From positions 310,001 to 374,000 of the forward strand of contig NZ_SBIT01000002.1 of NCBI RefSeq assembly GCF_004765785.1: a stretch of DNA of 64,000 bases. The letters are read 5' to 3'. The notes below the pieces were generated by a model. The model worked only from the letters and a program-made list of their open reading frames with translations. It did not search any database and was not told where the DNA came from. This document shows, piece after piece, positions 1 through 64,000 of this stretch (positions within the stretch are counted from its first letter, which is position 1; each line of letters opens with the position of its first letter). Made by a program: the position numbers and the translations under genes. The stretch is from Halorussus ruber (GTDB lineage Archaea > Halobacteriota > Halobacteria > Halobacteriales > Haladaptataceae).

Positions 1-341
1 AGGGATACAACGAACCCAAAATAGCGATAACTGAGCAAAATGGTGATATTACCGCAGATATTAGTGGTAAGAAGGCTTCAATTCGAGCGGGAAAGGAAAA
101 GAAGGTTACGCTCTCTCCACAACAGGTTAGCGTTGAAGCCTACAAAACCGTCGAGAAGAACCCCGAAGACGTAACTATCGCAGGGGGAGAAGAATGGCAA
201 GAACCGTGGCGGAAGCCGAAACAGCGGGAGTACAAAATTAAAACGGTTACAGTCACTCCCGAGGTCCATATCCGTAATCACGGCGAAGTTGAAGTCGTAG
301 GAGTAAGCTCAAAGGCACCAAAGCACAACCCGAATAAGTAG
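1..341 (+). CDS. C-terminal part of an unidentified protein, cut by the window edge
   Basis: An open frame enters from the left edge (first whole codon at base 3) and ends at TAG 339-341, giving 112 residues with no start codon inside the window. The product is unusually rich in lysine and ends PNK; neighbouring halophilic proteins are acidic. Base composition is clearly more AT-rich than the flanking genes. It alternates charged and beta-type stretches, with no cysteine pairs and no hydrophobic segment. I recognise no family. The composition suggests acquired DNA, but the missing N-terminal part may hold the identifying domain. The opposite-strand reading over the same bases looks like a shadow. 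Confidence 0.6.
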   Translation, partial: GYNEPKIAITEQNGDITADISGKKASIRAGKEKKVTLSPQQVSVEAYKTVEKNPEDVTIAGGEEWQEPWRKPKQREYKIKTVTVTPEVHIRNHGEVEVVGVSSKAPKHNPNK

Positions 342-588
342 TGCCCAGGTAGAAGCCTCTCCGCTACGCTTTCTTTCAGTAAGTTCAAAAGAGGTTCGAA
401 GAGTAGAGAGACGGGTCGAATACAGTACGTTCAGGCGATGGCTGTTCCCTCGGCGAAAGAATCGTTGTAAGTCGACATCTTCGAGGTCTAGTGCAGGCAC
501 ATCGTACGACCGTTGTGCGAGCCTCCGTCCAAGTAAGGTGAAGCCTCAAACTTCTTACGCCGCGCGGTCAAACACACCCATCAGAGCC

Positions 589-1020
589 ATGAGCGACGAC
601 GACTGCATCTTCTGTCAGATAGTGGACGGCAACATCCCGAGTCGCAAAGTCTTCGAGGACGACACCGCGATGGCCTTCCTCGACGCGAATCCGCTCGCGC
701 CGGGCCACACGCTCGTCATCCCGAAGGACCACTACGAGACCCTCGAGGAGACCCCCGAGGACGTGGCCGCCCACGTCTTCGGCGCGCTCCACCGCCTGAA
801 CACCGCGGTCGAACACGCCGTGGACGCCGACGGGACCAACGTCGCGTTCAACAACGGCGAGGCCGCCGGACAGGAGGTACCCCACCTCCACGGCCACATC
901 ATCCCGCGGTTCGACGGCGACGGCGGCAACCCCATCCACGCCGTGGCGGGCGAGCGCCCGGACCTCACCGACGAGGAGTTGGACGAAATCGCCGAGGAGA
1001 TTCACACCCAGCGCGACTGA
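589..1020 (+). CDS. HIT family hydrolase
   Basis: Encodes 143 residues of the histidine triad family, which hydrolyses nucleoside phosphoramidates or dinucleoside polyphosphates in the cytoplasm. The active-site triad HLHGH is at residues 99-103, followed by IIP. C6 and C9 form an N-terminal CxxC that with later histidines can bind zinc, as in the PKCI/HINT branch. Length is typical of HINT-like proteins. The frame is open up to a GTG at 538, but the ATG at 589 gives the usual HINT N-terminus (MSDDDCIFCQI). It stands alone between an AT-rich fragment and convergent cydAB. The exact substrate cannot be told from sequence. Confidence 0.93.
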   Translation: MSDDDCIFCQIVDGNIPSRKVFEDDTAMAFLDANPLAPGHTLVIPKDHYETLEETPEDVAAHVFGALHRLNTAVEHAVDADGTNVAFNNGEAAGQEVPHLHGHIIPRFDGDGGNPIHAVAGERPDLTDEELDEIAEEIHTQRD

Positions 1021-1125
1021 GGCGAACAGCCAGATACAGCGATTTTGCCGTGATTGCGAGTGGAGAGAGTTAGGTTTCGAGAGGCCTTGCGCTCGGAATC
1101 GGAGGAAGAGTCGGGACAGCAACGT

Positions 1126-1155
1126 CCTCGAAAGCCCTCGCGCGGTTCGCGGTCG
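1126..1155 (+). repeat. Copy 1 of a 30-bp GC-rich intergenic repeat
   Basis: The 30 bases beginning CCTCGAAAGCCCTCGCG recur at 28201-28230 in the same orientation with one mismatch (position 18, C here and G there). Both copies lie in non-coding DNA. This copy is in the gap between the HIT gene and the 3' end of cydB. The rest of that gap (1021-1254) ends in an AT-rich stretch around 1201-1245 containing TTATATATTAAA, a possible promoter or termination region. Confidence 0.75.
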
Positions 1156-1254
1156 CCGAACCCATCTGGCCGTTCAGCCACTAAGCAACCTTTACCCACA
1201 TTTAGAAAACATTATTATATATTAAAGAACCAAATACAGTGCTTAGTCTGTCTC

Positions 1255-2259
1255 TCAGTACGACTCTCCCACCTCGATGGGACCGCTGAACGCCGAATAG
1301 AGGACGGCGAAGTAGGTCAGCACCAGCGGAATCAACAGCGCGGCCCCGATGGTCAGCAACTCGACCGCGGGCGCGCCGATGATGGCCTCCTCGGCGGTCA
1401 GCCCCGTCATCGGTTCGATGGTGGGGTAGAGCAGGACCGCGACGAGCGCGATGAACGCGCCAGTCATGCCGCCCGAGGTCCCGAGCGCGACGTAGGGGTG
1501 GCCGCCGCGGGCCGCGAGGAGGTATCCGACGCCGAGGAGGACCGACCCGACGACCAGCGCGAGTGGTGCGGGCGCGAGGAGCGCGTCCCGAATCGCCGGG
1601 CGGAGCGCGAGCAGGCCGAGGACGACCACGACCAGCGCGAGGTAGGCCACCGTGGCGCGAATCCCGTAGTCGGGCATCTCCTCGCGGAGCGGGCCGGTGG
1701 TCTTCAGTCGGAGGAAGGCCGCGCCCGAGGCGACGTTGAGCGCGACGAGCGCGAGGCCCGCCACCACCGAGACGAGCGCGATGCCCTCGATGCCGAGCAA
1801 CCAGTTCGCGGCGAAGACGCCCAGCAGGAAGGGCGCGCCGACGCTCCCGACCACGAAGGCCCGGCCCCACCACGTCTGCCAGCCCTCGTCCTCGCGCTGT
1901 TCGTACATCTCGGGGGCGAGACCCCGGAGGATGAGCGCCCCGAGGACGCCGAACAGCAGCAGGTAGTGGCGACTGAACAGGGTGGCGTACACCGGCGGGA
2001 AGGCCGCGAACAGCGCCCCGCCGAAGACCACCAGCCAGACCTCGTTGCCGTCCCAGAACGGGCCGATGGCGGCGAGGCACTGCTCGCGCTCGTGGTGGTC
2101 CTCGCGCAGGGCGAAGATGACCCCCACGCCGAAGTCCCACCCGTCGAGGAACAGGAAGATGGCGAGGAAGGCGAACACGACGACGAACCAGAAGTCCGAG
2201 AGCGGAATCCCGAACCAGACCGTTTCGAGGGGAAGCGGAGCGACCTCAGTCATCGTCAC
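1255..2259 (-). CDS. cydB: Cytochrome bd ubiquinol oxidase subunit II
   Basis: Encodes 334 residues of a very hydrophobic protein with about eight membrane spans, matching subunit II of cytochrome bd-type terminal oxidases. The N-terminal part carries the CydB signature region (FWFVVVFAFLAIFLFLDG, then a WDFG-type turn and FWDGNEVWLVV). CydB supports assembly of the haem-bearing CydA and completes the quinol:oxygen oxidoreductase, which pumps no protons. The start overlaps the end of cydA by 14 bases, so the pair is one operon and probably translationally coupled. The TGA ends against AT-rich DNA at 1204-1246. No third small subunit (CydX-like) was seen nearby. Confidence 0.95.
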   Translation of the reverse strand: MTMTEVAPLPLETVWFGIPLSDFWFVVVFAFLAIFLFLDGWDFGVGVIFALREDHHEREQCLAAIGPFWDGNEVWLVVFGGALFAAFPPVYATLFSRHYLLLFGVLGALILRGLAPEMYEQREDEGWQTWWGRAFVVGSVGAPFLLGVFAANWLLGIEGIALVSVVAGLALVALNVASGAAFLRLKTTGPLREEMPDYGIRATVAYLALVVVVLGLLALRPAIRDALLAPAPLALVVGSVLLGVGYLLAARGGHPYVALGTSGGMTGAFIALVAVLLYPTIEPMTGLTAEEAIIGAPAVELLTIGAALLIPLVLTYFAVLYSAFSGPIEVGESY

Positions 2260-3676
2260 CCGCCCCGGTCGGTGCCGGACTCGGCGCTTGGTCGCGCTCG
2301 GCCTCCTCGCGCTCGGCCGGGCCGCGTCGGACCAGTCGCCCGATGATGTAGGTGTACAGCGACAGCAGGACGAGGTAGCCCCCGACGAATCCCGCCAGCG
2401 TCAGGGTGGCCTCCGCGCCAGTCAGGCCGGGCGAGACGCCCTCGGTGGTCTTCATCACGCCCTGAATCACCCACGGTTGCCTGCCGACCTCGGTGACTAT
2501 CCACCCCAACTCGACGCCGACGATGCCCAGCACCGACGAGGCCATCAGCGCCTTGTGGAGCAGGCGGTCCTCGTAGAGTTCGCCGGACCACCAGCGATAG
2601 CCCGCCCAGAACGCCAGCAGCATGAACCAGAATCCGAGCGCCACCATCGCCCGGAACGACCAGAAGACGATGGCGACCGGGGGCGAGCCTTCGAACTCGT
2701 TCAGGCCGGTAATCTCGGCCTGCGGATTTCCGCCCGAGGCCAGCCACGAGGCCCCGCCCGGAATCCCGATGCCGAAGATTTCCTTCGCGCGCGGGTTCAG
2801 CAGGTCGTCGATGCTGGTCGGGAAGGCGAAGATGTACTCGGGGACGTAGCTGTCGGTCTCCCAGACCGCCTCCATCGCGGCGAACTTCTGTGGCTGGGTC
2901 TCGAAGACGTGCCGAGCGTAGGCGTCGCCGTGCAGGACTTGCAGGGGCGCGGAGATGATGAGCGCCACGAGCGCAATCTTCAGGGTCGCGCGCCAGAACC
3001 GGTCGTCGAGGTTCCCCCCGTCCACCACGCCGAGGTGGTGGCGTCGATAGACGTGATAGGCCGCGACACCGGCCATGAACAGCGCGACCGAGAGGACCGC
3101 GGCGTTCTGCATGTGGACGAACATCCACGGGAACCGCGGGTTGGCGTAGGCCGCGATGGGGTCGGTCAGCAGGATGGTCAGCTGGCCGCTCTCGCGGGCG
3201 ACTTCGAACCCGCGGGGCGTCTGCATCCACGAGTTCGCCACGAGAATCCAGACCGCCGACAGCCACGTGCCGAGGCCGACCATCAGCGACGACACGAAGT
3301 AGAGTTTGTCGCCCACGCGCTCTCTGCCGAAGACGAAGATGCCGAGGAAGGTCGCCTCCAGCATGAACGCCATCATCCCCTCGACCGCGAGGGGACCGCC
3401 GAAGAGTTCGCCCGCCGCGGTCGAGAACGCCGCGAAGTTGGTGCCGAACTCGAACTCCAACACCAGCCCCGTCACCGTCCCGACCGCGAAGCTCACCGCG
3501 AAAATCTTCGTCCAGAACCGACGCAGACGCTCGTAGAGGGGCGCGCCGGTCCGGATGTCTTTCCACGTGAAGTAGACGAGGAAGGGCGCGAGTCCCATGC
3601 TCATCACGGGGAAGATGATGTGGACGATGGTCGTCACCGCGAACTGGAGTCGACTCGCAGTCGCCGGGTCTACCAT
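2246..3676 (-). CDS. cydA: Cytochrome bd ubiquinol oxidase subunit I
   Basis: Encodes 476 residues, the haem-binding subunit of cytochrome bd oxidase in the cell membrane. Key features are visible at the positions known from E. coli: H19 (haem b595 ligand), E99 and E107, a later histidine at 188, and the signature GRQPW at 398-402. The Q-loop is short, as in many non-enterobacterial enzymes. The acidic, proline-rich C-terminal tail is typical of halophiles. It is the first gene of the cydAB operon, reads from ATG at 3676 and diverges from the regulator gene at 3910. Such oxidases usually serve under low oxygen; no specific regulatory site was recognised here. Confidence 0.96.
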   Translation of the reverse strand: MVDPATASRLQFAVTTIVHIIFPVMSMGLAPFLVYFTWKDIRTGAPLYERLRRFWTKIFAVSFAVGTVTGLVLEFEFGTNFAAFSTAAGELFGGPLAVEGMMAFMLEATFLGIFVFGRERVGDKLYFVSSLMVGLGTWLSAVWILVANSWMQTPRGFEVARESGQLTILLTDPIAAYANPRFPWMFVHMQNAAVLSVALFMAGVAAYHVYRRHHLGVVDGGNLDDRFWRATLKIALVALIISAPLQVLHGDAYARHVFETQPQKFAAMEAVWETDSYVPEYIFAFPTSIDDLLNPRAKEIFGIGIPGGASWLASGGNPQAEITGLNEFEGSPPVAIVFWSFRAMVALGFWFMLLAFWAGYRWWSGELYEDRLLHKALMASSVLGIVGVELGWIVTEVGRQPWVIQGVMKTTEGVSPGLTGAEATLTLAGFVGGYLVLLSLYTYIIGRLVRRGPAEREEAERDQAPSPAPTGAGDDD

Positions 3677-3874
3677 CGTTTCACCGCCCGCTTCGGTCGC
3701 TCATCGCCGGGGGTCGCTCGTTCGGAGACTTTCACACTCCCCACTAGCATTTCCACCCCCAAGAAGCGATTCCCCATTCTCGGCCGAACAGAATCGGGGT
3801 CGAACTCAAGTTCTTCGAGTCCCTAGGGGTGGAGCTATCGACCCGGCCACCGAAACCGCCCCGCGTCTGACGAA

Positions 3875-3882
3875 GCATTAAG
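3875..3882 (+). promoter_or_regulatory. TATA box of the ribbon-helix-helix gene
   Basis: The sequence GCATTAAG lies 28-35 bases before the ATG at 3910, the spacing expected for an archaeal box A giving a leaderless or nearly leaderless transcript. Confidence 0.5.
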
Positions 3883-3909
3883 TAGTCTCGGGCGCGACGT
3901 GTCACAAAG

Positions 3910-4320
3910 ATGGGCAACAAGAACAAGACGATTTCCTTCCGCGTCAGCGAGGACTCCTTCGAGACGCTCCGGGAAATCGCCGAGGAGCGCGACCTCTCGC
4001 TCTCGGCAGTCTTCCGCGACTACGTGGACATGCTGGTCGCCCACGACGGCCGAGTCAAAGTCGTCCCCGAGAGCGAGTTCGGCGAGGATGCCGAGACCGA
4101 CGAGTTCCCGCCCAAGGTCGAGGTTCCCAAGAGCTTCGTCCGCGAACACGAGCGACTCGAACTGGAGGCAGATCACCTCCGCGAGCAGTTGCAGGAGTAC
4201 AAGCAGTACGTCAACCGCCTCAAAGAGCAGATGGACGACGAGGAGGACGTGGAGGACGTCGTCCATCTGGAGGAGTTAGACGACGAGTTGGAGTCCGACG
4301 AGACGTATCGCCTCGGGTAA
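3910..4320 (+). CDS. Ribbon-helix-helix DNA-binding protein with coiled-coil tail
   Basis: Encodes 136 residues. The N-terminus (residues 3-45) has the ribbon-helix-helix pattern: a short strand KTISFRVSE, then two helices around FETLREIAEER and SLSAVFRDYVDMLV. This fold binds DNA as a dimer and is used by CopG/Arc/MetJ-type regulators. A middle linker leads to a highly charged, heptad-like helix (about residues 77-118) that could mediate oligomerisation. It is alone in its transcription unit, divergent from cydAB across 233 bases, so it might control itself or cydAB; that is inference. No toxin-like gene is adjacent, so an antitoxin role is not supported. Confidence 0.85.
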   Translation: MGNKNKTISFRVSEDSFETLREIAEERDLSLSAVFRDYVDMLVAHDGRVKVVPESEFGEDAETDEFPPKVEVPKSFVREHERLELEADHLREQLQEYKQYVNRLKEQMDDEEDVEDVVHLEELDDELESDETYRLG

Positions 4321-4341
4321 TCGTTCTCGCGGTATCTCCAA

Positions 4342-4797
4342 CTATCCAGACAGGTTTCGCTTCTTCCGCCGGGCGTCCTCGGCCATCTCGCTGTCGCCTT
4401 CCACGTCGGCCAGCTCCTCGACCGCTTCGAGGGTCCGGACCGAGTTGTCGAGGAAAGAGAGGATGTCGCCGGGATAGGCGTAGACCATGTAGTCGTCGGT
4501 CATCACGTCCACGATGGTGTCGGGACCCATCCCCTGCTCGCGGAGTTCCAGCAGGTAGCGCATGAACTTCTCCTCGGCGCATCCGCAGTAGGGGTTCGAC
4601 TGGCAGTCGCAGTCGAGGAAGTCCTCGGCGAAGTCCAGCACGCGCTCTTGGGTCGTGTCGTCCAGTTGGGCGAGGTTGTTCCCCTGAAACAGCATGTCGA
4701 GGGTCGCCCCTTTGAACGCTCCCTTGGGGATGTTGGTCTCCAACTGAGAGCCGATTTGGCGGTGGTTCTTGACGTAGATTTTGTCGGTGACGGCCAC
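4342..4797 (-). CDS. Conserved haloarchaeal protein with a cysteine cluster
   Basis: Encodes 151 residues from the GTG at 4797. The open frame continues upstream to an ATG at 4893, but that extension is arginine-rich and unlike a halophilic protein, so I prefer the GTG (VAVTDKIYVKNHRQI). The central segment has a tight cysteine group, CDCQSNPYCGC, likely to bind a metal or Fe-S centre. The rest is helical and acidic, with a lysine/arginine-rich C-terminus (ARRKKRN). I recognise the protein type from haloarchaea but know no function for it. It is convergent with the ribbon-helix-helix gene (22 bases between stops). Confidence 0.8.
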   Translation of the reverse strand: MAVTDKIYVKNHRQIGSQLETNIPKGAFKGATLDMLFQGNNLAQLDDTTQERVLDFAEDFLDCDCQSNPYCGCAEEKFMRYLLELREQGMGPDTIVDVMTDDYMVYAYPGDILSFLDNSVRTLEAVEELADVEGDSEMAEDARRKKRNLSG

Positions 4798-4937
4798 GCT
4801 TGGGCGTTGGTTGGGCGCTAGCGCTGAAAAGCGTGTCGTCACCCAAGGCCGTCTGACTCGCCCGCCATCCCTCGGGAACCCCTCTGTTTCCATTGGAGTC
4901 TGTCACCCCATCCCAGTATCGCACAGAGTCGTAACGT

Positions 4938-4946
4938 ATTTTAATT
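4938..4946 (+). promoter_or_regulatory. TATA box of tRNA-His
   Basis: An A/T core (ATTTTAATT) preceded by the purine-rich element GTAACG lies about 26-34 bases before the tRNA, the normal place for an archaeal BRE/box A. Confidence 0.6.
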
Positions 4947-4971
4947 CGCAGGCCACTACGTCTACATGCGT

Positions 4972-5045
4972 GTCCGGGTTGGGGTAGTGGACTATCCTTC
5001 AGCCTTGTGGAGGCTGAGACGCGGGTTCGATTCTCGCACCTGGAC
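4972..5045 (+). tRNA. tRNA-His (anticodon GTG)
   Basis: A complete cloverleaf folds. The acceptor stem TCCGGGT pairs with ACCTGGA (one G-U pair), the anticodon stem CAGCC/GGCTG encloses TTGTGGA with anticodon GTG, and the T arm GCGGG-TTCGATT-CTCGC is intact. The extra G at position -1 (base 4972) and C73 (base 5045), the identity pair of histidine tRNA, are both encoded. CCA is not encoded and no intron is present. Confidence 0.95.
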
Positions 5046-5056
5046 TCATAAATTTT

Positions 5057-5073
5057 ATCACACATTTTGTGAT
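5057..5073 (+). terminator. Small inverted repeat and T-rich stretch after tRNA-His
   Basis: ATCACA and TGTGAT flank a 5-base loop just after the tRNA and are followed by a T-rich run (bases 5074-5090). This may end tRNA transcription. Alternatively it is part of the junction with the lower-GC HNH region. Confidence 0.4.
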
Positions 5074-5147
5074 TCTGTCTTTCTGTTTTCATCAGTCGTT
5101 TCTAGAAACTACTATGTAGTCCTAATAGCTATATCAACTATATAGTC

Positions 5148-5975
5148 GTGGAAAGCAGTTGTCCGACGTGCGATGACGAATTCGAAACGAGGCGAGGACT
5201 AGGAGTTCACCACAGTATGGCTCACGATGAACGCCTACCGAACCGAGAGTGTAAGAACTGCGGTGAGGAGTTCTACTGTGAGTACCAAAAGAAGTACTGT
5301 TCCGATTCCTGCCGGAATGAGTGTCTCTCGTCTGAGGGACCGTCGGCACGAAACGACGAGAGTAAGACTCAACTGACCGATTGCGAGTTCTGCGAAGTCC
5401 AGTTCGAGTATTATCCATCGGCAAAGAAAGGGCTATACTGCCCCACCTGCGTCGAAGAACGCGACTGGCGAACAACCCCTGATGTCAATGGAGCTGATAA
5501 TCCTCGATGGAGTGGTGGAAAAGTCGAGTTTGAGTGCGAGGTCTGCACCGAAACCGTCGAACGCTATCCGAGCGAAGTGACTGGTGAAGTAACCGTCTGT
5601 GGTGAGGAGTGCCGAGCGAAGTGGCTCTCTGAGTCGTTTGCTGGCTCTGGCCATCCGAACTGGGAGGGTGGCGACAACGGTTCCTACGGACGTGGTTGGA
5701 ATTCCGCTCGGCAGACAGCTCTGGAGCGCGACGACTACGAATGCGTGATTTGTTCGAAATCTAAAGGAGAGATTGGTCGGAACCCGGATGTGCATCACAT
5801 CGTTCCGGTTCGAGCGTTTGCCGAGTCTGAGAATCACTCGAAGACGGACGCTCACTACCTCGACAACCTGATCTCGCTCTGTATCGGTTGTCATCGGAAG
5901 GCCGATTTTGGAAAACTGTCAAGGTCGGAACTTCGGTCACACGTCGAATCTCGCCCTACTCCACCGCTTCAGTAA
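5148..5975 (+). CDS. HNH nuclease with zinc-finger modules
   Basis: Encodes 275 residues from GTG 5148. The N-terminal half has several Cys-based zinc modules: C5/C8 with H21/H22/H26 (C2H2-like), C35/C38/C51/C55, C79/C82/C98/C101 and C130/C133/C151/C155. The C-terminal domain is an HNH nuclease: C199/C202, H216-H217, N240, C245/C248 and H249. HNH nucleases cut DNA, and this arrangement resembles free-standing homing or phage-type enzymes. Base composition is lower in GC than the neighbours, and the gene begins 102 bases after tRNA-His, a common integration spot. No integrase or attachment repeat was found. Role as mobile element, defence or repair nuclease is undecided. Confidence 0.85.
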   Translation: MESSCPTCDDEFETRRGLGVHHSMAHDERLPNRECKNCGEEFYCEYQKKYCSDSCRNECLSSEGPSARNDESKTQLTDCEFCEVQFEYYPSAKKGLYCPTCVEERDWRTTPDVNGADNPRWSGGKVEFECEVCTETVERYPSEVTGEVTVCGEECRAKWLSESFAGSGHPNWEGGDNGSYGRGWNSARQTALERDDYECVICSKSKGEIGRNPDVHHIVPVRAFAESENHSKTDAHYLDNLISLCIGCHRKADFGKLSRSELRSHVESRPTPPLQ

Positions 5976-6278
5976 CTTGCTAACCCGTTTTTAGCCACCT
6001 CCTTCCGGCGGGAACACGGCCCATAACAAAGTCCGAATCCGACCATTGAATGAAATGCGCCCGACGGCTCGGGCGCAGAGCGTGCAAGCATGCGGCCACT
6101 CCCGGCGATGCCGGAGGCGCTGGTGGCGGGCTGGCCTCCCGCCGTCGTGTCACCAACCCTCCCGCGAAAGTTCTCGTCCCGGCGGCCGCGAACTCTCGCT
6201 ATCTCTCTTCCGGTTTTTGCGACGCCTGCGGTCTCTCGACTGCGGTACTCGGTTCTTTCTCCTGATTTCTGCGACGAG
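5976..6278. other. Non-coding interval with two GC-rich hairpins
   Basis: No convincing gene is seen in these 303 bases; the overlapping short frames are arginine- or alanine-rich shadows. It holds a perfect 8-bp hairpin (GCGCCCGA/TCGGGCGC, loop CGGC, 6057-6076) and another with GGCGGG/CCCGCC arms around 6126-6146. These could terminate the HNH transcript or be remnants of the GC-rich intergenic repeats of haloarchaea. Confidence 0.5.
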
Positions 6279-6959
6279 TCAAAACTCGTCCAGTCCCGTC
6301 TGTACGTCCTCCTCGGCCGGGACCTCCTCGATGAGGCTCGGCGAGTCGTTTCCGGGGTCGTTGACCGCCGAGGAGACCGGGTAGGCGCGCATCTCCGCTG
6401 ACGGATAGGGGTCGAGAACGTCGGCGAGCGCGTCGGGGTCGGACTCTCGGAGCCAATACCGTTCCTCCTCGGAGTCCAGCATCACCGGCATCCGGTGGTG
6501 AATCGGCTCGACAACGTCGTTCGGCTCGGTCGTGACGATGGTGAACGTCGCGTTTCGGTTGTCGGTTTCCGGCTCCCACAGCCCTGCGAAGGCGAACGGT
6601 TCCCGGTCGACGCGCTCGATTCGGTAGGGCTGTTTGCCGGTCGGGGTCGGCTTCCAGTCGTAGAAACCATCCGCGAGGACCAGGCATCGACGTTCGGCGA
6701 ACGCCTCGCGGAAGCTCGGCTTCTCGCCCAGCGTCTCGGCGCGGGCGTTGATGTGGCCCGAGGAGGGCGAGTCGTCGGCCCACTGGGGCACCAGTCCCCA
6801 CGTCGGGAACTGGACGGCGTCGAGGGCGTCGTTGCGGATTACGGGATGTTCCTGTCCCGGCGAGACGTTGTACCGGGGTTCGAGGGTTCGGCTGGGTTCG
6901 GCGTCGAATCGCTCGGCGACCTCCTCGGGCGGCGCGAACAGCGAGGTCCTCCCGCACAT
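6279..6959 (-). CDS. SRAP domain protein (HMCES/YedK family)
   Basis: Encodes 226 residues. SRAP proteins form a thiazolidine cross-link with abasic sites in single-stranded DNA and shield them during replication. The catalytic residues are visible: C2 directly after the initiator Met (MCGR), N71, E75 and H154-H155 in the EPIHHRMP motif. Length matches the family. The start ATG shares one base with the TAA of the upstream site-2 protease gene, so the two are translationally coupled even though their functions look unrelated. A much longer frame runs upstream in the protease gene, but only this start places Cys at position 2, which the chemistry requires. Confidence 0.95.
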   Translation of the reverse strand: MCGRTSLFAPPEEVAERFDAEPSRTLEPRYNVSPGQEHPVIRNDALDAVQFPTWGLVPQWADDSPSSGHINARAETLGEKPSFREAFAERRCLVLADGFYDWKPTPTGKQPYRIERVDREPFAFAGLWEPETDNRNATFTIVTTEPNDVVEPIHHRMPVMLDSEEERYWLRESDPDALADVLDPYPSAEMRAYPVSSAVNDPGNDSPSLIEEVPAEEDVQTGLDEF

Positions 6960-8146
6960 TATCGGGAGGGCTGTTCGGTCTCTTGAACCGGCTGTTCGGT
7001 CGGCGTGACGCGGTCGGCCCGGCCGCTCTTCTGGATGATGTTGAAGGCGGTCATCAGGTCGGTCCGGGAGACGAGTCCCGCGAGTTCGCCGTCGGCGTCG
7101 ATGACCAGCAGGCGACCGATGCCGTGTTGCTGTATCTTCTCGAACGCGGTCATCGCGTCGTCGGAGGCCGGAATCGTCTTCAGGTCGCGGGACATCACGT
7201 CGCCGACCGTGTAGGCGTCGCGCTCGACTTCCGGAACCTGCCGGGCGTCGTCCAGCGTGACCATGCCGACGAGTTCGCCGTTCTCCACGACCGGGTAGCC
7301 CGTGTGGCGCTGGCGGAACATCGTCTCCATCAGGTCGGCGATGGAGGTCTCGGGCGTGACGGTGTTCAGGTCTTCGACCGAGGTCATCACGTCGCGGACG
7401 CGAACGTCCCGAAACGCCGCGTTCATCACGGTCTGCTGGGCCTCGCTGGTCGCACCGATGTAGATGAAGAAGGCGATACCGATCATGATGAGGTTGCCGC
7501 CGAACAGGCCGAGGAGGCCGAGCAGGATGGCGAACAGCTTGCCGACCTCGGCGGCGGTCTGGGTGGCGTCCGAGAACGGCCGGTTGCGTGCCAGAAGCGC
7601 CCGGAGGACTCGCCCGCCGTCCATCGGGAAGCCCGGCAGGAGGTTGAACACCGCGAGCGTGAAGTTCATCAGCGCGAGGTAGCCGAACAGGAATCTGACG
7701 GTCGGAAGCCCAGTGGGAACGACGAAGAGCGCGAGATACGAGATGACGCCGAGCGCGATGCTGACCGCGGGACCGGCGATGGCGATAGCGAACTCCTGCT
7801 TCCAGTCCTCGGGTTGCTCGGTGAGTTGGGCGATGCCGCCGAAAATCCAGAGCGTGATGGAGTCGATTGGGAAGCCGAATCGCATCGCAACGAGCGAGTG
7901 GCCGAGTTCGTGGAGGACGACCCCGACGAACAGGCCGATGGCGGCGAGCGCGCCGAGTACCCACTCCAGGTTCCCGGCGGTGAGCGCCGCGCGGTCCAAG
8001 TTCGTACTCCAGAGCAGATTCAGGTTGTCGACCCAGATGCCGACCTGCGACCCGATTAGCCACGCGAACACCGGCAGGATGAGCAGGAACGTCAGGTCGA
8101 GTTTGATCGGAATCCCGAACGCCCGCCCGACCGTGAAACTTCTCAT
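6959..8146 (-). CDS. Site-2 protease family (M50) membrane metalloprotease with two CBS domains
   Basis: Encodes 395 residues from the ATG at 8146. A longer frame to 8215 would add a basic, unlikely leader. The membrane part has several spans, the zinc-binding HELGH at 79-83 and the third ligand in MDGGR at 175-179, the core of intramembrane site-2 proteases. From about residue 237 two CBS domains follow (VRDVMTS..., VGDVMSR...), which in this family bind adenosine ligands and could gate the protease. Substrate unknown. A TATA-like GTTAAG on the minus strand lies near 8171-8178. It is divergent from tnpB and coupled to the SRAP gene. Confidence 0.93.
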   Translation of the reverse strand: MRSFTVGRAFGIPIKLDLTFLLILPVFAWLIGSQVGIWVDNLNLLWSTNLDRAALTAGNLEWVLGALAAIGLFVGVVLHELGHSLVAMRFGFPIDSITLWIFGGIAQLTEQPEDWKQEFAIAIAGPAVSIALGVISYLALFVVPTGLPTVRFLFGYLALMNFTLAVFNLLPGFPMDGGRVLRALLARNRPFSDATQTAAEVGKLFAILLGLLGLFGGNLIMIGIAFFIYIGATSEAQQTVMNAAFRDVRVRDVMTSVEDLNTVTPETSIADLMETMFRQRHTGYPVVENGELVGMVTLDDARQVPEVERDAYTVGDVMSRDLKTIPASDDAMTAFEKIQQHGIGRLLVIDADGELAGLVSRTDLMTAFNIIQKSGRADRVTPTEQPVQETEQPSR

Positions 8147-8292
8147 ACGTATGCGTAGCCGTGGCAGAGTCTTAACAGTAGGGTCGCGCGAGGGTCCGGT
8201 CGATACTTCTGCCAATTCGACAACCAGATCGACTTAGCCTTTGCGGCCAAGCCAAAGTATTCAAGAGGCCCCCTGAGACACAGACGTACAAC

Positions 8293-9504
8293 GTGGCAGA
8301 CACCGAATATTGCAGACGAACGGCAGTCACCGGACTTTCCGTGTCTCCGACGGACGCCACACGGCTTCGTGAGTTGGTCGAGGAGTGGAAGCGCGGGTGC
8401 CAACTCGCGGTCAACGAGGCGTGGGGTGTCTGTCACACGAGGAGCGAAGTCCAACAGTTAGCGTACGACCGCCTGCGAGAAGAGACCGACCTCGGGAGCC
8501 AGCACGCGGTGCTGGCGACCCACCGCGCGGCCGAGGCAATCAAGCGCGCTCGGGACGGCGAGGGGTCCAAGCCCCAGTTCACGAGTCCGACAGTCGCGTT
8601 CGACACCCGGACGATGACGGTGTTCGACGACCGGACGGTGAGTCTCACCACGACCGGCGAGCGCGTCCGGTGTGACCTCAAACTCCCCGACGACGGCGGC
8701 TACCAGTCCCAATATCTCGACGACGAGGAGTGGGAACCCGCCAAGAGTACCCTCCACTACCGCGACGGGGAGTTCACCTTCCATCTGGGCTTTCGGACGC
8801 CGAGTCCGGACATCGACCTCCCGACCGAGGGCGCGACGGTGCTGGGCGTCGATTTAGGCGTCGAGAACCTCGCGGTCACCAGCACGGCCGAGTTCTTCCC
8901 CGGCGGCGAGTTGACCCACCGCCGCGAGGAGTTCGAGGCCCTCCGGACTGACCTCGAAGCGACCGGCACCCGGAGCGCCGCCCGGACCCTCCGACAGGCG
9001 GGCAACCGCCTCGACCGCTTCGTCCGCCAGCGCCTCCACGAGGTCGCCAACGACATCGTGGCCGAGGCCGTCGAGTACGACTGCGAACTCGTCGCGTTCG
9101 GCGAACTGAGCGAGGCCGCCGAACTCCTGCCCGAGGCCACCGCTTACCACGAGTGGCTGTTCGACCGCCTGCTCTCGTTCGTGGAGTACCGCGCCGCCGA
9201 GCGGGACATCGCGGTCGTGGAAGTAAATCCGGAGTACACCAGCCAGCGGTGCATGGAGTGCGGCTTCACCCATCCGCAGAACCGGAATCTGGACGAGAGC
9301 CAGTTCGAGTGCCTCAAATGCGAGGCCTCGGCCCACGACGACTACAACGCCGCGAAGAACATCGCCTTCCGGTGCGTGCGGCGCGGGCCGCTGTCGTCGC
9401 GGGGACTGGGCGCGTCGGCGTGTGCCCTTCAGTCGGGTCTCGTGACGCCTGACGACGGGTTTACGCCGTATGCGGAGCTTTCGGAAGCTCCTCGGTCGGA
9501 TTAG
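8293..9504 (+). CDS. tnpB: TnpB, RNA-guided nuclease of the IS1341/IS605 type (solitary)
   Basis: Encodes 403 residues from GTG 8293. The RuvC-like catalytic triad is present: D187 in GVDLG, E271 in FGELSE and D349/D350 in AHDDYNAAKN. A zinc finger interrupts RuvC with C320/C323 and C340/C343. The length and full motif set suggest an intact protein. No tnpA transposase is adjacent, as is common for IS1341-type elements in haloarchaea. TnpB works with an RNA read from the 3' end of its own gene; a hairpin there is listed separately. The element lies between a site-2 protease and a toxin-like gene. Upstream, CTTTG/CAAAG arms at 8239-8257 may mark the left end. Confidence 0.93.
   Translation: MADTEYCRRTAVTGLSVSPTDATRLRELVEEWKRGCQLAVNEAWGVCHTRSEVQQLAYDRLREETDLGSQHAVLATHRAAEAIKRARDGEGSKPQFTSPTVAFDTRTMTVFDDRTVSLTTTGERVRCDLKLPDDGGYQSQYLDDEEWEPAKSTLHYRDGEFTFHLGFRTPSPDIDLPTEGATVLGVDLGVENLAVTSTAEFFPGGELTHRREEFEALRTDLEATGTRSAARTLRQAGNRLDRFVRQRLHEVANDIVAEAVEYDCELVAFGELSEAAELLPEATAYHEWLFDRLLSFVEYRAAERDIAVVEVNPEYTSQRCMECGFTHPQNRNLDESQFECLKCEASAHDDYNAAKNIAFRCVRRGPLSSRGLGASACALQSGLVTPDDGFTPYAELSEAPRSD
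9474..9491 (+). ncRNA. Hairpin at the tnpB 3' end, candidate part of the guide RNA scaffold
   Basis: GGAGCTT and AAGCTCC pair perfectly (7 bp) around a TCGG loop, entirely inside the last codons of tnpB. TnpB guide RNAs span the gene's 3' end and the element's right boundary, and carry such stems. The guide would start where the element ends, probably within about 100 bases downstream, but I cannot fix the boundary without related copies. Confidence 0.45.
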
Positions 9505-9518
9505 AAACTAACCCCAGG

Positions 9519-9965
9519 TCAACGCCGATTGGCAATTGGCCCGGGAAGATACGTTATCGCCTCGTCGGCAATCATCTCTACGAACCACCCAGCCAGCTTT
9601 CCGATGTACGGGTCGTCGATGATATCGTACGTCGGCGGCGCGACGATGTGTGCGTGCGAGAGGGGATAGACGCACCACGGAGAGACGTAGGAGTCCTTCG
9701 GGATACCTCCTCGTACCCAGTGTTTCTCTTTCAAAGGGTGGGAGACGAGCCAATCAGTCGTCGTCATCCCGGCTACGAGATACTGTTTCGGATAGAACGG
9801 ATGGCCGCTGTCCGAGAGAATCACGCATGGGCGGGGCTTGACGTCGTCCCGCTCGATTTCCACCGGCCCGTTTTCAGTGTCGAGAGCTTCCTTCGCCCGT
9901 TTCATCGGCCAAAATGGCTCGATACTCCAGACGACATCTCCTCGCTCGTATCTACGTACCGTCAT
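9519..9965 (-). CDS. PemK/MazF-like toxin-family protein
   Basis: Encodes 148 residues. The opening RRYERGDVVW and the later KPRPCVILSD...YLVAGMTTT match the PemK/MazF fold, whose members are mostly mRNA-cleaving toxins. The domain is larger than bacterial MazF (about 110 residues), with an extended C-terminal helix region. I use the ATG at 9965; a GTG four codons upstream is possible. CTTATAGT on the minus strand at 9993-10000 gives it its own promoter. The gene upstream in the same direction encodes a winged-helix protein, the likely regulator or antitoxin partner, 114 bases away. Activity is inferred from fold only. Confidence 0.75.
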   Translation of the reverse strand: MTVRRYERGDVVWSIEPFWPMKRAKEALDTENGPVEIERDDVKPRPCVILSDSGHPFYPKQYLVAGMTTTDWLVSHPLKEKHWVRGGIPKDSYVSPWCVYPLSHAHIVAPPTYDIIDDPYIGKLAGWFVEMIADEAITYLPGPIANRR

Positions 9966-10079
9966 CAGTCTCGTCACAAACTATGAAATTTGACTATAAG
10001 AAGATAGCACAAGTGAAAGCAATGAAAAACGTTTCGGCAAATCGTACGATAGATGGCCTTCGGCTTCTGTAGAGGAGTA

Positions 10080-10532
10080 TCAAGTCCGCCCTGTGTTAGA
10101 CCGATTTGAACCGTCATCTGGGTATTCACGTGCCGAGGCCGCAGACTGCTCAGTATTTTGGCCCTCCGGATATTCTGCGGCAGCGTCAGCCCATTCCTCC
10201 GCTTCCTCTTCGTCCTCGATGAAAGGGGTTTCGTCGTCAAACCCTGCCTTTGCAGACTGTAGGGTACCAACCTTCTCGGCTAGCTCCTCCAATTTCTCCT
10301 CGTCTTCCGTGAGCGCCCAGTAGTTACCTCGATGTTCGACGAAGCCTCGGTTCTTCAACCGTGAGAGGTTCGTGCTGACAGTGTTCGGGTTCCTGTCGAT
10401 GGCGTCAGCAATCTCCTGACGCGTGAACGCTAAGTCGTCGTGGTCCGCGAGATGCTTGATAATCGCCTCGGCCGTCGAATACTCCGTCTCAGATGCCTCC
10501 GAGGCATCGAATTCATCACGAGAGATAGGCAT
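10080..10532 (-). CDS. Winged helix-turn-helix regulator, possible antitoxin partner of the PemK-like protein
   Basis: Encodes 150 residues from ATG 10532. Residues about 20-78 form a winged-helix domain: AEAIIKHLADHDD, then FTRQEIADAIDRNPNTVSTNLSRLKNRGFVEHRGNYWAL, which ends in the wing. The remainder is a very acidic helical tail and a disordered SNRSNTGRT end. The frame is open upstream to 10817, but that stretch is basic and atypical. MarR/ArsR-like regulators next to PemK-like genes are often seen in haloarchaea, and the acidic tail could bind a basic toxin surface. It could equally be an unrelated transcription factor, because the pair is neither overlapping nor clearly co-transcribed. 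Confidence 0.8.
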   Translation of the reverse strand: MPISRDEFDASEASETEYSTAEAIIKHLADHDDLAFTRQEIADAIDRNPNTVSTNLSRLKNRGFVEHRGNYWALTEDEEKLEELAEKVGTLQSAKAGFDDETPFIEDEEEAEEWADAAAEYPEGQNTEQSAASAREYPDDGSNRSNTGRT

Positions 10533-10975
10533 GGCTCTATCTTGTAAGCCTGTAAGGTGTACTCTACGAAAAGTGTACTGGTGAAAATCACGCCGGGGCC
10601 AACTCGCACGCTGTATTAGGTCTTTGCCGTCAGCACGCAATTTGTGTTTATTTCGGGTCACTTGAGTAGCGGTTTGTGAGATATTCGGCAACATCTCCCG
10701 GAACTGGTCAGAGGTAGTTTCAACCTTGAACATAGGCGTCCCCGCCCCGCAACCGCACCTCGTCCTCCCCAACCTCCTGCGGTCCTCGGCTTCGCCTGCG
10801 GTCCTCGTCCCTCGCACGCGAGGCGCGACGCCTCGGCGTCGCGCCCACGCGCGCCGACCGCAGGAAATTCAATAGTGGGTTAAAAGACAATATAACAATT
10901 CTTAAACAATCATTTTTATTTCCCTACCCCGCTCGCTGACGCAACTTTTTACGACTCCCGCGCGTACCACCGCGC
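10533..10975. other. Divergent non-coding region with GC-rich repeats and an AT-rich motif
   Basis: No supported gene in 443 bases. It contains: a segment at 10741-10780 whose reverse complement (GAGGTTGGGGAGG...) recurs at 57131; a GC-rich palindromic patch around 10818-10846 (GCGACGCC/GGCGTCGC); the AT-rich motif at 10886-10923 shared with four other boundaries; and the cupin promoter ACTTTTTAC at 10944-10952, 24-32 bases before its ATG. Confidence 0.6.
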
Positions 10976-11350
10976 ATGAGTCAGCAACCGAAGCCTCTGA
11001 TTCGCCGGAGCGACGAAATCGAATACGAAGACGTCGGCGCGGCCGACGGCCTGCGCAAGGGCGTCCTCATCGACGAGAGTCGCGGCGCGCCCAACTTCGC
11101 CATCCGCCGGTTCGAACTCGACGCCGGCGCGGAGGTCCCCGAACACACCAACGAGGTCGAACACGAACAGTACGTCCTCTCGGGCGAGTACACCGTCGGC
11201 ATCGACGACGAGGAGTACACCGTCGGCGAAGGCGATTCGCTCCTCATTCCCGCTGGCGTCGTCCACTGGTATCGCAACGAGAGCGACGAACCGGGTGCGT
11301 TCATCTGCGCCGTGCCGAACGGCGACGACGAGATAGAACTGGTAGAATAG
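10976..11350 (+). CDS. Small cupin domain protein
   Basis: Encodes 124 residues forming a single cupin barrel. Motif 1 reads PEHTNEVEHEQYVLSGEY, with the metal-ligand positions H...EHE, and motif 2 reads GDSLLIPAGVVHWYRN, with the conserved proline, glycine and histidine. A bound divalent metal is likely. Single-domain cupins range from isomerases and dioxygenases to sensors, so no reaction can be given. A TATA box at 10944-10952 fits leaderless transcription. It is convergent with a tiny gene at 11362 and has no operon partner. Confidence 0.9.
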   Translation: MSQQPKPLIRRSDEIEYEDVGAADGLRKGVLIDESRGAPNFAIRRFELDAGAEVPEHTNEVEHEQYVLSGEYTVGIDDEEYTVGEGDSLLIPAGVVHWYRNESDEPGAFICAVPNGDDEIELVE

Positions 11351-11361
11351 GAAGTCGGTCG

Positions 11362-11538
11362 CTACTCGTACTCCGGTAGCGAGACGAGGGCCTGAATGTC
11401 AGCGGAAATCCACGCGTCGGCGGCCGACTGGTCCTGCATTCGGACCGTCGGCTTGCCTCCCGCGTCGTCCTCCTCGATTTCAAGCGTCACTTGTTCGTCG
11501 AACCGCTCGGGTAACCGCTTGTTGTGTCTCCCCCTCAT
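11362..11538 (-). CDS. Small conserved haloarchaeal protein of unknown function
   Basis: Encodes 58 residues from ATG 11538 (MRGRHNKRLPERF...). The start is basic and the body acidic, with a pattern VTLEIEEDD...PTVRMQDQSAADAWISADIQALVSL that suggests two strands and a helix. No cysteines and no membrane segment. The type looks familiar from haloarchaeal genomes but has no known role. It converges on the cupin gene with 11 bases between stops. The low complexity of the neighbourhood and its short length keep confidence moderate. Confidence 0.65.
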   Translation of the reverse strand: MRGRHNKRLPERFDEQVTLEIEEDDAGGKPTVRMQDQSAADAWISADIQALVSLPEYE

Positions 11539-11748
11539 ACTTGGTCGTTCTGTGCGCACTCGCCGCTTACCACGAGAGGGTCTTTGTTATTTGCCGGTTG
11601 CCGTACGGGTATTGGCGGAATAACGCTCTGAGGCGTCCGTTATCCCGAGCTTAACGCCCGGTATGGGTACCTTTCCTCGCTGCGACCGGCGACTTGCTGG
11701 CGGCGAATCCTCGGTTCCGAACCGCTCAAATACCGCGAGCTATTACCC

Positions 11749-13809
11749 GTGAACGTGTCGAAGCAGGTCCCGCAGGTGGACGCGCTGTTCCTCCACGAGT
11801 CGTCCGGCGATTACGTCGCGGTCGTGAATCGGGACGGCGAGCGCGTCTTCCGAGCCAAACTCGAACTTCAGGAGACGAACGCCGGGCCGCGACCCGGCAG
11901 GTTCCGCGTCAAGCGCGGCACGAGCGAGGAGCCTCGAAGCCCCGACCAGTTCGTGGAAATCGCGCGCAGAGCCGACCGCATCCGCATCTCCCAGCAGACC
12001 TCCCGCGAGGGCCGCGAGGAGCTACAGGAGATGCTCGACGCCTACCAACTCGACTCGAAGGTGGTCCGAACCTGTCGGTTCTGCGCGTCGAGCGGCCACT
12101 ACACGCCCATCACGAGCGAGACCGCAGTCGATGCGGGCGACGAACACATCTGCCCCGACTGCGCCAAAGAGGAGTTGGAGCGCCAACTCGCCTTCGAGGG
12201 CGATTTGACCAGCGCCGCCAAGGGCCGACTCGAAGACCTGCTCCTCGAAGTGCAGGACTTAGAGCGCATCACGAACCTGCTCAAGGGGCAACTCGACCCC
12301 GACCTCACCAAGTTCGACGAGATCAGCGCCAACGTCGAGGACGTCGAGAACATCCGGGTCGATTCGCTGAACCTCCATCCCGGAATCCAGAACCTGCTGG
12401 AACCCCGGTTCGAGGAGCTACTGCCGGTCCAGAGCCTCGCGGTCCAGAACGGCCTCCTCGACGGCGAGGACCAGTTGGTCGTGAGCGCCACCGCGACCGG
12501 GAAGACGCTGGTCGGCGAGATGACCGGCATCGACCGCGTGCTGAACGGGCAGGGCAAGATGCTGTTTCTCGTCCCGCTCGTCGCGCTCGCCAACCAAAAG
12601 CACGAGGACTTCAAAGACGAGTACGGCGACCTCGTGGACGTGACGATTCGGGTCGGTGCGAGCCGAGTCCGGGACGACGGCCACGCCTTCGACCCCAGCG
12701 CCGACGTCATCGTCGGCACCTACGAGGGCATCGACCACGCGCTCCGGACCGGCCGGGACTTGGGCGACATCGGGACCGTCGTCATCGACGAGGTCCACAC
12801 GCTCAAGGAGCAAGACCGAGGCCACCGCCTCGACGGTCTCATCGCGCGACTCAAACACTACTGCGAACAGCGAGCGAGTCGCCGCGAGGAGTACGGCGGT
12901 GCCCAGTGGGTCTACCTCTCGGCGACGGTGGGCAATCCCTCCGACCTCGCGCAGTCGCTCGAAGCCAACCTCGTGGAGTTCGAGGAGCGCCCGGTCCCGC
13001 TCGAACGTCACGTCACCTTCGCCGACGGCCAAGAGAAACCGGACATCGAGAACAAACTGGTCAAGCGCGAGTACGACACCAAGTCCTCGCAGGGCTATCG
13101 CGGCCAGACCATCATCTTCACCAACTCCCGGCGTCGGTGTCACGAGATTTCCCGCCAACTGGAGTACAGTTCTGCGCCCTACCACGCCGGTCTGGACTAC
13201 GGCCGCCGGAAGAAGGTAGAGCGAATGTTCGCCGACCAGGACCTCGCGGCGGTCGTCACGACTGCGGCGCTCGCAGCGGGCGTGGACTTCCCGGCCTCGC
13301 AGGTCATCTTCGACACGCTCGCCATGGGCATCGAGTGGCTCTCCGTACAGGAGTTCCACCAGATGCTCGGGCGGGCGGGTCGCCCCGACTACCACGACCG
13401 GGGGAAGGTCTACGTCCTCGTGGAACCCGACGCGGCCTACCACAACAGCATGGAGATGAGCGAGGACGAAGTTGCGTTCAAGCTCCTGAAAGACGAGATG
13501 GAGGACGTCCAGACCCTCTACGACGAGAGCGCCGCGGTCGAGGAGACCCTCGCCAACATCACGGTCGCGGGCAAGGGGGCCAAGCGCCTCGGCGACCGGA
13601 TGATCGGCGAGATTCCGACCAAGCACGCGCTCGGCAGACTGCTGGAGTACGGCTTCATCGAGGGGCTGGAACCGACCGACCTCGGCCGGGTCGTCACCAG
13701 TCACTTCCTCGCGCCCGACGAGGCGTTCAAGATTCTCGACGGGATTCGCAAGGAGAAACATCCCTACGAAATCGTCGCCGAGCTAGAGCTTCACGGCGAA
13801 CAAGAGTAG
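11749..13809 (+). CDS. DEAD/DEAH-box (superfamily 2, Ski2-like) helicase with N-terminal zinc module
   Basis: Encodes 686 residues from GTG 11749. An N-terminal module of about 200 residues contains a four-cysteine site, C109/C112 and C135/C138. The helicase core follows: motif I ATATGKT (K252), motif II DEVH at 347-350, motif III LSATVGNP, and the motif VI region QMLGRAGRPDYHDRG. A short C-terminal domain (KHALGRLLEYGFIEG) ends the protein; it lacks the full Sec63-type extension of Hel308. The arrangement marks a distinct archaeal helicase family, likely acting in DNA repair or RNA processing, with no verified substrate known to me. Transcribed alone, with a hairpin 37 bases after the stop. 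Confidence 0.92.
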   Translation: MNVSKQVPQVDALFLHESSGDYVAVVNRDGERVFRAKLELQETNAGPRPGRFRVKRGTSEEPRSPDQFVEIARRADRIRISQQTSREGREELQEMLDAYQLDSKVVRTCRFCASSGHYTPITSETAVDAGDEHICPDCAKEELERQLAFEGDLTSAAKGRLEDLLLEVQDLERITNLLKGQLDPDLTKFDEISANVEDVENIRVDSLNLHPGIQNLLEPRFEELLPVQSLAVQNGLLDGEDQLVVSATATGKTLVGEMTGIDRVLNGQGKMLFLVPLVALANQKHEDFKDEYGDLVDVTIRVGASRVRDDGHAFDPSADVIVGTYEGIDHALRTGRDLGDIGTVVIDEVHTLKEQDRGHRLDGLIARLKHYCEQRASRREEYGGAQWVYLSATVGNPSDLAQSLEANLVEFEERPVPLERHVTFADGQEKPDIENKLVKREYDTKSSQGYRGQTIIFTNSRRRCHEISRQLEYSSAPYHAGLDYGRRKKVERMFADQDLAAVVTTAALAAGVDFPASQVIFDTLAMGIEWLSVQEFHQMLGRAGRPDYHDRGKVYVLVEPDAAYHNSMEMSEDEVAFKLLKDEMEDVQTLYDESAAVEETLANITVAGKGAKRLGDRMIGEIPTKHALGRLLEYGFIEGLEPTDLGRVVTSHFLAPDEAFKILDGIRKEKHPYEIVAELELHGEQE

Positions 13810-13845
13810 TCCGACAACCGCCGACAGCCTTCGAATCGCTTTTTG

Positions 13846-13862
13846 CGAGCGTCTGACGCTCG
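13846..13862 (+). terminator. Hairpin downstream of the helicase
   Basis: CGAGCG and CGCTCG pair around TCTGA, immediately after a run of five T. A plausible terminator for the helicase gene; archaeal termination is mainly T-run dependent, so the T run may matter more than the stem. Confidence 0.45.
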
Positions 13863-13904
13863 TCTGCCGGACTTTGATATGGAAGTCTAGCAAATACAGT
13901 ATCA

Positions 13905-14201
13905 ATGTCAACGGTGGAAAGCAAGAAATCGCGTGGGAGTTCGATTCCGGCTCACGAGGCTCATCACGACCCCGAGGGGAGCGGGGCCGTCAGCGAGACC
14001 GTCATCGAGGCCGTCGCCGCCGCCGAGGGTGCGGACCCGACCGACTGCGACCTCGGGTTCTACGGTGCAGTAGACTTAGAAGCCCTCGACACGCTGTTCG
14101 AGCGCCGGTCGTGCGAAGGCCACTGGCGCTTCGAGTTCGCCGTCGAGGACTGGGTAGTCGTCGTCGAAGGCGACGGGACCGTCACGGTCTGTGAGAACTG
14201 A
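13905..14201 (+). CDS. HalOD1 output-domain protein
   Basis: Encodes 98 residues. After a disordered start, residues 30-98 match the small haloarchaeal HalOD1 domain: SETVIEAVAAAEGADPTDCDLGFYGAVDLEALDTLF, then a beta segment ending GDGTVTVCEN. HalOD1 is found alone or as the output domain of haloarchaeal signalling proteins; its molecular role is not established. The ATG at 13905 fits a start soon after the AT-rich stretch near 13885. No sensor kinase or receiver gene is adjacent; the following gene is a transporter. Confidence 0.85.
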   Translation: MSTVESKKSRGSSIPAHEAHHDPEGSGAVSETVIEAVAAAEGADPTDCDLGFYGAVDLEALDTLFERRSCEGHWRFEFAVEDWVVVVEGDGTVTVCEN

Positions 14202-14307
14202 CTGATTCGTCGGTCGTGGCTTCGACATCGCCGTCCGCAGTCGCACTCGTTTCGTCTTCGCCCGCAGTCGCACCCTTTTTGCCTTCGCCGAAACTTGTAG
14301 TCGAAAC

Positions 14308-16134
14308 GTGGCACTCTCGCTGACGCCGGGAATCGTCGTCGTCTTCCTCGTCGTCCTCGCGGCGCTGGTGCTGTTCGCCACGGAACCAGTCCCCATCGAC
14401 ATCACGGCCATCGGCATCATGGTGGCGCTGATGGTGCTGGAACCGTGGACGCAGGTCCAACCGGCCGAGGGCGTCTCCGGGTTCGCCAGCTCTGCGACCG
14501 TCACCGTGCTGGCGATGTTCATCCTGAGCTACGGGGTCCAGCGCACCGGCGCGGTCCAGATTCTCGGCCGGAAAATCGCGGCGTTCACCCGCGACGACGA
14601 GAGCCGACAGCTCGGCGCGACCATCGGCGTGGTCGGCTCTATCTCGGGTTTTATAAACAACACCGCGGCAGTCGCCATCCTCATGCCGATGGTGACCGAC
14701 CTCGCCCACGAGGGCAAGACCTCGCCGTCGAAACTCCTCCTACCGCTTTCGTACGCTTCGATGTTCGGCGGGACGCTCACGCTCATCGGGACCTCGACCA
14801 ACATTCTGGCCAGCGACCTCTCGGCCCGCCTCGCTGGCGAGTACCCCGACCTACACGCCTTCTCGATGTTCGAGTTCACCTCGCTCGGAATCCTCGTCTC
14901 CATCGTCGGTGTGGTCTACCTGATGACGGTCGGCCGATGGCTCACCCCCGCCCGAATCCCGCCCAAGGAGGACCTCACCGAGGAGTTCGAGTTGGAGGAG
15001 TACCTGACCGAGGTCTCCGTGGACGAGGATTCGCCGCTGGTCGGCCAGACCATCGGGGACGCGCTCGCGGACACCGACTTCGACGTGGACCTCGTCCAAC
15101 TCATCCGCGAGGGCCAGACGTTCGTGGAACCGCTCGGCCCGAAGGAGATTCAGGCCGGGGACATCTTCGCGGTCCGGACCGACCGGGACACGCTGGTCGA
15201 CCTCATCGACACCGAGGGACTGACCCTGCTCCCGAACGTGGACGTGACCGAGGAGGAACTGGAGAGCGCCGACGCCGACAGCAACCTCGTGGAAGTCGTC
15301 ATCGCACCGCGCTCCTCGCTGGTCGGCGAGACGCTGGCGACCGCCAGTTTCCGAGAACGCTACGACGCCACAGTGCTGGCCCTGCGGCGCGGCCCGGAGT
15401 ACATTCGCAAGCGCATGGACCACGCCGAGTTGCAGGTCGGCGACACCCTGCTGATTCAGGCGACCCCCGAGAGCATCTCCCGGCTGAACGTCAACCGCGA
15501 CTTCATCGTCGCGCAGGAAATCGAGCGCCCGGACTACCGCGAGTCGAAGATTCCCCTCGCAATCGGCATCGTCGCGGCCGTGGTCGGGGTGGCCGCGCTC
15601 GACGTGCTTCCCATCATGGTCTCGGCGCTCGCCGGGGCGCTCGTGATGGTCCTGACCGGCGTCCTCAATCCGCCGGAGGTCTACGACGCTGTCGAGTGGG
15701 ACGTCATCTTCCTGCTGGCGGGGGTCATCCCGCTCGGCATCGCCATGGAACAGACCGGCGCGGCCGGTCTCATCGCCGACCTCGTGGTCCTGTCGGGCGA
15801 CTTCCTGCCGCCCATCGCGGTCCTCGGCCTGTTCTACGTCGTGACTGCGGTGCTGACCAACATCGTCAGCAACAACGCCAGCGTGGTGCTGATGATTCCG
15901 GTCGCCGCGGAGGCCGCCCAGCAGTTAGGTGCCAACGCCTTCGCGTTCGTGCTGGCAGTCACGTTCGCGGCCTCGACGGCGTTCATGACGCCCGTCGGCT
16001 ACCAGACCAACCTCTTCGTCTACGGCCCCGGCGGCTACAAGTTCACGGATTACTTCCGAGTGGGCGCTCCGCTGCAGTTGTTGTTCGCCGTGGTGACGAC
16101 GCTGGGAATCGCCTCGATTTGGGGCGTGGCGTAG
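14308..16134 (+). CDS. SLC13/DASS-type anion transporter with two central RCK-C (TrkA-C) domains
   Basis: Encodes 608 residues from GTG 14308. Membrane spans at both ends enclose a soluble middle (about residues 215-390) with two TrkA-C-like domains, the first beginning EVSVDEDSPLVGQTIGD and the second EVVIAPRSSLVGETL. The repeated hallmarks of the divalent-anion/Na+ symporter fold are visible: NNTAAVAILMP near 110-120 and NIVSNNASVVLMIPVA near 520-535. Such proteins carry sulfate or dicarboxylates, and the TrkA-C domains probably sense a ligand. The substrate cannot be assigned. It stands alone; HalOD1 upstream is probably separate. Confidence 0.92.
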   Translation: MALSLTPGIVVVFLVVLAALVLFATEPVPIDITAIGIMVALMVLEPWTQVQPAEGVSGFASSATVTVLAMFILSYGVQRTGAVQILGRKIAAFTRDDESRQLGATIGVVGSISGFINNTAAVAILMPMVTDLAHEGKTSPSKLLLPLSYASMFGGTLTLIGTSTNILASDLSARLAGEYPDLHAFSMFEFTSLGILVSIVGVVYLMTVGRWLTPARIPPKEDLTEEFELEEYLTEVSVDEDSPLVGQTIGDALADTDFDVDLVQLIREGQTFVEPLGPKEIQAGDIFAVRTDRDTLVDLIDTEGLTLLPNVDVTEEELESADADSNLVEVVIAPRSSLVGETLATASFRERYDATVLALRRGPEYIRKRMDHAELQVGDTLLIQATPESISRLNVNRDFIVAQEIERPDYRESKIPLAIGIVAAVVGVAALDVLPIMVSALAGALVMVLTGVLNPPEVYDAVEWDVIFLLAGVIPLGIAMEQTGAAGLIADLVVLSGDFLPPIAVLGLFYVVTAVLTNIVSNNASVVLMIPVAAEAAQQLGANAFAFVLAVTFAASTAFMTPVGYQTNLFVYGPGGYKFTDYFRVGAPLQLLFAVVTTLGIASIWGVA

Positions 16135-16272
16135 GTCTTTGCGCGAAAGAGAAATGTTATTCGTTGTTAAAGGCAACGGGATATTTGTTTAGTTGGCAAT
16201 CAGGTTGCTTTCCCGCTATCGCCCGGCACAAACGAAACGCTTTACACGGTCTGCCGCGCTAGTATCTCGTGC

Positions 16273-16345
16273 GGGACCGTGGGGTAGCTTGGTATCCTTT
16301 CGGCCTTGGGTGCCGATAACCCCGGTTCAAATCCGGGCGGTCCCA
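16273..16345 (+). tRNA. tRNA-Pro (anticodon TGG)
   Basis: A 73-base cloverleaf: acceptor GGGACCG/CGGTCCC, discriminator A, anticodon stem TCGGC/GCCGA around CTTGGGT (anticodon TGG), and T arm CCCGG-TTCAAAT-CCGGG. No intron and no encoded CCA. A TATA-like CTTTACA lies roughly 35 bases upstream. The rest of the 16135-16494 gap shows no gene. Confidence 0.95.
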
Positions 16346-16494
16346 TACGCTTTTTCCGTGGCTCTCTCGTCCTCGGCTTCGCCAAAGATACCAACATGTG
16401 TAGATTAATTCCCCGGTATCCCTTCCCCTCGGCCACTTTCACTTTCGCTCCGTTTACGAAACTTCTTAGCAGATGAAGCACGAAGCGTTGATGA

Positions 16495-19400
16495 ATGGCT
16501 CGCGCGGAGAACACGGAGCTGATAGACAACTTCGAGCAGTTCTACCGGCGGTACTACAGCGACGAAATCGGGGAACTCGCCCAGAACTACCCCAACGAAC
16601 AGCGGTCGCTCTACATCGACTGGACCGACCTCTATCGCTACGACTCGGACCTCGCAGACGACTACCTCTCGCAACCCGAGCAGCTACAGGAGTACGCCGA
16701 GGAGGCCCTCCGTCTGTACGACCTCCCGGTGGACGTGAGCCTCGGGCAGGCACACGTCCGGGTTCAGAACCTCGGCGAGACGACCGACATCCGAGAGATT
16801 CGCGCCCGGCACGTCAACACGCTAGTCAGCGTGCAGGGCATCGTCCGGAAGGCGACCGACGTCCGGCCCAAGATTCAGGAGGCCGCCTTCGAGTGCCAGC
16901 GCTGTGGCACGCTGACCTACATCCCACAGAGCAGCGGTGACTTCCAGGAACCCCACGAGTGTCAGGGCTGTGAGCGACAGGGACCCTTCCAAATCAACTT
17001 CGACCAGTCCGAGTTCGTGGACTCCCAGAAGCTCCGGGTACAGGAGAGTCCGGAGGGGCTTCGCGGCGGAGAGACGCCCCAAAGCATCGACGTTCACATC
17101 GAGGACGACATCACCGGCGAGGTCACGCCCGGCGACCACGTCAGGGTCACGGGCGTCCTCCACCTCGAACAGCAGGGGAGCGGACAGGACAAGTCCGCCG
17201 TCTTCGACGTGTACATGGACGGCGTCTCGGTGACCATCGAGGACGAGCAGTTCGAGGACATGGACATCACCGACGAGGACAAGAAGGAAATCGTCGAACT
17301 CTCTCAAGAGGAGAACATCTACGAGCAGATGGTCGGGTCGATGGCCCCCGCCATCTACGGCTACGACGAGGAGAAGCTGGCGATGATTCTTCAGTTGTTC
17401 TCAGGAGTTACCAAGCATCTGCCGGACGAGTCGCGTATTCGTGGCGACTTGCATATGCTCCTTATAGGCGACCCTGGGACCGGTAAGTCGCAAATGATTT
17501 CCTACGTCGAGAACATCGCGCCGCGCTCGGTGTACACCTCCGGTAAGGGTAGTTCCAGCGCAGGTCTCTGTGTAACCGGCGACACGGTGGTTCATACCGA
17601 CGACGGATTCCAAGAGATTCGGGACCTCGTGTCGGCCGAACTCCCCAGTCCCGTAAGCGAGGAGACGGCGGTCGAAAAGTCGGTCGGAGTACAGACGTTC
17701 GACCGCGGGGCGGGCGAGATAGCCGACGCGAACTCCTCGCACGTCTGGCGAATGCCGGAGAAGCAGTGTCGCCGCATCGAGACGAATTATGGAAAGAAAC
17801 TCGAAGCCTCGGTCAACACGCCGGTTCTGACCTGTGGAGAGAATGGCATCGAGTGGAAGGAAATCTCGACAGTCAAACCCGGCGACTACGTCGCAGTTCC
17901 GAAGTACGACGACCTCGACCGAACGGAGATATCGGTCCGGCAGTTCCTCGAACTGACTACGGAGAAAATCAAACTGACGGACGACTCCATCCAGTTCCTC
18001 CGAGAGTCGCTTACCGACGAGTTCGGAACGCTCCGGAACGCCGCGGCCGAACTCGACCTCTCCGAGGACTTCATCTATCTCCATCTCAAGAACCGCCACG
18101 TCCCGCTCGACAAACTAGACCGGATGCTCGACGCGGTCGGTGCGGAGCGTAGCGACGTACAGTTCGAGCGGCTGATGATTCGACATGGGGATTCGATTAC
18201 GATTCCCGACCGCTTCGACGCGGACCTCATGTACCTCCTCGGCCTCGTGTTCGGCGACGGAGACATCTCGCTTGACCGCCGAGACGGCAACCGTGGCATG
18301 GTTCGCATCTCGAACAGTGACGAGACACTACTCGAACGCGCCGCGGACATCTTCGCCGAGAAGTTCGACAAGCGCCCCGAAATCGAACGACAGGACGACA
18401 GAGTGCCGTGTGTCCGAGTCAATAGTGCGACGATTGCGCGGTTGTTCGCCAACGCCGGAATGGCGATACCGAAGACCGACCTCACCCTCGCGCCGGAACT
18501 GACGACTGCGGAACACGCCGACGCCTTCCTCCGCGGACTGATGGATGCCGACGGTTCGGTTTCCGAACGCGACGATGGCGGTTCGAGCGTTCTACTATCC
18601 ACCATCAGCGAACGACTCGCCGAGCAGGTTCAACTCATGCTCGAATCGTACGGTGTTCGGGCACGGACCCGTGAGCGAGACCGACGCGGAACGTCCGAGC
18701 TTGCTGACGGTCGGACGATAGAGTCTCAGCACGTCCAGCACTTCGTCGAGATGTACGGTGCCGACATCGACCGGTACGCCGACGCAATCGGCTTCGAGTC
18801 GGTGGAAAAACGGCAGGCACTGGAACGAATCACCGAGGACGAACGCCGACAGTACGAGAAACTACCAGTCGGCTCTGCACTCGCGGTCCCCGACGGAGGC
18901 GTCACCAGAAACTATCACAACAACGTCCACAGAGGCGACCACCCGAGCAGGTCCCGAACACAGTCGATGCTGGAAGACATCGACCTTGGTGATGCAACCG
19001 GGACCATCCGCGAAGTCGCCGACGCAAGTCTCCGGTGGGACGAGGTCGTCGCTACCGCCGATACCGGCCAGAAGGAAGTGTTTGACCTGACCGTTCCGGA
19101 GACACACAACTTCATCGGAAACGGAGTGGTCACGCACAATACCGCCGCCGCCGTCCGCGACGACTTCGGCGACGGCCAGCAGTGGACCCTCGAAGCTGGC
19201 GCGCTCGTCCTCGCCGACCAGGGCATCGCGGCGGTGGACGAACTCGACAAGATGGCTCCGGACGACCGCTCGGCGATGCACGAGGGCCTCGAACAGCAGA
19301 AGATTTCGGTCTCGAAGGCGGGAATCAACGCGACGCTCAAGTCCCGGTGTTCCCTGCTCGGCGCGGCGAACCCCAAGTACGGCCGGTTCGACCAGTACGA

Positions 19401-20163
19401 ACCCATCGGCGAGCAAATCGACCTCGAACCCGCGCTCATCTCCCGGTTCGACCTCATCTTCACCGTCACGGACCAGCCCGACGAGGAGCACGACAAGCGA
19501 CTGGCCGAACACATCCTCCAGACCAACTACGCGGGCCAGCTCAACACCCAGCGCACGGAGATGAGCGCGCCCAACATCTCTCAGGAGCAAGTCGAGAGCC
19601 AGACCGAGGAGGTCGCGCCCGCCATCGACCCGGACCTCCTCCGGAAGTACATCGCCTACGCCAAGCGCAACTGCTACCCGACGATGACCGACGAGGCGAT
19701 GGAGACCATCCGGGACTTCTACGTGGACCTCCGGACCAAGGGGGCAGACGAGGACGCCCCGGTCCCGGTCACGGCCCGGAAGTTGGAGGCCCTCGTTCGC
19801 CTCTCGGAGGCCAGCGCGCGGGTTCGGCTCTCGGACGAGGTCGAGGTGCAGGACGCCGAGCGCGCGGTCGAGATTACCCGGTCCTGCCTGCAGGACATCG
19901 GCGTGGACCCCGAGACCGGCCAGTTCGACGCCGACGTGGTCGAGACCGGGACCTCCAAGTCCCAGCGCGACCGAAAGAAGGGTATCATAGAAATTGTTGA
20001 TGAACTTGAAGAGGAATATGAGAATGGAGCACCAATTGAGGAGGTTATTTCACACGCAGAAGAAATCGGAATGGAACGTTCGAAGGCTGAAAACGAACTG
20101 GACCAAATGACAACTGAAGGTCGTCTTTATAAACCAAGTACTGACCACGTCCGAACTATATAA
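16495..20163 (+). CDS. mcm: MCM replicative helicase interrupted by an intein
   Basis: Encodes 1222 residues; without the 524-residue intein the helicase is 698, the usual archaeal size. MCM forms the hexameric 3'-5' helicase that unwinds DNA at the replication fork. The N-terminal domain carries the zinc site C134/C137/C156/C159. Walker A GDPGTGKS is at 325-332. The intein begins at C359, directly after GSSSAGL, and ends at N882; the extein resumes TAAAVRDDFG. Walker B (LADQGIAAVDELDKM), the sensor 1 region GAANPKYGRFD and the arginine-finger region LISRFDL follow. The C-terminal winged helix closes the protein in markedly AT-rich DNA. The stop shares a base with the next gene. Confidence 0.97.
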   Translation: MARAENTELIDNFEQFYRRYYSDEIGELAQNYPNEQRSLYIDWTDLYRYDSDLADDYLSQPEQLQEYAEEALRLYDLPVDVSLGQAHVRVQNLGETTDIREIRARHVNTLVSVQGIVRKATDVRPKIQEAAFECQRCGTLTYIPQSSGDFQEPHECQGCERQGPFQINFDQSEFVDSQKLRVQESPEGLRGGETPQSIDVHIEDDITGEVTPGDHVRVTGVLHLEQQGSGQDKSAVFDVYMDGVSVTIEDEQFEDMDITDEDKKEIVELSQEENIYEQMVGSMAPAIYGYDEEKLAMILQLFSGVTKHLPDESRIRGDLHMLLIGDPGTGKSQMISYVENIAPRSVYTSGKGSSSAGLCVTGDTVVHTDDGFQEIRDLVSAELPSPVSEETAVEKSVGVQTFDRGAGEIADANSSHVWRMPEKQCRRIETNYGKKLEASVNTPVLTCGENGIEWKEISTVKPGDYVAVPKYDDLDRTEISVRQFLELTTEKIKLTDDSIQFLRESLTDEFGTLRNAAAELDLSEDFIYLHLKNRHVPLDKLDRMLDAVGAERSDVQFERLMIRHGDSITIPDRFDADLMYLLGLVFGDGDISLDRRDGNRGMVRISNSDETLLERAADIFAEKFDKRPEIERQDDRVPCVRVNSATIARLFANAGMAIPKTDLTLAPELTTAEHADAFLRGLMDADGSVSERDDGGSSVLLSTISERLAEQVQLMLESYGVRARTRERDRRGTSELADGRTIESQHVQHFVEMYGADIDRYADAIGFESVEKRQALERITEDERRQYEKLPVGSALAVPDGGVTRNYHNNVHRGDHPSRSRTQSMLEDIDLGDATGTIREVADASLRWDEVVATADTGQKEVFDLTVPETHNFIGNGVVTHNTAAAVRDDFGDGQQWTLEAGALVLADQGIAAVDELDKMAPDDRSAMHEGLEQQKISVSKAGINATLKSRCSLLGAANPKYGRFDQYEPIGEQIDLEPALISRFDLIFTVTDQPDEEHDKRLAEHILQTNYAGQLNTQRTEMSAPNISQEQVESQTEEVAPAIDPDLLRKYIAYAKRNCYPTMTDEAMETIRDFYVDLRTKGADEDAPVPVTARKLEALVRLSEASARVRLSDEVEVQDAERAVEITRSCLQDIGVDPETGQFDADVVETGTSKSQRDRKKGIIEIVDELEEEYENGAPIEEVISHAEEIGMERSKAENELDQMTTEGRLYKPSTDHVRTI
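17569..19140 (+). mobile_element. Full-length intein with LAGLIDADG homing endonuclease inside mcm
   Basis: The insert covers protein residues 359-882. It starts with Cys (CVTGDTVVHTDDG, block A) and ends EVFDLTVPETHNFIGNGVVTHN (blocks F and G), followed by Thr as the +1 residue. Two endonuclease motifs lie near 580-590 (LLGLVFGDGD) and 677-688 (FLRGLMDADGS), so the homing enzyme may be active. Block B is unusual: the segment ASVNTPVLT has Ser439 and Thr442 where Thr and His are normally found. The insertion point is the ATPase core, a typical intein site in archaeal MCM. Confidence 0.95.
19981..20163 (+). other. AT-rich 3' end of mcm
   Basis: From 19981 to the stop, GC drops to about 41 percent (74 of the 180 bases before the stop-codon triplet), whereas the 60 bases before it are 65 percent GC. 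Codons ending in A or T dominate, yet the encoded winged-helix end reads normally. Composition returns to GC-rich at the next gene. This is a sharp, local change inside one gene. Confidence 0.85.
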
Positions 20164-20441
20164 TGGACCGCATCTCTGCCCTCCGGAACATCGAGGAGGC
20201 CCTCGCGGCGTTCGAGTCCGGCGAGGCCGACCTCGGCGCGACCGAGCGCCGCGTCGTGAACGTCCTGCGGACCTACGCGACCGAGTTCGAGGACGAGGAG
20301 CTATCTCCCTACCGGGCGACGGGGTCGGACTCCGCGGACGGACTCGTCGTGGTCGCGGCGTCCGAACCAGAGGCGAGAGAGCGCGTACGGGGCATACTCG
20401 ACTCCGGAGAGGACGAGTTCGATATCGAGAAAATCGGCTGA
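20163..20441 (+). CDS. Conserved small protein coupled to mcm
   Basis: Encodes 92 residues. The ATG shares one base with the mcm stop (TAATG), so it is translationally coupled. The first half is a helical pair (ISALRNIEEALAAFESGEADLGATERRVVNVLRTYATEF). The second half has a strand-helix pattern GLVVVAASEPEARERVRGILDSG, resembling a small alpha/beta domain. I know of no experimentally assigned function. The position right behind mcm suggests a link with replication or its regulation, but that rests on synteny alone. Confidence 0.85.
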   Translation: MDRISALRNIEEALAAFESGEADLGATERRVVNVLRTYATEFEDEELSPYRATGSDSADGLVVVAASEPEARERVRGILDSGEDEFDIEKIG

Positions 20442-20561
20442 CAGGTATCTATTGACGCATTTAATACGGGAAAATAAATAAGCGCGGTTCTCTTAGTCGC
20501 TGTTGCTCGAACGTATCAACAACTCGAAGACGAACCCCGACGGGTTCATACCATACCACCG

Positions 20562-21194
20562 ATGGAAACCAAGGGTCACAGCGAAAGTCGGTCGCTCGCC
20601 GACGAGGTCGAGTCGGAGACCTGCGTCTTGCTCCTCGCGCCGTCGATTCACGCGGCGACCGAAGACGCCTGTCTCGACCTCCTGTCGTTCGACGCGCCCG
20701 CCGAGGAGAACGTCCTGTGGGTGACGTACACTCGCTCGCCCGACGACTGCGTGCAGGACTGGCTGTCGCACGCGGATTCTCAACCCGGAAACGTGCAGTT
20801 CGTCAACGTCGGCGAGACGACGCGCGCGGCGGCCCAACCCGGTGGTTCGAACACCTCGAACGTGGCCGACCAGGCCGTCGAGACGCTGTCGAGTCCGGGC
20901 GACCTGACCGGACTCGGTATCAAGCTCAGCGAGATTCTGAAGGGGTGGGACCGCAACGACAACCGGACCGTCGCGTGCTTCGACTCGCTGACTGCCCTGC
21001 TCCAGTACGCCGACCTCCAGACGGTCTACAAGTTCCTCCACGTCCTGACCGGGCGGTTCGACGCGGCCGACGTGAGCGCGCACTTCCACCTCGACCCCGA
21101 CGCCTGCGACCAGCAGACGGTCAGCACGCTCACGTCGCTGTTCGACACGGTGGTCGAACTCGACGACGGCGAGTGGTCGGTGCGAAGCAGATAG
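20562..21194 (+). CDS. RecA/KaiC-superfamily-like protein lacking a P-loop
   Basis: Encodes 210 residues. It has the fold pattern of a KaiC/RecA core: an opening strand CVLLLAPSIHAATEDAC where a P-loop would be, LWVTYTRSPDDCVQDWL as the next strand-helix, and a Walker-B-like strand TVACFDSLTALLQYAD followed by VYKFLHVLTGRFDAADVSAHFHLDP. No GxxGxGK(T/S) motif is present, so ATP hydrolysis is unlikely. Haloarchaea have several such proteins of unknown role. It sits 120 bases behind the mcm-coupled gene, in the same direction and in the same gene block. Confidence 0.8.
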   Translation: METKGHSESRSLADEVESETCVLLLAPSIHAATEDACLDLLSFDAPAEENVLWVTYTRSPDDCVQDWLSHADSQPGNVQFVNVGETTRAAAQPGGSNTSNVADQAVETLSSPGDLTGLGIKLSEILKGWDRNDNRTVACFDSLTALLQYADLQTVYKFLHVLTGRFDAADVSAHFHLDPDACDQQTVSTLTSLFDTVVELDDGEWSVRSR

Positions 21195-21197
21195 CGT

Positions 21198-21207
21198 AAT
21201 TTTAAAT
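21198..21207 (+). promoter_or_regulatory. TATA box for the 21232 gene
   Basis: AATTTTAAAT lies 25-34 bases before the GTG at 21232, which supports that start and a leaderless transcript beginning a sub-operon within the mcm-linked gene run. Confidence 0.6.
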
Positions 21208-21231
21208 CGTATCGGCATCCAAATCTATCTC

Positions 21232-21594
21232 GTGTTACTGGTCGTGACCTACTCGCAGGCCGCGCGACAGACGCTCAGAAACGTCTGTAACGGCCACGAC
21301 GAGACCGTCGTCCAGCGGTTCGGCCGCGCGGCCCTGCTGGAAGCGACCGAACTCGGCGCGTTTCTCGCGCTTCGCCTCCGGGCCAAGCACGCTGGCGACG
21401 TGCAAGTCGAGCGAACCGCCGCGTTCAACGAGTTCGAGGAGGCCCCCGACGCGGTCCGAGACGCCGCGAGCGCCTACGAGGACCGCGAGCATTCGAGTAC
21501 GCCCTACGCCAAGTTCGCGGTCGGCACCGACCATCCGACGCCCGACGCCATGCGCGGCACCGATTTGTCGGGCGACGCCGACCGACGAGGGTGA
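21232..21594 (+). CDS. Conserved haloarchaeal protein of unknown function
   Basis: Encodes 120 residues from GTG 21232 (LLVVTYSQAARQTLRNVCNGHDETVVQRFGRAALLEATELGAFLALRLRAKH...). The first 75 residues look like a compact alpha/beta unit, and the C-terminus is disordered. I cannot assign a family with a known role. The promoter just upstream and the absence of large gaps to the following genes suggest it heads a unit with the coiled-coil protein and MinD-type ATPase. Its end merges into the 20-bp repeats preceding the next start. Confidence 0.8.
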   Translation: MLLVVTYSQAARQTLRNVCNGHDETVVQRFGRAALLEATELGAFLALRLRAKHAGDVQVERTAAFNEFEEAPDAVRDAASAYEDREHSSTPYAKFAVGTDHPTPDAMRGTDLSGDADRRG

Positions 21595-21653
21595 CCACGG
21601 ACCGATGAGGAGGACGACGGACCGATGAGGAGGACGACGGACCGATGAGGGTG
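21586..21653 (+). repeat. 20-bp tandem repeat that triplicates a start codon
   Basis: The unit AGGACGACGGACCGATGAGG occurs in tandem, with a partial copy before it. ATGAGG recurs at 21605, 21625 and 21645. Because 20 is not a multiple of three, only the last ATG is in frame with the downstream gene. The end of the preceding gene (GACCGACGAGGGTGAC) and the start of the next (GACCGATGAGGGTGAC) differ by one base, so the repeat probably arose by local duplication across the gene junction. Confidence 0.85.
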
Positions 21654-22496
21654 ACAGTTGCCGAGGAGAACAGAACTGGTCGAGTCGTCGACCTCCGCGA
21701 GTTCGAGACGCCTGCCGACCTTGACGTGTCCGCAGTCGTCGGGGCGATTCGCGCCGCCGAGTCCGCTCGTCCGTTCGTCATCGACTGCCCGGAACCCGGA
21801 CCCGCCCACGAACACGTCGGCGTGATTCGCGCCGGAATGGAACTTTCGCTCCGGCCAGCGCTCGCGGCCGCGGCCAGAACCCGCGGCCGCTCGGCACCAC
21901 AGGACGAGGACCTCGCGGCGGTTCGGGACCGACTCGACGCGCTCGACCCGCCGGAAATCGACCTGCGGGCCGCGCGCCGCCGAGTCGCCGAGACCAGCGA
22001 CGCTGCCGACGAGATGCGCGAGCGCGTCGCCGCCCTCCGCGGTCGGGTGCAGGCGCTCCGCGAGGCCGACGGCGACAGCGAGGCCGCCGAATCGGACCTC
22101 GCCGAGGCGACCCGCGAACTCTCGGAGGTCGAGACCGAGCGCATCGCCGCCGAGCAGGCGCTCGCCCGCGCTCGTGAGCGAGCGACCGAGAGCCGCGAGC
22201 GCCGACGCGAGCGGCTCCGACTGGAGGACCGCGCGGCCAACCTCCGGCGAGAAGTGCGGGAGTATCTCGCCGGAGCGGTTCGGGAGGCGTTCGAGGAGGC
22301 CCGCGAATCGGTCCCGGCGAGCGCGGGAGAGTCGGTTTCGGCGGCGCTCGCCGTGGCCCGCGTGGCGGACCTCGACGCGCCGGTCGTGGTGGCGTCCGGC
22401 GTAGTCGGTTCGGTCACGGCGGCCTCTGACGCGGATTCGTTCGGTAGCGTCGAGGAGCTTTCCGCGTGGCTGGACGCGGGTGTAGTAACGGTTTGA
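21645..22496 (+). CDS. Coiled-coil protein of unknown function
   Basis: Encodes 283 residues from the third repeated ATG (MRVTVAEENRTGRVVDL). A small N-terminal alpha/beta part (to about residue 75, ending ELSLRPALAAAARTRG) is followed by a long Arg/Glu/Ala-rich coiled coil (about 85-210) and a C-terminal domain with VVVASGVVGSVTAASDADSFGSVEELSAWLDAGV. The central coil resembles SMC or RecN-type scaffolding but lacks an ATPase head. It lies between the 21232 gene and the MinD-type ATPase gene, so it could act as a structural partner of that ATPase. That is inference only. Confidence 0.82.
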   Translation: MRVTVAEENRTGRVVDLREFETPADLDVSAVVGAIRAAESARPFVIDCPEPGPAHEHVGVIRAGMELSLRPALAAAARTRGRSAPQDEDLAAVRDRLDALDPPEIDLRAARRRVAETSDAADEMRERVAALRGRVQALREADGDSEAAESDLAEATRELSEVETERIAAEQALARARERATESRERRRERLRLEDRAANLRREVREYLAGAVREAFEEARESVPASAGESVSAALAVARVADLDAPVVVASGVVGSVTAASDADSFGSVEELSAWLDAGVVTV

Positions 22497-22533
22497 ATAA
22501 CTAATTGTTTGTCTTAGTCCTATTATATTGTTC

Positions 22534-22545
22534 TAAAGCAATTTA
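22534..22545 (-). repeat. AT-rich boundary motif, copy B
   Basis: TAAATTGCTTTA on the minus strand, followed after 23 bases by AAACAATT. The same two modules with identical spacing recur at 57842-57885, and related sequence occurs at 10886, 27245 and 35431 (see findings). The whole element covers about 22503-22545. Confidence 0.6.
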
Positions 22546-22666
22546 CCTATGTCTTCGTCGGCGCTCGACTGAACATAGCAAAATGTGGGTCCGTGAGTCC
22601 AGCGCACGCCGAAGCTATCTCCTACCGAGCGCAGGTTTATGACCGAAGACGGGACGAATCCGGGGC

Positions 22667-23143
22667 ATGGTCGAACTCGACTCGCGGGTCGAAACCCGCG
22701 ACGGAGTCGCGCTCGTGGAACTCGTCGTCCGGAACCCGACAGACACCGCCCGCCGGTTTCGGGTGGGGAACCTCCTCGACGGCCCGCTCTGGCCTCCTCG
22801 AAGCCGAGGAGTCCCCGAAGCGGGGTGGGACGACGGCGGTTTCGAGGGCGTCGTCCCGGCCGAGGAGCGGCGTGCGCTCGGATACGCGAGTCCCCTCTCC
22901 GGCGGCGCGAGGTCCGACTCGCTCCCCGAACCGCCCGCAGAAATCGTCTGGACCGAGCGCGCCGGTGAGACCGAAGCCGGGAACGACGCCAGTTTCGCCG
23001 CCGAAGCGACTCCCGAGGGCGTCGTCCGGTCGCTCGGCGACCACCGGCCGCCCGCCGACGCCGTGCCGACGCCACGGTCCGGCGACACAGTATCGACGCC
23101 CGAATCCGGGCGGTCCGAACCGGACCCCCGGAGGTCGCCGTGA
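22667..23143 (+). CDS. Conserved haloarchaeal protein, upstream partner of a MinD-type ATPase
   Basis: Encodes 158 residues from ATG 22667, with TATA-like GTTTATGA at 22635-22642. The first 85 residues look like an immunoglobulin-like or beta domain (VELDSRVETRDGVALVELVVRNPTDTARRFRVGNLLDGPLWPPR), followed by VVPAEERRALGYASP and a long disordered, acidic/proline-rich tail. Function unknown. The TGA overlaps the GTG of the MinD-type gene by four bases (GTGA), so both are made together. Confidence 0.8.
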   Translation: MVELDSRVETRDGVALVELVVRNPTDTARRFRVGNLLDGPLWPPRSRGVPEAGWDDGGFEGVVPAEERRALGYASPLSGGARSDSLPEPPAEIVWTERAGETEAGNDASFAAEATPEGVVRSLGDHRPPADAVPTPRSGDTVSTPESGRSEPDPRRSP

Positions 23144-23820
23144 TTCTGGCCGTCGCGGGCGGCAAGGGCGGCGTCGGCAAGTCCACCGTCGCGCTCAACC
23201 TCGGCGCACGACTCGACGCCGTGGTCGTGGACGCCGACCTCGCCATGGCCGACCTCGCGGCCCGGCGCGGCCCGGACCTCCACGACGTGCTGGCCGGGCG
23301 GGCCGACCCCCTCGAAGCGGTCCGCGAGGAGGGAGCAATCCGCCTGCTCCCCTGCGGGCGAACCCTCGCCGGAGCGCGCGCCGGGGACGTGACGGCTCTC
23401 GTCACAGCAGTCGAGGCGGTCGAGGCCGCCTACGACCGCGTGGTCATCGACTGCCCGGCGGGGATGGCCGCCGACGCCGGGATGCCCCTGCTGGCGGCCG
23501 ACGCCGCGGTGCTGGTCGCGGCCCCACAGGAGTTCGCGCTGGCCGACGCCCTCCGGACCCGCGAGTTGGCCCGCGAACTCGACGCGGGGTTGGCCGCGGT
23601 GGCGCTGAATCGGACCGGCGAGAGTCCCCCGACAGCGGAGGTCCGGCGCGCGCTCGGTGCCCCGGTCGTGGCGATTCCCGACGACGAGCGAGTTCGGCGC
23701 GCACAGCGCCACGGCTCGCCGGTCGCCGAACTCGCGCCCGAGAGCCGCCCCGCTGGGCGATTCGAGAAGCTCGCAGAAGAGACGCGACTCGCGGTTACGA
23801 CGCCCTCGTCAGTCCCGTAG
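23140..23820 (+). CDS. MinD/ParA-family ATPase
   Basis: Encodes 226 residues. The deviant Walker A motif GGKGGVGKST spans residues 7-16, with signature lysine K9 and P-loop lysine K14. The Walker A' region VVVDADLAMADLA and the Walker B strand RVVIDCPAGMAADAG are present. These are marks of a functional MinD/ParA/Mrp-type ATPase that dimerises on ATP, usually for positioning or partitioning. No C-terminal amphipathic membrane helix is obvious. It overlaps its upstream partner by four bases and converges on tfb with a 12-base overlap. Placement behind mcm and a coiled-coil gene fits a chromosome-linked role, not proven. Confidence 0.92.
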   Translation: MILAVAGGKGGVGKSTVALNLGARLDAVVVDADLAMADLAARRGPDLHDVLAGRADPLEAVREEGAIRLLPCGRTLAGARAGDVTALVTAVEAVEAAYDRVVIDCPAGMAADAGMPLLAADAAVLVAAPQEFALADALRTRELARELDAGLAAVALNRTGESPPTAEVRRALGAPVVAIPDDERVRRAQRHGSPVAELAPESRPAGRFEKLAEETRLAVTTPSSVP

Positions 23821-24684
23821 GTCCTGATACGCCGACCGGAGGGTGACGGAGGTCACGTCCGCCACCTCGGCGGCCTCCGCCTGCGTCATCCGGTGGCGAG
23901 TCCCCCGCGCCGCCAGATAGAGACACGCCGCCGCGAACCCGCCGGGGTTGCGTCCCGAAATCAGATTCTCGTCGTGGCCCTTCTCGACTAGCTCCGCGGC
24001 CTCGCGCTCGATTTCGGTCGGCAAGTCGAGCCTGCTGGCGAACCGCGGCAGGTACTCGGCGGGGTCGATGGGTCCGGTCGGCAGCCCCAACTCGCGGTTC
24101 AGCGCGTCGTAGGCCGTCTTGAGTTCGCTCCGGGTCGCCCGCGCCACGTCCAGAACTTCGTCCAGCGTCCGCGAGACCGAGGCCGTCCGGCAGGTCGCGT
24201 ACACCGCGGCGGCCGCGAACCCCTCCAGCGACCGGCCCTGAAGCAGGTCCTCGGACTGGGCCGACTCGAACAGCACGCACGACCGGTCCCGAACGTTCTT
24301 CGAGAGGTCGAGCGAACTCACCAGCCGCCGAATCTCGGTGAAGGCGTAGACCTGATTGCGCTCGGTCTTCGACCCGATTCTGGCGCGCTCGTGGTGCTTC
24401 CGCATCCGAGCGACCTGTCGACGCTTTCGCCCGGTCATCCGCAGGTTGGTGTCGCGGCCGATTTCGGTCGTCAGGCCCCTGTCGTGGCGCGACCGGGTGA
24501 GGGGTGCGCCGGTGCGCTCCTTCTGACCGTTGTCGTCGGCGAACGACCGCCACTCGGGGCCGCGGTCGATTCGGTCCTCCGAGACCACGAGACCGCAGTC
24601 GCCGCAAATCGTCTCGTCGCCGTCGATACTCAGTCGTCCGTCGCACTCCGGGCAGGTTCGAGAGGGAGCGTGCGCTTTGCTCAT
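23809..24684 (-). CDS. tfb: Transcription initiation factor TFB
   Basis: Encodes 291 residues from ATG 24684. A longer frame to 24786 would extend past the TATA box and is rejected. The N-terminal zinc ribbon has CPEC...CGDCG, followed by the B-finger region (DRGPEWRSF) and two cyclin-like repeats (about 105-190 and 200-290). TFB bridges TBP on the TATA box to RNA polymerase. Haloarchaea carry several TFBs, and which paralogue this is cannot be told here. TTTAAATA on the minus strand at 24711-24718 gives a leaderless promoter. It converges on the MinD-type gene with overlapping 3' ends. Confidence 0.96.
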   Translation of the reverse strand: MSKAHAPSRTCPECDGRLSIDGDETICGDCGLVVSEDRIDRGPEWRSFADDNGQKERTGAPLTRSRHDRGLTTEIGRDTNLRMTGRKRRQVARMRKHHERARIGSKTERNQVYAFTEIRRLVSSLDLSKNVRDRSCVLFESAQSEDLLQGRSLEGFAAAAVYATCRTASVSRTLDEVLDVARATRSELKTAYDALNRELGLPTGPIDPAEYLPRFASRLDLPTEIEREAAELVEKGHDENLISGRNPGGFAAACLYLAARGTRHRMTQAEAAEVADVTSVTLRSAYQDLRD

Positions 24685-24710
24685 CACATTCGAAACTTCG
24701 CCCGAATCAC

Positions 24711-24718
24711 TATTTAAA
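24711..24718 (-). promoter_or_regulatory. TATA box of tfb
   Basis: The minus strand reads CTTTAAATA, 27-34 bases before the tfb ATG; this supports the downstream start at 24684. Confidence 0.65.
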
Positions 24719-24855
24719 GGACGGTCGCTGGCGGAGAAAACGCCCGCAGACGGCCGAAAGAACGTACCGGTAACCGGTAGGCTCACCCCTCCGAAGGATT
24801 ATCAGATTCGATACCGGTCGCGCAGGTTTAAGTCGATGACGCGCCAACTTCGAGT

Positions 24856-25386
24856 GTGACGCTCTCGGACATCGCCGACGGACTGGAAGTGACCACCGAG
24901 CAGCGCGACCGAGGAGTCGCGTCGGTGGACGCGACCGCCGGTGACGGGACCGAGACGGACCTCCGAGAGCGACTCGCCGACTTCGCCGAGGACCTGCCCT
25001 GCGACGCCGCCTCGGCGGCCGCGATACTCGACGGCCACACGTCGGGGCGGTCTGTCGGCGACACCGCCCACGAGGCCGGGGTCGCGCCGATTACGGCCTC
25101 GAAGACGTTGCATCTCCTCGGGTGCGAGGGCGTCTCGCCGCTGACGCCGCGCGCCCACGACATCATCCGGGACTGGCTCTCGGCGGACCTCTCGCGGACC
25201 GAGGCCCGCGAGTTGACGGGCGCGAACGAGACCGAGTTCGCGCTGGCGACGTTCGTCGAGACCCACGACTCCATTCCGGGAGCGAGCGACCTCGTAGAGG
25301 GTGCGTTCGCCCGCGAGGGAGACGCCACCGTCGAGAAGCGCGACGCGCTGGCCGGGACGATGAGCGGGACGGGCGAACTTTTCTAA
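24856..25386 (+). CDS. Conserved haloarchaeal helical protein of unknown function
   Basis: Encodes 176 residues from GTG 24856 (VTLSDIADGLEVTTEQRDRGVASVDATAG). GTTTAAGT at 24826-24833 gives a leaderless promoter. The protein is helical and acidic, with two helix-turn-helix-like stretches (SVGDTAHEAGVAPITASKTLHLLG and TEARELTGANETEFALATFVETHD), so DNA binding is possible. Its family is not identified. It is divergent from tfb and convergent with the ParA-like gene, staying inside the block of unassigned genes around mcm and tfb. Confidence 0.8.
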   Translation: MTLSDIADGLEVTTEQRDRGVASVDATAGDGTETDLRERLADFAEDLPCDAASAAAILDGHTSGRSVGDTAHEAGVAPITASKTLHLLGCEGVSPLTPRAHDIIRDWLSADLSRTEARELTGANETEFALATFVETHDSIPGASDLVEGAFAREGDATVEKRDALAGTMSGTGELF

Positions 25387-25413
25387 CTCCGGATTCGGAA
25401 CGTCCCTGGAAAA

Positions 25414-26247
25414 TCAGGACAGCGCGTCGGGCAGGAGTTCGTCCGCGTCGAAGTCGAGCAGTCCGGGGTCCTCGAACTCCAGTCCGAGGTCCGCGTCGAA
25501 GACGACTTCCGCGGCGTGAGCGACGGCGGGCGCGAACGTCGATCCGGGGTCCGGCGCGCTGGCGGGGACCTCCTCGAGGCTCGCAACCTCGCTCTCGGGA
25601 ATCGCGGCGTCGGCGCTCTCGACTGGATGCTCGGGGGCGGCGAGGTTGGCGAGGATACAGTCCACGCTCGCGCCGACGTCGGCGATTCGTCCTCGGGTTC
25701 GCTGGATTGCGTCCACGCCGCGGTCGTCGGCGGGGGCGACGACCGCGACCTTTTCGGCGGCCGTGACCGCGGCGACGGACTGGTTGGCGGCGACCGGCGG
25801 TGTGTCGAGCAGGACGTGGTCGAACGACTCGGCGGCCTCGGCGACGAGGGCCTCGAATCGCTGTGCGGCGTCGGCGGTCTTGGCGCGGGCCATCCGCTCG
25901 AAGGGCGCGTAGGCCGGGCAGAGTTCGAGTCGGCCCGCGAGGTCGGCGGTCGCGGGGTGTTCGCGCAGGCCGTCGGAGAGGAGTCGGCCGTCGACGGAGG
26001 GTCGATCGTCTGAGAGTCGGTCGTCGGGGCGTCCGTCGTCAACGGACCGGTCTTCGACGAGGAGTTCCGTGAGGTCGGTGTCGATGCGTCCGGTCGCGTG
26101 GCGGGCCAGTCCTTCGGTGGCGAACGCGGCGTCGAGGACCGCAATCTCGCGGCCGTCGCGGGCGAGTGTCGCGCCGAGTTCGACCGCGAGTCGGGTCGTG
26201 CCCGCGCCGCCGGTCGCGCCGACGAGCGCGGCAGTCGAGTGAGCCAT
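25414..26247 (-). CDS. ParA/MinD-like protein with a degenerate P-loop
   Basis: Encodes 277 residues. The N-terminus follows the ParA pattern, but the Walker A segment reads ATGGAGTTRLA: the signature lysine is T12 and the P-loop lysine is T17. The later DHVLLDTPPVAANQSVAAVTAAEKVAVVAPAD region matches the Walker B strand and following fold. Loss of both lysines suggests it no longer hydrolyses ATP in the usual way. A low-complexity Asp/Arg/Ser stretch (about 69-96) interrupts the domain. Minus-strand TTTTATAT at 26271-26278 is a promoter 24-31 bases upstream of the start. It may act as a pseudo-partner of the intact MinD-type ATPase 2 kb away. Confidence 0.85.
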   Translation of the reverse strand: MAHSTAALVGATGGAGTTRLAVELGATLARDGREIAVLDAAFATEGLARHATGRIDTDLTELLVEDRSVDDGRPDDRLSDDRPSVDGRLLSDGLREHPATADLAGRLELCPAYAPFERMARAKTADAAQRFEALVAEAAESFDHVLLDTPPVAANQSVAAVTAAEKVAVVAPADDRGVDAIQRTRGRIADVGASVDCILANLAAPEHPVESADAAIPESEVASLEEVPASAPDPGSTFAPAVAHAAEVVFDADLGLEFEDPGLLDFDADELLPDALS

Positions 26248-26328
26248 TAGTTCGGAGTTGCCCCGCCCTGATATAAAAGAGTACGCTTGGTCGCTCCGGA
26301 CACGGATTTTAAGCCAATCGGCGTCGTC

Positions 26329-27171
26329 GTGCCCGAAGTGACGGCTTCGGACGTTGTACCCCCCGTCCTACAGGTGGACGTGTCGGACCTGCCAATCGAC
26401 GGCTACCTCGACTTGCTGTTGGACTTCGCGCTGTTCGTCGTGCTGTTCGCGGTGCTGTACCTCGTCGGACGCCGGGGCGTCCTCCCGGTGGTCGAGCGGG
26501 CGCTCGGCATTCAGCACATCCAAGAGACCATCGCCAGCGCGGCCGTGAAGACGGTTCACGTCGCCGTGATTCTGGCCGCGGTCCGCCTCGCGCTCGACGC
26601 GACGGGCTACGGCTATCTGCTCTCGCTCCCGCCGACGGTCATCGCCGCGCTGACGGTCGCGGTGGGCTTCGCCAGTCGTGACATCGCCGCCAACCTCGTC
26701 GGCGGCGTCTTCATCGTCACGGACCCGAAGTTCAACATCGGCGACTGGATTCGCTGGCAGGAAAAAGAGGGCATCATCGAGGACATCAGCTTTCGCGTCA
26801 CGCGCGTCCGGACCTTCGACAACGAACTGCTGACGGTGCCCAACTCCCAACTCGCCACCAGCGCGGTGGTCAACGCGGTCGCCAAGTCTCCTCGGCGGGT
26901 CTCCCACACCTTCCACGTCAGCGACGACGCCGACCTCGGGGAAATCGCCGAGATTCTCGTCGAGGAGGCCCGCGACCACGACGACGTACTGGACCGACCG
27001 ACGCCGACGGTCAGGGTCACCTCGCTCGACAACGGTCGGGCGGGAATGCAGGCCCGCTACTGGATAGACCAACCCTCGCGCGAGGCGTTCGTGACCATCC
27101 GCTCGGAGTACTTCCGACGGGTCAGCAGGCGGTTCGAGGCCGCTGGCATCGAACTGCCGCAGAACTGGTAG
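26329..27171 (+). CDS. Small-conductance mechanosensitive channel (MscS family)
   Basis: Encodes about 280 residues. Three or four membrane spans come first, then the pore-lining helix region PPTVIAALTVAVGFASRDIAANLVGGVFIVTD, then the beta domain FNIGDWIRWQEKEGIIEDISFRVTRVRTFDNELLTVPNSQL, which is diagnostic for MscS. The channel opens on membrane tension and releases solutes at osmotic down-shock. The start is uncertain: TTG 26287, GTG 26329 or GTG 26338 are in frame. ATTTTAAG at 26306-26313 favours one of the later two. A hairpin follows the gene. Confidence 0.93.
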   Translation: MPEVTASDVVPPVLQVDVSDLPIDGYLDLLLDFALFVVLFAVLYLVGRRGVLPVVERALGIQHIQETIASAAVKTVHVAVILAAVRLALDATGYGYLLSLPPTVIAALTVAVGFASRDIAANLVGGVFIVTDPKFNIGDWIRWQEKEGIIEDISFRVTRVRTFDNELLTVPNSQLATSAVVNAVAKSPRRVSHTFHVSDDADLGEIAEILVEEARDHDDVLDRPTPTVRVTSLDNGRAGMQARYWIDQPSREAFVTIRSEYFRRVSRRFEAAGIELPQNW

Positions 27172-27207
27172 CGCGCGGGCGGATTTCAGGTCAGCGAGAG
27201 AGTCGCA

Positions 27208-27234
27208 AGCGAGCGTGCTATCGGCACGCTCGCT
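27208..27234 (+). terminator. Strong hairpin after the MscS gene
   Basis: AGCGAGCGTGC and GCACGCTCGCT form a perfect 11-bp stem with loop TATCG, 36 bases after the stop. It is followed by the AT-rich motif at 27245-27290, between convergent genes. Confidence 0.6.
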
Positions 27235-27291
27235 GGCGTAGAGAAATAAATATACATGTTAAGAAACTGTTTTTGATTGTTTCAGCATCGT

Positions 27292-27936
27292 CTACATTGC
27301 TTCGGCGAACGACCGGAGGAGTTTGTTCTCCGCGCGCCGGAGGTGTTCCTCGAAGGTGCGGCGCTCGACGCCCAGTTCGGTCGCAATCTCGGCGGTGGTC
27401 GCGTCGCGGGGAATCTCGTAGTAGCCCAACTCGACGGCGGTCAGCAGGGCCTCGCGCTGGCGCGGCGAGAGGTCCGGCAGGGCCGAATCGAGCGTGAGCA
27501 GGGGTCGGTCGGCCCGGACCGACGCCACCTCGCGCTTGGCGTCCACGACGACCGGGAACTCGGCGGCCACGTCCCGGTAGAACGCGGTCAGGTTCGCGGC
27601 GTCGAGCGCCAGCACCCGACACCACTTGCGGCCCTCGGCGTACCTGAGCGGCGGCACGAGCAGGCAGTCGTGGTCCGCCAGCGTGGTCTCGATGGGGTCG
27701 TCGCCGCGCTCTTTCAGGCAGGCGTCGGTGATGAGCAGTTGCTCGTCGCCCTCCGCGATGCGCTCGCGGACGCCGACGGCCTCCTCGACGTGGGCGACGA
27801 CTTTGGCGGACTCCTCGCCGCCGACGTGAAGCAGGTCGCAGTGGTCGTTGCACCAGAGTTCGACCGTCGTGTCGGTGCCCGCGGTGGCCGCCGCGTACGC
27901 GCCGGGGTGTTCGATTCCGAGGACCGCTTCGTGCAT
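27292..27936 (-). CDS. Bat-type helix-turn-helix regulator
   Basis: Encodes 214 residues. The C-terminal 55 residues (LSPRQREALLTAVELGYYEIPRDATTAEIATELGVERRTFEEHLRRAENKLL) are the HTH_10 domain of bacterio-opsin activator-type regulators. The N-terminal 155 residues form a sensor-like domain with C29, C33, C73 and C106 that I cannot assign. GTTTAAC on the minus strand (27963-27969) gives a promoter 27-33 bases upstream. Targets are unknown. The histidine-utilisation operon starts 597 bases away in the divergent direction, so control of hut is possible but unproven. Confidence 0.9.
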   Translation of the reverse strand: MHEAVLGIEHPGAYAAATAGTDTTVELWCNDHCDLLHVGGEESAKVVAHVEEAVGVRERIAEGDEQLLITDACLKERGDDPIETTLADHDCLLVPPLRYAEGRKWCRVLALDAANLTAFYRDVAAEFPVVVDAKREVASVRADRPLLTLDSALPDLSPRQREALLTAVELGYYEIPRDATTAEIATELGVERRTFEEHLRRAENKLLRSFAEAM

Positions 27937-27987
27937 CTGACTCGGGGTTGGGGAGTCCTACAGTTAAACCGCCTTCTTCGATTTCAG

Positions 27988-28115
27988 CGATATATTTTAT
28001 AACACCAATAGCTCTATGAATAGAGGACAGTTCACATCTCGGAAGGTAGTCCCTGGTAGAGGACCAAAGCGCGTCCTGCATTTCTGTCCCAGGAAAGGGA
28101 CTACAGGAACACCTC
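27988..28115 (+). ncRNA. Candidate structured small RNA with its own promoter
   Basis: A strong TATA element (GATATATTTTATAA, about 27989-28002) precedes a foldable stretch. GTAGTCCCT (28046-28054) and AGGGACTAC (28096-28104) form a perfect 9-bp outer stem. Inside, AGGAC (28060-28064) and GTCCT (28073-28077) form a second stem with an 8-base loop. CCTGG (28052-28056) and CCAGG (28089-28093) offer an alternative pairing. ACA follows five bases after the outer stem (28109-28111). No convincing reading frame covers it. Confidence 0.45.
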
Positions 28116-28200
28116 ATAGTGTATTCACCAGTTCGTAAATATGTATTGTGTTGCACTACGGAGATAGTGTAGATATTAGCCACGGAAACAGCAATTAGAG

Positions 28201-28230
28201 CCTCGAAAGCCCTCGCGGGGTTCGCGGTCG
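28201..28230 (+). repeat. Copy 2 of the 30-bp GC-rich intergenic repeat
   Basis: 29 of 30 bases match 1126-1155. It directly precedes the larger palindromic element at 28241-28331. Confidence 0.75.
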
Positions 28231-28240
28231 CTCCGCCGGA

Positions 28241-28331
28241 TATTTGCGGGCCTCTCCGCGCCGGAAGACAAACCGCGTCTTCCGAGCCTCGCCTCACTTC
28301 GTTCGGCGAGACACCGCCCGGCCCGCAAATA
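28241..28331. repeat. Palindromic element that can form a three-way junction
   Basis: A 12-bp outer stem (TATTTGCGGGCC at 28241-28252 with GGCCCGCAAATA at 28320-28331) encloses two hairpins: CGGAAGAC/GTCTTCCG (28262-28284) and CTCGCC/GGCGAG (28288-28310). The loop of the second contains CTCACTTCGTTCG, which recurs in non-coding DNA near 45930. The remaining parts of the 27937-28532 gap show no gene; bases 28332-28460 are GC-rich filler before the hut promoter. Confidence 0.65.
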
Positions 28332-28469
28332 GGGCCGCCGGAGACGACCACGGGCCTCCGGCCCGGAACCCCGCTCGCCCTTTCAGTCCGCCAGGGGCCG
28401 GTTGTGGTGCCGAGCGAAGTACGTGGATTGCGGTATGTAGCAGAACACGCCGGTTCGGCATCTCGTGGT

Positions 28470-28477
28470 ACTTAAAC
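28470..28477 (+). promoter_or_regulatory. Promoter of the hut operon
   Basis: ACTTAAAC lies about 56-63 bases before the hutU ATG, implying a leader of some 30 bases. No operator symmetry was recognised close to it. Confidence 0.5.
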
Positions 28478-28532
28478 CACCCACCATAGGGCGGTGTTCA
28501 GGTATTTGCGTCTCGCGCCCGAATGTCACGGT

Positions 28533-30320
28533 ATGAGCGAAGGCCAACCGGAACAGACAGACGACCGAGACGGCGTACACGGCGTCGGCGAACCCAGCGA
28601 GGAGTGGAAGGAGTATCAGGGCGCGCCGACCGGCACCGACATCGAGTGTGCGGGGTGGCGACAGGAGGCCGCCCTCCGAATGCTGAACAACAACCTCGAC
28701 CCCGAGGTCGCCGAGAAACCCGAGGAGCTAGTCGTCTACGGCGGCACCGGCCGGGCCGCCCGGTCGTGGGACGCCTACGACGCCCTCCTCGCCGAACTGC
28801 GCGAGTTGGGCGACGAAGAGACCCTGCTGGTCCAGTCGGGCAAACCCGTCGGGCGATTCGAGACCACGGAGTTGGCTCCTCGGGTCCTCATCGCCAACTC
28901 CAACCTCGTCGGCAAGTGGGACGACTGGGAACACTTCCACGAGTTGGAAGCGAAGGGCCTCATCATGTACGGCCAGATGACCGCCGGGTCGTGGGCCTAC
29001 ATCGGCACGCAGGGCATCATTCAGGGGACCTACGAGACCCTCGCCGAACTCGGCGAACAGCACTACCCCGACAACGAGGGCCTCCGAGGGAAAATCGTCG
29101 TCACGGGCGGATTGGGCGGCATGGGCGGTGCCCAACCCCTCGCGGTCACGATGAACCACGGCGTCTGCATCGCCGCCGAGGTGGACGAAGAGCGCATCAA
29201 CCGCCGCATCGAGACGGGCTACTGTCAGGAGAAGACCGACGACGTGGACGAGGCCATCGAGAAGGCCAAAGCGGCCGCACAAGCGGGCGAACCCTACTCG
29301 GTCGGCGTCCACGTCAACGCCGCCGACATGCTGGAAGGGATGCTGGAGCGGGATTTCGTCCCCGACGTTATCACCGACCAGACCAGCGCCCACGACGAGT
29401 TGGAGGGCTACTACCCCTTGGGCTACACCGTCGAGGAGGCCGACGAACTCCGCGAGGAGGACCCCGAAAAGTACGTCTCCGAAAGCCTCGACACGATGGA
29501 GCGCCACGTGCAGGCCATCTTAGACCTGCAAGACGAGGGAGCCATCGCCTTCGAGTACGGCAACAACATCCGCGGGCAGGTCAAAGAGCATCGGGGGATG
29601 GAGGACGCTTTCGACTACCCCGGGTTCGTCCCGGCGTACATCCGACCGCTGTTCTGCCGCGGGAAGGGACCCTTCCGGTGGGCCGCGCTCTCGGGCGACC
29701 CCGAGGACATCCACCGGACCGACGAGGCCGTCAAGGAACTGTTCCCCGGGAAGGACCACCTCCATCGCTGGATCGACCTCGCGCAGGAGCAGGTCGAGTT
29801 TCAGGGACTTCCTTCCCGAGTGTGCTGGTTGGGGTACCAAGCAGGTGACGGCGGAGACGACGGCAAGGACGGCGACGGAGACGACCTCACCGAGCGCGCC
29901 CGGTTCGCGCTCCGAATCAACGAACTCGTCGCCGAGGGCGAAATCTCGGCCCCTGTCGTGGTCACCCGCGACCACTTAGACGCCGGGAGCGTGGCGAGTC
30001 CCAACCGCGAGACAGAAGCCATGCGGGACGGCTCTGACGCCGTCGCGGACTGGCCGATTCTGAACGCCCTGCTGAACTGCGCCGCCGGGGCCGACATCGT
30101 CTCGGTCCACGACGGCGGCGGCGTCGGCATCGGCAACGCGCTCCACGCCAACAACCACGTCGTGCTGGACGGCTCTGACCTCGCCGCCGAGAAGGCCCGG
30201 CGAGTGTTCACCACCGACCCCGGCATGGGCGTGATTCGCCACGCCGACGCGGGCTACGACGAAGCAGTCGCAGAGGCCGAGGAGTCGAACGTCGCGGTAC
30301 CGATGCGGGACCACGAATGA
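28533..30320 (+). CDS. hutU: Urocanate hydratase (urocanase)
   Basis: Encodes 595 residues from ATG 28533. Urocanase converts urocanate to imidazolonepropionate, the second step of histidine breakdown, with tightly bound NAD+ as electrophile. The NAD-binding segment [20 protein letters not shown] and the following GYCQEK are clear. The conserved active-site cysteine lies in [13 protein letters not shown] (C375). A short Asp-rich insert (about 448-461, [14 protein letters not shown]) is a halophilic surface feature. It is the first gene of hutUGIH and overlaps hutG by four bases (ATGA). Confidence 0.96.
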
Positions 30321-31291
30321 CCGAGTGCGAACACACCTTCGATTGGATGGGACCCTCAAACGATTCGAACGACGAACAGTTCGGCCACGTGGTCGAACTG
30401 GCGAGTATCGACGACGCAAATCGCTTCGACGCCGTACTCGTCGGGGAACCGTTCGACCGGGCGGTCATCGGTCGAAAGGGCGCGAGCGAGGGACCGGCGG
30501 CCCTCCGCCAGCACCTCGCGGGCACCAAGACACACCACTTCGACGCCGGGCCGGTCGGGTCCGTGGCTGACCTCGGTGACGTGACGTTGGGCGACGGAGA
30601 ATCCGACTCCGGAACAGTCGCCGACCTCCAAGAGCGCGTCCGGACCATCACCGAGCGAGTCCACGACACCGACGCCTTCCCCGTCTTCCTCGGGGGCGAC
30701 AACTCGATGACTTACCCGAACGCCGCGCCCCTGCTGGAGGAGGGCACCCTCGGCGTCGTCAACTTCGATGCCCACCTCGACGTGCGCGAGGTCGGCGACG
30801 ACCCGACCAGCGGGACGCCCTACCGCCAACTCTACGAGGCGGGCCTCGACGCCTACACCTGCGTCGGCGCTCGCCACTTCGAGACCTCGACGACCTACGC
30901 CGAGTACGTCCGCGAACAGGGCGACGAGGTCGTCACCGCCGAGGAGGTCGGCGACGACGAAGTGGAAGCAATCGACCGGGCGCTGGACGCGCTCGGCGAC
31001 GTTGACCAGATTTACGTCAGCGTGGACTTGGACGTGCTGGACGCCCCGTCAGCGCCCGGCGTGAGCGCGCCGACCCCCGGCGGAGTGACGACCCGCGAGC
31101 TATTCCGGATGCTCCGCCTGCTCGGTGCCGAGGAGCGTCTGGCCGGGTTCGAGGTCGTCGAGTGCGCGCCCGGCCTCGAATCGGGGACCGCGAACCTGAC
31201 CGCGACCGCGGGAGCCAGAGCAGTCGCCCACCTGCTGAGCGCCCGGCCGAAGGAGTCTACTCAGTCACACCGTTCGGAGGGTCCACGATGA
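30317..31291 (+). CDS. hutG: Formimidoylglutamase (ureohydrolase family)
   Basis: Encodes 324 residues of the arginase/agmatinase fold, which splits N-formimidoyl-glutamate to glutamate and formamide in the last step of this pathway. The metal-binding motifs are visible: NFDAHLDVR (DAHxD) and [10 protein letters not shown] (SxDxDxxDP-like). The first motif reads GGDNS; arginases and agmatinases have GGDHS, so one manganese ligand is Asn here. This may mark the HutG branch or alter metal use. It overlaps hutU and hutI by four bases each, giving tight coupling. Confidence 0.93.
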
Positions 31292-32541
31292 CGCTCACCG
31301 CGGTCGTCCACGACGCGGCCGAAATCGTCACGCTCGAATCGAGCGAGGACGCGGGCGACGACGGCGAAACCGACGAGGCGGACCTCGGAATCTACGAGGA
31401 CGCCGCCGTCGCGGTGGTGGACGGCGAAGTCGCGCGGGTCGGCCCGACCGGGCCGGTCACCCGCGAGTTCCCGCCGGAGAACGCGACCCACGAGGTCGAC
31501 GCGACCGGCAAGTCGGTGATTCCGGGGTTCGTTGACCCCCACACTCACGCCCTGTTCGCTGGCGACCGGTCCGACGAGTTCGAGGCCAAGTTGCAGGGCA
31601 AGACGTATCAGGAGATTATGGAGGAGGGCGGCGGCATCCTCCGGACAGTCCGGGCGACCCGCGAGGCGGGAGACGAGCAACTGCTCGACAACCTGCTTTC
31701 GCACCTCGACACGATGCTGGCCCACGGGACGACGACAGTCGAGGTCAAATCCGGCTACGGACTCGACACCGAGACCGAACTCCGGATGTTGGAAGTCATC
31801 GACCGCGCCGACGACGCCCATCCGGTGGACGTCGTTCCCACCTTCATGGGTGCCCACGCCGTTCCCGAGGGCGAGGATGCAGACGAGTACGTCGAGGAGG
31901 TCGTGCAGGACCAGATTCCCGAGGTCGAGTCCCAAGGCATCGCCCAGTTTGTCGACGTGTTCTGCGAGGAGGGCGTCTTCGACGTGGAGCAGTCCCGCAG
32001 AGTGCTGGAGGCCGGGAAAGAGGCCGGACTGACGCCGAAGGTCCACGCCGAGGAGTTGGCCCACATCGGCGGCACCCGACTGGCCGCCGACATCGGGGCC
32101 GCGAGCGCCGACCACCTGCTTCACTCGACCGAGGAGGACATCGCCGCGCTGGTGGAGGCCGACGTGGTTCCGGTCTTGCTGCCCGGCACGGCGTTCGGCC
32201 TCGGCGCGGCGTACGCCGACGCCCGGCAGTTCATCGAGGCCGGTGCCGACGTGGCGATAGCGACCGACTTCAACCCGAACTGCTACAGCCAGAGCATGGG
32301 CTTCGCGGCCTCGCTTTCCTGCGTCGAGATGGGGATGACTCCCGCCGAGGCCCTCGTGGCCTCGACCACCAACGCGGCGGCCGCGCTCGACTTGGCCGAA
32401 TCAGTCGGAACCCTGCGAGAGGGGTCGCCCGCCGACATGGCAGTTCTCGACGCGCCGACGTATGTTCACGTGCCCTACAACTTCGGCGTCAACGCCGTCG
32501 AGACCGTACTGAAGGGCGGGGAGGTGGTCCACCGTGACTGA
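31288..32541 (+). CDS. hutI: Imidazolonepropionase
   Basis: Encodes 417 residues from ATG 31288. It hydrolyses 4-imidazolone-5-propanoate to N-formimidoyl-glutamate. The amidohydrolase metal site is seen in PGFVDPHTHALFAGDRSDEF (HxH). Later ligands lie in KVHAEEL and ASADHLLHS, and the Asp ligand in ATDFNPN. An acidic insert near residues 17-34 replaces the usual short loop. Stop and start overlaps tie it to hutG (four bases) and hutH (eight bases). Confidence 0.96.
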   Translation: MTLTAVVHDAAEIVTLESSEDAGDDGETDEADLGIYEDAAVAVVDGEVARVGPTGPVTREFPPENATHEVDATGKSVIPGFVDPHTHALFAGDRSDEFEAKLQGKTYQEIMEEGGGILRTVRATREAGDEQLLDNLLSHLDTMLAHGTTTVEVKSGYGLDTETELRMLEVIDRADDAHPVDVVPTFMGAHAVPEGEDADEYVEEVVQDQIPEVESQGIAQFVDVFCEEGVFDVEQSRRVLEAGKEAGLTPKVHAEELAHIGGTRLAADIGAASADHLLHSTEEDIAALVEADVVPVLLPGTAFGLGAAYADARQFIEAGADVAIATDFNPNCYSQSMGFAASLSCVEMGMTPAEALVASTTNAAAALDLAESVGTLREGSPADMAVLDAPTYVHVPYNFGVNAVETVLKGGEVVHRD

Positions 32542-34216
32542 TTCGGGTTCCGACCCTGATTCAGAACCCGCCAGCGACTCGGGAACAGGTGCCGACCCGG
32601 GACCGGACGCCGACCCGGGACCGGACGCCGACCCGGGACCGGTCGAGGCGGACGGCGAGACTCTGACGCCCGAGGACGTGGCGTCGGTCGCCCGAGAGGA
32701 CGCCCGGGTGGTCGTGCCGGAGTCGGCCCGCGAGAAGGTCCGGACCGCCCGCGAGCGAGTCGAGGAGGTCGTCGAGAGCGGCGAGGCCGTGTACGGGGTC
32801 AATACGGGCTTCGGCGAACTCGTGGACGAGCGCATCCCCCGCGAGGACATCGAACAGTTACAGCTGAATCTGGTCCGGAGCCACGCCGCCGGAGCGGGCC
32901 GGGAGTTAGACCGCGAGGAGGTCCGGGCGCTCCTGCTCGGGCGACTCAACGCGCTGGTCAAGGGCTACTCGGGAGTCCGCGAAATCGTCGTGGACCTCCT
33001 CGCGTCGATGCTCAACGAGGGCGTCCATCCAGTCGTGAAGTCGCGCGGCTCGCTCGGCGCGAGCGGGGACCTCGCGCCGCTGGCCCACCTCGCGCTGGTG
33101 CTGGTCGGCGAGGGCGAGGCCGAAGTCGAGACTGCGGACGGGACCGAACGATTGTCGGGCGACGAGGCCCTCTCGGCGGTCGGTCTCGAACCCCTCACCC
33201 TCCGGGCGAAAGAGGGCATCGCGCTCATCAACGGGACCCAGTTGTCGGTCGGACTGGCGGCCTTGGCGGTCGTGGACGCCGAGCGCGCGGTCCGCGCCGG
33301 AGACGTGGCCGGGGCGCTCACGACCGAGGTCACGATGGGGACCACCGCCTCCTGCGACCAGTCGATTGCGGCGGTCCGGCCCCACGAGGGCCACGCCGAG
33401 AGCGCACGCAACGTCAAGCGACTCACGGCCGAGTCAGAAATCGTCGAGTCCCACCGCAACTGCGACCGGGTGCAGGACGCCTACTCGATTCGGTGCCTGC
33501 CGCAGGTCCACGGCGCGGTCCGAGACGCGATTGGCCACCTCCGAGAGGCCGTGGAAGTCGAGTTGAACAGCGCGACCGACAACCCACTCATCTTCGACGC
33601 CGCGGACGCAGACGAGCGCGCTTCGGGGACCGAGAACGCCGCAGTCCTCTCGGGCGGTAACTTCCACGGCGACCCCCTCGCGCTTCCCCTCGACTACCTG
33701 ACGAACGCGATTACCGAGTTGGCGGCCATCTGCGAGCGCCGAGTCGATAGGATGCTGAATCCGAACGTGCAGGAATCCCACCTCCCGCCCTTCCTGACCG
33801 AGGGGAGCGGCCTGCGCTCGGGCTACATGATTGCCCAGTACACCGCGGCCGCGCTGGTCAACGAGAACCGGGCGACGGGGCGGCCCTCGATGGACAACAC
33901 GCCGGTCAGCGGGAATCAGGAGGACCACGTGAGCATGAGCGCCCAGTCGGCGTTCGACGCCCGCGCGGCGGTCGAGAACGCGACGACCGTGGTGGGTATC
34001 GAGTTGCTCTGCGGGGCGCAGGCCGCCGAGTTTATTCGGGAGGACCTCGACCACGGCGTCGGCACCGGCGCGGCGTATCAGGCGGTCCGTGACGTGGTTC
34101 CGCCGCTGGTCGAGGACAGGCCGATTCACGACGACATCGAGAGCGCCGACGCGCTGGTCTGGTCGGGACTGCTGGAGGAGCGAGTCGAGGAGGCCCTCGG
34201 CGAATCGCTGGTCTGA
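32534..34216 (+). CDS. hutH: Histidine ammonia-lyase
   Basis: Encodes 560 residues from GTG 32534. It deaminates histidine to urocanate, the entry step. The residues that cyclise to the MIO cofactor, A176-S177-G178, lie in GSLGASGDLAPLAH. The N-terminal 40 residues form an extra acidic DPGPDA repeat tail absent from typical enzymes of about 510 residues. The catalytic Tyr/Asn region (VYGVNTGFGEL) and SATDNPLIF are intact. It is last in the operon although it acts first. Next comes a convergent DoxX gene. Confidence 0.97.
   Translation: MTDSGSDPDSEPASDSGTGADPGPDADPGPDADPGPVEADGETLTPEDVASVAREDARVVVPESAREKVRTARERVEEVVESGEAVYGVNTGFGELVDERIPREDIEQLQLNLVRSHAAGAGRELDREEVRALLLGRLNALVKGYSGVREIVVDLLASMLNEGVHPVVKSRGSLGASGDLAPLAHLALVLVGEGEAEVETADGTERLSGDEALSAVGLEPLTLRAKEGIALINGTQLSVGLAALAVVDAERAVRAGDVAGALTTEVTMGTTASCDQSIAAVRPHEGHAESARNVKRLTAESEIVESHRNCDRVQDAYSIRCLPQVHGAVRDAIGHLREAVEVELNSATDNPLIFDAADADERASGTENAAVLSGGNFHGDPLALPLDYLTNAITELAAICERRVDRMLNPNVQESHLPPFLTEGSGLRSGYMIAQYTAAALVNENRATGRPSMDNTPVSGNQEDHVSMSAQSAFDARAAVENATTVVGIELLCGAQAAEFIREDLDHGVGTGAAYQAVRDVVPPLVEDRPIHDDIESADALVWSGLLEERVEEALGESLV
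32591..32642 (+). repeat. 18-bp tandem repeat in the hutH N-terminus
   Basis: GCCGACCCGGGACCGGAC repeats twice exactly and a third time for 16 of 18 bases, encoding ADPGPD units. The length is a multiple of three, so copy-number change would keep the frame. Confidence 0.9.
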
Positions 34217-34294
34217 GTCGATTTCGCGTCAGAATCAGCCGGTCGAATCACGTCGCCGAGGAGCTACTTCGGCGGGGAACCGGGGACGCACCCG

Positions 34295-34825
34295 TCACCC
34301 CATCAGGTACCGGAGCAACCCGTTCCGCTCGGCGAACTCCGTCTCCTCGAGGTACTGGTCGAGGCCGAGGATGCGGCCCGCGCCGAACGCCCCGAGGCCG
34401 AACAGGAGCATCGCGTAGACGACGTGGTCGTCGATGACGATGCCGTGGGCCAGCGGCAGGCTGGCCGTCCAGTAGAACAGCATCATCACTGCGCCCCAGA
34501 ACGCGCTCCAGCGGACGAACGCGCCCAGCAGGAGCGCGAGGCCGACCAGCGTCAGGCCCCACTGGTTGAGCGGGTCGATGAGCCAGAGCCAGTCGTTGGC
34601 CATCGTCGCCCAGACGCCGCCGAAGGGGTTGCCCTTCGGGATGGCGTGGAGCAGGAAGCCTCCGGCGGACCACTCGGGGTCCAGCACCTTCGTGATGCCA
34701 GCGTAGAACAGCGTCCAGCCCATCACGAGCCGGAGGCCGAACAGCGCGTAGCCGACCCACGTCTCGGAGTACCGGAAGTTGGTGCGGCGTCCGAACAGGT
34801 CTGCCTCGAGTTCACGGGTGGACAT
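34295..34825 (-). CDS. DoxX family membrane protein
   Basis: Encodes 176 residues with four hydrophobic spans. The pattern LFGLRLVMGWTLFYAGITKVLDPEW near the first span, followed later by LLLGAFVRWSAFWGAVMMLFYW, is typical of DoxX/DoxD-like proteins. DoxX relatives are linked to thiosulfate:quinone oxidoreductase in some archaea and to redox stress elsewhere; the haloarchaeal form has no settled role. It reads from ATG 34825, is convergent with hutH and divergent from the uspA gene. Confidence 0.88.
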   Translation of the reverse strand: MSTRELEADLFGRRTNFRYSETWVGYALFGLRLVMGWTLFYAGITKVLDPEWSAGGFLLHAIPKGNPFGGVWATMANDWLWLIDPLNQWGLTLVGLALLLGAFVRWSAFWGAVMMLFYWTASLPLAHGIVIDDHVVYAMLLFGLGAFGAGRILGLDQYLEETEFAERNGLLRYLMG

Positions 34826-34992
34826 TGGCGGTCACCTCACGTGTGATACTCGTGGCAGAAACCCCTTCAAAGCGGGAAGCGAGTCCCGAAGCGCGAAAAT
34901 CGGCCGGAAACGGAGCAAAAAGGGTTCCGGTCGTTTCGGGAGTCTGAGAGTCGGGAGGATGACTTATCGTGAAAGAATGCGAATATTCGGAC

Positions 34993-35397
34993 ATGTACCG
35001 AATCTTGGCCGCCATCGGCACCGACGAGGAGCGCGCGAGAGAACAAGCCCGAGCCATCGCGGACCTGCCCCGCAACGACGACGTAGCGGTCACGCTGTTC
35101 CACGACTTCGACGGCGACAACCCGGAGGGCGCGTCGGTCCATCAGGTCGCGGCGGTCCGCCGGGCCGCGGAACGCCTCGAAGACGAGGGCATCGAGGTCG
35201 ATTACGCCGAGGCGAGCGGGGACGCCGCGCGGGCCGTCCTCGAAACCGCCGACGACGTCGGGGCCGACCTCCTCTGTCTCGCGCCGCGCAAGCGGACGCC
35301 GACCGGCAAGGCGCTGTTCGGGAGCGTGACCCAGCAGGTCATTCTGGAGGGGGAACTGCCGGTTCTGGTCGTCGGCGCGGAGAACGCGGGCGAGTAG
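34993..35397 (+). CDS. Universal stress protein (UspA family)
   Basis: Encodes 134 residues from ATG 34993 (MYRILAAIGTDEERA). A GTG eight codons earlier is possible, but this start fits the family N-terminus. The alpha/beta fold shows LLCLAPRKRTPTGKALFGSVTQQVILEGELPVLVV. The usual ATP-binding pattern G-2x-G-9x-G(S/T) is only partly kept (TPTGKALFGSVTQ). Role in stress adaptation is assumed from the family. It is transcribed alone, with an AT-rich shared motif just downstream. Confidence 0.9.
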   Translation: MYRILAAIGTDEERAREQARAIADLPRNDDVAVTLFHDFDGDNPEGASVHQVAAVRRAAERLEDEGIEVDYAEASGDAARAVLETADDVGADLLCLAPRKRTPTGKALFGSVTQQVILEGELPVLVVGAENAGE

Positions 35398-35548
35398 TCA
35401 GCAACCCCTCTCGGAAACAAACACCATCAGTAAAGAAATGTAATTATTTCTGAAGCAATTGTTTTGTTGTCTTTACTGGTCGCGCTCACGGGACCGGTGG
35501 ATTCGTCGTCTGGCGCGCTCGCGGGACCGACGGGAGGCCGTCCTGCGC

Positions 35549-35938
35549 TCACACCGGCCCGGCCGACCACCGCGCTCGGCGGGTCGCCTCGTCGTCCGCC
35601 TCGGGCGGGTCGTTCTCGTCGTCGTTCGACGCGTTTCGCTTCTCGACGTTCGGCGGAGCGTCGTCCGCGGTCGATTGCGCCGATTCCGACGACTCGCCCG
35701 CGCTCGACGGTTCGCTCGCGTCCGACGCCGCCGCGGCGGCGTCGGACGCATCACCACCCGCCGCAGACGCGCGAAACAGACCGTGTTCCTCGCAGTCGTA
35801 CACGTCGCGGGCGACGTTCTCGCTCGTCCTCCCGCAGTCGGGGCACCGAGCTGTCGCCTCCTCGATTCGGGTGTCGGCATCCATCTCGCGGTAGACCTCG
35901 CGCCACCCCGCGCTGGGCGACTCGCGCTCGTCAACCAT
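35549..35938 (-). CDS. Small zinc-binding protein with disordered acidic tail
   Basis: Encodes 129 residues from ATG 35938. The N-terminal 65 residues hold a zinc ribbon-like site: CPDCG...YDCEEHG, giving three cysteines and a histidine. The remainder is a low-complexity Ala/Ser/Asp/Glu tail. The gene overlaps the 78-residue zinc gene upstream by eight bases, so the two are co-translated. The frame is open further upstream, but that part belongs to the preceding gene in another frame. Function unknown. Both genes follow the RPA operon in the same direction. Confidence 0.75.
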   Translation of the reverse strand: MVDERESPSAGWREVYREMDADTRIEEATARCPDCGRTSENVARDVYDCEEHGLFRASAAGGDASDAAAAASDASEPSSAGESSESAQSTADDAPPNVEKRNASNDDENDPPEADDEATRRARWSAGPV

Positions 35939-36167
35939 CCTCGACCTCTCTCGATTCGCTGTCGGAATCCGGCATCCCGGACTGCGAGGCGCGTCGCGCC
36001 TCGCCGCACCGGAAACACCCCTCGCGGAGTCGCGGGTCGGTCGATTCGAGGCCACATCGCTCGCATCGCCAGTAGCGGTGGTCTACGTCGCCGTCGCTGT
36101 CCCTGCCCTCGTGCGGTCCGGTGACGCTCCCGGTACTTTCTTGTGACCGTGACGTATTCGTGGACAT
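35931..36167 (-). CDS. Small zinc-ribbon protein
   Basis: Encodes 78 residues. A rubredoxin-like zinc site, WRCERCGLESTDPRLREGCFRCGEAR, occupies residues 33-58, with four cysteines in two CxxC pairs. Both ends are disordered and acidic. Such tiny zinc proteins are abundant in haloarchaea, and mostly of unknown role. It overlaps the next gene and follows the RPA-partner gene after 208 bases with no gene in between. Confidence 0.75.
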   Translation of the reverse strand: MSTNTSRSQESTGSVTGPHEGRDSDGDVDHRYWRCERCGLESTDPRLREGCFRCGEARRASQSGMPDSDSESREVEDG

Positions 36168-36375
36168 TGGGCTTGCTCGATTGTAGGCACGCCCAGCGTT
36201 CGGGTGCTGGTCCCACCCGGCGCATTTCGAAGCGCGGCCGCTGGGCTGTTCGGAGTACGATTCTCGCGGTATCTCGGTGGTCCCCTGTCTCTCGTCACCC
36301 CCGGTGAATCTCGTGCGTTCGCCCCCTCGAAAGTTGGCTGTAGGTCGATTCAGTTCGCTGAGAGCCGCGCGCAGG

Positions 36376-37029
36376 TCAGGCCTGCGGGCCGGGTTCGGCG
36401 TCGGCGGCCTCGGTCTGCTCTTCCTCGGTCGTTTCTTCTGGTTCGCTATCGCCGCTCGGCATGTCTTCGAGACTTTCGAGCGCCGAGATGACGAGTTCGC
36501 GGTAGGTGTCCAGCGGCCGGTCGTACTGCGACTCGACCATCCCGTCGTACTCGTCGGTCCCGGGGTCGAACGCCTCGATGCGGTCGAGGGTCTGCTCTGC
36601 GGTCTCGACCACCCAGCGGTCGCGGGTGTCGGCGTCCACCTGCGTGATGGATTCGGGCCGCACGGAGACGTTGACGTTGCCGTCGTCGGTTTCGTAGGTC
36701 CGGGGCTTGCCCGTAATCGCCACGTAGGCGGGCGGTTCCAGTTCCCGAAGCATGCTGGCGGCCTCGGGCTGGTACTGGCCCGCGTAGACGAAGAACGGGT
36801 CGCCGTTCGGGTCCACGACGCGGCCCTGCCAGTACTCGCTGTCCTCGCCCACGTCCTCGGTCTCGGTCAGCGTGCCGACGATGAAGATTCGGTTCGCTCG
36901 CTCGCCGGTCGGCAGCAGGGCGTACAGCGGTGCGCGCTCTTCGTCCGATTCCTTGAACGTGTGGGTCGCGTCGTTGAACTCGCCGGCGAACACGCGGCGG
37001 GCGACCTCTCGGGTAGGTGTTCCAGACAT
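36376..37029 (-). CDS. RPA-associated OB-fold protein
   Basis: Encodes 217 residues. It opens TPTREVARRVFAGEFNDATHTF and has an OB-fold core (RIFIVGTLTETEDVG...YAGQYQPEAASMLREL...YVAITGKPRTY). That matches the protein encoded next to RPA in haloarchaea and shown there to work with it in single-strand DNA binding and repair. The acidic C-terminus ends in a Glu-rich tail. The gene begins one base after the RPA stop, so they form one operon. Confidence 0.9.
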   Translation of the reverse strand: MSGTPTREVARRVFAGEFNDATHTFKESDEERAPLYALLPTGERANRIFIVGTLTETEDVGEDSEYWQGRVVDPNGDPFFVYAGQYQPEAASMLRELEPPAYVAITGKPRTYETDDGNVNVSVRPESITQVDADTRDRWVVETAEQTLDRIEAFDPGTDEYDGMVESQYDRPLDTYRELVISALESLEDMPSGDSEPEETTEEEQTEAADAEPGPQA

Positions 37030-37030
37030 T

Positions 37031-37969
37031 TCACATCGACCTCGCTTTGATCAGCACTTCCTCGGCGTCTGTCGGCCCGGCGAGCCTCTCCATCTCGTTG
37101 ACGAGGAGATACCGGCCCATCGTCGGCCCGGCCACGCGGTAGTACAGACCGAGGGTCTGCTCTCGCATCTCTTCGGCGACGACGGTCGTGTCGAGCGCGT
37201 CCATCGCCATGTCCTGTGCTTCCTGCAGGCCGATGCCGGTCAGCTCCTCGGTGGCTTCCTTGTCGAAGATGACCTTGTGGACCTCGGTGCCGTCGTCGAT
37301 GACACCTTTGATTCGGAGGTCGAACTCGCCTTCGACTTCGCCGTGTTCGGAACACCGCCCGTTCTGGAGGACGCGCGTGCAGTCGTCCTCGGGACAGCGC
37401 TTGATGAGTCCGGACCCGCTCTGGATGTCCACCAGCGCGCCTTCGACCTCGGCCGAGTCGTCGCCGACCTCGATGTCTTCCTCGACCTCCTCGATGGTGG
37501 TCGTGCGGTTGAGCTTCACCGAGTAATCGCCCTGATACTCGTCGGAGACGAGGTTTCCGAATCGGTAGACCGCGCCCTCCTCTAACGCCGGGAGGTCGGA
37601 GTCGGCCCACTTGGTGAACTTGATGGTGCCCGTTTCGTCGCCGAGCAGTCCGACCTGTCCGACCGCGTCGCTCCGGGGCTCCCAGAGGTCGACGACTTTG
37701 GCCGTGAGGCCGAGCCACTGCTCGTCCTCGGTCACGTCCTCGACGTTGACCTGCTCGGTGCCGCCACCGCCACCGCTCCGGATGTCGTCGCGCTCCAACC
37801 CCGCTTCGTCGAGGTAGTGGCTGACGACGCTCCGGCGTGCCTCTTCGAGGGGCACTCGATACTCGTTGACCAAGTTGTCGAGGCGCTCCTCGACGTCGTC
37901 GGTCGTCAGGTCTAGATGCTCGGAGAACTGTTCGCGTATCTCTTCGGCGTGCTGGCGCACATCGCTCAT
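37031..37969 (-). CDS. Replication protein A (single-stranded DNA-binding protein)
   Basis: Encodes 312 residues. After a helical N-terminus come two OB folds (about 75-160, LTAKVVDLWEPRSDAVGQVGLLGDETGTIKFTKW; and about 168-270) with a zinc-type insertion RCPEDDCTRVLQNGRCSEHG (C-x4-C-x7-C-x2-H). RPA coats single-stranded DNA in replication and repair. It is the first gene of the RPA/RPA-partner operon. TTTTTATA on the minus strand at 38030-38037 is the promoter, about 60 bases before the ATG. Confidence 0.94.
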   Translation of the reverse strand: MSDVRQHAEEIREQFSEHLDLTTDDVEERLDNLVNEYRVPLEEARRSVVSHYLDEAGLERDDIRSGGGGGTEQVNVEDVTEDEQWLGLTAKVVDLWEPRSDAVGQVGLLGDETGTIKFTKWADSDLPALEEGAVYRFGNLVSDEYQGDYSVKLNRTTTIEEVEEDIEVGDDSAEVEGALVDIQSGSGLIKRCPEDDCTRVLQNGRCSEHGEVEGEFDLRIKGVIDDGTEVHKVIFDKEATEELTGIGLQEAQDMAMDALDTTVVAEEMREQTLGLYYRVAGPTMGRYLLVNEMERLAGPTDAEEVLIKARSM

Positions 37970-38029
37970 GGTGTATCCGTCTCCGCGTCGTTTTCTTCGG
38001 GAGACATGCGACTGGTTTGTGCGCTATGG

Positions 38030-38037
38030 TATAAAAA
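38030..38037 (-). promoter_or_regulatory. TATA box of the RPA operon
   Basis: The minus strand reads CTTTTTATACC between the end of the LysE-type gene and RPA, leaving a leader of roughly 35 bases. Confidence 0.6.
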
Positions 38038-38097
38038 GCTACGCAACCGGAGTGAAAGTGAAACTGAAGCTATCAGAGCCGCTCAAGCCCTTTTTCC

Positions 38098-38772
38098 TCA
38101 CCGCGTTTCCAGCGCGAGCGCCGCCCCGAGGCCGACCAGCACCGACCCCGACACCCACCGCAGGCCGTCGGCGAGTCGCGGCCGAGTACGGAAGGCCGAC
38201 CGGACTCCGGCCGAGAGGAGGCCCACGACCCCGAGATAGCACGCGGTCAGCACCGCGTAGGTCCCCCCGAGCGCCAGCATCTCGACGGTTGAGGCGGTTG
38301 TTCCGGTCCCACCCCCTGCCCCACCGCCCGCGCCGACGAACTGCGGGAGGAAGGCGAGGAAGAAGAGGGCGACTTTGGGATTGAGGACGTTGACGGTTAC
38401 TCCTCGGAGGTAGCCCCCGCGGAGGTCCGCGTCGGAAGCGTCGCCCGAGGAGGACGCCGTGTCGGGAAAATCGAAGTCGTCTCCTCGCCAGAGCGTCTTC
38501 GCGCCGAGATACAGGAGGTAGGCCGCGCCAGCGTACTTGACCGCCGCGTAGGCCAGCGCCGAGGTGCGCAGGAGCGCGGCCAACCCGAGCGTCGCCGCGA
38601 GCGTGTGGACCAGAACCCCAGTGCTGACCCCGAGCGCGGAGGCCACGCCCTCGCGTTTGCCCGCCGAGACGCCCTGCGTGAGGACGAAGACGGTGTCCGG
38701 ACCGGGCGTGAGGACGAGCGCCATCGCGGCCGTGACGAACAGGAGATAGGTCTGGAAATCGATTCCCAGCAT
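38098..38772 (-). CDS. LysE/RhtB family amino-acid exporter
   Basis: Encodes 224 residues with about six membrane spans. The N-terminus FVTAAMALVLTPGPDTVFVLTQGVSAGKREGVASALGVSTG is the conserved LysE/RhtB signature, and NPKVALFFLAFLPQFV follows. Members export amino acids such as lysine, threonine or homoserine; the substrate here is unknown. A glycine-rich loop interrupts the region after LPQFV. The start is ATG 38772. It lies upstream of RPA in the same direction, but a separate promoter serves RPA. Confidence 0.92.
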   Translation of the reverse strand: MLGIDFQTYLLFVTAAMALVLTPGPDTVFVLTQGVSAGKREGVASALGVSTGVLVHTLAATLGLAALLRTSALAYAAVKYAGAAYLLYLGAKTLWRGDDFDFPDTASSSGDASDADLRGGYLRGVTVNVLNPKVALFFLAFLPQFVGAGGGAGGGTGTTASTVEMLALGGTYAVLTACYLGVVGLLSAGVRSAFRTRPRLADGLRWVSGSVLVGLGAALALETR

Positions 38773-38883
38773 TTGGTGACTCGGCTATCGGTCGTAGTCC
38801 GAATAAGCGTGGCGTTCGCCGAAATTCGACGCAAGTATTTATTTCCCTGAAGTTTTTGTACCAGAACGGGACGAACACCGACC

Positions 38884-39120
38884 ATGGCAACCGACGATAT
38901 TCCCAACCAGTCGAGGGTCGGCGACGACTACTCCGTTAGACTCCCCGCGCGAGTCCGCGAGGAGTTAGACGTGAGTCCCGGCGACAGAATCGAGTGGCGC
39001 GTCACCGACGACGGCGAACTCGCTGTCGAAGTGGTCGAACAGGAGTACGGCGTCTTCGACGACGCGGAGACGGTTTCGCTGGGCGGTGCCGCAGACGACC
39101 ACGACTGCATGGGACTGTAG
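38884..39120 (+). CDS. AbrB/SpoVT-type antitoxin
   Basis: Encodes 78 residues. The swapped-hairpin AbrB motif is clear at residues 10-50: VGDDYSVRLPARVREELDVSPGDRIEWRVTDDGELAVEVV. The C-terminal 28 residues are acidic and probably bind the toxin. The PIN-domain gene starts six bases after its stop, the classic VapBC-like order of antitoxin then toxin. Such antitoxins repress their own operon by binding promoter repeats; no clear operator was recognised. Confidence 0.92.
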   Translation: MATDDIPNQSRVGDDYSVRLPARVREELDVSPGDRIEWRVTDDGELAVEVVEQEYGVFDDAETVSLGGAADDHDCMGL

Positions 39121-39125
39121 TTCCG

Positions 39126-39557
39126 ATGGCGACCGCCGTTCTCGACTCGAACGTTCTGATAGCGTCGCGTGACGGAGACGACGAGAGATGCGAGTTAAGC
39201 CGGACGATTATTCAGAAAATCGACCACGGGGAACTTCCGGAGGTTCGAGTCGTCAGCTACGTCGTCGTAGAGACGTTGAACCTGCTCCACAGTCGACATT
39301 CTCATCGATTAGCCCTCGACACCTACGACAGACTGAATCAGAGTGCAGGCTTTCGGATAGAGCACATAACAGAGAGCGACTTCAAGAAAGGGACAGAGCT
39401 GTTTCACAGATATAGTGGCCTCTCGTTCGTGGATGCGGTCCTCGTGGCGTACATGAGACGAGAAGGGATTACGTATCTCTACAGCTTCGACAGCGACTTC
39501 GACGCGCTCGATTCCGTCACGCGCCTCCAGACCGACGCGAACCCCTTCGGCCCGTAA
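39126..39557 (+). CDS. PIN-domain toxin (VapC-like)
   Basis: Encodes 143 residues. PIN acidic residues appear in order: D7 in AVLDSNVLIA, E48 in VVVETLNLL, D100 in LSFVDAVLVAYMRR and D120 in LYSFDSDFDAL. PIN toxins are magnesium-dependent ribonucleases that cut tRNA or rRNA. The gene pairs with the AbrB-type antitoxin just upstream. It contains more AT-rich codons than its neighbours, as usual for mobile toxin genes. A perfect hairpin follows the stop. Confidence 0.92.
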   Translation: MATAVLDSNVLIASRDGDDERCELSRTIIQKIDHGELPEVRVVSYVVVETLNLLHSRHSHRLALDTYDRLNQSAGFRIEHITESDFKKGTELFHRYSGLSFVDAVLVAYMRREGITYLYSFDSDFDALDSVTRLQTDANPFGP

Positions 39558-39562
39558 CGAGA

Positions 39563-39592
39563 GCGATTTCGCTCGCCAGCGAGCGAAATCGC
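39563..39592 (+). terminator. Perfect 14-bp hairpin after the AbrB-PIN pair
   Basis: GCGATTTCGCTCGC and GCGAGCGAAATCGC form a flawless stem with a two-base loop, six bases after the toxin stop. It may be a terminator or transcript-stabilising structure. Confidence 0.6.
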
Positions 39593-39630
39593 CTACACGA
39601 CTATCCCTCTCGACCACAAAAGAGAGAGCG

Positions 39631-39900
39631 ATGGTCTTCGGACCGCCGTCCCCGGAAGACGAGGAGGCCGACCGGAACCTCGGTCGGGCGCTCCGAGAGG
39701 GACGGACAGAGACGCTCCGGGCGTTCGCCGTGCTGGCCGTCCTGCTTCAGGCGGCCGTGCTGGCGGTCGGGGTCGGTGGCATGCTCGTCTGGTTCCGCGG
39801 CCAGCGACTGGTCGGCGGCGCGCTGGTCGTCGCCGGACTCCTCGGGTTCGGCGTCGTCATCGCGGTCTACCGGCGGTTCCAGCGTCGGACCGCGACTTGA
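39631..39900 (+). CDS. Small membrane protein with two spans
   Basis: Encodes 89 residues. An acidic, charged N-terminus (PSPEDEEADRNLGRALREGR) precedes two hydrophobic segments (about 29-52, AFAVLAVLLQAAVLAVGVGGMLVW; and 58-78, LVGGALVVAGLLGFGVVIAVY). A basic end, RRFQRRT, follows, suggesting both termini are cytoplasmic. No known function. It is transcribed with the next gene 40 bases downstream. Confidence 0.78.
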   Translation: MVFGPPSPEDEEADRNLGRALREGRTETLRAFAVLAVLLQAAVLAVGVGGMLVWFRGQRLVGGALVVAGLLGFGVVIAVYRRFQRRTAT

Positions 39901-39940
39901 CGAACAAACCTATCTTTCCCCGACTCGAACACCCTGTCAA

Positions 39941-40219
39941 ATGGACGACCGCCTGAAGAGTTTCCTCCGGTCGAAGATTCGGTCCGCGGGGCGACAGTAC
40001 GCCGACGCCAAGCGGGCCTACGACAACGCCCGGAAGGCCGCGCTGGCGGACCTCCCGCAGGACGAGGAGGGCAAGGCCAGAATCGTCTGTCGCCGGTACG
40101 CCGAGCGCCGGGCCGTCGAGTTGGACACCGAGGCCCGCCCGGCCTGCTTCGACCCGGAGCATCCCGACTGCGAGGGGTGCGTGAGAGACGTGCGCGACGG
40201 TCGAATCGAGACGTGGTAG
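39941..40219 (+). CDS. Conserved cysteine-containing haloarchaeal protein
   Basis: Encodes 92 residues from ATG 39941. A basic helical N-terminus (DDRLKSFLRSKIRSAGRQYADAKRAYDNARKAALADLP) leads to a C-terminal half with C50, C69, C76 and C79 (IVCRRYAERR...RPACFDPEHPDCEGCVRDVRDGRIETW). That arrangement can hold a metal. The pattern is familiar from haloarchaea, but its role is not known to me. It ends two bases before the guanylyltransferase start, so the two are an operon. Confidence 0.82.
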   Translation: MDDRLKSFLRSKIRSAGRQYADAKRAYDNARKAALADLPQDEEGKARIVCRRYAERRAVELDTEARPACFDPEHPDCEGCVRDVRDGRIETW

Positions 40220-40221
40220 AG

Positions 40222-41250
40222 ATGTCAGAGATTCCGGAGACCGACCGTCCGGTGGTCGCGCTGGTGATGGCCGGCGGGACCGGAACGCGCCTCTACCCCG
40301 CGAGCAGGTCCGACCGGCCCAAGCAGTTCCGCTCGCTCGGAACCGGGAGCGCCGACTCGCTCCTCGCCCAGACCGTCTCGCGAGTGCACTTCGCCGACGA
40401 AATCTACGTCTCGACCGCCGAATCTCACGCCGGCCGAGTGCGCGAGGAGGTCCCCGAGGCGGGCGTCCTCGCGGAACCCGAGGCCAAGGACACCGGCCCG
40501 GCGCTGGTCTACGCGGCTCACCGAATCCAGAAACAGGTCGGCGAGTGCGTCCTGCTCTGCGTTCCGAGCGACCACCTGATAGCGGGCGATTTCGAGTCGG
40601 TCGCCCGCCGCGCGGTCCGCGGTGCAGTCGAAACGCGGGGGTTGGTCGCGTTCGGCGTCGAGCCGACTCGACCCGCGACGGGATACGGCTACATCCAGCC
40701 GGGCGACCCGCGGGACGAGTGGGCCGAAATCGAGCGGTTCCGAGAGAAGCCCGACGAGGAGACCGCGCGCCGGTTCGTGGAGGACGGTTTCTACTGGAAC
40801 GCGGGACTGTTCGCGTGGACGCCGGAGGCCCTGCTTCGGGAGGCCAGCAACTCGCCGCTCTCTCCTCTCGTGGACGCGCTGGAGGAGGGGAATCCCGAGC
40901 GCGGATTCCGGCAAGTAGAGTCGGTCAGCATCGACTACGCGGTCATGGAGCGGACCGACGACGCCTACGTCGTGCCCGCGGACTTCGAGTGGGACGACTT
41001 GGGCGCGTGGGACGCAATCGAGCGCGTGGTCGAGACCGACGAGGAGGGGAACGCGATGTTGGGCGAGGGGCTGGCCATCGACGCCGCGGAGAACGTGATT
41101 GCCAGCGATGGAGAGAACCACGTCAGCGCAGTCGGCGTCGAGGGATTGGTCGTCGCGGCTTACGGCGACCGGGTGCTGGTCGCGCCGAAAGGCGAGGCCC
41201 AGCGAGTGCGCGAAGTCGTGGCCGAACTCCGGGAGCAGGGGCGGTTTTGA
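40222..41250 (+). CDS. Mannose-1-phosphate guanylyltransferase-type sugar nucleotidyltransferase
   Basis: Encodes 342 residues. The pyrophosphorylase signature MAGGTGTRLYPASRSDRPKQF is followed by AEPEAKDTGPALVYAA, the metal site PSDHLIAG, GYGYIQPG, FREKPDEETA and YWNAGLFAW, all as in GDP-mannose pyrophosphorylases. It would make GDP-mannose from mannose-1-phosphate and GTP, feeding protein glycosylation or polysaccharide synthesis. The fused isomerase domain of the bacterial two-domain enzyme is absent. Starts ATG 40222. Confidence 0.92.
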   Translation: MSEIPETDRPVVALVMAGGTGTRLYPASRSDRPKQFRSLGTGSADSLLAQTVSRVHFADEIYVSTAESHAGRVREEVPEAGVLAEPEAKDTGPALVYAAHRIQKQVGECVLLCVPSDHLIAGDFESVARRAVRGAVETRGLVAFGVEPTRPATGYGYIQPGDPRDEWAEIERFREKPDEETARRFVEDGFYWNAGLFAWTPEALLREASNSPLSPLVDALEEGNPERGFRQVESVSIDYAVMERTDDAYVVPADFEWDDLGAWDAIERVVETDEEGNAMLGEGLAIDAAENVIASDGENHVSAVGVEGLVVAAYGDRVLVAPKGEAQRVREVVAELREQGRF

Positions 41251-41377
41251 GGGATTACACCGACTTCGACTACGAGTGGGGCGTAGATGCGGACGTGACC
41301 AGACGAGACGAGAGGTACACCGACCCCTTCTGACGGCCAACTGAATTTTTACCCTCGCCGTCGTACCGACCACCGTC

Positions 41378-41647
41378 ATGGCCGACTCACCGAGCGTAAA
41401 GGCAGTCGAGACCGAGGACGAGTACATCCACGTCCGGTTCCGCGACCCGGACGACTTCGACACCATCCGGACGCCCGACTGGGCCGCTAACGCCGCCCGA
41501 GACGTGTCCGAAGGCTCCGAAGTCCGGACCGGTAAGCGGGAGGACAGCGACGACTGGGAGGTCCAGAGCGTCCTCATCAAAAAGAGCGTGGGCGAAGACA
41601 AGGCCCGCGAGAAGGCCGAGGAGATAGTCGAGAAGATAGAATCGTAG
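41378..41647 (+). CDS. Conserved small haloarchaeal protein of unknown function
   Basis: Encodes 89 acidic residues: an opening SPSVKAVETEDEYIHVRFRDPDDFDTIRTPDWAANAARDV, a strand pair with SEVRTGKREDSDDWEVQSVLI, and a charged C-terminal helix (DKAREKAEEIVEKIE). The pattern looks strongly conserved in haloarchaea but has no role that I know. No cysteines and no membrane span. It ends ten bases before the convergent dph6-type gene. Confidence 0.82.
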   Translation: MADSPSVKAVETEDEYIHVRFRDPDDFDTIRTPDWAANAARDVSEGSEVRTGKREDSDDWEVQSVLIKKSVGEDKAREKAEEIVEKIES

Positions 41648-41657
41648 GGCGAGAGGC

Positions 41658-42331
41658 TCAGTCCGCAGCGAGCAGGTCGCAGTAGTGGACGACTGCGTCG
41701 CCGTGGCCGACTTCCTTCGTGACGCGCTCGCCGGTCTCGACCGGGACCGCGCGGTCGAATATCGGGCCGTCGTAGACGAAGGTGTGGAACTCGCCGTTCT
41801 CGCCGCAGGGGTTTACCTCGTCGGGAAGGTCCGCCAGCAGGTCGGCGTCGAACCGGCGGCCCGCGAACGACGAGTCGAGCGCGTCGTCGTCCACCGCGAC
41901 CACGGTGGCCGCGAAGTTCGCGGCGAACTCACGGGCGACCGTCTCGGTGTTCCGGCCCCAGATGGGCCAGTAGCCCTCGACTGGAGCATTCCGGAGCCGT
42001 TCCTCGCGGTAGGCCCGCACGTCTTCGAGGTAGAGGTCGGCGAAGGCGACGCGCTCGATACCGCGGGCCGCATAGTCGGCCATCACCTCGGCCATCGTCT
42101 CCTCGTACTCCTCGTTGGAAGCGTCCTCGGGGAGTTCGGCGAATCTGATAGGCAGGCCGATAGCCGCGGCCTGTCGCTCGTAGAGGTCCCGGGGACGCCG
42201 TGCATGCTGGCGCGGTCGGTCGCGGCCGAGACGTTGGTCAGGAGTTCGACCACTTCGGCGTCCGACTCGCGGAGTTTCCAGAGCGCGTAGCTAGCGTCCT
42301 TGCCGCCGCTCCACGAGAGGACCGTGCGCAT
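41658..42331 (-). pseudogene. dph6: Diphthine-ammonia ligase-type ATPase, frameshifted
   Basis: The N-terminal part from ATG 42331 reads MRTVLSWSGGKDASYALWKLRE, with the PP-loop SGGKD of the Dph6 family, which amidates diphthine on elongation factor 2. After SMHGVP the frame is lost. The other reading frame continues DLYERQAAAIGLPIRFAELPEDASNEEYEETMAEVMADYAARGIERVAFADLYLED and runs to the family C-terminus at 41658. One base is missing in or near the C/G run at 42188-42194; adding one restores a normal protein of about 224 residues. It could be a true mutation or a sequencing error. The start directly follows the SDR stop. Confidence 0.88.
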
Positions 42332-43117
42332 CTAACTCCGGAGTCGCCCGCCGTCCACCGGCAGGGCCACGCCGTTGACGAAACTCGCGCGCTCGCTGGA
42401 GAGGAAGGCCGCCGTGTCGCCGAGTTCTCGGGGGTCGCCCACCCGATTCAGCGGGATGTCGTCGGCCCACGAGGCCAGCCCCTCGTCGTAGGTGTCGTAC
42501 TCGCCGCGCTCGACGGCGGCCTCCACGAGCTCCTGAATCCGCGGCGTCTCGTGCGCGCCGGGCAGGACCGCGTTGACTCGCACGTCGGGTGCCCACTCGC
42601 GGGCTTGGGTCTTCATCAGGCCGACGACGCCGCGCCGGACCGCGTTCGAGAGGACCAGCCCGTCGATGGCCTCGCGGACGCTGGTCGAGGTCACGTTGAC
42701 GACCGTTCCGGCGTCGCTCTCCACGAGGTGCGGGTGTGCGGCCTTCGTCAGCCAGACCACGCTCATCACGAGGAGGTCGTAGGCCTCGTACCAGTCGCGC
42801 TCGGTGGTGTCGAGGAAGGTGCCGCTGGGCGGCCCTCCGGCGGACGTGACCACGTGGTCCAAGCCGCCGAACTCCTCTACGGTGGCGTCCACCAGCGCCT
42901 CGATTTCGTCGGGGTCGGTGATGTCGGTCGGCACCGCCACCACGTCGCCGTCGCCCGCCGCGTCGATTTCCTCCTTGGCGTCTTGGAGTTGCTCCTCGCC
43001 GCGAGCGCAGAGGGCGACGTTCGCGCCCTCCTCCGCGAATGACTTCGCGGCGGCCCGACCGAGACCGCTCGAACTCGCCGTCACGAGTGCCGAATTGCCG
43101 TCTAATCCGAGGTCCAT
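42332..43117 (-). CDS. Short-chain dehydrogenase/reductase with altered active site
   Basis: Encodes 261 residues with the SDR Rossmann motif TASSSGLGRA (residues 13-22) and VTSAGG, the NNAG equivalent. The catalytic segment reads VNVTSTSVREAIDGLVLSNAVRRGVVGLMKTQA: the Ser is kept, but the Tyr-x3-Lys pair is replaced, with SNAVR where YxxxK is expected. A recognised SDR subgroup shares this LSN pattern, so another chemistry or a binding role is likely. Substrate unknown. CTTTTAT on the minus strand near 43141-43147 is a promoter. It is followed without a gap by the broken dph6. Confidence 0.9.
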   Translation of the reverse strand: MDLGLDGNSALVTASSSGLGRAAAKSFAEEGANVALCARGEEQLQDAKEEIDAAGDGDVVAVPTDITDPDEIEALVDATVEEFGGLDHVVTSAGGPPSGTFLDTTERDWYEAYDLLVMSVVWLTKAAHPHLVESDAGTVVNVTSTSVREAIDGLVLSNAVRRGVVGLMKTQAREWAPDVRVNAVLPGAHETPRIQELVEAAVERGEYDTYDEGLASWADDIPLNRVGDPRELGDTAAFLSSERASFVNGVALPVDGGRLRS

Positions 43118-43193
43118 GCGCGGTTGATTCGCGGGCCGAGATAAAAGGTGTCGGGGTGGCGGTCAACGATTCCGGTGTAGTTCTCGTCGGTTT

Positions 43194-44579
43194 TCACGAA
43201 AGCACGTTCGAGAGTTTCCGGAGGTCGAAGAGATGCCAGTCGTCGCCGAGCGCATCACGGAGACCGTCTTCGAAGCCTGCTTTCGAGAAGAGGGCATACG
43301 CTTCCTCCCGTTCGCCGTTCTTCCATCGGACGTGGTCCGTCTTCGCTTGAAGGTCTTCGGCGAGGTCCATTCCGACCGGGGTGTTCGTCCACTTACACTC
43401 GCCGAAGATAGCGGCAGGCGTTTGCTCGTTGAGTCCGACGAGGTCGATTTCGTGTTCGCCGTACCACCATCGTCCGATTGCGCCATACGAGCGATCGAAT
43501 TGCCCGTTTCGAGACAGTTTCCAAAGGGCCTCTTCGCAGACGTCTTCGAACGTCGTCGAAACGAATCGGTCGAGGTCCGGAAGGATACGATTCTCCAGAA
43601 CTAACTCCGGCGCTTGCTCGATGCCAGACCGGTTCGGTTCGACGAATCTGAACCAGAACCGAAGGAACTCGTCGGAGATAGTGTACACGGACCGCTTCGT
43701 CTTTTTGTTCCGGGCCGTCACGGGCACCTCTCGCTCCACGAGTCGGAGGCGACGCAATCGCTGAAGATACTGCGACAGCGGTCCGGAGTCAACGTCGGTC
43801 TGACCGGAAATTTCGTTCGGCGTGGTGTACCCGTTCGCAATCGATTCGAGTATACTCATGTATCGACTCGGGTTTCGGAGTTCGGTCCGAAGCAGGAACT
43901 CGGGTTCGTCGTATAGTATCGAGGTCTTCGATAGGTGATTGTCCGCGAGGTTCGTTTCGAGAGATTCCTCGTAGTCGAAGAGTGTAAGATACATCGGCAT
44001 TCCACCCGTGACAGCGAACGAGCGGATGCTCTCCTCGAACGAGTAGTCGATGACTTCAGAGGCAACTTCGAAAGAGAACGGCTGAAGATCGATTTGGGTC
44101 GTCCGTCTGCCGTACAGCGGACTCTCGTGGCCCAGAACCTCGGATTCCATGACACTAATGCTAGACCCGCAGAGGAGAATCATCGATTGGGAATCGTCTT
44201 TGACCGTATCGACCAAATGCTGGAATGCGGAGAGAACTGTCTCGTCTGACTCAATCAGATATGGAAACTCGTCGATAGCGACGACCTGCTTCCCCTCGGT
44301 GAGAATCTCACCCAGATAGTCAGTGGCGTCGTGCCAGTCTTCGATACGGGGCGTTCGCTCGTCTCGGTGAGTCGCAAGTTCCTGAACAAACTTCTCACGT
44401 TGTGTCTTCGACGAGTCCTGCGAAGCAAGATGATAGAAGTGAGTGTGGGCGTCACAGAACTCCTTGATGAGTTCTGTCTTCCCGACGCGCCGCCGTCCGT
44501 AAACGATAGCGAAACTAAATCGGTCAGTTTCGTACTCCTCTCGAAGCGCGTCAAGTTCCTCGTTCCGATCGTGGAACAT
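43194..44579 (-). CDS. Archaeal ATPase with DUF234-type nuclease-like C-terminus
   Basis: Encodes 461 residues. The N-terminal archaeal STAND-like ATPase has Walker A YGRRRVGKTELI (K34) and Walker B VVAIDEFPYL. A winged-helix region follows (ILESIANGYTTPNEISGQTDVDSGPLSQYLQRLRRLRLV). The C-terminal DUF234 region has EIDLVGL...AIFGECKWT, the E..D-x-(E)xK arrangement of PD-(D/E)XK nucleases. Such genes are scattered in archaea and are suspected to be mobile or defence-related. GC is lower than in the flanking genes, which agrees with transfer. It stands alone between SDR and tfx. Confidence 0.9.
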   Translation of the reverse strand: MFHDRNEELDALREEYETDRFSFAIVYGRRRVGKTELIKEFCDAHTHFYHLASQDSSKTQREKFVQELATHRDERTPRIEDWHDATDYLGEILTEGKQVVAIDEFPYLIESDETVLSAFQHLVDTVKDDSQSMILLCGSSISVMESEVLGHESPLYGRRTTQIDLQPFSFEVASEVIDYSFEESIRSFAVTGGMPMYLTLFDYEESLETNLADNHLSKTSILYDEPEFLLRTELRNPSRYMSILESIANGYTTPNEISGQTDVDSGPLSQYLQRLRRLRLVEREVPVTARNKKTKRSVYTISDEFLRFWFRFVEPNRSGIEQAPELVLENRILPDLDRFVSTTFEDVCEEALWKLSRNGQFDRSYGAIGRWWYGEHEIDLVGLNEQTPAAIFGECKWTNTPVGMDLAEDLQAKTDHVRWKNGEREEAYALFSKAGFEDGLRDALGDDWHLFDLRKLSNVLS

Positions 44580-44689
44580 TATCTGGATAATGATTATCGT
44601 AGTAATGACTTAGTAGTTTCTACTGACCCGGGGATAAGGAAACAGATGCAATTCTCATAGACATCATATTATGGCCTAAGAAAATGTTT

Positions 44690-45169
44690 TTAATTATGGG
44701 AACGCATTTCCCGCGACTTCCGCACCGTCACCTCGCCGTCGGTCGTCACTCCGATGAGGAGGTCCTCGTGGACCTCCCGGCCCTCGACGGCGTCCCCGGC
44801 CTCGTCGCTCACGCGCTTCATCAACTCGGGCGCGGCGTGGTTGACCTTCACGCCCGCCTCGTCGCAGGCGTCGTAGACCCGCGAGGGCACGTCGTAGAGG
44901 TCGGTGCCCTCCTCGACGACCACCCGGACCGGCGCGCGGAGGGCCTCGGCGAACGCCACCGTCTCGCGAGCTTTCCGGACGTTCTCGCGGGCGCTGGCCT
45001 CGACGCTGGAGACGTTGGCGCGCGAGGTCCCGAGCGTCTCGGCGATGGTCGCCTGCGCGACCCCGCGCTCGCGGAGGGCCAAGACCTCGGCCTGTCGGCG
45101 GGTCAGGACGCTCTCCTCGGCGTCGAACCCCGCGCGGTCCAAGAGTTCGTCCGCGTCGTATTCGCTCAT
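44690..45169 (-). CDS. tfx: Tfx family DNA-binding protein
   Basis: Encodes 159 residues. Residues 20-60 form the helix-turn-helix (SVLTRRQAEVLALRERGVAQATIAETLGTSRANVSSVEASARENV). The C-terminal Tfx domain follows: VRVVVEEGTDLYDVPSRVYDACDEAGVKVNHAAPELMKRV. Tfx was first described as an activator of a molybdenum-related operon in a methanogen; in haloarchaea its targets are unclear. It is transcribed alone from ATG 45169. No molybdenum genes are nearby. Confidence 0.92.
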   Translation of the reverse strand: MSEYDADELLDRAGFDAEESVLTRRQAEVLALRERGVAQATIAETLGTSRANVSSVEASARENVRKARETVAFAEALRAPVRVVVEEGTDLYDVPSRVYDACDEAGVKVNHAAPELMKRVSDEAGDAVEGREVHEDLLIGVTTDGEVTVRKSREMRSHN

Positions 45170-45343
45170 GGGGGTTGCTACGCGCTCGCGAGCAAAAAAC
45201 CCGCGACGACTGCGGTCGAGAAAGCGGCGGTCAGACGAACGCGGTCGGAATCGAGTTCGAAAACGAGTTCGCGGTTCGACTGCCGGGACCGAACGCTGTT
45301 GGGACTGTCCACCCTACGACGCGGCAGACCCCGGCCCGAGGAG

Positions 45344-45811
45344 TTAGCTCCCCCAGAAGTTGTCGCGGCTTCCGAGCTGGGGCCGCGAGGGACCGTCGCT
45401 TTCGTCGTCGCCCTCGTCGGTCGGCTCGGTGTCGGACCCGGCGTCAGCCTCGTCGTCTGCTTGGTCGTCCTCGCCCTCCATCGGCAGGCGCTCTATCTCC
45501 TCGGCGCGGGCGTGGTTGGACTTGACGTTGGTAATCTTGACCTTCGCGCGAGCGTCGGGCAGGACGCCGTCGACCATGACGATGAATCCGTCCTCGGTCC
45601 GGCCCACGCCCGCACCGCTCTCGTGGATGTCCTCGACGGTGACGACGACCTCCTCGCCCGGTTTGACGGGCGCGGTCTTGAGGTCTCGAATCGGCTGGCT
45701 GTAGTGGTCGCACCACTCGGCCCCGCCGCGGTCGCCGTAGTGTTGGCACCCCATTCCCTCGATTCGCTCCTGAAAACTCGGGCAGTCGTCCGCGAGTGGA
45801 CAGTCCGGCAT
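45344..45811 (-). CDS. TRAM domain protein with cysteine-rich N-terminus
   Basis: Encodes 155 residues. The first 35 carry five cysteines (CPLADDCPSF...MGCQHYGDRGGAEWC and then DHYSQPI), a likely metal site. Residues about 45-110 are a TRAM domain (VKPGEEVVVTVEDIHESGAGVGRTEDGFIVMVDGVLPDARAKVKITNVKSNHARAE), an RNA-binding beta barrel also found in tRNA methylthiotransferases. The acidic tail ends in a conserved-looking NFWGS. Small TRAM proteins can act as RNA chaperones. It is a single-gene unit. Confidence 0.9.
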   Translation of the reverse strand: MPDCPLADDCPSFQERIEGMGCQHYGDRGGAEWCDHYSQPIRDLKTAPVKPGEEVVVTVEDIHESGAGVGRTEDGFIVMVDGVLPDARAKVKITNVKSNHARAEEIERLPMEGEDDQADDEADAGSDTEPTDEGDDESDGPSRPQLGSRDNFWGS

Positions 45812-46009
45812 GACTGTGGCTACTTGCCGGTGCGCCTAAATCTTTACGTACCACCTTTTGCCGCGGTCGGCGCATAAACGCGCCTCCCTCGCAAAAGCTG
45901 GACCAAAAGCCTTCGCTCCTCCCGCCGCTCACTTCGTTCGCTCTCGTCGTCGCTCGGCCCGCTCGCTTCTCGCTCGCGGTAGTAGGCTTCGAGGCGAACC
46001 GCTTCCCGC

Positions 46010-46189
46010 TTACTCCCCGGCCACGAGGAGCGTCGTGTCGCCCTTGCGTTCGAGGTGGACCTCGCAGTCCGCGAACCACTCGGTGACGTACTCGTCGACG
46101 CGCTCGGTCTCGACGTCCGAAACGTCGAGTACCGTCCGTCCGCGCTCGTCGTCGGTCGTGCGTTCGCCGCGAGCGAATCGAGCGTTCAT
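46010..46189 (-). CDS. Small acidic protein of unknown function
   Basis: Encodes 59 residues from ATG 46189 (MNARFARGERTTDDERGRTVLDVSDVETERVDEYVTEWFADCEVHLERKGDTTLLVAGE). Predicted strand-helix-strand-strand. The composition is typical of a real haloarchaeal small protein, but nothing identifies it. The same frame is open upstream to 46540 through a basic, improbable stretch. It is followed downstream by about 200 bases with GC-rich repeats and no gene. Confidence 0.6.
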   Translation of the reverse strand: MNARFARGERTTDDERGRTVLDVSDVETERVDEYVTEWFADCEVHLERKGDTTLLVAGE

Positions 46190-46308
46190 GCTCGGACCGA
46201 CTCGGGGGAGGCGTATGAACCTCATCCGTCCGGAGCGAAAGTGAAAGTAAGGGACAGCGCCGCGTCGGCCATCTCGCGGCCTCTCGGGCAGGCGGCTGGA
46301 GTTCGGTG

Positions 46309-46524
46309 CTACCCCTCGATGGCGACCGCCGCGACGTAGGTCAGCAAGGCGAGCAGGACGAACGGGATGATGTGCAGGCCGAGCGCGACCCCCTCGATGA
46401 ACCAGTTGGTCGGGTACGGCGACCAGAGCAGGAGGTAGACGATGAAGAACCCCAAGATGACGAGGGGGACGATGTTGACCGAGATGTCCAGCATCGTGTC
46501 TTTGTCGAAGACGGAGTCGGCCAT
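46309..46524 (-). CDS. Small two-span membrane protein
   Basis: Encodes 71 residues from ATG 46524 (MADSVFDKDTMLDISVNIVPLVILGFFIVYLLLWSPYPTNWFIEGVALGLHIIPFVLLALLTYVAAVAIEG). Two hydrophobic helices flank a short polar loop with WSPYPTNW. The pattern (FDKDTMLDISVNIVPL) resembles a small haloarchaeal membrane protein often found near haem-copper oxidase genes, but no oxidase is adjacent here. Function unknown. A GTG/ATG earlier in the frame (46563) is less likely because it would add a cysteine-containing hydrophobic leader. Confidence 0.78.
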   Translation of the reverse strand: MADSVFDKDTMLDISVNIVPLVILGFFIVYLLLWSPYPTNWFIEGVALGLHIIPFVLLALLTYVAAVAIEG

Positions 46525-46634
46525 GACGAATACGAAACACGGTCCGGACGAGTATAACGTCACCGGCTAGGACCGGATTATCGGTCCGGAAACGACCGCT
46601 TGAACCGGCTCGAAATCACCGGTTCGGGACGAAA

Positions 46635-47045
46635 TCAGCCGTAGAGGAGTTGCTCGGCCTGCGTCCGCCGCCGGTCCACGTCGAACTGCGGCTCCAGTTC
46701 CGGGTCCGTCGCCAGTCGGTCCAACACGAGCAGCGGGTCGGTCCCCGCGCGCTCGACGCGCTCCAACAGCGCCGCAATCTCGCTCCGGTAGAGCGCCAGC
46801 GAGTCGAGCAGACCGACCGCGAGCGCCATCGCCACCCCCGCGTCCCCGCCGGGGAAGGCGTCCGAGAGTCGGCCGAAGTCGGGCGAATCCTCGGTCGCGG
46901 AGTCCTCGACCGCAGACTCGCCGGGGTCGAGCGCCAGACAGACGGTGCAAATCGCGGCGCTCTCGGTCTCCTCGGGGAGGTACTCGCGCAAGTCGGCCGG
47001 GACGCGGAACGCCACCTGCTCGCTTCCGCACTCGGGACAGGTCAT
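46635..47045 (-). CDS. Conserved zinc-ribbon protein of unknown function
   Basis: Encodes 136 residues. C3/C6 (MTCPECGS) and C33/C36 (ICTVCLALDPG) form a zinc ribbon. The C-terminal part is a helical bundle (AGVAMALAVGLLDSLALYRSEIAALLERVERAGTDPLLVLDRLATDPEL). This architecture is recurrent in haloarchaea with unknown role. It lies just downstream of atpD in the same direction, with 91 bases between and a TATA-free gap, so read-through from the atp operon is conceivable. Confidence 0.82.
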   Translation of the reverse strand: MTCPECGSEQVAFRVPADLREYLPEETESAAICTVCLALDPGESAVEDSATEDSPDFGRLSDAFPGGDAGVAMALAVGLLDSLALYRSEIAALLERVERAGTDPLLVLDRLATDPELEPQFDVDRRRTQAEQLLYG

Positions 47046-47136
47046 ACCGGGAGTTGGTCGGGCGCGATAAAAACGTCGATGGAGCCGGTCGAAAACGTCG
47101 GCGGAGTGAATCGAGTGGAGAGAGAATCCGGGTCGC

Positions 47137-47832
47137 TCAGTCCGCAGTGACGGTCTCGGCCTCTTCGGCGGCCTCGGCCTCCGCGGCGGCGCGCTCCTCT
47201 TTCTCTTCTTCTTCCTTCTTGGCCTTGATCTTCTTGAGGCGGAAAATCTCCTCGCGCTCCTGCTCTTCGAGCTTCTGCTCGATGTACTCCTGGTTCTCCT
47301 TGAGTTCGGGCAGCAGCTTGAACTCCAGGGCGTTGACGCGGCGCTTGGTGGTCTCGATTTCGGTCAGCATCTTCTTCATCGCGGTCTCGACCTCTGCCGC
47401 GAGGATGATGCTTTCGAGAAGCTCCTCGTAGGCCTCGGCGGCCTCGTCGATTCGGCCGCTGGTCCCGAGGACACCGTAGCCGCGCTCGTCGAGGCCCTTC
47501 CGGACCTTGCTGGACTCGATTTGGGGGACGACGACGCCCATGATGTTCTTGGACTCGGTGGTGATTTCGGGGTGTTCCTTGAGCGCGGCCGCCGCGCCGC
47601 GGACCGCCACGTCGCCCTCCATCGCGCGAGCCATGTTGATCTTCTGCTGGGCGGTCTCGTAGTCCTCCTCGAGGCCCGAGCGCACGTCCTGGGCCTGGTC
47701 GAGGATGTCCATGAACTCCATGATGAGGCCGTCTCGTTTCTTCTCCAGCGTGTCGTGGCCTCGCTCGGAGAGCTCGATGCGGTCCTCGATCTGCATCAAG
47801 TTCTTCCGAGTAGGCTTGACGTCCTTGGCCAT
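47137..47832 (-). CDS. atpD: A-type ATP synthase subunit D
   Basis: Encodes 231 residues, nearly all helical, forming the central rotor shaft of the A1 part. The N-terminus [35 protein letters not shown] is the conserved D-subunit start, and the C-terminus has a long acidic/lysine-rich coiled coil, the usual halophilic extension. It is the last gene of the operon, 201 bases after atpB, and may have its own weak promoter in that gap (TAAAAGGTTAACC on the minus strand near 47858-47870). Confidence 0.95.
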
Positions 47833-48033
47833 CTTAGGGGGAGTTTGTGGCTCAAGGGGGTTAACCTTTTACAGTCGGCGGCGAGGGAAAGAGCAGTCGA
47901 ACCCCGGATGCGACGAGTAATCTGGTCTCGACCGCAGCGGTCCGCACCGATAGTTCGTACCCCTCTAAGAGTCACGGCTACGCGGCGTGGAAGCCAACTG
48001 CAAAAACGAGTACGAAAGAGTTTCCGCGAGAGT

Positions 48034-49449
48034 TCAGTCCGCGGCGACTTCTTCGGCTTCTTCCTCGACGTAGTACTTCTCGATGAGTTCCTCGTCCACG
48101 CGGTTGAGCTCCTCCTTGGGGAACATACTCAGGAGGTCCCAACCGAGGTCCAGCGTCTCGTCGATGTCGCGGTTCGTCTCGAAGCCCTGGTCCACGAACT
48201 CCTCTTCGAACCGGTCGGCGAAGTCGAGATACTGGTTGTCACGCTCGGAGAGCGCCTCACGGCCGACGATGTTCACGAGGTCGCGCAGGTCCTCACCCTC
48301 CGCGTACGCGGCGTACATCTGGTCGGAGACGTCGGCGTGGTCCTCGCGGGTCAGCCCCTCGCCGATACCGTCGTCCATCAGGCGCGAGAGGCTCGGCAGG
48401 ACGTTGATCGGCGGGACGATGCCCTGCGAGTTGAGGTCGCGGTCGATGTAGATCTGACCCTCGGTAATGTAACCGGTCAGGTCCGGAATCGGGTGGGTGT
48501 CGTCGTCGCCGGGCATCGTGAGGATGGGAATCTGGGTGACCGAGCCCTCCCGACCCTCGATACGACCGGCGCGCTCGTAGAGCTGCGCCAGGTCGGTGTA
48601 CATGTACCCGGGGTAACCACGTCGGCCCGGGACCTCCTCACGCGCGGCACCGATTTCGCGCAGGGCCTCGCAGTAGTTGGTCATGTCCGTGAGGATGACC
48701 AGCACGTGGTAGTCCTTCTCGAACGCGAGGTACTCGGCGGTGGTCAGCGCGAGGCGCGGCGTGACCGTCCGCTCGACTGCGGGGTCGTCCGCGAGGTTCA
48801 TGAAGACCACGGAGCGCTCGAGTGCGCCCGTCCGCTCGAAGTCCTCCATGAACTCGTTGGCCTCCTCGGCCGTGATTCCCATCGCGCCGAAGATGACTGC
48901 GAACTCCGAACCCTCGTCGTCCGCGCCAGCCTCCTCTTCTTCCGGCACGGTCGCCTGTCGCGCAATCTGGAGCGCGAGTTCGTTGTGGGGCAGACCGGAC
49001 CCGGAGAAGATGGGGAGCTTCTGACCGCGAACCAGCGTGTTCATGCCGTCGATGGCGGACACGCCGGTCTGGATGAACTCCTCGGGGTACTCGCGGGCGT
49101 AGGGGTTGATTGCCGCACCGACGATGTCGTGACGGTCGTCCGGAACGATCTCCGGACCGCCGTCGATCGGCTCGCCGGACCCGTCGAGGACGCGCCCGAG
49201 GAGGTCCTCGGTGACGGGCATCTTCATCGTCTCGCCGAGGAACCGAACCGAACTCTTCGTGTCGATACCTTCGGTGCCCTCGAACACCTGAATCGAGACG
49301 AGACCGTCGCTCGATTCGAGCACCTGTCCGCGCTTGGTCTCGCCGTTCGGCGTCTCGATTTCGACGATTTCGTCGTACCCGATTGGCTCGTCTACTTCGG
49401 CGAACACCAGCGGACCGCTGATTTCCGTGATTGTCTGGTATTCTTTCAT
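48034..49449 (-). CDS. atpB: A-type ATP synthase subunit B
   Basis: Encodes 471 residues, the non-catalytic nucleotide-binding subunit of A1. The region [26 protein letters not shown] lacks the P-loop lysine, as expected for [34 protein letters not shown] is the family signature. Three B alternate with three A subunits. The ATG at 49449 is three bases after the atpA stop, so the two are co-translated. Confidence 0.97.
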
Positions 49450-49452
49450 TGT

Positions 49453-51213
49453 TTAGTACTTCTCCCTGAGCTGGTCTTTGAGTTCCGCTTCGAGGTCCTC
49501 GATGTACTCCTCCCACTCTTCCTGGACGTTCATGCGGTTGAGGCGCGGCGCGGCGTCGATGTCCTGAATCTCCTCGACCGGGACACCGGCTTCGAGCGCC
49601 TTGAACGCCTCGTCGTTGAACGTCTTGATAGCGCCGAGCATCGCGTAGGTCTTCTCGGGGGCGCAGTAGGTGTCCACGTCGTGGAAGGCGTTCTGCTGGA
49701 GCCACGCCTCGCGGATGTACCGCGCGACTTCGAGCGTGAGCTGCTGGTCCTCCGGCAGGGCGTCCTTACCGACGAGCTGGACGATTTCCTGCAGTTCGCC
49801 CTCCTCGTCGAGGATGTCGACCGCCCACTGACGCCGCTCGGGGAAGTCCTCGGCGACTTCCTCCTGGTACCACGGGTCGAGCTGGTCCTTGTACAGCGAG
49901 TAGGACTCGTCCCAGTTGATCGAGGGGAAGTGTCGTCGCTCGGCGAGGTCGGCGTCGAGCGCCCAGAAGCACTTCACGATACGCAGGGTGTTCTGGGTGA
50001 CCGGCTCGGAGAAGTCACCGCCCGGCGGCGAAACCGCGCCGATGGCGGAGACCGAACCCTCGGTCCCGTTGATGTTCTCGAAGTAGCCTGCACGCTCGTA
50101 GAACTCGCTGAGACGCGCGGCGAGGTAGGCGGGGTAGCCCTCCTCGCCGGGCATCTCTTCGAGACGCGACGAAATCTCGCGCATGGCCTCTGCCCACCGA
50201 GAGGTGGAGTCGGCCATCAGCGCCACGTCGTACCCCATGTCGCGGTAGTACTCCGCGATGGTAATCCCCGTGTACACGCAGGATTCACGCGCCGCGACGG
50301 GCATGTTCGACGTGTTGGCGATGAGGCAGGTCCGGGACATCAGCGGCTTCCCGGTGACCGGGTCTTCCAGTTCCGGGAAGTCGTCGATGACCTCGGTCAT
50401 CTCGTTGCCGCGCTCGCCGCAACCGACGTAGACGACGATGTCCGCGTCGGCCCACTTCGCTAGCTGGTGCTGGGTGACGGTCTTCCCGGACCCGAACGGA
50501 CCGGGAATCGCGGCCGTTCCACCCTTTGCGATGGGGAACAGGCCGTCGAGGATGCGCTGACCGGAGACCAGCGGAGTCCGCGGGGTCTGCTTCTCCGCGG
50601 CGGGTCGGGCCTCACGGACCGGCCACTCCTGTCGCATCTGGATTTCCTCGCCGTTGTCGAGTTCGGCGACCGTCTCCTCGACGGTGAAGTTACCGCTCTC
50701 GATGGAGACGACCTCGCCGCCCTCGTAGTCCGGCGGGACCATCACTTTGTGTTCGATGCTCTCGGTCTCGGGAACCGTCCCGATAATCTGACCGGGGTCG
50801 ACTTCGTCGCCCTCGCTGACGGTCGGGGTGAACTCCCACGTCTTCTCGAGGTCGATACCGGGCGCGTCGACACCGCGGTCGAGGAAGGCACCCATCTTGT
50901 CTTCGAGGACCGCGAGCGGGCGCTGGACACCGTCGTAGATGGAGTCCATCATGCCCGGACCGAGGTCCACGGACAGCGGGTCGCCGGTGTTCTCGACCGG
51001 TTCGCCGGGTGCGACGTTCGACGTCTCCTCGTACACCTGAATCGTCGTCAGGTTTCCTTCGATCTCGATGACCTCTCCCATCAGCCCTTCCTCGCCGACG
51101 TACACCACGTCGTTCATCCGGGCGTCGAGGTCAGTGGCGGTCACGACCGGTCCACTTACACTCTCGATGACGCCGTCCTCTCGAACGGTGTCGGAATCAG
51201 TTGCTTGGCTCAT
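49453..51213 (-). CDS. atpA: A-type ATP synthase catalytic subunit A
   Basis: Encodes 586 residues. The P-loop [11 protein letters not shown] lies near residue 230, and the non-homologous region typical of A subunits precedes it. [12 protein letters not shown] and [11 protein letters not shown] match the catalytic core. No intein interrupts the P-loop, a site that carries one in some archaea. It overlaps atpF by four bases and is followed closely by atpB. It makes ATP from the ion gradient, or pumps in reverse. Confidence 0.97.
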
Positions 51214-51551
51214 TCGTTGTCACCTTGTTCGTCTTCTTCCATAAGGTCGATACCGATTGCACGCTTGATTTTGTCGCGCAGTCCGCCGCTTCCCGCGCCG
51301 CCGCCGATGGAGACCATCGTCGGTTCGACGCTCGTCTCGACCTCCTGTCGAACCTGCCGGGACAGGTAGTCGAGGTCCTCGTCGTGCATCACGACGATGC
51401 CGACGTTGTCGTCGTCGAGGACGCGGGTCACCGCGTCGTCGAGTTCCGTCTCCTTCTGGTCGTCCGGGACGTTCTCGAACTTCCGGACGCCCGCGAGGCG
51501 GAACCCGGTGGTGAACTCGGGACTGCCGACGACAGCGATTTCCTGGCTCAT
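51210..51551 (-). CDS. atpF: A-type ATP synthase subunit F
   Basis: Encodes 113 residues from ATG 51551 ([25 protein letters not shown]). The small Rossmann-like F subunit binds the central shaft and regulates activity. [22 protein letters not shown] is typical. It overlaps atpC and atpA by four bases each. The frame is open further upstream but that part is shadow of atpC. Confidence 0.94.
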
Positions 51552-52609
51552 AGCATCACCAGTTCGTTCTCGATTTCGTCCTCGCTCAGTCCGGCCTCGC
51601 GGCCGCGAGCGATGGCGCGGATGTTGTCCACCTCGCGCTCCTTCGCCAACACGTACGCCAGCACCGGACAAATCGACAGCGGGAAGACGTGCGAGAGGTG
51701 GTCGGAGTACTCGAGGAGTGCGGCGTCTAGTGCGTGCTCGAAGCCGATGAGACTGTCGGCACGCTCCAGTTCGTCGAGCGCCTCCGAGAGGTCGTCGCCG
51801 TAGGTGCTGTCGCGGATGAACGTGACGAGTTCGTCCAGACTGTTCGAAATCTGGGACAGTTCCGACGCGCGGAACAACTCGCCGCCCTCGATGAAGTAGT
51901 CGGCGGGGTCGATGTCGGCGTTGCTCCGAGCGATGCGGAGCGCGTTCCGGGCGTTCCGGAAGTCGATCTCCGCCTGCAGGAACTCGGCGTACAACTGGTT
52001 CGCTCGGTTGTCCGTCTCGGTGACGCCCGACATCAGACCTTCGTAGTACGTGCGGTCGACCGCGTTCTCCAGCGGAATCAGCACGCCCGTCTCCTCGTAG
52101 CTACCGTAGGCCTCGGAGAGCGGCTCGCCGTATCGCGTGCGGTCGAGCATCTCGACGACTTCCTCGATGGAACCGGCTTCGACCAGTCGGTCGAGGAACT
52201 GCCGGTCGAACTCACCGGCGTAAATCAGGTCCTCCTCGACGGCCTCGCTCTCGGAATCCGAGTAGACGCCGCGGATGACGGTCTTGACGTTCCACGCGTC
52301 GAACTTCCGGAGGTAGCGAGCGATGAACTCGTAGAGCTCACCGTCGGCCCACCGGAGCAGGTCGTTGAAGTGCTTGGCGAGATTGCGGTTCAGGGCGTGT
52401 TCGATGAGGTCCACGCCGTCGTAGCGGGAGCCGAGCGCGTTGACTTCCTCCTCGTACTCGGTCTCCTCCATGTATCGAGCAATCTCGCTGGGACCCATCC
52501 GGACGAGTTTCCGGTAGTCCTCGTCGTCGAACAGCGCCGCTCGCCGGGCCTGCACCCGCGCGGTGACGTACTCGTAGTTCGAGGTTCCGTCCGTCTCTTT
52601 CACGCTCAT
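51548..52609 (-). CDS. atpC: A-type ATP synthase subunit C
   Basis: Encodes 353 residues. It is the helical, funnel-shaped subunit that links the central stalk to the membrane rotor. Family features include YVTARVQARRAALFDDEDYRKLVRM at the start and a three-fold helical repeat. It ends [11 protein letters not shown], overlapping atpF by four bases, and overlaps atpE by four bases. Confidence 0.95.
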   Translation of the reverse strand: MSVKETDGTSNYEYVTARVQARRAALFDDEDYRKLVRMGPSEIARYMEETEYEEEVNALGSRYDGVDLIEHALNRNLAKHFNDLLRWADGELYEFIARYLRKFDAWNVKTVIRGVYSDSESEAVEEDLIYAGEFDRQFLDRLVEAGSIEEVVEMLDRTRYGEPLSEAYGSYEETGVLIPLENAVDRTYYEGLMSGVTETDNRANQLYAEFLQAEIDFRNARNALRIARSNADIDPADYFIEGGELFRASELSQISNSLDELVTFIRDSTYGDDLSEALDELERADSLIGFEHALDAALLEYSDHLSHVFPLSICPVLAYVLAKEREVDNIRAIARGREAGLSEDEIENELVML

Positions 52610-53187
52610 TGCTCGAAGAGGCGTTTACTGATGTCCTGAAGGTTGTCTTCCCAGACGTTCTCCAGAACCGAGTCGAACGTGTTGTTCACCCGAAGGCGGG
52701 ACTGCTGGCTCTCGACCACGACGCCGCCGAGGCAGTCGTACTCGCCAGCGTACTCGTAGCCGTCGTAGTCCGCCACGATGTCGGTGAGCAGTTCGTCGTC
52801 CTCGGGCTTGCCGTAGACGCGGACGGTATCGTCGTCGTCGAACTCCTCGCTTGCGGCGTCGAGGAGTTCGCGCGTCAACTCCTCGCGGTCGTCGCCTTCG
52901 AGGTCGGCGATGCGGTCTTCGACCGAGTCCCGAACGTCCTGCAACACGTCACGGCGGGCTTCGAGGCGCTTCTGCTTGGCTTCCAGCTTGGCGCTGGAGA
53001 GCTTCTGCTCGCGCTCCTGGGCGATTGTCTGCTCGGTTTCCCGTTCTTGCTCCGCGAGAATCTCCTCGGCGTCGCTCTCGGCCTCGGAGACGATTTCGTC
53101 TGCGCGCTCATCGCCCTCGGAACGGATTTCCTTCGCGCGCTCGCGGGCTTCGTTTCGAATATCCTCAACTACCGTGTCCAGACTCAT
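52606..53187 (-). CDS. atpE: A-type ATP synthase subunit E
   Basis: Encodes 193 residues: a long N-terminal coiled coil of Arg/Glu/Gln (VVEDIRNEARERAKEIRSEGDERADEI...) and a C-terminal globular domain (ADYDGYEYAGEYDCLGGVVVESQQSRLRVNNTFDSVLENVWE). It forms the peripheral stalk with subunit H. It is 23 bases after atpK and overlaps atpC. Confidence 0.95.
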   Translation of the reverse strand: MSLDTVVEDIRNEARERAKEIRSEGDERADEIVSEAESDAEEILAEQERETEQTIAQEREQKLSSAKLEAKQKRLEARRDVLQDVRDSVEDRIADLEGDDREELTRELLDAASEEFDDDDTVRVYGKPEDDELLTDIVADYDGYEYAGEYDCLGGVVVESQQSRLRVNNTFDSVLENVWEDNLQDISKRLFEQ

Positions 53188-53210
53188 TGATGAAGAGGGA
53201 AAGGGGGTGT

Positions 53211-53486
53211 TTAGACGAGGAACACGACGACCAGCGCCAGAATGACGAGCGTCTCGGGAAGGACCGTCATGATGAGGCCCGTACCGAAGAGCGACTCGTC
53301 CTCGGCGATTGCGCCGATGGCGGCACTACCGATACCACGCTCGGCGTATCCCGCGCCGAGGGCCGCGAGGCCGACTGCGAGCGCAGCAGCAGCCGAAGCC
53401 GGAATAGCGGGTTCGGCGGCGGCAGCACCTTCTTGAGCAAGCGGTCCAACAGCGTTCGCGAACGCGAGTAGCATTTCGGACATCAT
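53211..53486 (-). CDS. atpK: A-type ATP synthase membrane rotor subunit K (c ring)
   Basis: Encodes 91 residues as a single hairpin of two membrane helices. The ion-carrying glutamate is in TVLPETLVILALVVV of the second helix. Single-hairpin K subunits with one carboxylate per hairpin are usual in haloarchaea. Two ATGs in a row open the gene and either could be used. A promoter-like GCTTTATG on the minus strand (near 53547-53554) suggests a separate transcription start after the atpI gap. Confidence 0.94.
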   Translation of the reverse strand: MMSEMLLAFANAVGPLAQEGAAAAEPAIPASAAAALAVGLAALGAGYAERGIGSAAIGAIAEDESLFGTGLIMTVLPETLVILALVVVFLV

Positions 53487-53697
53487 TGTTTGGAATCTCC
53501 TGTGGCTCTCGTAACCGGACAGTCGTATTTCCCGCTACTGTGGTCATAAAGCTTCCCAAAAGAGTTGGATAGAACGCCGTCTCACACCCCGTAAATCGGA
53601 GGTTGTGCTACCAAATGACAAACAAAATCGGAGATTGCGACGCGGCCAGAGACAGTTAGTTGCGGAACGAATCGGTTCGGCAGAAAGCGAGGGGTCG

Positions 53698-55902
53698 TTA
53701 GTCCTGAGTGGTGTACGACCGCTCGTGACCGAACGGTTCGTACTCCTTGCCGCCGCCCTCGTAGAACTTGCCGAAGAACTCGACGTACTCGAGACGGACC
53801 GCCTGCAGACCGGCGCTGGTCACACCGAGCGCCAGCACGAGCAGGTGGCCGATGACGAGGACGAGCAGACCGCCGACGATGCCAGCGATGCCCGAGTGGG
53901 CGAGTCCGCTGAACATGATGCTCGTCACCTCGTGGCCGTGGTACATCGTTCCGACTTCGGGCATGTGGCCGAGTCCGAAGTGCCACGCGGCGTGGCTTCC
54001 CTCACCCGTCACGTAGACGCCGAAGAACAGGAGATTGACCACGAAGGCCATCCCCGCCTTGGCGAGCAGGACCGCGGCAATCCGGGTGTACGAGAGGGCG
54101 TCGGACAGGACGCTCAGGCTCTCCAGCAGGCCGATGAGGAGTCCGGCACCGCCGAGGTGCTTGACCTCACCCGCAACGTAGAGCACGAGTCCCACGAGAC
54201 CGATGGCGAGACCGAGCGTGCCGATTTCCGCCGAGAAGCCGCCGAATCCGAACGCGAACGGCTCTCCGGCGAAGATGGTGTACAGGAAGTTGGGCTTCAC
54301 GGTACTCGCCTGCGTGCTGAAAATCCACGTCCAGATACCCCCGAACAGCAGGACCCACGAACCGCTCTCGAGGACCGCGTCAACGGGGTCATGGCTCAGC
54401 TCCTCCACGAAGCCGAACAGGTAGCCGACCGTCATGTGGAGAAGTCCCGCGAGTATCGAGATGACCATCCACGTCAGCGCGTAGTCGGCGTTGACGGGCT
54501 GGAGACCCTTCTTTATCGGCGCGCTACTGAGTCCGAGCGCACCTTCCCAGAGGTGGGTTGCGATGAGGTGTAAGCCGAACACTTCGCCGTACAGCACGCC
54601 GAACAGCGCGGTGAAACCGCCTGCCCACGCCGCGATACCGCCGAGACTCTTGAACGCCGGATTGTCGAAGGAACTGTACAGCCAGTAGCCGATACCCATG
54701 TACATGAGACCGTAACCGAGGTCACCGATCATGAACCCGAAGAACGCCGGGAAGGTCAGGAACAGGATGACCGTCGGGTCGAACTCGAAGTACCTCGGTC
54801 GGTTGATGGTCTTGACCAGCAGTTCGAAGGGCTTGAACACGCCGGGGTTGTCCTGCACGACCGGGGGCTGGTCGTCGTCCATCGTGGTGCCGCCGTCGGC
54901 CGCGACCTCTCCTTCGGCGGTCTCGTCGTGGGCCGCGGGTTCCTCGTGACCGACCGCATCGTGGGCGTCGTAGGACGCGCGTTCGAGTTCGTCGATTTCC
55001 ACTCGGTCCCCGACCGCGTTACCGAGCGCGGTCGTGAGGTCGGTGTATCGCTCGGTCGGAATCCAGCCCTCGGCGACGAAGGCGTTCTCGGTCGTTGCGA
55101 AGTTGAGCGGCGCTTCGGCCTTCTGGACGTCGATGGTCAGCTTCTCCTCGGCCGCCAGCAGGAAGCCAGCGGTGTCGAGCTTGACGTTCTCGATTTCGTT
55201 CTCGACGCTGTCGAGCTTGGATTCGAGCTTCTGGCGCTCGTGTTCGAGTTCCTCGACGTACTCCTCGGGACTTCCCTCGGCGTCTGGCACGTCGAGCGTG
55301 GCGAAGTCCACGCCGACCAGCACCTCGTCCAGCGCGTCCTCGTCGGCGGACTCGACGGGGTAGGCGAACACCGCGACGGTGCCGTCGCCCGAGAAGGTGC
55401 CGAACTCGCGGATGTCCTCGGACGCTTCGAGGGCGCGTCGGACCTCCTCTTCGTCGGCCTCGCCGACCGCGACCTGCAGGGACTCGTAGCCCGAGAGCAG
55501 GTCGAGGTCGATACCGAGGTCGGCGAAGGGCTTGACCGAGTCGAGGCGCTCCTCGACGTTGCGAAGCTCGTTTTCGAGTTCGCTCCGGCGGTCGTCGAGT
55601 TCGTTGACCTCGTTGCGGACGGATTCGAGTTCGTCTTCGAGGGCCTCGTCGGTGACGATGCGACTCGGTCCGGCGTCCTCCTCGTCGATTTCGAGGATGC
55701 TTTCGAGCGACCGGACGGTGACGAGTTTCTCGGACGCCTCGTCCGCGCCCTCGATGGGGTCACCCTGCTCGAAGCCCTCCCACGAACCGTCGTAGTCCGA
55801 GAGGTGGACCAGATTCAGCTCGTGGACGGTCTCGATGACGTCGTCCATGACGGCGCGCGAGCCGGTCACGGACACCTTGCTCATTCGCTCAGGTCTGAGC
55901 AT
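53698..55902 (-). CDS. atpI: A-type ATP synthase subunit I (membrane stator)
   Basis: Encodes 734 residues. The N-terminal half is soluble and coiled (about 1-330, RPERMSKVSVTGSRAVMDDVIETVHELNLVHLSDYDGSW...) and the C-terminal half has seven or eight membrane spans, forming the proton half-channels next to the K ring. An acidic His/Glu-rich insert (about 325-350) is a halophile feature. It overlaps atpH by 14 bases, and 211 non-coding bases separate it from atpK. Confidence 0.96.
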   Translation of the reverse strand: MLRPERMSKVSVTGSRAVMDDVIETVHELNLVHLSDYDGSWEGFEQGDPIEGADEASEKLVTVRSLESILEIDEEDAGPSRIVTDEALEDELESVRNEVNELDDRRSELENELRNVEERLDSVKPFADLGIDLDLLSGYESLQVAVGEADEEEVRRALEASEDIREFGTFSGDGTVAVFAYPVESADEDALDEVLVGVDFATLDVPDAEGSPEEYVEELEHERQKLESKLDSVENEIENVKLDTAGFLLAAEEKLTIDVQKAEAPLNFATTENAFVAEGWIPTERYTDLTTALGNAVGDRVEIDELERASYDAHDAVGHEEPAAHDETAEGEVAADGGTTMDDDQPPVVQDNPGVFKPFELLVKTINRPRYFEFDPTVILFLTFPAFFGFMIGDLGYGLMYMGIGYWLYSSFDNPAFKSLGGIAAWAGGFTALFGVLYGEVFGLHLIATHLWEGALGLSSAPIKKGLQPVNADYALTWMVISILAGLLHMTVGYLFGFVEELSHDPVDAVLESGSWVLLFGGIWTWIFSTQASTVKPNFLYTIFAGEPFAFGFGGFSAEIGTLGLAIGLVGLVLYVAGEVKHLGGAGLLIGLLESLSVLSDALSYTRIAAVLLAKAGMAFVVNLLFFGVYVTGEGSHAAWHFGLGHMPEVGTMYHGHEVTSIMFSGLAHSGIAGIVGGLLVLVIGHLLVLALGVTSAGLQAVRLEYVEFFGKFYEGGGKEYEPFGHERSYTTQD

Positions 55903-56221
55903 GCACCGCCTCCTCGAACAGGTCTACCACGTAGTCGCTGACCTCGTCTTCGTTCTCTCGCGCCCGCGATTCGAGTGCCTCACGCTCGCTCTCGCCCTCG
56001 GCGAGAACCTCTTCGCGCTCAGCCTCGATTTCCTCGCGGGCCTCGGCGAGGCGTTCCTCGTGCAGGTCAGACGCCTCCTCCTCGGCTTCGCGGCGGATTT
56101 CTTCCGCCTCTTCCCGAGCCTCGGAGATGCGCCGGTCGCGCTCCTCCTCGGCCTCGGCGACGATATCGTCGGCCTCTTGTTCGGCCTCCTTGATTCGTTC
56201 GAGAACCTCTGGCCTCGGCAT
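55889..56221 (-). CDS. atpH: A-type ATP synthase subunit H (peripheral stalk)
   Basis: Encodes 110 residues from ATG 56221 (MPRPEVLERIKEAEQEADDIVAEAEEERDRRISEAREEAEEIR). It is one long charged helix that pairs with subunit E in the peripheral stalk. The frame extends upstream, but the TATA box GTTTATAG on the minus strand (56250-56257) lies 29-36 bases from this ATG and decides the start. It is the first gene of the operon. Confidence 0.93.
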   Translation of the reverse strand: MPRPEVLERIKEAEQEADDIVAEAEEERDRRISEAREEAEEIRREAEEEASDLHEERLAEAREEIEAEREEVLAEGESEREALESRARENEDEVSDYVVDLFEEAVHAQT

Positions 56222-56249
56222 ACTAATCGTCCGAAGCTTACGCAAGCGG

Positions 56250-56257
56250 CTATAAAC
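56250..56257 (-). promoter_or_regulatory. TATA box of the atp operon
   Basis: The minus strand reads AGTTTATAGCC upstream of atpH, at leaderless spacing. Confidence 0.65.
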
Positions 56258-56396
56258 TACTTGCGAACTTTTGCGCAATTTGCGGGCCAACAGTCTACAG
56301 CGTGTTACGTGCAAACACACGTTACATCCTCCGATGGCGCTCCTGGGACGGAGAGAATAGCAGGATTATTTGGCTGGCGGTACTAACGGGCGTCCA

Positions 56397-57023
56397 ATGG
56401 GTATCCTCGAAGACAAGAGCCGCGCTCGGCTCTTCTACAAGTATCTCTCGAAGGTGTACGACACCATCAACCCGTTCATCTGGAACGAGGAGATGCGCGA
56501 CCAGGCGCTGTCGATGCTCGACATCGAGGAGGGCGACCGCGTGCTGGACGTGGGGTGTGGCACCGGCTTCGCCACCGAAGGCCTCCTCGAACACACCGAG
56601 AACGTCCACGGACTCGACCAGAGCGTCCACCAACTGGAGAAGGCGTGGGACAAGCTCGGCAAGCACGACCCCGTGAGCTTCTACCGGGGCGACGCCGAGC
56701 GCCTGCCCTTCGAGGACGACAGCTTCGACGTGGTCTGGTCCTCGGGGTCCATCGAGTACTGGCCCGACCCGGTCGCCACGCTCCGAGACATGCGCCGCGT
56801 GGTCAAACCCGGCGGGCAGGTGCTGGTGGTCGGCCCGAACTACCCCCAGACCGCCCTGATGCAGAAGCTCGCCGACGCCATCATGCTGTTCTACGACGCC
56901 GAGGAGGCCGACCGAATGTTCCGCGAGGCGGGGTACACGGACATCCACCACTACGAGACGGGACCGAGCTACGACCCGGACGTGGCGCTCGTGACCATCG
57001 CGCGCGACCCCGAAGACGAGTAG
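56397..57023 (+). CDS. SAM-dependent methyltransferase, quinone-type (UbiE/MPBQ-like)
   Basis: Encodes 208 residues from ATG 56397 (MGILEDKSRARLFYKYLSKVYDTINPFIWNEEMRD). The SAM-binding motif I is VLDVGCGTGFATEGLL, with acidic loop HGLDQS, motif II GDAERLPFEDDSFDVVWSSGSIEYWPDP and post-I VVKPGGQVLVVGPN. The KYLSKVYDTINP opening is typical of quinone methyltransferases, so a step in menaquinone modification is likely. It is divergent from atpH, and both serve respiration. Confidence 0.88.
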   Translation: MGILEDKSRARLFYKYLSKVYDTINPFIWNEEMRDQALSMLDIEEGDRVLDVGCGTGFATEGLLEHTENVHGLDQSVHQLEKAWDKLGKHDPVSFYRGDAERLPFEDDSFDVVWSSGSIEYWPDPVATLRDMRRVVKPGGQVLVVGPNYPQTALMQKLADAIMLFYDAEEADRMFREAGYTDIHHYETGPSYDPDVALVTIARDPEDE

Positions 57024-57130
57024 AGTAGAGCCAGCGAGCGCGCTGAGTGCTGAGACACGATTTTTTGGTGTGGCGAGGTTCACTAGCTACTTCAGGCGCG
57101 CGAGGGAGTCGGCCGCCTCGCGCGGCCGAC

Positions 57131-57172
57131 GAGGTTGGGGAGGCGTGAGGCTGTCGCGGGGCGGTTGCGGTG
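57131..57172 (+). repeat. GC-rich intergenic repeat with GAGGTTGGGGAGG
   Basis: GAGGTTGGGGAGG followed by GCGGTTGCGG/GGGGCGG modules; the same 13-mer with similar neighbours occurs inverted at about 10741-10780. It lies in the 250-base non-coding gap before the pilin gene. Confidence 0.6.
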
Positions 57173-57275
57173 CGGGGCGGTTGCGGAAGACGCCTAGGCT
57201 CAAGCCTGAAGTTAGCTTCTTCTCGATGTCCACCTGAAGCTAACTCGACCGGAATTTTGTCGTATCATCTTCCGC

Positions 57276-57737
57276 TCACGCCGTCTCTTCCACCTCCGCA
57301 ATCACCGTCCCGTCCACCGAGACGACCACCTCGACCCTCGACTCCGGCGAAATCAGCGGGTCGTTCGTCCCCGCAAGCTGGAAGCTGGCCGTCTCGCCCG
57401 CGGTCCACCGGCCGTCGTCCGCGCTGTTGAACGGGCCGGTCGGTCCCGGCCGGAATCCGGTCGCCGAGAAGAACGGGACCGGCGGCTGGGCGTCGAGCGC
57501 GGTCCCGTCGACGCGGACCCGGACCGAGAGCGCGCTCGCGTCGAGGGTATCGCCGCCGCGGTGGACGAACGTGAGCCGATTCGCGTCGGCGTCGATTCGC
57601 ACGTCGATGACGGCGCGGGGCGAGTCCGACGGGACCGGCGTTCCCAGCGCGACGGTGCCGACCGTCCCCGCGAGCGCGACTGTCACGACCAGCAGGAGGA
57701 CGATACCGAGGACCGGAGAGGTAGCGCGGTGGGGCAC
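57276..57737 (-). CDS. Type IV pilin-like protein
   Basis: Encodes 153 residues from GTG 57737. The N-terminus MPHRATSPVLGIVLLLVVTVALAGTVGTVAL is the archaeal pilin class III-type signal: a short basic start, a processing point near the end of ATSP and a hydrophobic helix. The remainder is an extracellular beta domain. Mature pilins assemble into adhesion or surface filaments using PilB/PilC homologues, none of which is in this window. It is transcribed alone; the AT-rich motif copy at 57842-57886 lies upstream and may hold its promoter. Confidence 0.88.
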   Translation of the reverse strand: MPHRATSPVLGIVLLLVVTVALAGTVGTVALGTPVPSDSPRAVIDVRIDADANRLTFVHRGGDTLDASALSVRVRVDGTALDAQPPVPFFSATGFRPGPTGPFNSADDGRWTAGETASFQLAGTNDPLISPESRVEVVVSVDGTVIAEVEETA

Positions 57738-57841
57738 GCCGAGGATTCGGCCCGGCTTCGGCCTTCAACCTTCGGACGGGCGGGGAGGCTACGGAGCGTC
57801 CGAGCGGAGGGAGGTCCCGAAACAGTTTCGGAAATAAATGA

Positions 57842-57886
57842 AATTGTTTTCCTAGGACATTAAAGTAGCGTTTAAAGCAATTTATA
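57842..57886 (-). repeat. AT-rich boundary motif, copy C
   Basis: The minus strand has TAAATTGCTTTA, then 23 bases, then AAACAATT; identical modules and spacing occur at 22503-22545. It lies about 105-150 bases upstream of the pilin start. Confidence 0.65.
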
Positions 57887-57917
57887 GATGGTCGAAGGGG
57901 AGGCGATGACGGACGAG

Positions 57918-59171
57918 CTACGACTGCTCGACCGGCGTCGCGGTCACGTTGACCGTCGTGTCCTCGTGGGTCGCGCTCACCCGGAACTGCCCGGCCGGGC
58001 CGAGCGCCCAGAGGATGCCGTTCGGGTCAGTTCGGCCGACGGGTTCGCCAGCAATCGAGACCCCGCCTTGGAGCGGCGCGCCCGTGGCGTTCGTGAGTTT
58101 CACCCGGAGCGGACCGCCGGGGTAGGTGCGGTTGACCGCGAGAGTGACGTTCTCCGAGGAGTTGGCGACGCTCTCGGAGGTGTTGGTGACGGCCGGACCC
58201 GGCGGGACCGAGTGTCCGCCGAAGAGTTGCTTGTAGTGGACCTCTTTGAATATCTTCTCGGTTCCGCCGTCGATGTAGGCGACGAGCTGTCCGCGCTGGT
58301 GAGTCACCGCGAGCGAGAAGATGTTGGTCGAGCCGTAACTCCCCGTGTTGCTGCCGAGCGCGTTCGCACGGACCCACGGGTAGTTCGCTAGAATCGCGTC
58401 CGGGGCTTCGAGGAAGGAGATTTGGGGCGTCGCGCTCGGGTCGCGGTGGTCCTGACGCACGATTTCCCGAACGTAGGTGTTCCCGTCGATGGTCGAGAGG
58501 ACGATTCCGGTCTCGGCGGTCGAGACGTAGACCTTCGTCGGCGATGCCTCGCCGCGGACGACCCTGCTAATCCGGTCCCGAACGGGGCCTTCGATGGTCG
58601 CAAGTTTCCCCTCCAGGGTGTGGGCTTCGTTCTCCAGGTTGAAGCTATTGATGTTCTCGGCACGGGCTTCCATCGCCTTGATGACTTTCCGGACCTGCTC
58701 GGCTTCCGCGTCGATGCGACCGAGGGTCCGGAGATACTCGCTCTCGGAGATTGTCCCGTTCGAGAACGCCTGCGTAGCCTGTCGGTCGGTGGCTTTGAGC
58801 GAGATGATGCGGTTCTCGATGTGGTAGCGATACCGGTTCAGGATTTGCTTTTTCCGCTCGACGCTGTCAGTGTCCGCCAACTGGGCGTCGAGAGCGTTGA
58901 CGCTGAGTTGCGTTCGGAACCCGTCGCGGTCCATGGCGAGGGAACTACCGAGCGCGAGCGAGGGCGTGTCGAACGCCGACCGGGCCGGGTCGGGTCCGAG
59001 CGTCATTACAGCGGTCGTGTTGTTACTGGTTTCCGGACCGGCGGTGTCGTTTCCGTTCTGGGCGGGCGCTGGCGCGGACGAAGCAAGCGTGGACGGGGCC
59101 GACGCCTGCATCGCAACTGCTCCGGGGGAGAGGGCGAGCAGTAATGCCAACATAACGGGGATGAGTCGCAT
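57918..59171 (-). CDS. Secreted or membrane-attached haloarchaeal protein
   Basis: Encodes 417 residues from ATG 59171 (MRLIPVMLALLLALSPGAVAMQASA), a signal peptide with likely cleavage after GAVAMQA. Following a Ser/Ala/Asn-rich linker comes a helical domain (about 65-200, DGFRTQLSVNALDAQLADTDSVERKKQILNRYRYHIENRII) and a beta domain ending in an immunoglobulin-like fold (SENVTLAVNRTYPGGPLRVKLTNATGAPLQGGVSIAGEPVG). Multiple NxS/T sites suggest N-glycosylation. Family role unknown. It is divergent from a membrane-anchored regulator gene 156 bases away. Confidence 0.82.
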   Translation of the reverse strand: MRLIPVMLALLLALSPGAVAMQASAPSTLASSAPAPAQNGNDTAGPETSNNTTAVMTLGPDPARSAFDTPSLALGSSLAMDRDGFRTQLSVNALDAQLADTDSVERKKQILNRYRYHIENRIISLKATDRQATQAFSNGTISESEYLRTLGRIDAEAEQVRKVIKAMEARAENINSFNLENEAHTLEGKLATIEGPVRDRISRVVRGEASPTKVYVSTAETGIVLSTIDGNTYVREIVRQDHRDPSATPQISFLEAPDAILANYPWVRANALGSNTGSYGSTNIFSLAVTHQRGQLVAYIDGGTEKIFKEVHYKQLFGGHSVPPGPAVTNTSESVANSSENVTLAVNRTYPGGPLRVKLTNATGAPLQGGVSIAGEPVGRTDPNGILWALGPAGQFRVSATHEDTTVNVTATPVEQS

Positions 59172-59326
59172 TACGTGCGGGTATTCGGGCACCCACCATT
59201 AAAATATCCATGGAAATGTGAAACGACCCGCGAGCCATCGAGAACGGCCGAGACGTTTTACGGAGCGTTGTGACGTTTTATCTGTGGATGGAAAGTATTT
59301 TCTTGTCGGCGCATTCACGCGATGGT

Positions 59327-60526
59327 ATGCGGTCATCTGCCGCCCTCCTCGTCGTCCTCCTCGCCGTTAGCTCCGTGGCCGGAGTCGGGGCAGGCCTCTC
59401 GCCCGAGGACCGAGCGCGCGCGCCCCACGCCGCCTCGGACGCCTCGACGGTCGAGAGTCTGGACTCCGCGACGGCCGCAGCTTCGGTAAACGGCACGGAA
59501 TCGAACGCCACGGTCCGCGACGGCACCGACATGTACGTCTCCATCGGCGAGCGCGGTGACGCCCGCTGGAACGTCACCGCCCGGTTCGTCCTCCGCGACG
59601 AAAACGAGACCGAAGCCTTCCGCCAACTCGCCGGGCGATACCGGAACGGAAACGCCGACGTCGGTTTCAGTCCGAAGACCTTCGAGCGCGTCGTCGAGCG
59701 CGCCGACGCCGACAGCGACCGACCGATGGCGCTCGGAAACGTCAATCGGTCGGCGCGACTCCGGGACAACGGCTCCGTCGGACTGCTCTCGCTCTCGTTC
59801 ACGTGGCACAACTTCACGCACGTAGAAGACGACAAAATCCTCCTCGGCGACGCCTTCTGGGTCGGGTCTGACACGTGGCTCCCCGCGCTGACCGACGACC
59901 AGACGTTGACCATCGACGGGCCGTCGGGCTACTACGTCGAACTATCGAGCGTCGCGCACAACGGCACGCGAATCAGCTACGACGGGCCGCGGAAGTTCGA
60001 CCGCGGCGACTTCTCCGTGACCTACTCCCCGAAGAACACGGGGCCGTCGGAATCGTCGGAGTTCCCCGACCTGTCAAGCGTCCCCGGGCTCCTCCTCGCA
60101 CTCCTCGTCTTCGGTCTGGGAGCCTCCGGCGTGTACGTGTGGTCCCAACGCCGCGACGAGGAGGCCGCGACCCCCGGCGCAGCCGAAGGGTCCGAGGAGC
60201 CACGCGGTCCGTCGGCGACCGCCTCGGTCGCGGCGGGCCAAGCGAGCGCCGCCGACAAAGAAGCTGAGGCCGACGAGGGCGACGAGAACGGTGACGACGA
60301 ACAGGACGTGGAACTGCTGAGCGACGAGGAGCGCGTCCTCCGACTGCTCCGGGACAACAACGGCCGGATGAAGCAGGGCCAAATCGTCAAGGAGACCAAC
60401 TGGTCGAACGCGAAGGTGTCCCAACTCCTCTCGAAGATGGACGAGAACGACGACGTGGACAAACTCCGAATCGGGCGCGAGAACCTCATCACGCTCCCCG
60501 ACGAGGACGTGGCGGACGTCAGCTGA
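59327..60526 (+). CDS. Membrane-anchored regulator: extracellular sensor, one span, cytoplasmic winged helix
   Basis: Encodes 399 residues from ATG 59327 (MRSSAALLVVLLAVSSVAGVGAG). A signal peptide leads an extracellular region with many NxS/T sites and beta structure. A single membrane span follows (about 257-275, VPGLLLALLVFGLGASGVYVW), then an acidic linker and a C-terminal winged helix (about 337-392, LSDEERVLRLLRDNNGRMKQGQIVKETNWSNAKVSQLLSKMDEND). The layout suggests a one-component sensor that binds DNA from the membrane. It is divergent from the secreted protein gene, possibly a linked pair. Confidence 0.88.
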   Translation: MRSSAALLVVLLAVSSVAGVGAGLSPEDRARAPHAASDASTVESLDSATAAASVNGTESNATVRDGTDMYVSIGERGDARWNVTARFVLRDENETEAFRQLAGRYRNGNADVGFSPKTFERVVERADADSDRPMALGNVNRSARLRDNGSVGLLSLSFTWHNFTHVEDDKILLGDAFWVGSDTWLPALTDDQTLTIDGPSGYYVELSSVAHNGTRISYDGPRKFDRGDFSVTYSPKNTGPSESSEFPDLSSVPGLLLALLVFGLGASGVYVWSQRRDEEAATPGAAEGSEEPRGPSATASVAAGQASAADKEAEADEGDENGDDEQDVELLSDEERVLRLLRDNNGRMKQGQIVKETNWSNAKVSQLLSKMDENDDVDKLRIGRENLITLPDEDVADVS

Positions 60527-60603
60527 GATACGCGGCGGGCGTCAACTGAGGGATTTCGGATTTTCGAGCCGGCGAAAACCCCCGACATCGGGGGGAGCGT
60601 TTC

Positions 60604-60615
60604 GTAAACGTTTAC
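60604..60615. promoter_or_regulatory. Perfect 12-bp palindrome over the etfBA promoter
   Basis: GTAAACGTTTAC lies 25-36 bases before the etfB ATG. Its right half contains the TATA-like CGTTTACC. The symmetry and place suggest an operator for a repressor. Single copy only in this gap. Confidence 0.55.
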
Positions 60616-60639
60616 CCCCAAGGCGGCAATTCTTCGCGC

Positions 60640-61431
60640 ATGAAGGTCCTGGTGACTGTGAAGGAGGTCGCCGAAGTCGCCGACGACTTCGAGATAGAGG
60701 GGACCGAGGTAGACGAGCGCTACCTCGAGTACGACCTGAACGAGTGGGACGACTACGCCGTCGAGGAGGCCGTCCAGTTGAAGGAGGACGGCCCGGCCGA
60801 GGAGGTCGTGACCGTCACCATCGGTCCCGAGCGGTCAGAAGAAACCATCCGGATGGCGCTTGCGAAGGGTGCCGACCGGGCGGTCCGCGTCTGGGACGAC
60901 GCCCTGGAGGACGTGGACTTGCTGGACGTCGAGACCAAGACGAACCTGCTGCAGTCCGTGGTCGAGGAGGAAGACCCCGACCTCGTGCTGACCGGCGTGC
61001 AGGCGGGCGACGACGCCTTCGGCGCGACCGGCGTCTCGCTGGCCGACGAACTCGGCTTCCAGTGGGGCGCGGTCGTCAACGCGCTCGACTACGACGCCGA
61101 CGAGGAAGTCGCGCACGTCCACCGCGAACTGGAGGGTGGCGTCGAGGAACTCACCGACATCGAGATGCCCGCCGTCCTCACGATTCAGACCGGTATCAAC
61201 GAACCCCGGTACGCGAGTCTCCGGGGCATCCGGCAGGCACAGAGCAAGGAAATCGCACCCAAGAGCTTAGACGACCTCGGTCTGGACGCCGGGGCCATCG
61301 AGAGCGACCTCGATTTGACTTCGATGTACGAACCCGAGAGCGAGAGCGACGTGGAAATCTTCGAGGGCGACGCGGGCGAGACGGCCGGGAAGCTTGCTGA
61401 GGTCCTTCGAGAGAAGGGGGTGGCAGAATGA
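60640..61431 (+). CDS. etfB: Electron transfer flavoprotein subunit beta
   Basis: Encodes 263 residues. EtfB with EtfA carries electrons from acyl-CoA dehydrogenases to the quinone pool. The start MKVLVTVKEVAEVADDFEIEG, the signature NEWDDYAVEEAVQLKE, VTVGPE-like VTIGPERSEETIRMALAKGADRAVRV and the LTGVQAGDDAFGATGVSLADEL region are typical of archaeal FixA-like beta subunits. The C-terminal acidic tail is a halophile trait. Overlaps etfA by four bases (ATGA). Confidence 0.94.
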   Translation: MKVLVTVKEVAEVADDFEIEGTEVDERYLEYDLNEWDDYAVEEAVQLKEDGPAEEVVTVTIGPERSEETIRMALAKGADRAVRVWDDALEDVDLLDVETKTNLLQSVVEEEDPDLVLTGVQAGDDAFGATGVSLADELGFQWGAVVNALDYDADEEVAHVHRELEGGVEELTDIEMPAVLTIQTGINEPRYASLRGIRQAQSKEIAPKSLDDLGLDAGAIESDLDLTSMYEPESESDVEIFEGDAGETAGKLAEVLREKGVAE

Positions 61432-62381
61432 GCGACGTTCTCGCCGTCACCGAACACCGCCGCGGCGAACTCCGCGACGTGAGCTTCGAAGTCATCACCG
61501 CGGGCCGCGAACTCGCCGCCGAGACCGGTGGCGAACTCCACGTGGCCGTCATCGGCGGCGACACCGAGTCGTTCGCAGACAGCCTCAACCGCGAGGGCGT
61601 GGACGCCATCCACACCGTCTCGGAGGGCGAGGAGTTCAACCACGACATCTACGCCCAAGCCGTCGAGGCGCTCCACGCCGAACTCGACCCCGAGGTCCTG
61701 CTGACGCCCAACAGCGTCAACGGCCTCGACTACGCGCCCGCCGTCGCCAACAGCCTCGACCTGTCGCTGGCGACCGACGCCGTGGACCTGGACTACGACG
61801 ACGGCCTGACCGTCACCCGCGAGATGTACGGCTCGAAGGTCGAGACGACCATCGAGGTCGGCGGCGACCAGCAGGCGGTCACCATCCGCGGCGCGGAGTG
61901 GCCCGCCGCAGAGGGCGTCGGCGACGCCGAGGTCTCGGAGTTCGACGCCGACATCGACACCGACACGGGTTCGACCGTCACCGGCTTCGAGGAGGTCGGC
62001 GGCGGCGACGTGGACATCAGCGAGGCGGACTTCATCGTCTCCATCGGCCGCGGTATCGAGGAGGAGGAGAATCTCGACCTCATCCGCGACCTCGTGGATG
62101 CGACCGACGCGACGCTGGCCTCGTCTCGACCCATCGTGGACAACGGTTGGCTCCCGAAGAACCGGCAGGTCGGCCAATCCGGCAAGGTCGTCACGCCGAC
62201 GGTCTACCTCGCCATCGGAATTTCGGGCGCGGTCCAGCACGTCGCTGGCATGAAGGGCGCTGACAACATCATCGCCATCAACACCGACCCGAACGCGCCC
62301 ATCTTCGACATCGCCGACTACGGTATCGTCGGCGACCTGTTCGAGGTCGTTCCGGAACTCATCGAGCAGTTCGAAGGGTAG
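61428..62381 (+). CDS. etfA: Electron transfer flavoprotein subunit alpha
   Basis: Encodes 317 residues. The C-terminal FAD-binding domain shows VVSIGRGI-like IVSIGRGIEEEENLDLI, SRPIVDNGWLPKNRQVGQSGKVVTPTVYLAIGISGAVQHVAGMKGADNIIAINTDPNAPIFDIADYGIVGDLFEV, the ETF alpha signature. With EtfB it forms the soluble flavoprotein heterodimer. No ETF:quinone oxidoreductase gene is visible in the window. The next gene, 25 bases on, is compositionally different. Confidence 0.95.
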   Translation: MSDVLAVTEHRRGELRDVSFEVITAGRELAAETGGELHVAVIGGDTESFADSLNREGVDAIHTVSEGEEFNHDIYAQAVEALHAELDPEVLLTPNSVNGLDYAPAVANSLDLSLATDAVDLDYDDGLTVTREMYGSKVETTIEVGGDQQAVTIRGAEWPAAEGVGDAEVSEFDADIDTDTGSTVTGFEEVGGGDVDISEADFIVSIGRGIEEEENLDLIRDLVDATDATLASSRPIVDNGWLPKNRQVGQSGKVVTPTVYLAIGISGAVQHVAGMKGADNIIAINTDPNAPIFDIADYGIVGDLFEVVPELIEQFEG

Positions 62382-62406
62382 AGACGAACAACACCGGTTC
62401 TTTTTA

Positions 62407-63210
62407 ATGCGCGTTCCATATCACGTTCGGCGCGACGACCGATATTACTCGTACAGTTACCTCCACGATACCCGGACGGAGGCCGAGAAGGACTGCGAAC
62501 AGCGTTCAGAATTAACCATCGTTTATCCCATCAAACTCGATCAGCAGTATTTCGGTGTGTACACCACCGAGAAGGAGGTTTCGAGGGTTCCGCTGGAAGT
62601 GAATCTACCCGAGTACGGCGATAGGACTCATAAATTAGTCAAAACCGTGCGCGACCTATTCGAGTACATCGACGAAGAACAATCGTTGGATTGGTACAAA
62701 AAGCCGGAGTTATCAGGGGTTGCCGACGCGATAAATCGGGTTCAGTGGCGACAGTCGGTACCCGAAGTCGGCGGTGAGCTTCTTTCTCGTCTCATCCTTC
62801 GTCACGGACTACCGAACGCGAATCACCGAACCGCTATCGCGTTCCTCCAGACGTACCTCGAAACATTGAAACCCGGAATCGGGGTCCCACAAACTAACGT
62901 CGGTGACGAATGGAGTGACTGGACAAACGAGTTCATCGTTGACTCCAAAAAGTTGCTTACAGTTCGGCGCAACGCAGGTGGATTTCAGCATTTAGCGGAG
63001 CGCGGAGCGACGATCTTGGAGCGAAAAGGTGGTGTGGAAATACATCTCGACGAGTATGAAATCACCACGGACAATCCGTGGAAGCATTTCCGACGAAAAC
63101 ACGAAGAGCGAAGTGTCGAATTCGTGGTCAAGTACGTAAGACGGGCTGGCGGGGACGAGTTACTCGAAGAAATCGATGATGGAAAGCGAGCATTCGCTGA
63201 TCGTTTATGA
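62407..63210 (+). CDS. Fic/Doc-like protein of uncertain activity, lower-GC gene
   Basis: Encodes 267 residues. A central segment SRLILRHGLPNANHRTAIAFLQTYLETL fits the Fic/Doc active-site loop HPFxDGN(K/G)RT with H, N, R and T kept but F, D and G changed (HGLPNANHRT). The N-terminus is beta-rich and the C-terminus ends in a charged helix. Fic proteins transfer AMP or phosphate groups to targets and often act as toxins. The composition and codon use are far less GC-rich than in etfBA, suggesting transfer. CTTTTTAA just before the ATG is too close to serve as TATA for this start, so it may be read from the etf operon. Confidence 0.6.
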   Translation: MRVPYHVRRDDRYYSYSYLHDTRTEAEKDCEQRSELTIVYPIKLDQQYFGVYTTEKEVSRVPLEVNLPEYGDRTHKLVKTVRDLFEYIDEEQSLDWYKKPELSGVADAINRVQWRQSVPEVGGELLSRLILRHGLPNANHRTAIAFLQTYLETLKPGIGVPQTNVGDEWSDWTNEFIVDSKKLLTVRRNAGGFQHLAERGATILERKGGVEIHLDEYEITTDNPWKHFRRKHEERSVEFVVKYVRRAGGDELLEEIDDGKRAFADRL

Positions 63211-63509
63211 GGGGTACGATGCAGTATACTACAATCCTTTTTCACTCACGCAGTATGCTGCACAACACTTTTGAGTAGTGGCGCTCTATCTTGAAGTAGA
63301 ACGATGCAAGACAACTGTGCTCGAAATATGAGCGAAGAGCGCCTCCGAGAAATTGCTCTGTCGGTCGCTCACCTTCGAGACGATTAAGTCGTTTTTGGGA
63401 GTTACTACTCCAAGAACCCTTCTGATTTAGTAGCTACACGAGATTTCCACCGCCGCCAAACGCCATTGTATCGTCACCTACTTTTTCGGTCGGTCCTGAG
63501 TAGTGGCCG
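63211..63509. other. AT-rich non-coding interval before the isoprenoid gene
   Basis: 299 bases with no well-supported gene. Two related direct repeats, CAGTATACTAC (63222) and CAGTATGCTGC (63251), lie 29 bases apart. A promoter-like CTACTTTTTCGG near 63476-63487 precedes the last gene. A 27-codon frame at 63304-63387 was considered and rejected as a gene call. Confidence 0.5.
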
Positions 63510-64000
63510 ATGGATTATCCCGAGTCCCGAAGGGCGCTGGTCGAGGAGCGCCTCGAGACGGTCCTCGACCGCGTCGAACCGTCGGAACTCGCCGACGAGG
63601 TCCGCCACGTCGCGCTGTCGGGGGGCAAGCGCGTCCGGCCGACCGTCACCGTGCTGTCCTGCGAGGCCGCCGGGGGTGAGGCCGACGACGCCGTGGACTT
63701 CGCGGTCGGCGTCGAACTCGTCCACGACGCCTCGCTGGTCGTGGACGACATCATCGACGATTCGGACACCCGTAGGGGGAGCGCCAGCGCGTGGGCCGAG
63801 TTCGGCTACGCGCCCGCCATCGTGGCGAGTGACGGCCTCATCGGCGAAGCCTTCGAACTCTTCTCGCCGGACCCCCGCGCGATGGAGGCGGTCGCCGACG
63901 CGATGGTCGAACTCGGCGAGGGCGAGGCGACCGAACTCGTCGCCCGCCCGACCGACCGCGAGGGGTACATGGAACTGGCCCGCCGCAAGACCGGGGCGCT
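63510..64000 (+). CDS. Polyprenyl diphosphate synthase (isoprenyl synthetase), cut by the window edge
   Basis: The first 163 codons are present from ATG 63510. GGKRVRP is at residues 38-44, and the first aspartate-rich motif DDIIDDSDTRRG starts at 79. These define trans-prenyltransferases that condense isopentenyl units, here most likely to geranylgeranyl or farnesyl diphosphate for archaeal lipids or quinone tails. The second Asp-rich motif lies beyond the edge, so chain length cannot be judged. It runs to base 64000 without a stop. Confidence 0.92.
   Translation, partial: MDYPESRRALVEERLETVLDRVEPSELADEVRHVALSGGKRVRPTVTVLSCEAAGGEADDAVDFAVGVELVHDASLVVDDIIDDSDTRRGSASAWAEFGYAPAIVASDGLIGEAFELFSPDPRAMEAVADAMVELGEGEATELVARPTDREGYMELARRKTGA

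What the first reader, a model, noticed from the sequence alone, without database searches (positions are those of the whole stretch)
27988..28115. Candidate structured RNA with its own strong promoter between a bat-type regulator and hutU
A good archaeal TATA (near 27989-28002) is followed by a perfect 9-bp stem (28046-28054 with 28096-28104), an inner 5-bp stem (28060-28064 with 28073-28077) and an alternative CCTGG/CCAGG pairing that would compete with the outer stem. No reading frame explains it. ACA follows the outer stem by five bases, which hints at, but does not prove, an H/ACA-like guide. Competing pairings could also form a switch. The hut operon lies downstream.
Basis: partly seen in the sequence, partly recalled or inferred. 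Interest (0 to 1): 0.62.

Follow-up and report, generated by a model that had tools for sequence, protein, structure and literature searches.

The report
Decayed RNA tail of accessory gene
The folded stretch next to the histidine-breakdown genes is probably a leftover: the RNA hairpins that normally follow a rare accessory nuclease-like gene of salt-loving archaea remain here, while the gene itself is gone.

Summary
By themselves they are barely above chance: fold z is -1.3, and a 9-bp inverted repeat occurs in 4% of local resamples.

The segment 28049-28153 has one homologue, in same-genus genome G006, at the same bat/hutU site. There it starts 30 nt after the stop of an intact 352-aa gene, which the window genome lacks. 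Relatives of that gene are sporadic in haloarchaea (16 of 392 genomes) and are followed by one or two hairpins on the sense strand. The two-hairpin group shows clear compensatory changes. The protein has a predicted RNase H-like fold and resembles DUF3800, a domain already linked to structured RNAs in bacteria.

In the window copy, one hairpin has lost two pairs and another is deleted. Its window-to-G006 differences are uncompensated, and the ACA is not conserved. H/ACA and hut-switch readings are therefore not supported.

Best reading: a relic RNA tail of a lost accessory module, with no evidence of function in hut control. The wider point is that haloarchaeal RNase H-fold families carry their own 3' RNAs, none of them matched in Rfam.

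The parts
27292..27936 (-). bat-type HTH regulator gene (left flank)
   Evidence: ORF list; start conserved in 13 same-genus genomes
27990..28002 (+).
   Evidence: Sequence; not in the part homologous to G006
28016..28138 (+). 40-codon ATG ORF overlapping the element, probably chance
   Evidence: frame not conserved in G006 because of indels
28049..28153 (+). Segment homologous to the 3' RNA region of the G006 module; score 88 against shuffle maximum 33
28047..28066 (+). Decayed upstream hairpin: 7/7 pairs in G006, 5/7 here (A28048-C28065 and C28053-A28060 mismatched)
28086..28101 (+). Intact hairpin GTCCC-AGGAAA-GGGAC, counterpart of family hairpin 1
28102..28109 (+). Linker TACAGGAA, like the family linker TAGGAA/AAGGAAT; the second family hairpin that follows in G006 is deleted here
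28046..28104 (+).
   Evidence: MFE in window -24.7 against -12.9 kcal/mol for the two-hairpin fold; uncompensated in G006
28200..28400 (.). GC-rich palindromic dispersed repeat between the element and hutU, 69 matches in the own genome
28470..28508 (+). hutU promoter/operator region (TTAAA-CACCC...GGTG-TTCAG), conserved in the genus
28533..30320 (+). hutU (urocanate hydratase), right flank
   Evidence: conserved ATGAGCGA start

Best explanation
28049-28153 is a decayed remnant of the 3' RNA region of an accessory protein-plus-RNA module. In the intact module a 350-aa RNase H-fold, DUF3800-like protein is followed, 20-60 nt after its stop codon, by one or two short RNA hairpins. I infer that these are transcribed at the end of the same mRNA and bound by the protein, as a ribonucleoprotein partner or for autoregulation. 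In the window genome the gene has gone, one hairpin is broken, one is deleted and one survives. No role in hut control is indicated. Shown: homology, same site, missing gene, hairpin losses, family covariation. Inferred: loss rather than never having had the gene, transcription, protein binding.
For: Window 28049-28115 matches G006 at 81% over 67 nt, the only clear hit in 392 haloarchaeal genomes (E 1.3e-9; next best 0.009). Homology runs 28049-28153, score 88, shuffle maximum 33. In G006 it lies between bat and hutU, 30 nt after an intact 352-aa ORF. That protein family occurs in 16/392 genomes and has no full-length relative in the window genome. Hairpins follow the stop in its relatives: a perfect hairpin of at least 6 bp within 21-61 nt in the 11 two-hairpin-group loci tested, against 6 of 54 window ORFs. 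Covariation: 94.8% of cells paired against 82% shuffled (0/500), 7 of 13 pairs changed on both sides, slid controls 21-56%; independent arm test 0/2000. Window hairpin losses. RNase H-like fold: pLDDT 87.5, best PDB match RNase HII, E 6.5e-4.
Against: The window copy alone scores only 8.5 bits with the family covariance model, so the link rests on one homologue. No trace of the gene's coding sequence was found upstream. G006 is not the closest relative of the window genome (hutU identity 0.873 against 0.89 for several genomes without the element), so one insertion followed by gene loss is not the simplest history; transfer of the region or several losses must be assumed. A TATA-like box in a sensible place remains unexplained.
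Confidence: 0.68

Rival explanations
1. A solo RNA that is still functional: transcribed from the TATA at 27990-28002, folding into the 9-bp-stem form, acting in trans, for example by binding RNase H-fold proteins of related modules.
For: TATA-like box 20-30 nt before a plausible start; the window fold with the long stem is stable (-24.7 kcal/mol); hairpin 1 is fully kept; the window genome holds two other RNase H-fold proteins with 3' RNAs.
Against: Two of the three ancestral hairpins are damaged; the promoter is outside the conserved segment; folding energy is ordinary; no other copies of the solo RNA were found.
Confidence: 0.13
2. A DNA-level element: palindromes acting as protein-binding sites or recombination ends, not RNA.
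For: Inverted repeats with a shared GTCCC/GGGAC core; presence or absence at one site; module neighbourhoods include an integrase, TnpB, a plasmid and a tRNA.
Against: In relatives the hairpins always lie 3' of the gene on the sense strand, two neighbouring hairpins differ in sequence, loops are 4-6 nt, and pairs covary. No terminal repeats or target duplication were identified.
Confidence: 0.09
3. The hairpins are only transcription terminators or 3'-end stabilisers of the accessory gene, and the window copy is a leftover of that.
For: Position after the stop; hairpins upstream of termination sites are reported for Haloferax volcanii (PMC7237163).
Against: The same report makes a T stretch the main intergenic signal, and the hairpins here are not followed by T runs as a rule. 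Each RNase H-fold family has its own conserved RNA, some nearly 90 nt and branched, more than a terminator needs. Not excluded for this family.
Confidence: 0.08
4. An H/ACA-like guide RNA or a switch in the hutU leader.
For: 9-bp lower stem and an ACA five bases after it.
Against: ACA not conserved (AGA in G006); ACA-to-upper-stem distance 19 or 31 nt instead of 14-16, upper stem 4-5 bp instead of 8-11, no K-turn (criteria from PMC4652768). The element is absent at hutU in 8 of 10 genus genomes with 44-45 nt spacing, and hutU has its own promoter.
Confidence: 0.02

Closest known systems
DUF3800-associated RNA motifs (Weinberg et al. 2017, cited in PMC10910872; Rfam RF02969 DUF3800-I, RF02968 DUF3800-IX and others)
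   Same: A structured RNA beside a gene for an RNase H-fold protein; several unrelated RNA structures for different protein subfamilies; function unknown.
   Different: No Rfam model matches. The protein family here is outside Pfam DUF3800 and is only bridged to it by profile comparison through a second haloarchaeal family (A2-A9 85%, A9-A10 28%, A2-A10 2%). The window copy has no gene.
Archaeal H/ACA guide RNA
   Same: Stem, inner stem, ACA nearby.
   Different: Spacing, upper-stem length, K-turn and ACA conservation fail.
Haloarchaeal 3'-end hairpins near termination sites (PMC7237163)
   Same: Hairpin shortly after a stop codon.
   Different: Family-specific, covarying pairs of hairpins; no T stretch as a rule; here not behind any gene.
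Type III toxin-antitoxin systems (protein plus RNA hairpins or repeats; from memory)
   Same: A nuclease-like protein with a cognate short structured RNA.
   Different: RNA lies 3', no pseudoknot repeats, no toxin activity known; resemblance only.

Membership tests
Haloarchaeal RNase H-fold two-hairpin RNA family (defined here) | Sequence/structure match to the family covariance model | tested here: not met
   Window 28086-28101 scores 8.5 bits, E 2.5; the G006 homologue scores 26.7 bits
Haloarchaeal RNase H-fold two-hairpin RNA family (defined here) | Descent from a member (homology and same locus) | tested here: met
   Homology 28049-28153 with the G006 module 3' region at the same bat/hutU site
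Haloarchaeal RNase H-fold two-hairpin RNA family (defined here) | Located just 3' of the protein gene on the same strand | tested here: not met
   No gene or remnant upstream in the window, no close relative in the genome
DUF3800-associated RNA motifs | Neighbouring protein matches Pfam DUF3800 (PF12686) | tested here: not met
   No Pfam DUF3800 match for any of 14 family members
DUF3800-associated RNA motifs | Neighbouring protein has an RNase H-like fold | tested here: met
   For the G006 gene: weak match to RNase HII, E 6.5e-4, TM 0.29/0.44; clearer for the sister family, E 1.2e-8
DUF3800-associated RNA motifs | Match to an existing Rfam DUF3800 model | tested here: not met
H/ACA guide RNA | Lower stem of 7-9 bp | tested here: met
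   9 bp in the window, 7 in G006
H/ACA guide RNA | ACA 14-16 nt from the upper-stem closing pair, conserved | tested here: not met
H/ACA guide RNA | Upper (GA) stem of 8-11 bp with K-turn or K-loop | tested here: not met
   4-5 bp, no tandem G-A motif seen in the sequence
cis-regulatory leader of hutU | Conserved upstream of hutU across the genus | tested here: not met
   Present only in G000 and G006; 8 of 10 genomes have 44-45 nt spacing without it
Independent small RNA gene | Discrete transcript from its own promoter | not testable with these tools
   No transcriptome available

The most novel reading that the evidence does not exclude
The solo RNA is still made from its own promoter and works without its gene, for instance by capturing RNase H-fold proteins of incoming modules (an anti-addiction or immunity RNA), within a wider and largely undescribed haloarchaeal class of RNase H-fold proteins each paired with a private 3' RNA.
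Probability: 0.08. Interest if true: 0.75.

Novelty: new variant of a known kind. Interest (0 to 1): 0.4.

Why it matters
The spot itself is probably a relic and should not be read as a hut riboswitch or guide RNA. What it led to matters more. At least four sets of haloarchaeal RNase H-fold proteins (the G006 family, the L087 family and two groups of true DUF3800 genes) carry distinct structured RNAs right after the gene, and none of these RNAs matched Rfam. To my knowledge the bacterial counterpart, DUF3800-associated RNAs, has had no function assigned since 2017; genetically tractable haloarchaea such as Haloferax and Halobacterium would make that question directly testable.

Tried and rejected
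Rfam on the window and on 24 loci: nothing relevant. Remnant of the ORF upstream of the element: chance-level matches only. First alignment A3 put the extra upstream hairpin of G006 and the window in register with family hairpin 1; the covariance model showed the true register (G006 hairpins 2 and 3), so A3 counts are superseded by A6 and by hand-paired arms. In A6 two linker bases of L047 and L059 were removed to steer the aligner. Covariance-model search of the genus: one new true module (G002, later confirmed by the protein); other hits, even at E 1e-5, lie in coding sequence, so the model is not specific enough for orphan hunting. Viral contigs by protein and by two RNA patterns: none. Phages: none. 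Plasmids: one module, no DNA match to the element. Pfam, NCBIfam, PHROGs, PADLOC: no informative match. Sigma-70 promoter scan is not relevant to archaea. The Weinberg 2017 paper itself is not held; its content is taken from the citing paper.

Full report
OBSERVATION. The fold of 28018-28125 is unremarkable (z -1.32, 19 of 200 shuffles as good), the minus strand folds as well, and 9-bp inverted repeats with gaps up to 60 are common in the window (66; 4% of local resamples hold one). A 40-codon ORF (28016-28138) overlaps the element, probably by chance. Rfam has nothing here.

COMPARATIVE EVIDENCE. In 8 of 10 same-genus genomes where both ends could be located, bat and the hutU operator are 44-45 nt apart with nothing between; two others have GC-rich filler without the element. 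Only G006 has a homologue: 81% over 67 nt, the sole convincing hit in 392 haloarchaeal genomes. Homology covers 28049-28153 (score 88, shuffle maximum 33) and stops at 28049; 27937-28045 is at chance against G006. The hutU promoter/operator is separately conserved.

WHAT IT IS IN G006. There the segment starts 30 nt after the stop of an intact 352-aa ORF lying between bat and hutU. The protein has no Pfam, NCBIfam, PHROG or solved-structure relative by sequence, is found in 16 of 392 class genomes and a few more by family searches, once on a plasmid, and has no full-length relative in the window genome. Nearly all relatives with sequence available carry one or two hairpins after the stop on the sense strand. 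In the two-hairpin group a perfect hairpin of at least 6 bp lies 21-61 nt after the stop, against 6 of 54 control ORFs; the one-hairpin group has shorter, less perfect stems and mostly fails this strict test. The two hairpins covary: 94.8% of cells paired (shuffled 82%, 0/500), 7 of 13 pairs with changes on both sides, slid controls 21-56%; an independent hand-paired test gave 0 of 2000.

PROTEIN. The AlphaFold2 model is good (pLDDT 87.5, pTM 0.87); best PDB matches are RNase HII (E 6.5e-4, TM 0.29/0.44), so the RNase H-like fold is supported but not strongly. Invariant residues include D163, D190 and D200, with D9 in the first strand in nearly all. Profile comparison links the family, through the active-site segment, to a second haloarchaeal family (A9: 85%, E 6e-6) with an IDESG motif and a clear RNase HII-like fold (E 1.2e-8). 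A9 in turn is only faintly linked to Pfam DUF3800, and direct comparison is negative. DUF3800 is an RNase H fold previously associated with putative ncRNAs (PMC10910872); Rfam holds DUF3800-I and DUF3800-IX (PMC11701678).

WINDOW COPY. In G006 the extra upstream hairpin has 7/7 pairs; in the window 5/7 (A-C and C-A mismatches). Hairpin 1 is intact (5/5 core pairs). The linker TACAGGAA is kept. The second family hairpin (GACGTCCC-GGATAT-GGGACGC) is deleted. In the window this alternative is the minimum (-24.7 against -12.9 kcal/mol), in G006 separate hairpins win. Between the two genomes the outer stem shows three one-sided changes and the inner stem a deletion, none compensated.

MECHANISM. 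Most likely a relic: the segment descends from the 3' RNA of a protein-RNA module and lost its gene and part of its fold. For the intact module I infer that the hairpins end the gene's transcript and are bound by the protein; whether as RNP, antitoxin-like RNA or autoregulatory 3' UTR is open. A pure terminator is possible (hairpins occur near some H. volcanii termination sites, PMC7237163) but does not explain family-specific covarying RNAs. History is unresolved: G006 is not the nearest relative, yet shared flanking DNA 3' of the hairpins (28122-28153) argues against two independent insertions.

LIMITS. The chain window-to-family rests on one homologue; the window copy alone is not recognised by the covariance model (8.5 bits). 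Model E-values are rough: hits at 1e-5 fell in coding DNA. No expression data.

Noticed in passing
window 28200-28400: GC-rich palindromic block between the element and hutU is a dispersed repeat with 69 matches in the window genome, MITE-like.
   Followed up: partly
L087 (G000:C3:70649-71524) and L077 (G000:C3:237152-238015): Two IDESG/RNase HII-fold proteins of the window genome, outside the window, are followed by a conserved branched RNA (CGGATGTCA...GTGAGC.ACTACCTCAC...GCATCCTCA). The family occurs in 30 of 392 haloarchaea; two helices covary (97% paired, 0/500 shuffles). Not in Rfam.
   Followed up: partly
L078, L081, L082, L083, L085: True DUF3800 (PF12686) genes of the genus are followed by one or two copies of a conserved motif CTCATACCCCTTCANTGAGGGATCATCG inside a hairpin; no Rfam match.
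   Followed up: no
L079, L084, L086: A second DUF3800 group with a different conserved sequence after the stop (TGATTGGCCTYCCACCCGCT.GCCCA...).
   Followed up: no
window 28470-28508 and same-genus loci: In compact genomes bat and hutU seem to share one TATA (TACTTAAAACACCC) followed by a CACCC...GGTG dyad, possibly an operator; conserved across the genus.
   Followed up: no
L024, L038, L039, L060: Modules of the G006 family lie beside a tRNA, a TnpB gene, a tyrosine integrase with restriction-like genes, and on a 55-kb plasmid near ParA and cas6.
   Followed up: partly
L023 (codon ~62) and L025: Two family members have an in-frame TAA in the conserved reading frame, suggesting decaying copies elsewhere too.
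   Followed up: no
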